Below are positions 1-7,154 of a stretch of DNA of 7,154 nucleotides, in pieces (position 1 is the stretch's first letter; every line of letters starts with the position of its first letter). Location: the NCBI GenBank assembly GCA_023130215.1, contig JAGMAN010000026.1, positions 1-7,154 on the forward strand, in the 5' to 3' direction. A program made the translations under genes and the position numbers. Source of the DNA: a bacterium. GTDB lineage: Bacteria > NPL-UPA2 > JAGMAN01. The notes beneath the pieces were generated by a model that saw only the letters and a program-made list of their open reading frames with translations, did not search any database and was not told the DNA's origin.

Positions 1-369
1 AGGAACCTGAACGATGGGTTATCCGGTGGAGAAAAGAAGCGCTCGGAACTGATTCAGATTTTGGCCATGAGACCTAAGCTTATCATTCTTGATGAGATTG
101 ATTCTGGCGTAGATATAGACTCGCTGAAATTGGTTGGGGAAATACTTGATGAAAGAGATGAATCGATGCTAATAATAACCCATTATCGGCATATTTTAAA
201 TTACTTAAGAGCGGATAAGGTGCATCTACTCGGTCTTGGCAAAATTTCGGTGAGCGGACATCCTGATAAAATCCTGGATGGTATCGAGCATTATGGATAC
301 AAAGGATATTTAAAGAAGCTGGGTATCTGTAAAGAGTGTCCCCTAAAGGAATGCGTTGTCGTTGAATAA
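1..369 (+). CDS. sufC: SufC-type Fe-S cluster assembly ABC ATPase, 3' part (5' end outside window)
   Basis: The reading frame is open from base 1, so only the last 122 codons of a family usually about 250 aa long are present. Visible ATPase elements, in order, are the ABC signature LSGGEKKR (codons 7-14), the Walker B stretch LIILDEIDSGVDID (about codons 27-40) and the switch histidine in ITHYRHIL (His at codon 61). The DEIDSG(V/L)DID form and the THY motif are typical of SufC rather than of transporter ATPases. SufC drives cytosolic Fe-S cluster assembly on a SufB/SufD scaffold. sufB is not downstream, so it must lie upstream or elsewhere. The odd feature is the C-terminus, which ends in a Cys-rich tail, CKECPLKEC (C-x2-C-x4-C), just before the stop; I do not know this from standard SufC proteins. 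The next gene starts 91 bases later, with no convincing terminator between. Confidence 0.9.
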   Translation, partial: RNLNDGLSGGEKKRSELIQILAMRPKLIILDEIDSGVDIDSLKLVGEILDERDESMLIITHYRHILNYLRADKVHLLGLGKISVSGHPDKILDGIEHYGYKGYLKKLGICKECPLKECVVVE

Positions 370-460
370 GATTCGCTCTTGACATAAGCCCTTTTGATTT
401 AGCTTTTCGAGTAATTCACTGCCAATATAGTACCTCCTGCTTCAGAAAAGTGAGCAACTT

Positions 461-1822
461 ATGAGAATGCCGGTTAATATGAGAAAAGACCTCACCCAGG
501 GAAACATCGTCAGGAATATCTGGACTCTGGCTACTCCAATGATGTTTGGAAATATATTGCAGACAGCCTTTAATATCGTTGACATGATCTGGGTGGGGAG
601 ATTAGGTTCTTCGGCCATTGCGGCCGTAGCCATGAGCGGAAGCATATTGATGATAATTATGACTATGATTATCGGGATTGCCACCGGAACGGCGGCTATG
701 GTTTCACGCTTCATTGGAGCTAAAGACAATGAAAGAGCTAATGATGTAGCTATGCAGTCCCTCATCCTGAGCGCAGTTGCTTCTTCTCTGTTAGCCATAG
801 TGGGATTCGGATTAGCTGAAGAAATGTTAAAGCTGTTGGGGGCTAAACCTGAGGTGGTCCTGCTTGGCACCGGCTACCTGCGTATACTCTTGGTGGGAGG
901 GGTAGTTATGTTCCTGCTCTTCCTGGCAGGAGCCATTCTGCGGGGAGCTGGGGATGCTCTCACGCCCATGATAATCCTCGGAGTAGCTACCGTAGTGAAT
1001 GGAATTCTTGACCCTCTGATGATTTTCGGCCATGGCGGGTTTCCCCGAATGGGAGTGAACGGAGCCGCTTTGGCTACAGTGCTGGCCCGTGGTGTGGGCG
1101 TGGTTATAGCATTTTGTGTTCTCTTTCGGGGCAGTTCCCATATCCATCTTAGGTTGAGAAATCTGAAAGTTAATTTCAACCTTATCTGGAGGATAACTAA
1201 GATAGGAATCCCCAGCTCAGTCCAGATGAGTTTGAGAAGTCTAATGGGCGTTATCCTCATGGCCATTGTAGCTCGATATGGGACTTATGCTGTGGCCGCC
1301 TATGGAGTAGGATTGAGAATAATGATGCTTGTCTTTATGCCTGCCTTTGGATTGGCGGCCGCGGCCGCTACCCTGGTGGGACAGAACCTGGGAGCTCAGA
1401 AGGAGGAGCGAGCTCACTATAGTGCCTGGGCAGCCACCCGGTTCACCATGCTTATCATGGGCGCAGTGGGTATTCTTTTCTTTCTCTTTGCCGGTAACCT
1501 CATAAGGGTCTTCAATGCCAGCCCTCAAGTAGTGGAAATAGGAACGAGATATCTGAAGATAACTTCCTTTGGCTACCTCTTTAGTGCTCTGGGAGTAGTG
1601 TTGGGAAGAGCCCTTAACGGAGCGGGGGACACCGTGTCTCCGATGGTAATTACCTTCATCAGCCTGTGGTGCTTGCAGATACCATTAGCGCTGATTCTTC
1701 CCGGGAGTTTTCACATGGGGGTGTCAGGGGTATGGTGGGCCGCTCTCGCTGCCAGCATCATCCACGGCATAATGATGGCTGGCTGGTTCCAGCGGGGAGG
1801 GTGGAAGCTGAAGGTAATTTAA
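461..1822 (+). CDS. MATE-family multidrug/cation antiporter (NorM/DinF-like), inner membrane
   Basis: The 453-aa protein is mostly hydrophobic, with about twelve predicted membrane segments, the usual length and topology for the MATE family. These exporters expel cationic drugs or metabolites in exchange for Na+ or H+. Family sequences are visible in both pseudo-symmetric halves: the N-terminal stretch GNILQTAFNIVDMIWVGRLG (about residues 30-49), the first-half motif GAGDALTPM followed by NGILDPLMIFG, the inter-half NLGAQKEERA (about residue 310), and the second-half copy GAGDTVSPM. ATG 461 is the first in-frame start after a stop at 428-430, but it has only a weak Shine-Dalgarno (AGTGAG, 449-454). 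ATG 467 or 479 (MRKDLTQGN) could also be used. The substrate cannot be read from the sequence. The neighbours give no functional link, so it is probably a stand-alone gene or a tail of the sufC unit. Confidence 0.93.
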   Translation: MRMPVNMRKDLTQGNIVRNIWTLATPMMFGNILQTAFNIVDMIWVGRLGSSAIAAVAMSGSILMIIMTMIIGIATGTAAMVSRFIGAKDNERANDVAMQSLILSAVASSLLAIVGFGLAEEMLKLLGAKPEVVLLGTGYLRILLVGGVVMFLLFLAGAILRGAGDALTPMIILGVATVVNGILDPLMIFGHGGFPRMGVNGAALATVLARGVGVVIAFCVLFRGSSHIHLRLRNLKVNFNLIWRITKIGIPSSVQMSLRSLMGVILMAIVARYGTYAVAAYGVGLRIMMLVFMPAFGLAAAAATLVGQNLGAQKEERAHYSAWAATRFTMLIMGAVGILFFLFAGNLIRVFNASPQVVEIGTRYLKITSFGYLFSALGVVLGRALNGAGDTVSPMVITFISLWCLQIPLALILPGSFHMGVSGVWWAALAASIIHGIMMAGWFQRGGWKLKVI

Positions 1823-1926
1823 TCACAAAATTATACAAAACCCGCCGCTTGAAACAGCCGGTTTCAGATTGTGTCCATTTTGCTTATGCGAAAAAAACTG
1901 GCAAAGAAGGTATATTTTAATGTATA

Positions 1927-2508
1927 ATGAAACAAATGAAGGTATTAGGAATAAATGGCAGCCCGAGGATAGGTGGAAATACAGATATTTTGCTTGATAA
2001 GGTCCTGGAGGGAGCTAAGGCAAAGGGTGCCAGGATAGAAAAGGTCGTTTTAAACACCCTTAAATTTTCCCCCTGCCAGGAATGCCAGGATACAAGGGAT
2101 GACGGCACCTGCCTGATAGAAGATGATATGCAGGCACTTTATAAAAAGATTGAGAAGGCAGATGCCATAATCTTAGCCTCTCCTATATTTTTTGGCTCTT
2201 TGAGCGCCCAGACAAAGATGATGATAGACCGTTTTCAGTGTCTCTGGAGAGCAAAGTATATATTAAAAAAGGATGTATTTAAGAGGAAGAAGAGGTCAGG
2301 TTACTTTCTTTCTGTAGAGGCATCCGCGAGAGAGGATTTCTTTGATAATGCAAGGGCAATCGTTAAAAATCTATTCGCTGCTATTGGTGCGGATTACAAA
2401 GGGGAGCTTTTTTGCTCTGGCGTTGAGGGTAAAGGAAGCATACTAAAGCATCCGGATGTTTTAGGGAAAGCATTTGAGTTAGGGAAAAGGTCAAATTCGC
2501 ACATATGA
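1927..2508 (+). CDS. Flavodoxin-fold NAD(P)H-dependent FMN oxidoreductase (iron-sulfur flavoprotein-like)
   Basis: The 193-aa protein has the FMN phosphate-binding loop GINGSPRIGGNTD near residues 8-20, then a cysteine patch CQECQDTRDDGTC, then ILASPIFFGSLSAQTKMMIDR, the flavin-contacting segment typical of NADPH-dependent FMN reductases and Isf flavoproteins. Isf proteins carry C-x2-C-x2-C-x(n)-C for a 4Fe-4S cluster. Here the third cysteine is replaced by Thr, leaving C-x2-C-x8-C, so a classical cluster is doubtful. The likely role is soluble electron transfer or quinone/disulfide reduction; the substrate is unknown. The start is uncertain. ATG 1927 gives MKQMKVLG and ATG 1936 gives MKVLGINGSP. 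The nearest Shine-Dalgarno (AGAAGG, 1905-1910) is 16 nt before ATG 1927, longer than usual. It is separated from the MATE gene by about 100 bases and from fmdB by 60, so it may be its own transcription unit. Confidence 0.85.
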   Translation: MKQMKVLGINGSPRIGGNTDILLDKVLEGAKAKGARIEKVVLNTLKFSPCQECQDTRDDGTCLIEDDMQALYKKIEKADAIILASPIFFGSLSAQTKMMIDRFQCLWRAKYILKKDVFKRKKRSGYFLSVEASAREDFFDNARAIVKNLFAAIGADYKGELFCSGVEGKGSILKHPDVLGKAFELGKRSNSHI

Positions 2509-2568
2509 TTTGTGTCGTCATTTGGACTCCATAAATCATGTGCTCATTTTAGGAGGAGAAAATAATAG

Positions 2569-2871
2569 ATGCCAACGTATGAGTATGAGTGTCAGCGCTG
2601 TTTCCATACCTTTGAGCAGTTTCAGCCGATTACCGCTCAGCCTCTCAAGAATTGCCCCAAATGCGATGGTCCTTTAAGGAGATTGATTGGAAAAGGAGGG
2701 GCAATAATCTTCAAGGGCTCTGGTTTCTATGCCACTGATTATCGTAGTGAAGAATATAAGAAAAGGGCCAAGGAAGAATCTGGTGGTGAGAAGAAAAAAG
2801 CCGAAGTTGAGAAAGATTCCGGGAAGGCAAAAGCAGACAGTGGCTCAGAGTCTAAGTCCACCAAAAGTTAG
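2569..2871 (+). CDS. FmdB-family zinc-ribbon protein with Lys/Glu/Ser-rich tail
   Basis: The 100-aa protein opens with the FmdB/CxxC signature MPTYEYEC and contains two CxxC knuckles, C8/C11 and C29/C32, forming a small zinc ribbon. The core continues with RLIGKGGAIIFKGSGFYATDYRS, usual for bacterial members. From about residue 62 the protein becomes a low-complexity charged tail of Lys, Glu, Gly and Ser, probably disordered. The family was named for a putative regulator of formamidase expression, but its biochemical role is unsettled; nucleic-acid or protein binding through the ribbon is inferred. The start is supported by a strong AGGAGG at 2551-2556, 12 nt upstream of ATG. Only 30 bases separate it from the methyltransferase gene and they contain just a Shine-Dalgarno, so fmdB probably heads the fmdB-methyltransferase-moaC-MOSC-mogA unit. 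Confidence 0.9.
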   Translation: MPTYEYECQRCFHTFEQFQPITAQPLKNCPKCDGPLRRLIGKGGAIIFKGSGFYATDYRSEEYKKRAKEESGGEKKKAEVEKDSGKAKADSGSESKSTKS

Positions 2872-2901
2872 TTGTCCTGTCCTGGATGAGGAGGAAAATA
2901 A

Positions 2902-3699
2902 ATGTTAGTGGTTGGAGAGAGAATTAACACTTCCAGGAAGAGCGTCCTGGAGGCAGTGAAGAAGAAGGATGCTCATTTCATTCAGGAGGAAGCCGCCAGG
3001 CAGGTGAAAGCAGGAGCTAATATGATTGACATTAACGCCGGCAATTTAATGGAAGGGGAGGCCTCCTCCATAGAATGGTTGGTCGGGATTGTGCAAGGTG
3101 TGGTGGATACTCCACTTTGCCTGGACAGTCCCAATCCGCAGGCCATTAAGGCTGGCGTGAAGCTGCACCGGGGTAAGGCCCTGGTTAATTCCATAACGGC
3201 GGAGAAGGAAAGAGCTAAAGCTGTCTTGCCTCTGGTCAAGGAATACAAAGCCTCAGTGGTTGCTCTCACTATGGATGAGAAGGGAATGCCGGAGACGAGC
3301 CGTGAGAGAGTGAAGATTGCCCGCCGTCTACTGGAGCTTACCAGAAATTATGGGATTCCACCCCAGGATGTCTATTTCGACCCCCTGGTTCGTCCTGTCG
3401 GCAGTGAGGCAGGGCAGGGATTGGCTGTCCTAAGAGCAATTGAAGGGATTATGTCTTTGGGGGAAGGTGTCCATACCATTTGCGGCCTGAGCAATATCTC
3501 CTTTGGACTTCCCAATAGACGTTTGCTCAATCGCACCTTTCTGTCCATGGCTATAGAGGCTGGTCTGGATGCGGTCATCCTTGACCCATTAGACAAAAAT
3601 CTTATGGCCACCTTGAAGGCGGCTGAAGCGCTGCTCGGCAAGGATGAATTCTGCATGAAGTACATAACTGCTTCTCGGGAAGGTGAACTGAATGTCTGA
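2902..3699 (+). CDS. Methyltetrahydrofolate:corrinoid methyltransferase, AcsE-like (pterin-binding TIM barrel)
   Basis: The 265-aa product matches the pterin-binding (dihydropteroate synthase-like) family and is about the length of Moorella AcsE. It begins with LVVGERIN (residues 2-9). It keeps pterin-contact residues at D75 (CLDS), N96 (VNS), D160 (FDPL) and N198 (GLSN). As I recall Moorella AcsE, these match its D75, N96, D160 and N199. The C-terminal NRTFLSMAIEAGLDAVI stretch is also characteristic. AcsE moves the methyl group of methyl-THF to the cobalt of the corrinoid Fe-S protein in the Wood-Ljungdahl pathway. Paralogues serve other corrinoid proteins, and no partner is in the window, so the acceptor is inferred. 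The start has GAGGAGG (2888-2894) 7 nt upstream. Its last 8 bases overlap moaC, implying coupled translation. It is not a true folP: the GERIN and DPL pattern fits methyltransferases better. Confidence 0.87.
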   Translation: MLVVGERINTSRKSVLEAVKKKDAHFIQEEAARQVKAGANMIDINAGNLMEGEASSIEWLVGIVQGVVDTPLCLDSPNPQAIKAGVKLHRGKALVNSITAEKERAKAVLPLVKEYKASVVALTMDEKGMPETSRERVKIARRLLELTRNYGIPPQDVYFDPLVRPVGSEAGQGLAVLRAIEGIMSLGEGVHTICGLSNISFGLPNRRLLNRTFLSMAIEAGLDAVILDPLDKNLMATLKAAEALLGKDEFCMKYITASREGELNV

Positions 3700-4135
3700 T
3701 ATAAATATGGTGGACATCACGGCTAAGCCAATGACTGAACGCTCCGCCTTGGCTAGAGGGATAGTCTCCATGAAGAAAAGAACAATAGGGATGATTAAAG
3801 AGGGTGAGATTGCAAAGGGAGATGTGCTGGCGGTAGCTAAGGTGGCTGGAATACTGGCCGCAAAACGAACAGCCCTGTTCATCCCTCTCTGCCATCCCTT
3901 GAATATAACTCATGCTGACATTAGTTTCAAGTTTAGAAAGGACGCTGTGGAGATAGAAAGTGTAGTAAAGTTAAATGGAAAGACGGGGGCGGAGATGGAG
4001 GCCCTCAGCGCCGTAGCCGTAGCTGCTCTCACCATCTACGATATGTGTAAAGCGGTTGATAAAGAAATGACCATCTCCCGGGTTAGATTAATAAAGAAGA
4101 CTGGCGGAAGGAGTGGAGATTTCATCAGGCGGTGA
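3692..4135 (+). CDS. moaC: Cyclic pyranopterin monophosphate synthase MoaC
   Basis: The 147-aa protein is full length for MoaC. Conserved blocks are MVDIT at residues 6-10, AKVAGILAAKRT at 49-60, the LCHPL motif at 66-70, KTGAEMEALSA at 97-107, YDMCKA at 116-121 and the C-terminal KKTGGRSGDF. These hold the Lys, His, Glu, Asp and Lys residues of the active site. With MoaA, MoaC turns GTP into cyclic pyranopterin monophosphate, the first stable intermediate of molybdenum or tungsten cofactor synthesis in the cytosol. ATG 3692 lies inside the end of the methyltransferase gene (8-nt overlap). A GGAAGGTGA Shine-Dalgarno at 3678-3686, within the upstream gene, supports this start. The GTGA overlap with the next gene indicates continued coupling. 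No moaA, moaE, moaD or moeA is present here, so the pathway must be completed elsewhere. Confidence 0.97.
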   Translation: MSDINMVDITAKPMTERSALARGIVSMKKRTIGMIKEGEIAKGDVLAVAKVAGILAAKRTALFIPLCHPLNITHADISFKFRKDAVEIESVVKLNGKTGAEMEALSAVAVAALTIYDMCKAVDKEMTISRVRLIKKTGGRSGDFIRR

Positions 4136-4599
4136 AAGGGAAAATTCTATCAATTAACATCAGCACCAAAAAGGGTATTCCCAAAAGTCCGGTTAAGGAG
4201 TGCAATTTGAAAGAGGATTGGGGACTGGCAGGAGACATTCATTCTGGTCCAGGGGAGAGGCAGGTGAGCCTCCTGGCCTGGGAAAGCATTAGGAAGTTTA
4301 GCGAAAAAAAACTGAAATGCCCAAAGATTAAATTTGAGCAGGAGGAGCTTAAGCCGGGCGATTTTGCCGAGAACATAACTACCCGAAAAATGAGGTTATC
4401 CGTGTTACCCATTGGAACAAGACTTAGAATGGGAGACAAGGCTATGATAGAGATAACTAAAATCGGGAAGGGCTGCCACCGTCGCTGTTCCATCTATCGT
4501 AGAATGGGAGACTGCATTATGCCTAAGGAGGGAGTATTTGCCAGAGTGATTAAAGGTGGTCCTGTCATGGTGAGCGACGAAATTGAAGTGTTAAAATGA
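4132..4599 (+). CDS. MOSC-domain protein (molybdenum cofactor sulfurase C-terminal-like)
   Basis: The 155-aa stand-alone MOSC domain shows GDIHSGPGERQVSLLA at residues 34-49, PGDFAENITT at 75-84, LPIGTRLRMGD at 92-102, and a cysteine region with C115, C119 and C128 followed by IMPKEGVFARV. The cysteine after the GKG turn (C115) is the one conserved in MOSC proteins and is thought to carry sulfur or contact cofactor. MOSC proteins are linked to sulfuration or delivery of Mo/W cofactor; the exact reaction of short bacterial ones is not settled. Translation starts at GTG 4132, whose bases overlap the moaC stop (GTGA). The only nearby Shine-Dalgarno (AAGGAG, 4108-4113) is about 18 nt away, so the start probably depends on ribosomes finishing moaC. 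Its stop overlaps the mogA start by 4 nt. MOSC next to or fused with MogA is a familiar arrangement. Confidence 0.95.
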   Translation: MKGKILSINISTKKGIPKSPVKECNLKEDWGLAGDIHSGPGERQVSLLAWESIRKFSEKKLKCPKIKFEQEELKPGDFAENITTRKMRLSVLPIGTRLRMGDKAMIEITKIGKGCHRRCSIYRRMGDCIMPKEGVFARVIKGGPVMVSDEIEVLK

Positions 4600-5090
4600 T
4601 CAAGGTGGGAATAATCACGATAAGCGATAAGGTCTCAGAAGGGAAGAGAGAGGATAGAAGCGGCAAATTAATAAAGGAGCTAATCAGTCAGATGGGTGCT
4701 CAAGTAGTAAAGCAGGAAATAGTTTCCGACGAGAGGAAGGAAATTGAGGAGAAATTAAAAGAACTATCTGATATTCTAAGGGTGGACCTCGTTCTGACTA
4801 CAGGGGGCACAGGCTTAAGCCCACGAGACAATACTCCTGAAGCGACCGCTTCGGTCATTGATAAGGAAATCCCCGGGCTAACTGAGACCATGCGGCTGCG
4901 AGGCCTTGACTTTACTCCCTTTGCCATTCTCTCCAGGGCAAAGTCTGGAATAAGAGCTAAAACCTTGATCATTAATCTTCCCGGCAGTCCGGAAGGGGCA
5001 GAACAGTCTCTTCGGACCATCCTGCCAGCTATTCCCCACGCTGTAGAGGTCCTGCGAGGAGAGGCAAAAAGAGAGCAGGCTAATTCTTGA
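4596..5090 (+). CDS. mogA: Molybdopterin adenylyltransferase, MogA/MoaB family
   Basis: The 164-aa protein has the family's nucleotide/molybdopterin-binding motif TTGGTGLSPRDNTPEAT at residues 68-84 and the second motif NLPGSPEGA at 127-135. It opens with the usual VGIITISDKVSEGKREDRSG strand and loop. The enzyme adenylylates molybdopterin to MPT-AMP before MoeA inserts molybdate or tungstate. MoaB and MogA cannot be separated safely from sequence alone; the pairing with MOSC favours the MogA role. The start ATG 4596 overlaps the MOSC stop (ATGA), with a weak GAAGTG Shine-Dalgarno at 4585-4590. The end of the gene (from 5073 to the TGA at 5088-5090) forms part of a hairpin that probably serves the convergent small gene. 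It closes the plus-strand cofactor unit. Confidence 0.95.
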   Translation: MIKVGIITISDKVSEGKREDRSGKLIKELISQMGAQVVKQEIVSDERKEIEEKLKELSDILRVDLVLTTGGTGLSPRDNTPEATASVIDKEIPGLTETMRLRGLDFTPFAILSRAKSGIRAKTLIINLPGSPEGAEQSLRTILPAIPHAVEVLRGEAKREQANS

Positions 5091-5108
5091 AAAAGATTTA
5101 ACCTGCTC
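5066..5108 (-). terminator. Probable rho-independent terminator of the 52-aa gene, overlapping the mogA 3' end
   Basis: Read on the minus strand, a 36-nt hairpin (5108 to 5073) has a perfect 7-bp stem GAGCAGG/CCTGCTC, then a U:G pair, 3 bp, one A:A mismatch and 4 bp closing a tetraloop. It is followed by TCTTTTT (5072-5066). On the plus strand the same hairpin has a C:A mismatch instead of the wobble and is followed by A-rich sequence, so it should act mainly on minus-strand transcripts. It lies 11 nt past the stop codon of the small basic gene. The plus-strand arms cover the last codons of mogA, so terminator and coding sequence are shared. Confidence 0.6.
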
Positions 5109-5119
5109 AAAAGAAAAAA

Positions 5120-5278
5120 TTATCTTCTTCTCTTCTTGGCTTTCTTTTTCTTCGCCTTCTTCTTTTTCTTCTTTCCCCCTCGAGCCATCTTGGCTCTGGA
5201 GATATCACCGGCTTTGTCCACGAAGTAAAGATAGCCGGACACCTTCCTAACTCCTACTTTTGCGACTTTCTCGGCCAT
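5120..5278 (-). CDS. Small Lys/Arg-rich basic protein, 52 aa, function unknown
   Basis: The minus strand encodes an uninterrupted 52-codon frame from ATG (5278-5276) to TAA (5122-5120). The first 35 residues form a compact region containing KVGVRKVSGYLYFVDKAGD and ISRAKMARGG. The last 17 residues are almost pure cation: K6-A-K4-A-K2-R3, 12 Lys and 3 Arg. The Lys/Ala tail resembles tails of histone H1-like or extended HU proteins, so nucleic-acid binding is inferred, not shown. I have an uncertain memory of short proteins with a YLYF(I/V)DKxGDISR core in other uncultured bacteria, but no named family. It is real rather than chance because it carries a full cassette: sigma70-like promoter, 60-nt leader with a hairpin, an 11-nt Shine-Dalgarno 8 nt from the ATG, and a terminator-like hairpin. 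It lies downstream of leuD on the same strand but has its own promoter. Confidence 0.85.
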   Translation of the reverse strand: MAEKVAKVGVRKVSGYLYFVDKAGDISRAKMARGGKKKKKKAKKKKAKKRRR

Positions 5279-5286
5279 TTCTTTCA

Positions 5287-5297
5287 ATCACCTCCTT
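5287..5297 (-). promoter_or_regulatory. Exceptionally strong Shine-Dalgarno of the 52-aa gene
   Basis: The minus strand reads AAGGAGGTGAT, complementary over all 11 bases to the usual bacterial 16S rRNA 3' end (ATCACCTCCTT). It sits 8 nt before ATG 5278. It is clearly longer than the ribosome sites of the other genes in the window, which match 5 to 7 bases. This fixes the start codon and suggests high translation. Confidence 0.85.
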
Positions 5298-5302
5298 CTG
5301 CA

Positions 5303-5322
5303 ACGATACCCTTTGGCATCGT
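5303..5322 (-). other. 5'-UTR RNA hairpin just upstream of the small gene's Shine-Dalgarno
   Basis: In the minus-strand transcript the arms ACGATGCC and GGTATCGT pair over 8 positions around an AAAG tetraloop. The sixth pair is G:U in this RNA but would be an A:C mismatch in the opposite transcript, which argues the structure belongs to the minus-strand leader. It ends 5 nt before the Shine-Dalgarno and does not cover it. It could stabilise the 5' end, keep the ribosome site open or bind a regulator; which of these applies cannot be decided here. Confidence 0.6.
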
Positions 5323-5345
5323 CCATTTATTTTTCATCCGTATAG

Positions 5346-5374
5346 AGTTTACCACATTCCTCTATATAAGTCAA
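5346..5374 (-). promoter_or_regulatory. Sigma70-like promoter of the 52-aa gene
   Basis: On the minus strand, -35 TTGACT (5374-5369) and -10 TAAACT (5351-5346) are separated by exactly 17 nt. Immediately upstream (5375-5402) lie long T and A runs resembling an UP element. The expected transcription start, near 5339, gives a leader of about 60 nt holding the hairpin and Shine-Dalgarno. The A/T tracts begin right after the leuD stop codon, so leuD and this gene are packed tightly, with no hairpin terminator between them that I could find. Confidence 0.8.
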
Positions 5375-5402
5375 GTATTTTTGAAAAAAAATTGAAAAAA
5401 AT

Positions 5403-5882
5403 TTATTTCTTCCTCACATAGTTCATCAGTCCACCAGAGGCAATAATCTTCTGCATAAATTCTGGAAAGGGTTGAGAGGCCCAAACCCCGTCGCTGTTTA
5501 AGTCCTTAATCTTGCCACTGGGAAGGTCCACTTCAACCAGGTCGCCCTCCTTTATACCCCGGGCGGCTTGAGGGCACTCCAAGATAGGAAGTCCAATGTT
5601 AATAGAATTGCGATAGAAGATGCGGGCAAAACTCTCAGCAATGAGGCAGGAAATTCCCGCTCCTTTGATGGCCAGGGGAGCATGCTCCCTTGAGGAGCCA
5701 CAGCCGAAGTTCCGACCGGCTACAATGATATCACCTTCACTGACTTTCTTCGGGAAATCCTCATCTATCCCCTCCAGACAATGCCTCGCCAGTACCTCAG
5801 GGTCGGTAGTATTCAGGTAGGAAGCAGGGATAATCTCATCGGTATTTACATTATCGCCAAATTTCCAGACCCTGCCTTGCAT
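5403..5882 (-). CDS. leuD: 3-isopropylmalate dehydratase small subunit (LeuD)
   Basis: The 159-aa protein is the swivelling small subunit of an aconitase-type isomerase. With LeuC it interconverts 2- and 3-isopropylmalate in leucine synthesis. Motifs are [11 protein letters not shown] (residues 9-19), YLNT (22-25), [14 protein letters not shown] (56-69, with the catalytic Ser-Arg) and [15 protein letters not shown] (85-99). The YLxx segment sets substrate choice in this family: homoaconitase-type archaeal subunits have YLRT, whereas YLNT is, from memory, common in bacterial LeuD. Homoaconitase or citraconate-type activity cannot be fully excluded. I chose ATG 5882 over GTG 5888 because the GGGG-containing Shine-Dalgarno (AGGGG, 5893-5889) is 6 nt from the ATG but abuts the GTG. 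leuC is not adjacent in this window, which is unusual for the pair. Confidence 0.92.
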
Positions 5883-5909
5883 TTTCACCCCTTTCTCATC
5901 CTCGATTTT

Positions 5910-5938
5910 ACCTTACCATAACCCTTTAGCAGATGCAA
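5910..5938 (-). promoter_or_regulatory. Candidate leuD promoter
   Basis: On the minus strand, -35 TTGCAT (5938-5933) is followed after 17 nt by -10 TAAGGT (5915-5910), which is preceded by TGG, an extended -10 element. An overlapping TAAAAT (5910-5905) is another possible -10. The hexamers are weaker than those of pabB, but the TATGGTAA context is shared with the opposite promoter as an inverted repeat, which supports it. Transcription would start near 5903, leaving a leader of about 20 nt. Confidence 0.45.
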
Positions 5939-5992
5939 TAAAAATCTCCTCCTCCTCTGAATTTTTTGACACGAGCCCTAAAGGTATGGTAA
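5913..5992. repeat. Inverted repeat across the leuD/pabB divergent promoters
   Basis: The left arm, 5913-5929, reads TTACCATAACCCTTTAG. The right arm, 5979-5992 (plus the following base, giving CTAAAGGTATGGTAA), is its reverse complement apart from a 2-nt insertion in the left arm. The arm centres lie about 65 bp apart. Each arm runs through the spacer into the -10 box of one of the two promoters in the same relative position, as expected for a shared regulator site or for duplicated promoter elements. Confidence 0.55.
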
Positions 5993-5995
5993 ATT
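5966..5995 (+). promoter_or_regulatory. Sigma70-like promoter of pabB
   Basis: A consensus -35 TTGACA (5966-5971) is followed by an 18-nt spacer and -10 TAAATT (5990-5995) preceded by TGG, an extended -10. The expected start near 6001-6003 would leave a very short leader, so the Shine-Dalgarno GAGGAG (6004-6009) lies almost at the 5' end of the message. The T run just upstream (5962-5967) adds A/T content. Confidence 0.75.
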
Positions 5996-6018
5996 AAAGG
6001 GACGAGGAGTGCTATCTT

Positions 6019-7154
6019 ATGCTGAGGAGAACTCTCTTAGTAGAAGAGATTTCGTCTCCCCTTTCTCCAGTGGAGGCGTTTGAGTTATTAAGAGGCGAGG
6101 AGCACAGCTTCTTCTTAGATAGTGGCATGAACCTTTATAGCCTGGGTCGCTACTCCTTTATGGGAAGCAAACCTTTCCTCATTTTCAAGAGCAAGGGCAA
6201 CCACATTGAGGTCATTGAAGCCGGGGACAGGAAGCTTCACACTGGTAACCCATTCTACCTATTGAGGGATATTTTGAGCCACTATAGAGTAGACTGTCCA
6301 CCTGAGCTTCCTCCCTTCTTAGGGGGAGCGGTTGGCTACTTTGGTTACGATCTCTGCCACTTCATAGAAAGACTTCCTTCCCGAAGTGTTGATGACCTCA
6401 GTTTACCCGATTGCTACCTTGCTTTTTACGACGCCGTCCTCATCTTTGATCGCCTCAAGAATAAAATCTATATCTCGTCCTGCGGCTTTGAAGAAGATGG
6501 AGGCAAACATTTGAAAGAGCTGAAGAGCAAGTTATTGTCGGGGCGCTGTGACCAGGCTCCATATTCACCCACGTCCGGGGATGGACCAGGAAGTGCATCC
6601 AGGCAAAAGATGGTCTCTACAGCCTCTAACTTCACTAAGGAAGGTTATCTAAATGCAGTCAGGAGGGCAAAGGACTATATCGGGAAGGGGGATATCTATC
6701 AGGTAAATTTGTCTCAAAGATTTTCCGCTGATTTCTCCACTCCACCCTATGAATTATATAAGCGGCTGCGTAGTATCAATCCGGCTCCTTTCGCCTCATT
6801 TTTAAATTTCGATGGGGTAGCTATAGTAGGTGCTTCTCCAGAGAGATTCCTCCGACTTCGGGGAGGAAAGGTGGAGACGCGGCCGATGAAGGGCACTCGT
6901 CCACGGGGGAAAAGCCTGGAGGAAGACAGCAAATTAAGGGAAGAGCTTCTGCAGAGCGAGAAGGACAAGGCCGAGTTGGTGATGATCGTTGATTTAGAGA
7001 GAAATGACCTGGGAAAGGTCTGTGAGTATGGTTCGGTTCAAGTCACTGAATCAAGAACCCTGGAGCCTTATGCTACCGTCTTCCAGACGACAGCTACAAT
7101 TGAGGGGAGGTTAAGGGAGGGCAAAGATTCGGTTGACCTCCTCAAGGCCACTTT
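6019..7154 (+). CDS. pabB: Aminodeoxychorismate synthase component I (PabB), 3' end outside window
   Basis: The frame is open from ATG 6019 to the window edge (378 codons); the family is usually about 450-600 aa. It is a chorismate-binding enzyme. The N-terminal domain shows FFLDSG and GRYSFMGSKPFL. The catalytic domain shows GDIYQVNLSQRF (about 224-235), ASPERF (272-277), RPMKGTRPRG with Lys291, and MIVDLERNDLGKVC (about 322-335). The lysine in PxKGT is the PabB nucleophile; anthranilate synthase TrpE has Ala there (PIAGT), so PabB is preferred. PabB with the PabA glutaminase makes 4-amino-4-deoxychorismate for folate. ATG 6019 has GAGGAG (6004-6009) 9 nt upstream and its own strong promoter. 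It is divergent from leuD. pabA or pabC may follow, or be fused at the C-terminus, beyond the window. Confidence 0.9.
   Translation, partial: MLRRTLLVEEISSPLSPVEAFELLRGEEHSFFLDSGMNLYSLGRYSFMGSKPFLIFKSKGNHIEVIEAGDRKLHTGNPFYLLRDILSHYRVDCPPELPPFLGGAVGYFGYDLCHFIERLPSRSVDDLSLPDCYLAFYDAVLIFDRLKNKIYISSCGFEEDGGKHLKELKSKLLSGRCDQAPYSPTSGDGPGSASRQKMVSTASNFTKEGYLNAVRRAKDYIGKGDIYQVNLSQRFSADFSTPPYELYKRLRSINPAPFASFLNFDGVAIVGASPERFLRLRGGKVETRPMKGTRPRGKSLEEDSKLREELLQSEKDKAELVMIVDLERNDLGKVCEYGSVQVTESRTLEPYATVFQTTATIEGRLREGKDSVDLLKAT

Follow-up and report, generated by a model that had tools for sequence, protein, structure and literature searches.

A new family of small Lys/Arg-rich proteins from bacteria, archaea and phages, with a predicted role in nucleic-acid binding

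In the window analysed here – a 7,154-nt stretch of DNA, contig 56 of a bacterial genome assembled to 1.01 Mb in 136 contigs at approximately 90% completeness – a short open reading frame occupies positions 5120–5278 of the minus strand. It runs from an ATG at 5278 to a TAA at 5122–5120 (the stop codon being included in these coordinates) and encodes a product of 52 aa, MAEKVAKVGVRKVSGYLYFVDKAGDISRAKMARGGKKKKKKAKKKKAKKRRR. The protein falls into two parts: a conserved unit, residues 1–35 (MAEKVAKVGVRKVSGYLYFVDKAGDISRAKMARGG; 5174–5278, minus strand), which contains the residues that are invariant among 64 units of the family described below, and a Lys/Arg tail, residues 36–52 (5123–5173, minus strand), which comprises 15 Lys or Arg residues and two Ala and which varies in length among relatives with its charge retained. 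The original prediction of a small Lys/Arg-rich gene in this gap, with a nearly pure Lys/Arg tail, is borne out both by the frame itself and by homologues with E-values down to 3e-18 in seven other genomes of the same phylum. Judged from the sequence, the frame is a real, selected gene with its own transcription unit.

On one side, the small gene is flanked by mogA (4596–5090, plus strand), which encodes a MoCF_biosynth-domain protein and converges on it; on the other, upstream and on the same strand, lies leuD (5403–5888, minus strand), encoding a LeuD-type dehydratase small subunit. On the plus strand (3692–5090), a moaC-like frame, a gene for a MOSC-domain protein and mogA itself overlap head to tail in what is a compact molybdenum-cofactor operon. 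An Rfam search of the window gave no match.

The most striking feature of the gene is its Shine–Dalgarno sequence, AGAAGGAGGTGAT (5287–5299, minus strand), with 13 contiguous pairs and a predicted pairing energy of −20.8 kcal/mol, against −4.7 to −12.5 kcal/mol in nine other genes of the window, as computed with the canonical 16S end, from which the host's own may differ. Expression signals far above those of the neighbours had been proposed, and for translation the comparison upholds this, extending it to the bacterial relatives: the family mean at 52 bacterial loci is −18.1 kcal/mol, compared with −7.5 kcal/mol for 252 neighbouring long frames – each scored with its best start codon, which favours the neighbours – and only 0.4% of these reach the family median. 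Within a common set of genomes, the median for the family (−18.5 kcal/mol, n=30, with the value for G722 taken from a near-identical relative) also exceeds in strength those for HU (−13.0, n=12; p 2e-4) and ribosomal protein L27 (−12.3, n=15; p 5e-6), the sets being unpaired by genome and the start pattern being recognised at only 12 of 30 HU and 15 of 20 L27 loci. The Omnitrophota phylum contributed 20 two-unit genes, all of them at −18 to −25 kcal/mol, and at archaeal loci the family reaches −12.7 kcal/mol against −7.2 for neighbours. Throughout, this energy is a proxy for translation rather than a measure of abundance. As a side observation, a search for bL27 (PF01016) at E 1e-10 gave no match in seven of the nine two-unit Omnitrophota-phylum genomes covered (G504, G493, G466, G527, G454, G532 and G407), through loss, divergence or incompleteness.

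The signals for transcription are of more uneven strength. A sigma-70-type promoter-like site, TTGACT-17-TAAACT with TGG before the −10 element (5346–5374, minus strand), agrees with the consensus at nine of 12 positions. Since the site is not significant on its own – one was found in the window against 0.6 expected from shuffling – its first description as near-consensus was too generous; what stands is the 17-nt spacing and its recurrence, as TTGAC[AT]-17-TA with TGG before the −10 element, 71–103 nt upstream of the gene in three relatives from other families of the phylum (TTGACT-17-TAATTT in G003, TTGACT-17-TAGTTT in G006 and TTGACA-17-TATTTT in G008). Another relative, G005, has TTGCAC-17-TATAAT upstream, and the upstream region in G004 has no good promoter-like site. 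Directly before the Shine–Dalgarno sequence, a stable leader hairpin (5300–5326, minus strand) with a ACGATGCC stem and an AAAG loop has a fold z of −2.8; no counterpart is evident in the G003 relative.

Behind the gene, an intrinsic terminator (5065–5108, minus strand) consists of a 15-bp hairpin (11+4 bp; 5108–5073) with a UUUU loop (−19.9 kcal/mol, z −5.8), followed by the T-run CTCTTTTT, and overlaps the last codons of mogA at its 3′ end. A consensus terminator scan of the window missed this hairpin, probably because of its internal loop. The anticipated terminator is accordingly in place, and hairpins with T-rich runs, differing in sequence, also lie behind the related genes of G003, G005, G006 and G008.

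In a scan of named genomes, the unit – with the 35-aa consensus EKVAKVGVKKxxGYLYFVDKxGD[IV]SRAKMARGG – was matched at no fewer than 495 places, the best 80 of which include matches in Woesearchaeota, Nanoarchaeota, Aenigmatarchaeota, Omnitrophota, Elusimicrobia/Endomicrobia, WOR-1, Auribacterota and one bacterium of the PVC group. Homologues occur in eight of the nine sampled genomes of the window's own phylum (one of the eight, G001, having broken copies only), in 107 of 193 genomes of the Omnitrophota phylum, in all five of a small Elusimicrobia-derived phylum, in 212 of 279 of the Woesearchaeota phylum and in 27 of approximately 377 other bacterial genomes sampled outside the window's phylum. 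A lack of homologues in related genomes, which had been named as a reason to abandon the gene, is thus contradicted within the phylum and beyond. The two-unit forms, the archaeal branch and the phage copies described below go further than the original prediction had expected.

Gly15, Tyr18, Asp21, Gly24 and Met31 are invariant among 64 diverse units, and Val5, Gly9, Lys12, Tyr16, Leu17, Phe19, Lys22, Ala29, Arg33 and Gly34 nearly so; the window protein has them all. Bacterial and archaeal units are about 70–90% identical. Between the window gene and its own-phylum relatives, dN is 0.07–0.12 with dS saturated; the pooled dN/dS of the unit is 0.22, and a comparison of G005 with G007 shows five synonymous and zero non-synonymous changes. 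By these substitution patterns, the unit is under purifying selection, and the expected picture of 35 conserved first residues, a Lys/Arg tail of variable length and a low dN/dS (about 0.2) is what the family presents. The broken copies in G001, a genome of the same genus, lie at L008:1501–1641 and L013:1501–1590: in one, TGA replaces the codon for the invariant Gly15, and the other ends after GYLYF. Each follows the end of an RsbW-like ATPase frame, within a common 185-nt block with 85% identity. In another phylum, one genome (G046) holds three diverged paralogues (MGEVIMKSAVKREKGYMYYVDGKGNLCRAKMARGG...) at L010, L012 and L016, in differing contexts.

Among the relatives checked, only G003 shares the mogA/leuD synteny (mogA being 63%, leuD 71% and the small protein approximately 80% identical), and no recurrent neighbour conserved across phyla was found. 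Deducing the function from an operon partner was therefore rejected, as neighbourhoods differ between lineages – as expected of a stand-alone housekeeping or packaging protein. Assignment to a known family by profile fared no better: neither the window protein nor its relatives have a significant match in Pfam or NCBIfam, searches that included PHROGs gave sub-threshold scatter only, and profiles A1 and A2 yielded chance matches alone (E 0.7 or more) among PDB sequences. One PHROGs entry without an assigned function, phrog_9154, recurs at E 0.003–0.2, mainly with the phage copies; a distant relationship to the family is possible. Members are presumably deposited in public databases as 'hypothetical protein', and no paper describing them was found in the open-licence literature; judged against that literature, they are best filed as a new, undescribed family of small basic proteins, itself a known kind of protein.

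Two architectures recur. One unit followed by a tail is found in the window's phylum, in part of Omnitrophota and Elusimicrobia and in a few Woesearchaeota; most Woesearchaeota and many Omnitrophota have two units in tandem, some with a tail and some without. Among 120 distinct proteins, 46 of 47 one-unit forms but only 33 of 73 with two units have a tail of at least six residues, as though the tail could be replaced by a second unit. The tails, the longest being of KKKAKKK or KRKTTKR type, range from almost none to more than 100 residues and consist of approximately 68% Lys plus Arg whatever the GC content, with less than 1% acidic residues. With rising GC, tail Lys falls (Spearman −0.27) and Arg rises (+0.33), p-values here being approximate because some loci hold the same gene twice. 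The sum staying constant as the two residues drift argues for selection on the positive charge of the tail, the unit being held residue by residue.

Divergent copies with one or two units occur in seven viral contigs (L170–L176); as these copies lack a long Lys/Arg tail, charge alone is not the whole function. Some of them lie near replication, recombination or terminase-like genes, the roles being read by eye (terminase-like in L174, exonuclease-like in L172, primase/helicase-like in L176). A search of plasmids gave no match, and one of annotated phages chance matches only. As to exchange between the domains, a tree of the two-unit forms does not reject the archaea as a single clade (p-AU 0.45), the alignment of 76 columns being too short for interdomain transfer to be provable in this way.

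AlphaFold2 models of the unit, built from 64 units, show a hairpin (strands at residues 16–20 and 26–30) with low-information helices at a mean pLDDT of 75. As this is a hairpin only, at modest confidence, the 'globular' start first ascribed to the protein is doubtful for a single unit. For a two-unit protein, the model has eight short strands at a pLDDT of 61, a value low enough for its Foldseek matches to beta-propeller blades (BamB, 2yms; E 0.1–0.9) to be judged meaningless. Foldseek gave no fold match to a DNA-binding protein (best E 0.76), and VIA-align no Z of 2 or more. The LxxFVDxxGxV hairpin presumably looks like those of the swapped-hairpin proteins AbrB and SpoVT; SpoVT was in fact the best Foldseek match, but its E of 0.76 and TM of 0.34 are no evidence of kinship. 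In the modelled register, Tyr16, Tyr18, Arg28 and Lys30 would lie on one face of the hairpin and Leu17, Phe19, Ala29 and Met31 on the other, the first being a putative aromatic and basic binding face and the second a hydrophobic pairing face; a working module would therefore be formed by two units.

How does the family compare with known small basic proteins? Besides AlgP, the lysine-rich H1-like proteins include Chlamydia Hc1/Hc2, Bordetella BpH1 and the tails of mycobacterial HU. Like the family, AlgP and its kin have a conserved N-terminal part that continues into a disordered tail, rich in Lys and variable in length. AlgP itself is described as DNA-binding; its N-terminal domain spans 124 aa and is putatively helical, its H1-like, lysine-rich tail is made of KPAA repeats, and the protein is found on polyphosphate granules (PMC9239181). 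In the new family, by contrast, a 35-aa beta-hairpin unit without Pfam relation forms the conserved part and is often duplicated in tandem.

Cren7 and Sul7 are tiny and basic, as is the family protein. They are monomeric DNA benders, described as confined to Crenarchaeota (PMC6136690). Profiles A1 and A2 gave no Cren7 or Sul7 match below E 0.7 among PDB sequences, their chains are absent among the 50 Foldseek matches listed, and VIA-align again gave no Z of 2 or more; a relation at the level of fold is weakly tested by these comparisons because the structure model is of modest confidence. By analogy, we infer that the family would work like H1-like AlgP and like Cren7/Sul7, belonging by sequence to none of them.

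With HU and the archaeal histones, the family shares its proposed role in DNA packaging and the genomes in which it occurs, but not its sequence or predicted fold: the HU/IHF profile (Bac_DNA_binding, PF00216) matches neither the window protein nor 27 two-unit relatives, the archaeal histone profile (PF00808) gives no match, and the modelled structures have a beta-hairpin but lack a histone fold. Of 38 bacterial genomes, nearly all of which carry the family (G002, with no match to it, is among them), 35 have HU, as does the window's genome, which is one of these, so that replacement of HU was rejected. Replacement of histones was rejected likewise, given that PF00808 and the family occur together in 168 of 279 archaeal genomes, a positive association (odds ratio 2.3, p 0.009) that is partly a completeness effect. 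With HU and histones present in the same genomes, the protein shows no sign of substituting for either.

Overall, the protein may well have an architectural role, binding nucleic acid as an abundant nucleoid-associated protein that works in addition to HU and histones. Its breadth of occurrence, the constraint on the unit, the conserved charge of the tail and the strong Shine–Dalgarno sequences speak for this reading; the coexistence with HU and histones, the lack of a fold match to any DNA-binding protein and the tail-less phage copies speak against it. Two units, supplied either by a homodimer of two one-unit proteins or by a single tandem chain, would come together as a small beta-sheet, and its conserved aromatic (Tyr16, Tyr18) and basic (Arg28, Lys30, Arg33) side chains would contact nucleic acid. 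The disordered Lys/Arg tail would add a non-specific electrostatic grip, much as the tails of H1-like proteins do, and the protein would be made in quantity alongside HU in bacteria or histones in archaea, supplementing both. The invariant Asp21, Gly24 and Met31 suggest, in addition, a specific partner beyond charge.

The main rival to this nucleoid model is a ribosome- or RNA-associated role – whether as a hibernation factor, an RNA chaperone or an additional ribosomal protein specific to these lineages – with the Lys/Arg tail threading into rRNA and the hairpin docking on the surface. A very short basic protein with extreme conservation and expression signals at least equal to those of a ribosomal protein fits such a role, as does its RGG-K/R end, which resembles the tails of small ribosomal proteins. 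Nonetheless, we consider it unlikely: presence is patchy (107/193, 212/279 and 27/~377 genomes), the unit keeps its 70–90% identity between bacteria and archaea though their ribosomes differ, and ribosomal proteins have a set length, unlike tails of almost none to more than 100 residues. The alternation of one and two units and the tail-less phage copies also speak against it. Neither a known ribosomal family (Pfam, NCBIfam) nor a conserved location in a ribosomal operon was found, and no ribosomal gene is prominent, by eye, among recurrent neighbours.

More improbable still is an AlgP- or PhaF-like organiser of polyanions other than the genome, binding polyphosphate or condensates, whose tail would hold polyphosphate or DNA and whose unit would bind a granule or partner. 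AlgP provides the precedent, joining an N-terminal domain to a lysine-rich tail, binding DNA and being located on polyphosphate granules (PMC9239181), and the invariant Asp21, Gly24 and Met31 would suit a specific protein contact; against this, the unit matches no Pfam family, the tails lack the KPAA repeat and no link to polyphosphate genes was noticed in the general neighbourhood listing. A non-functional frame in low-complexity A/G-rich sequence near a terminator – conceivable in that poly-Lys codons (AAG/AAA runs) arise easily and the same-genus G001 has two broken copies only – is already refuted by hundreds of homologues whose conservation extends beyond the low-complexity part, by a dN/dS of about 0.2 and by the purely synonymous differences between G005 and G007.

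Beyond the nucleoid-associated role itself, a broader and distinctly tentative reading would see here an unrecognised chromatin-like or RNA-coating class, in which a 35-aa beta-hairpin unit is combined with a Lys/Arg tail or a tandem partner. Its members would rank with the most heavily translated proteins in Omnitrophota-type bacteria and be shared with DPANN archaea by interdomain exchange, and the tail-less versions in phages could compete with the host protein.

If made as heavily as its signals suggest, the protein would be a major undescribed component of the cell in several phyla and two domains of life, whose carriers are mostly uncultured and the organisation of whose small genomes is hardly known. 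A unit found in bacteria, archaea and phages would be a case of a shared nucleic-acid-packing module. Whatever its role, a family present in three quarters of the sampled Woesearchaeota-type genomes merits a name and a Pfam/NCBIfam model.
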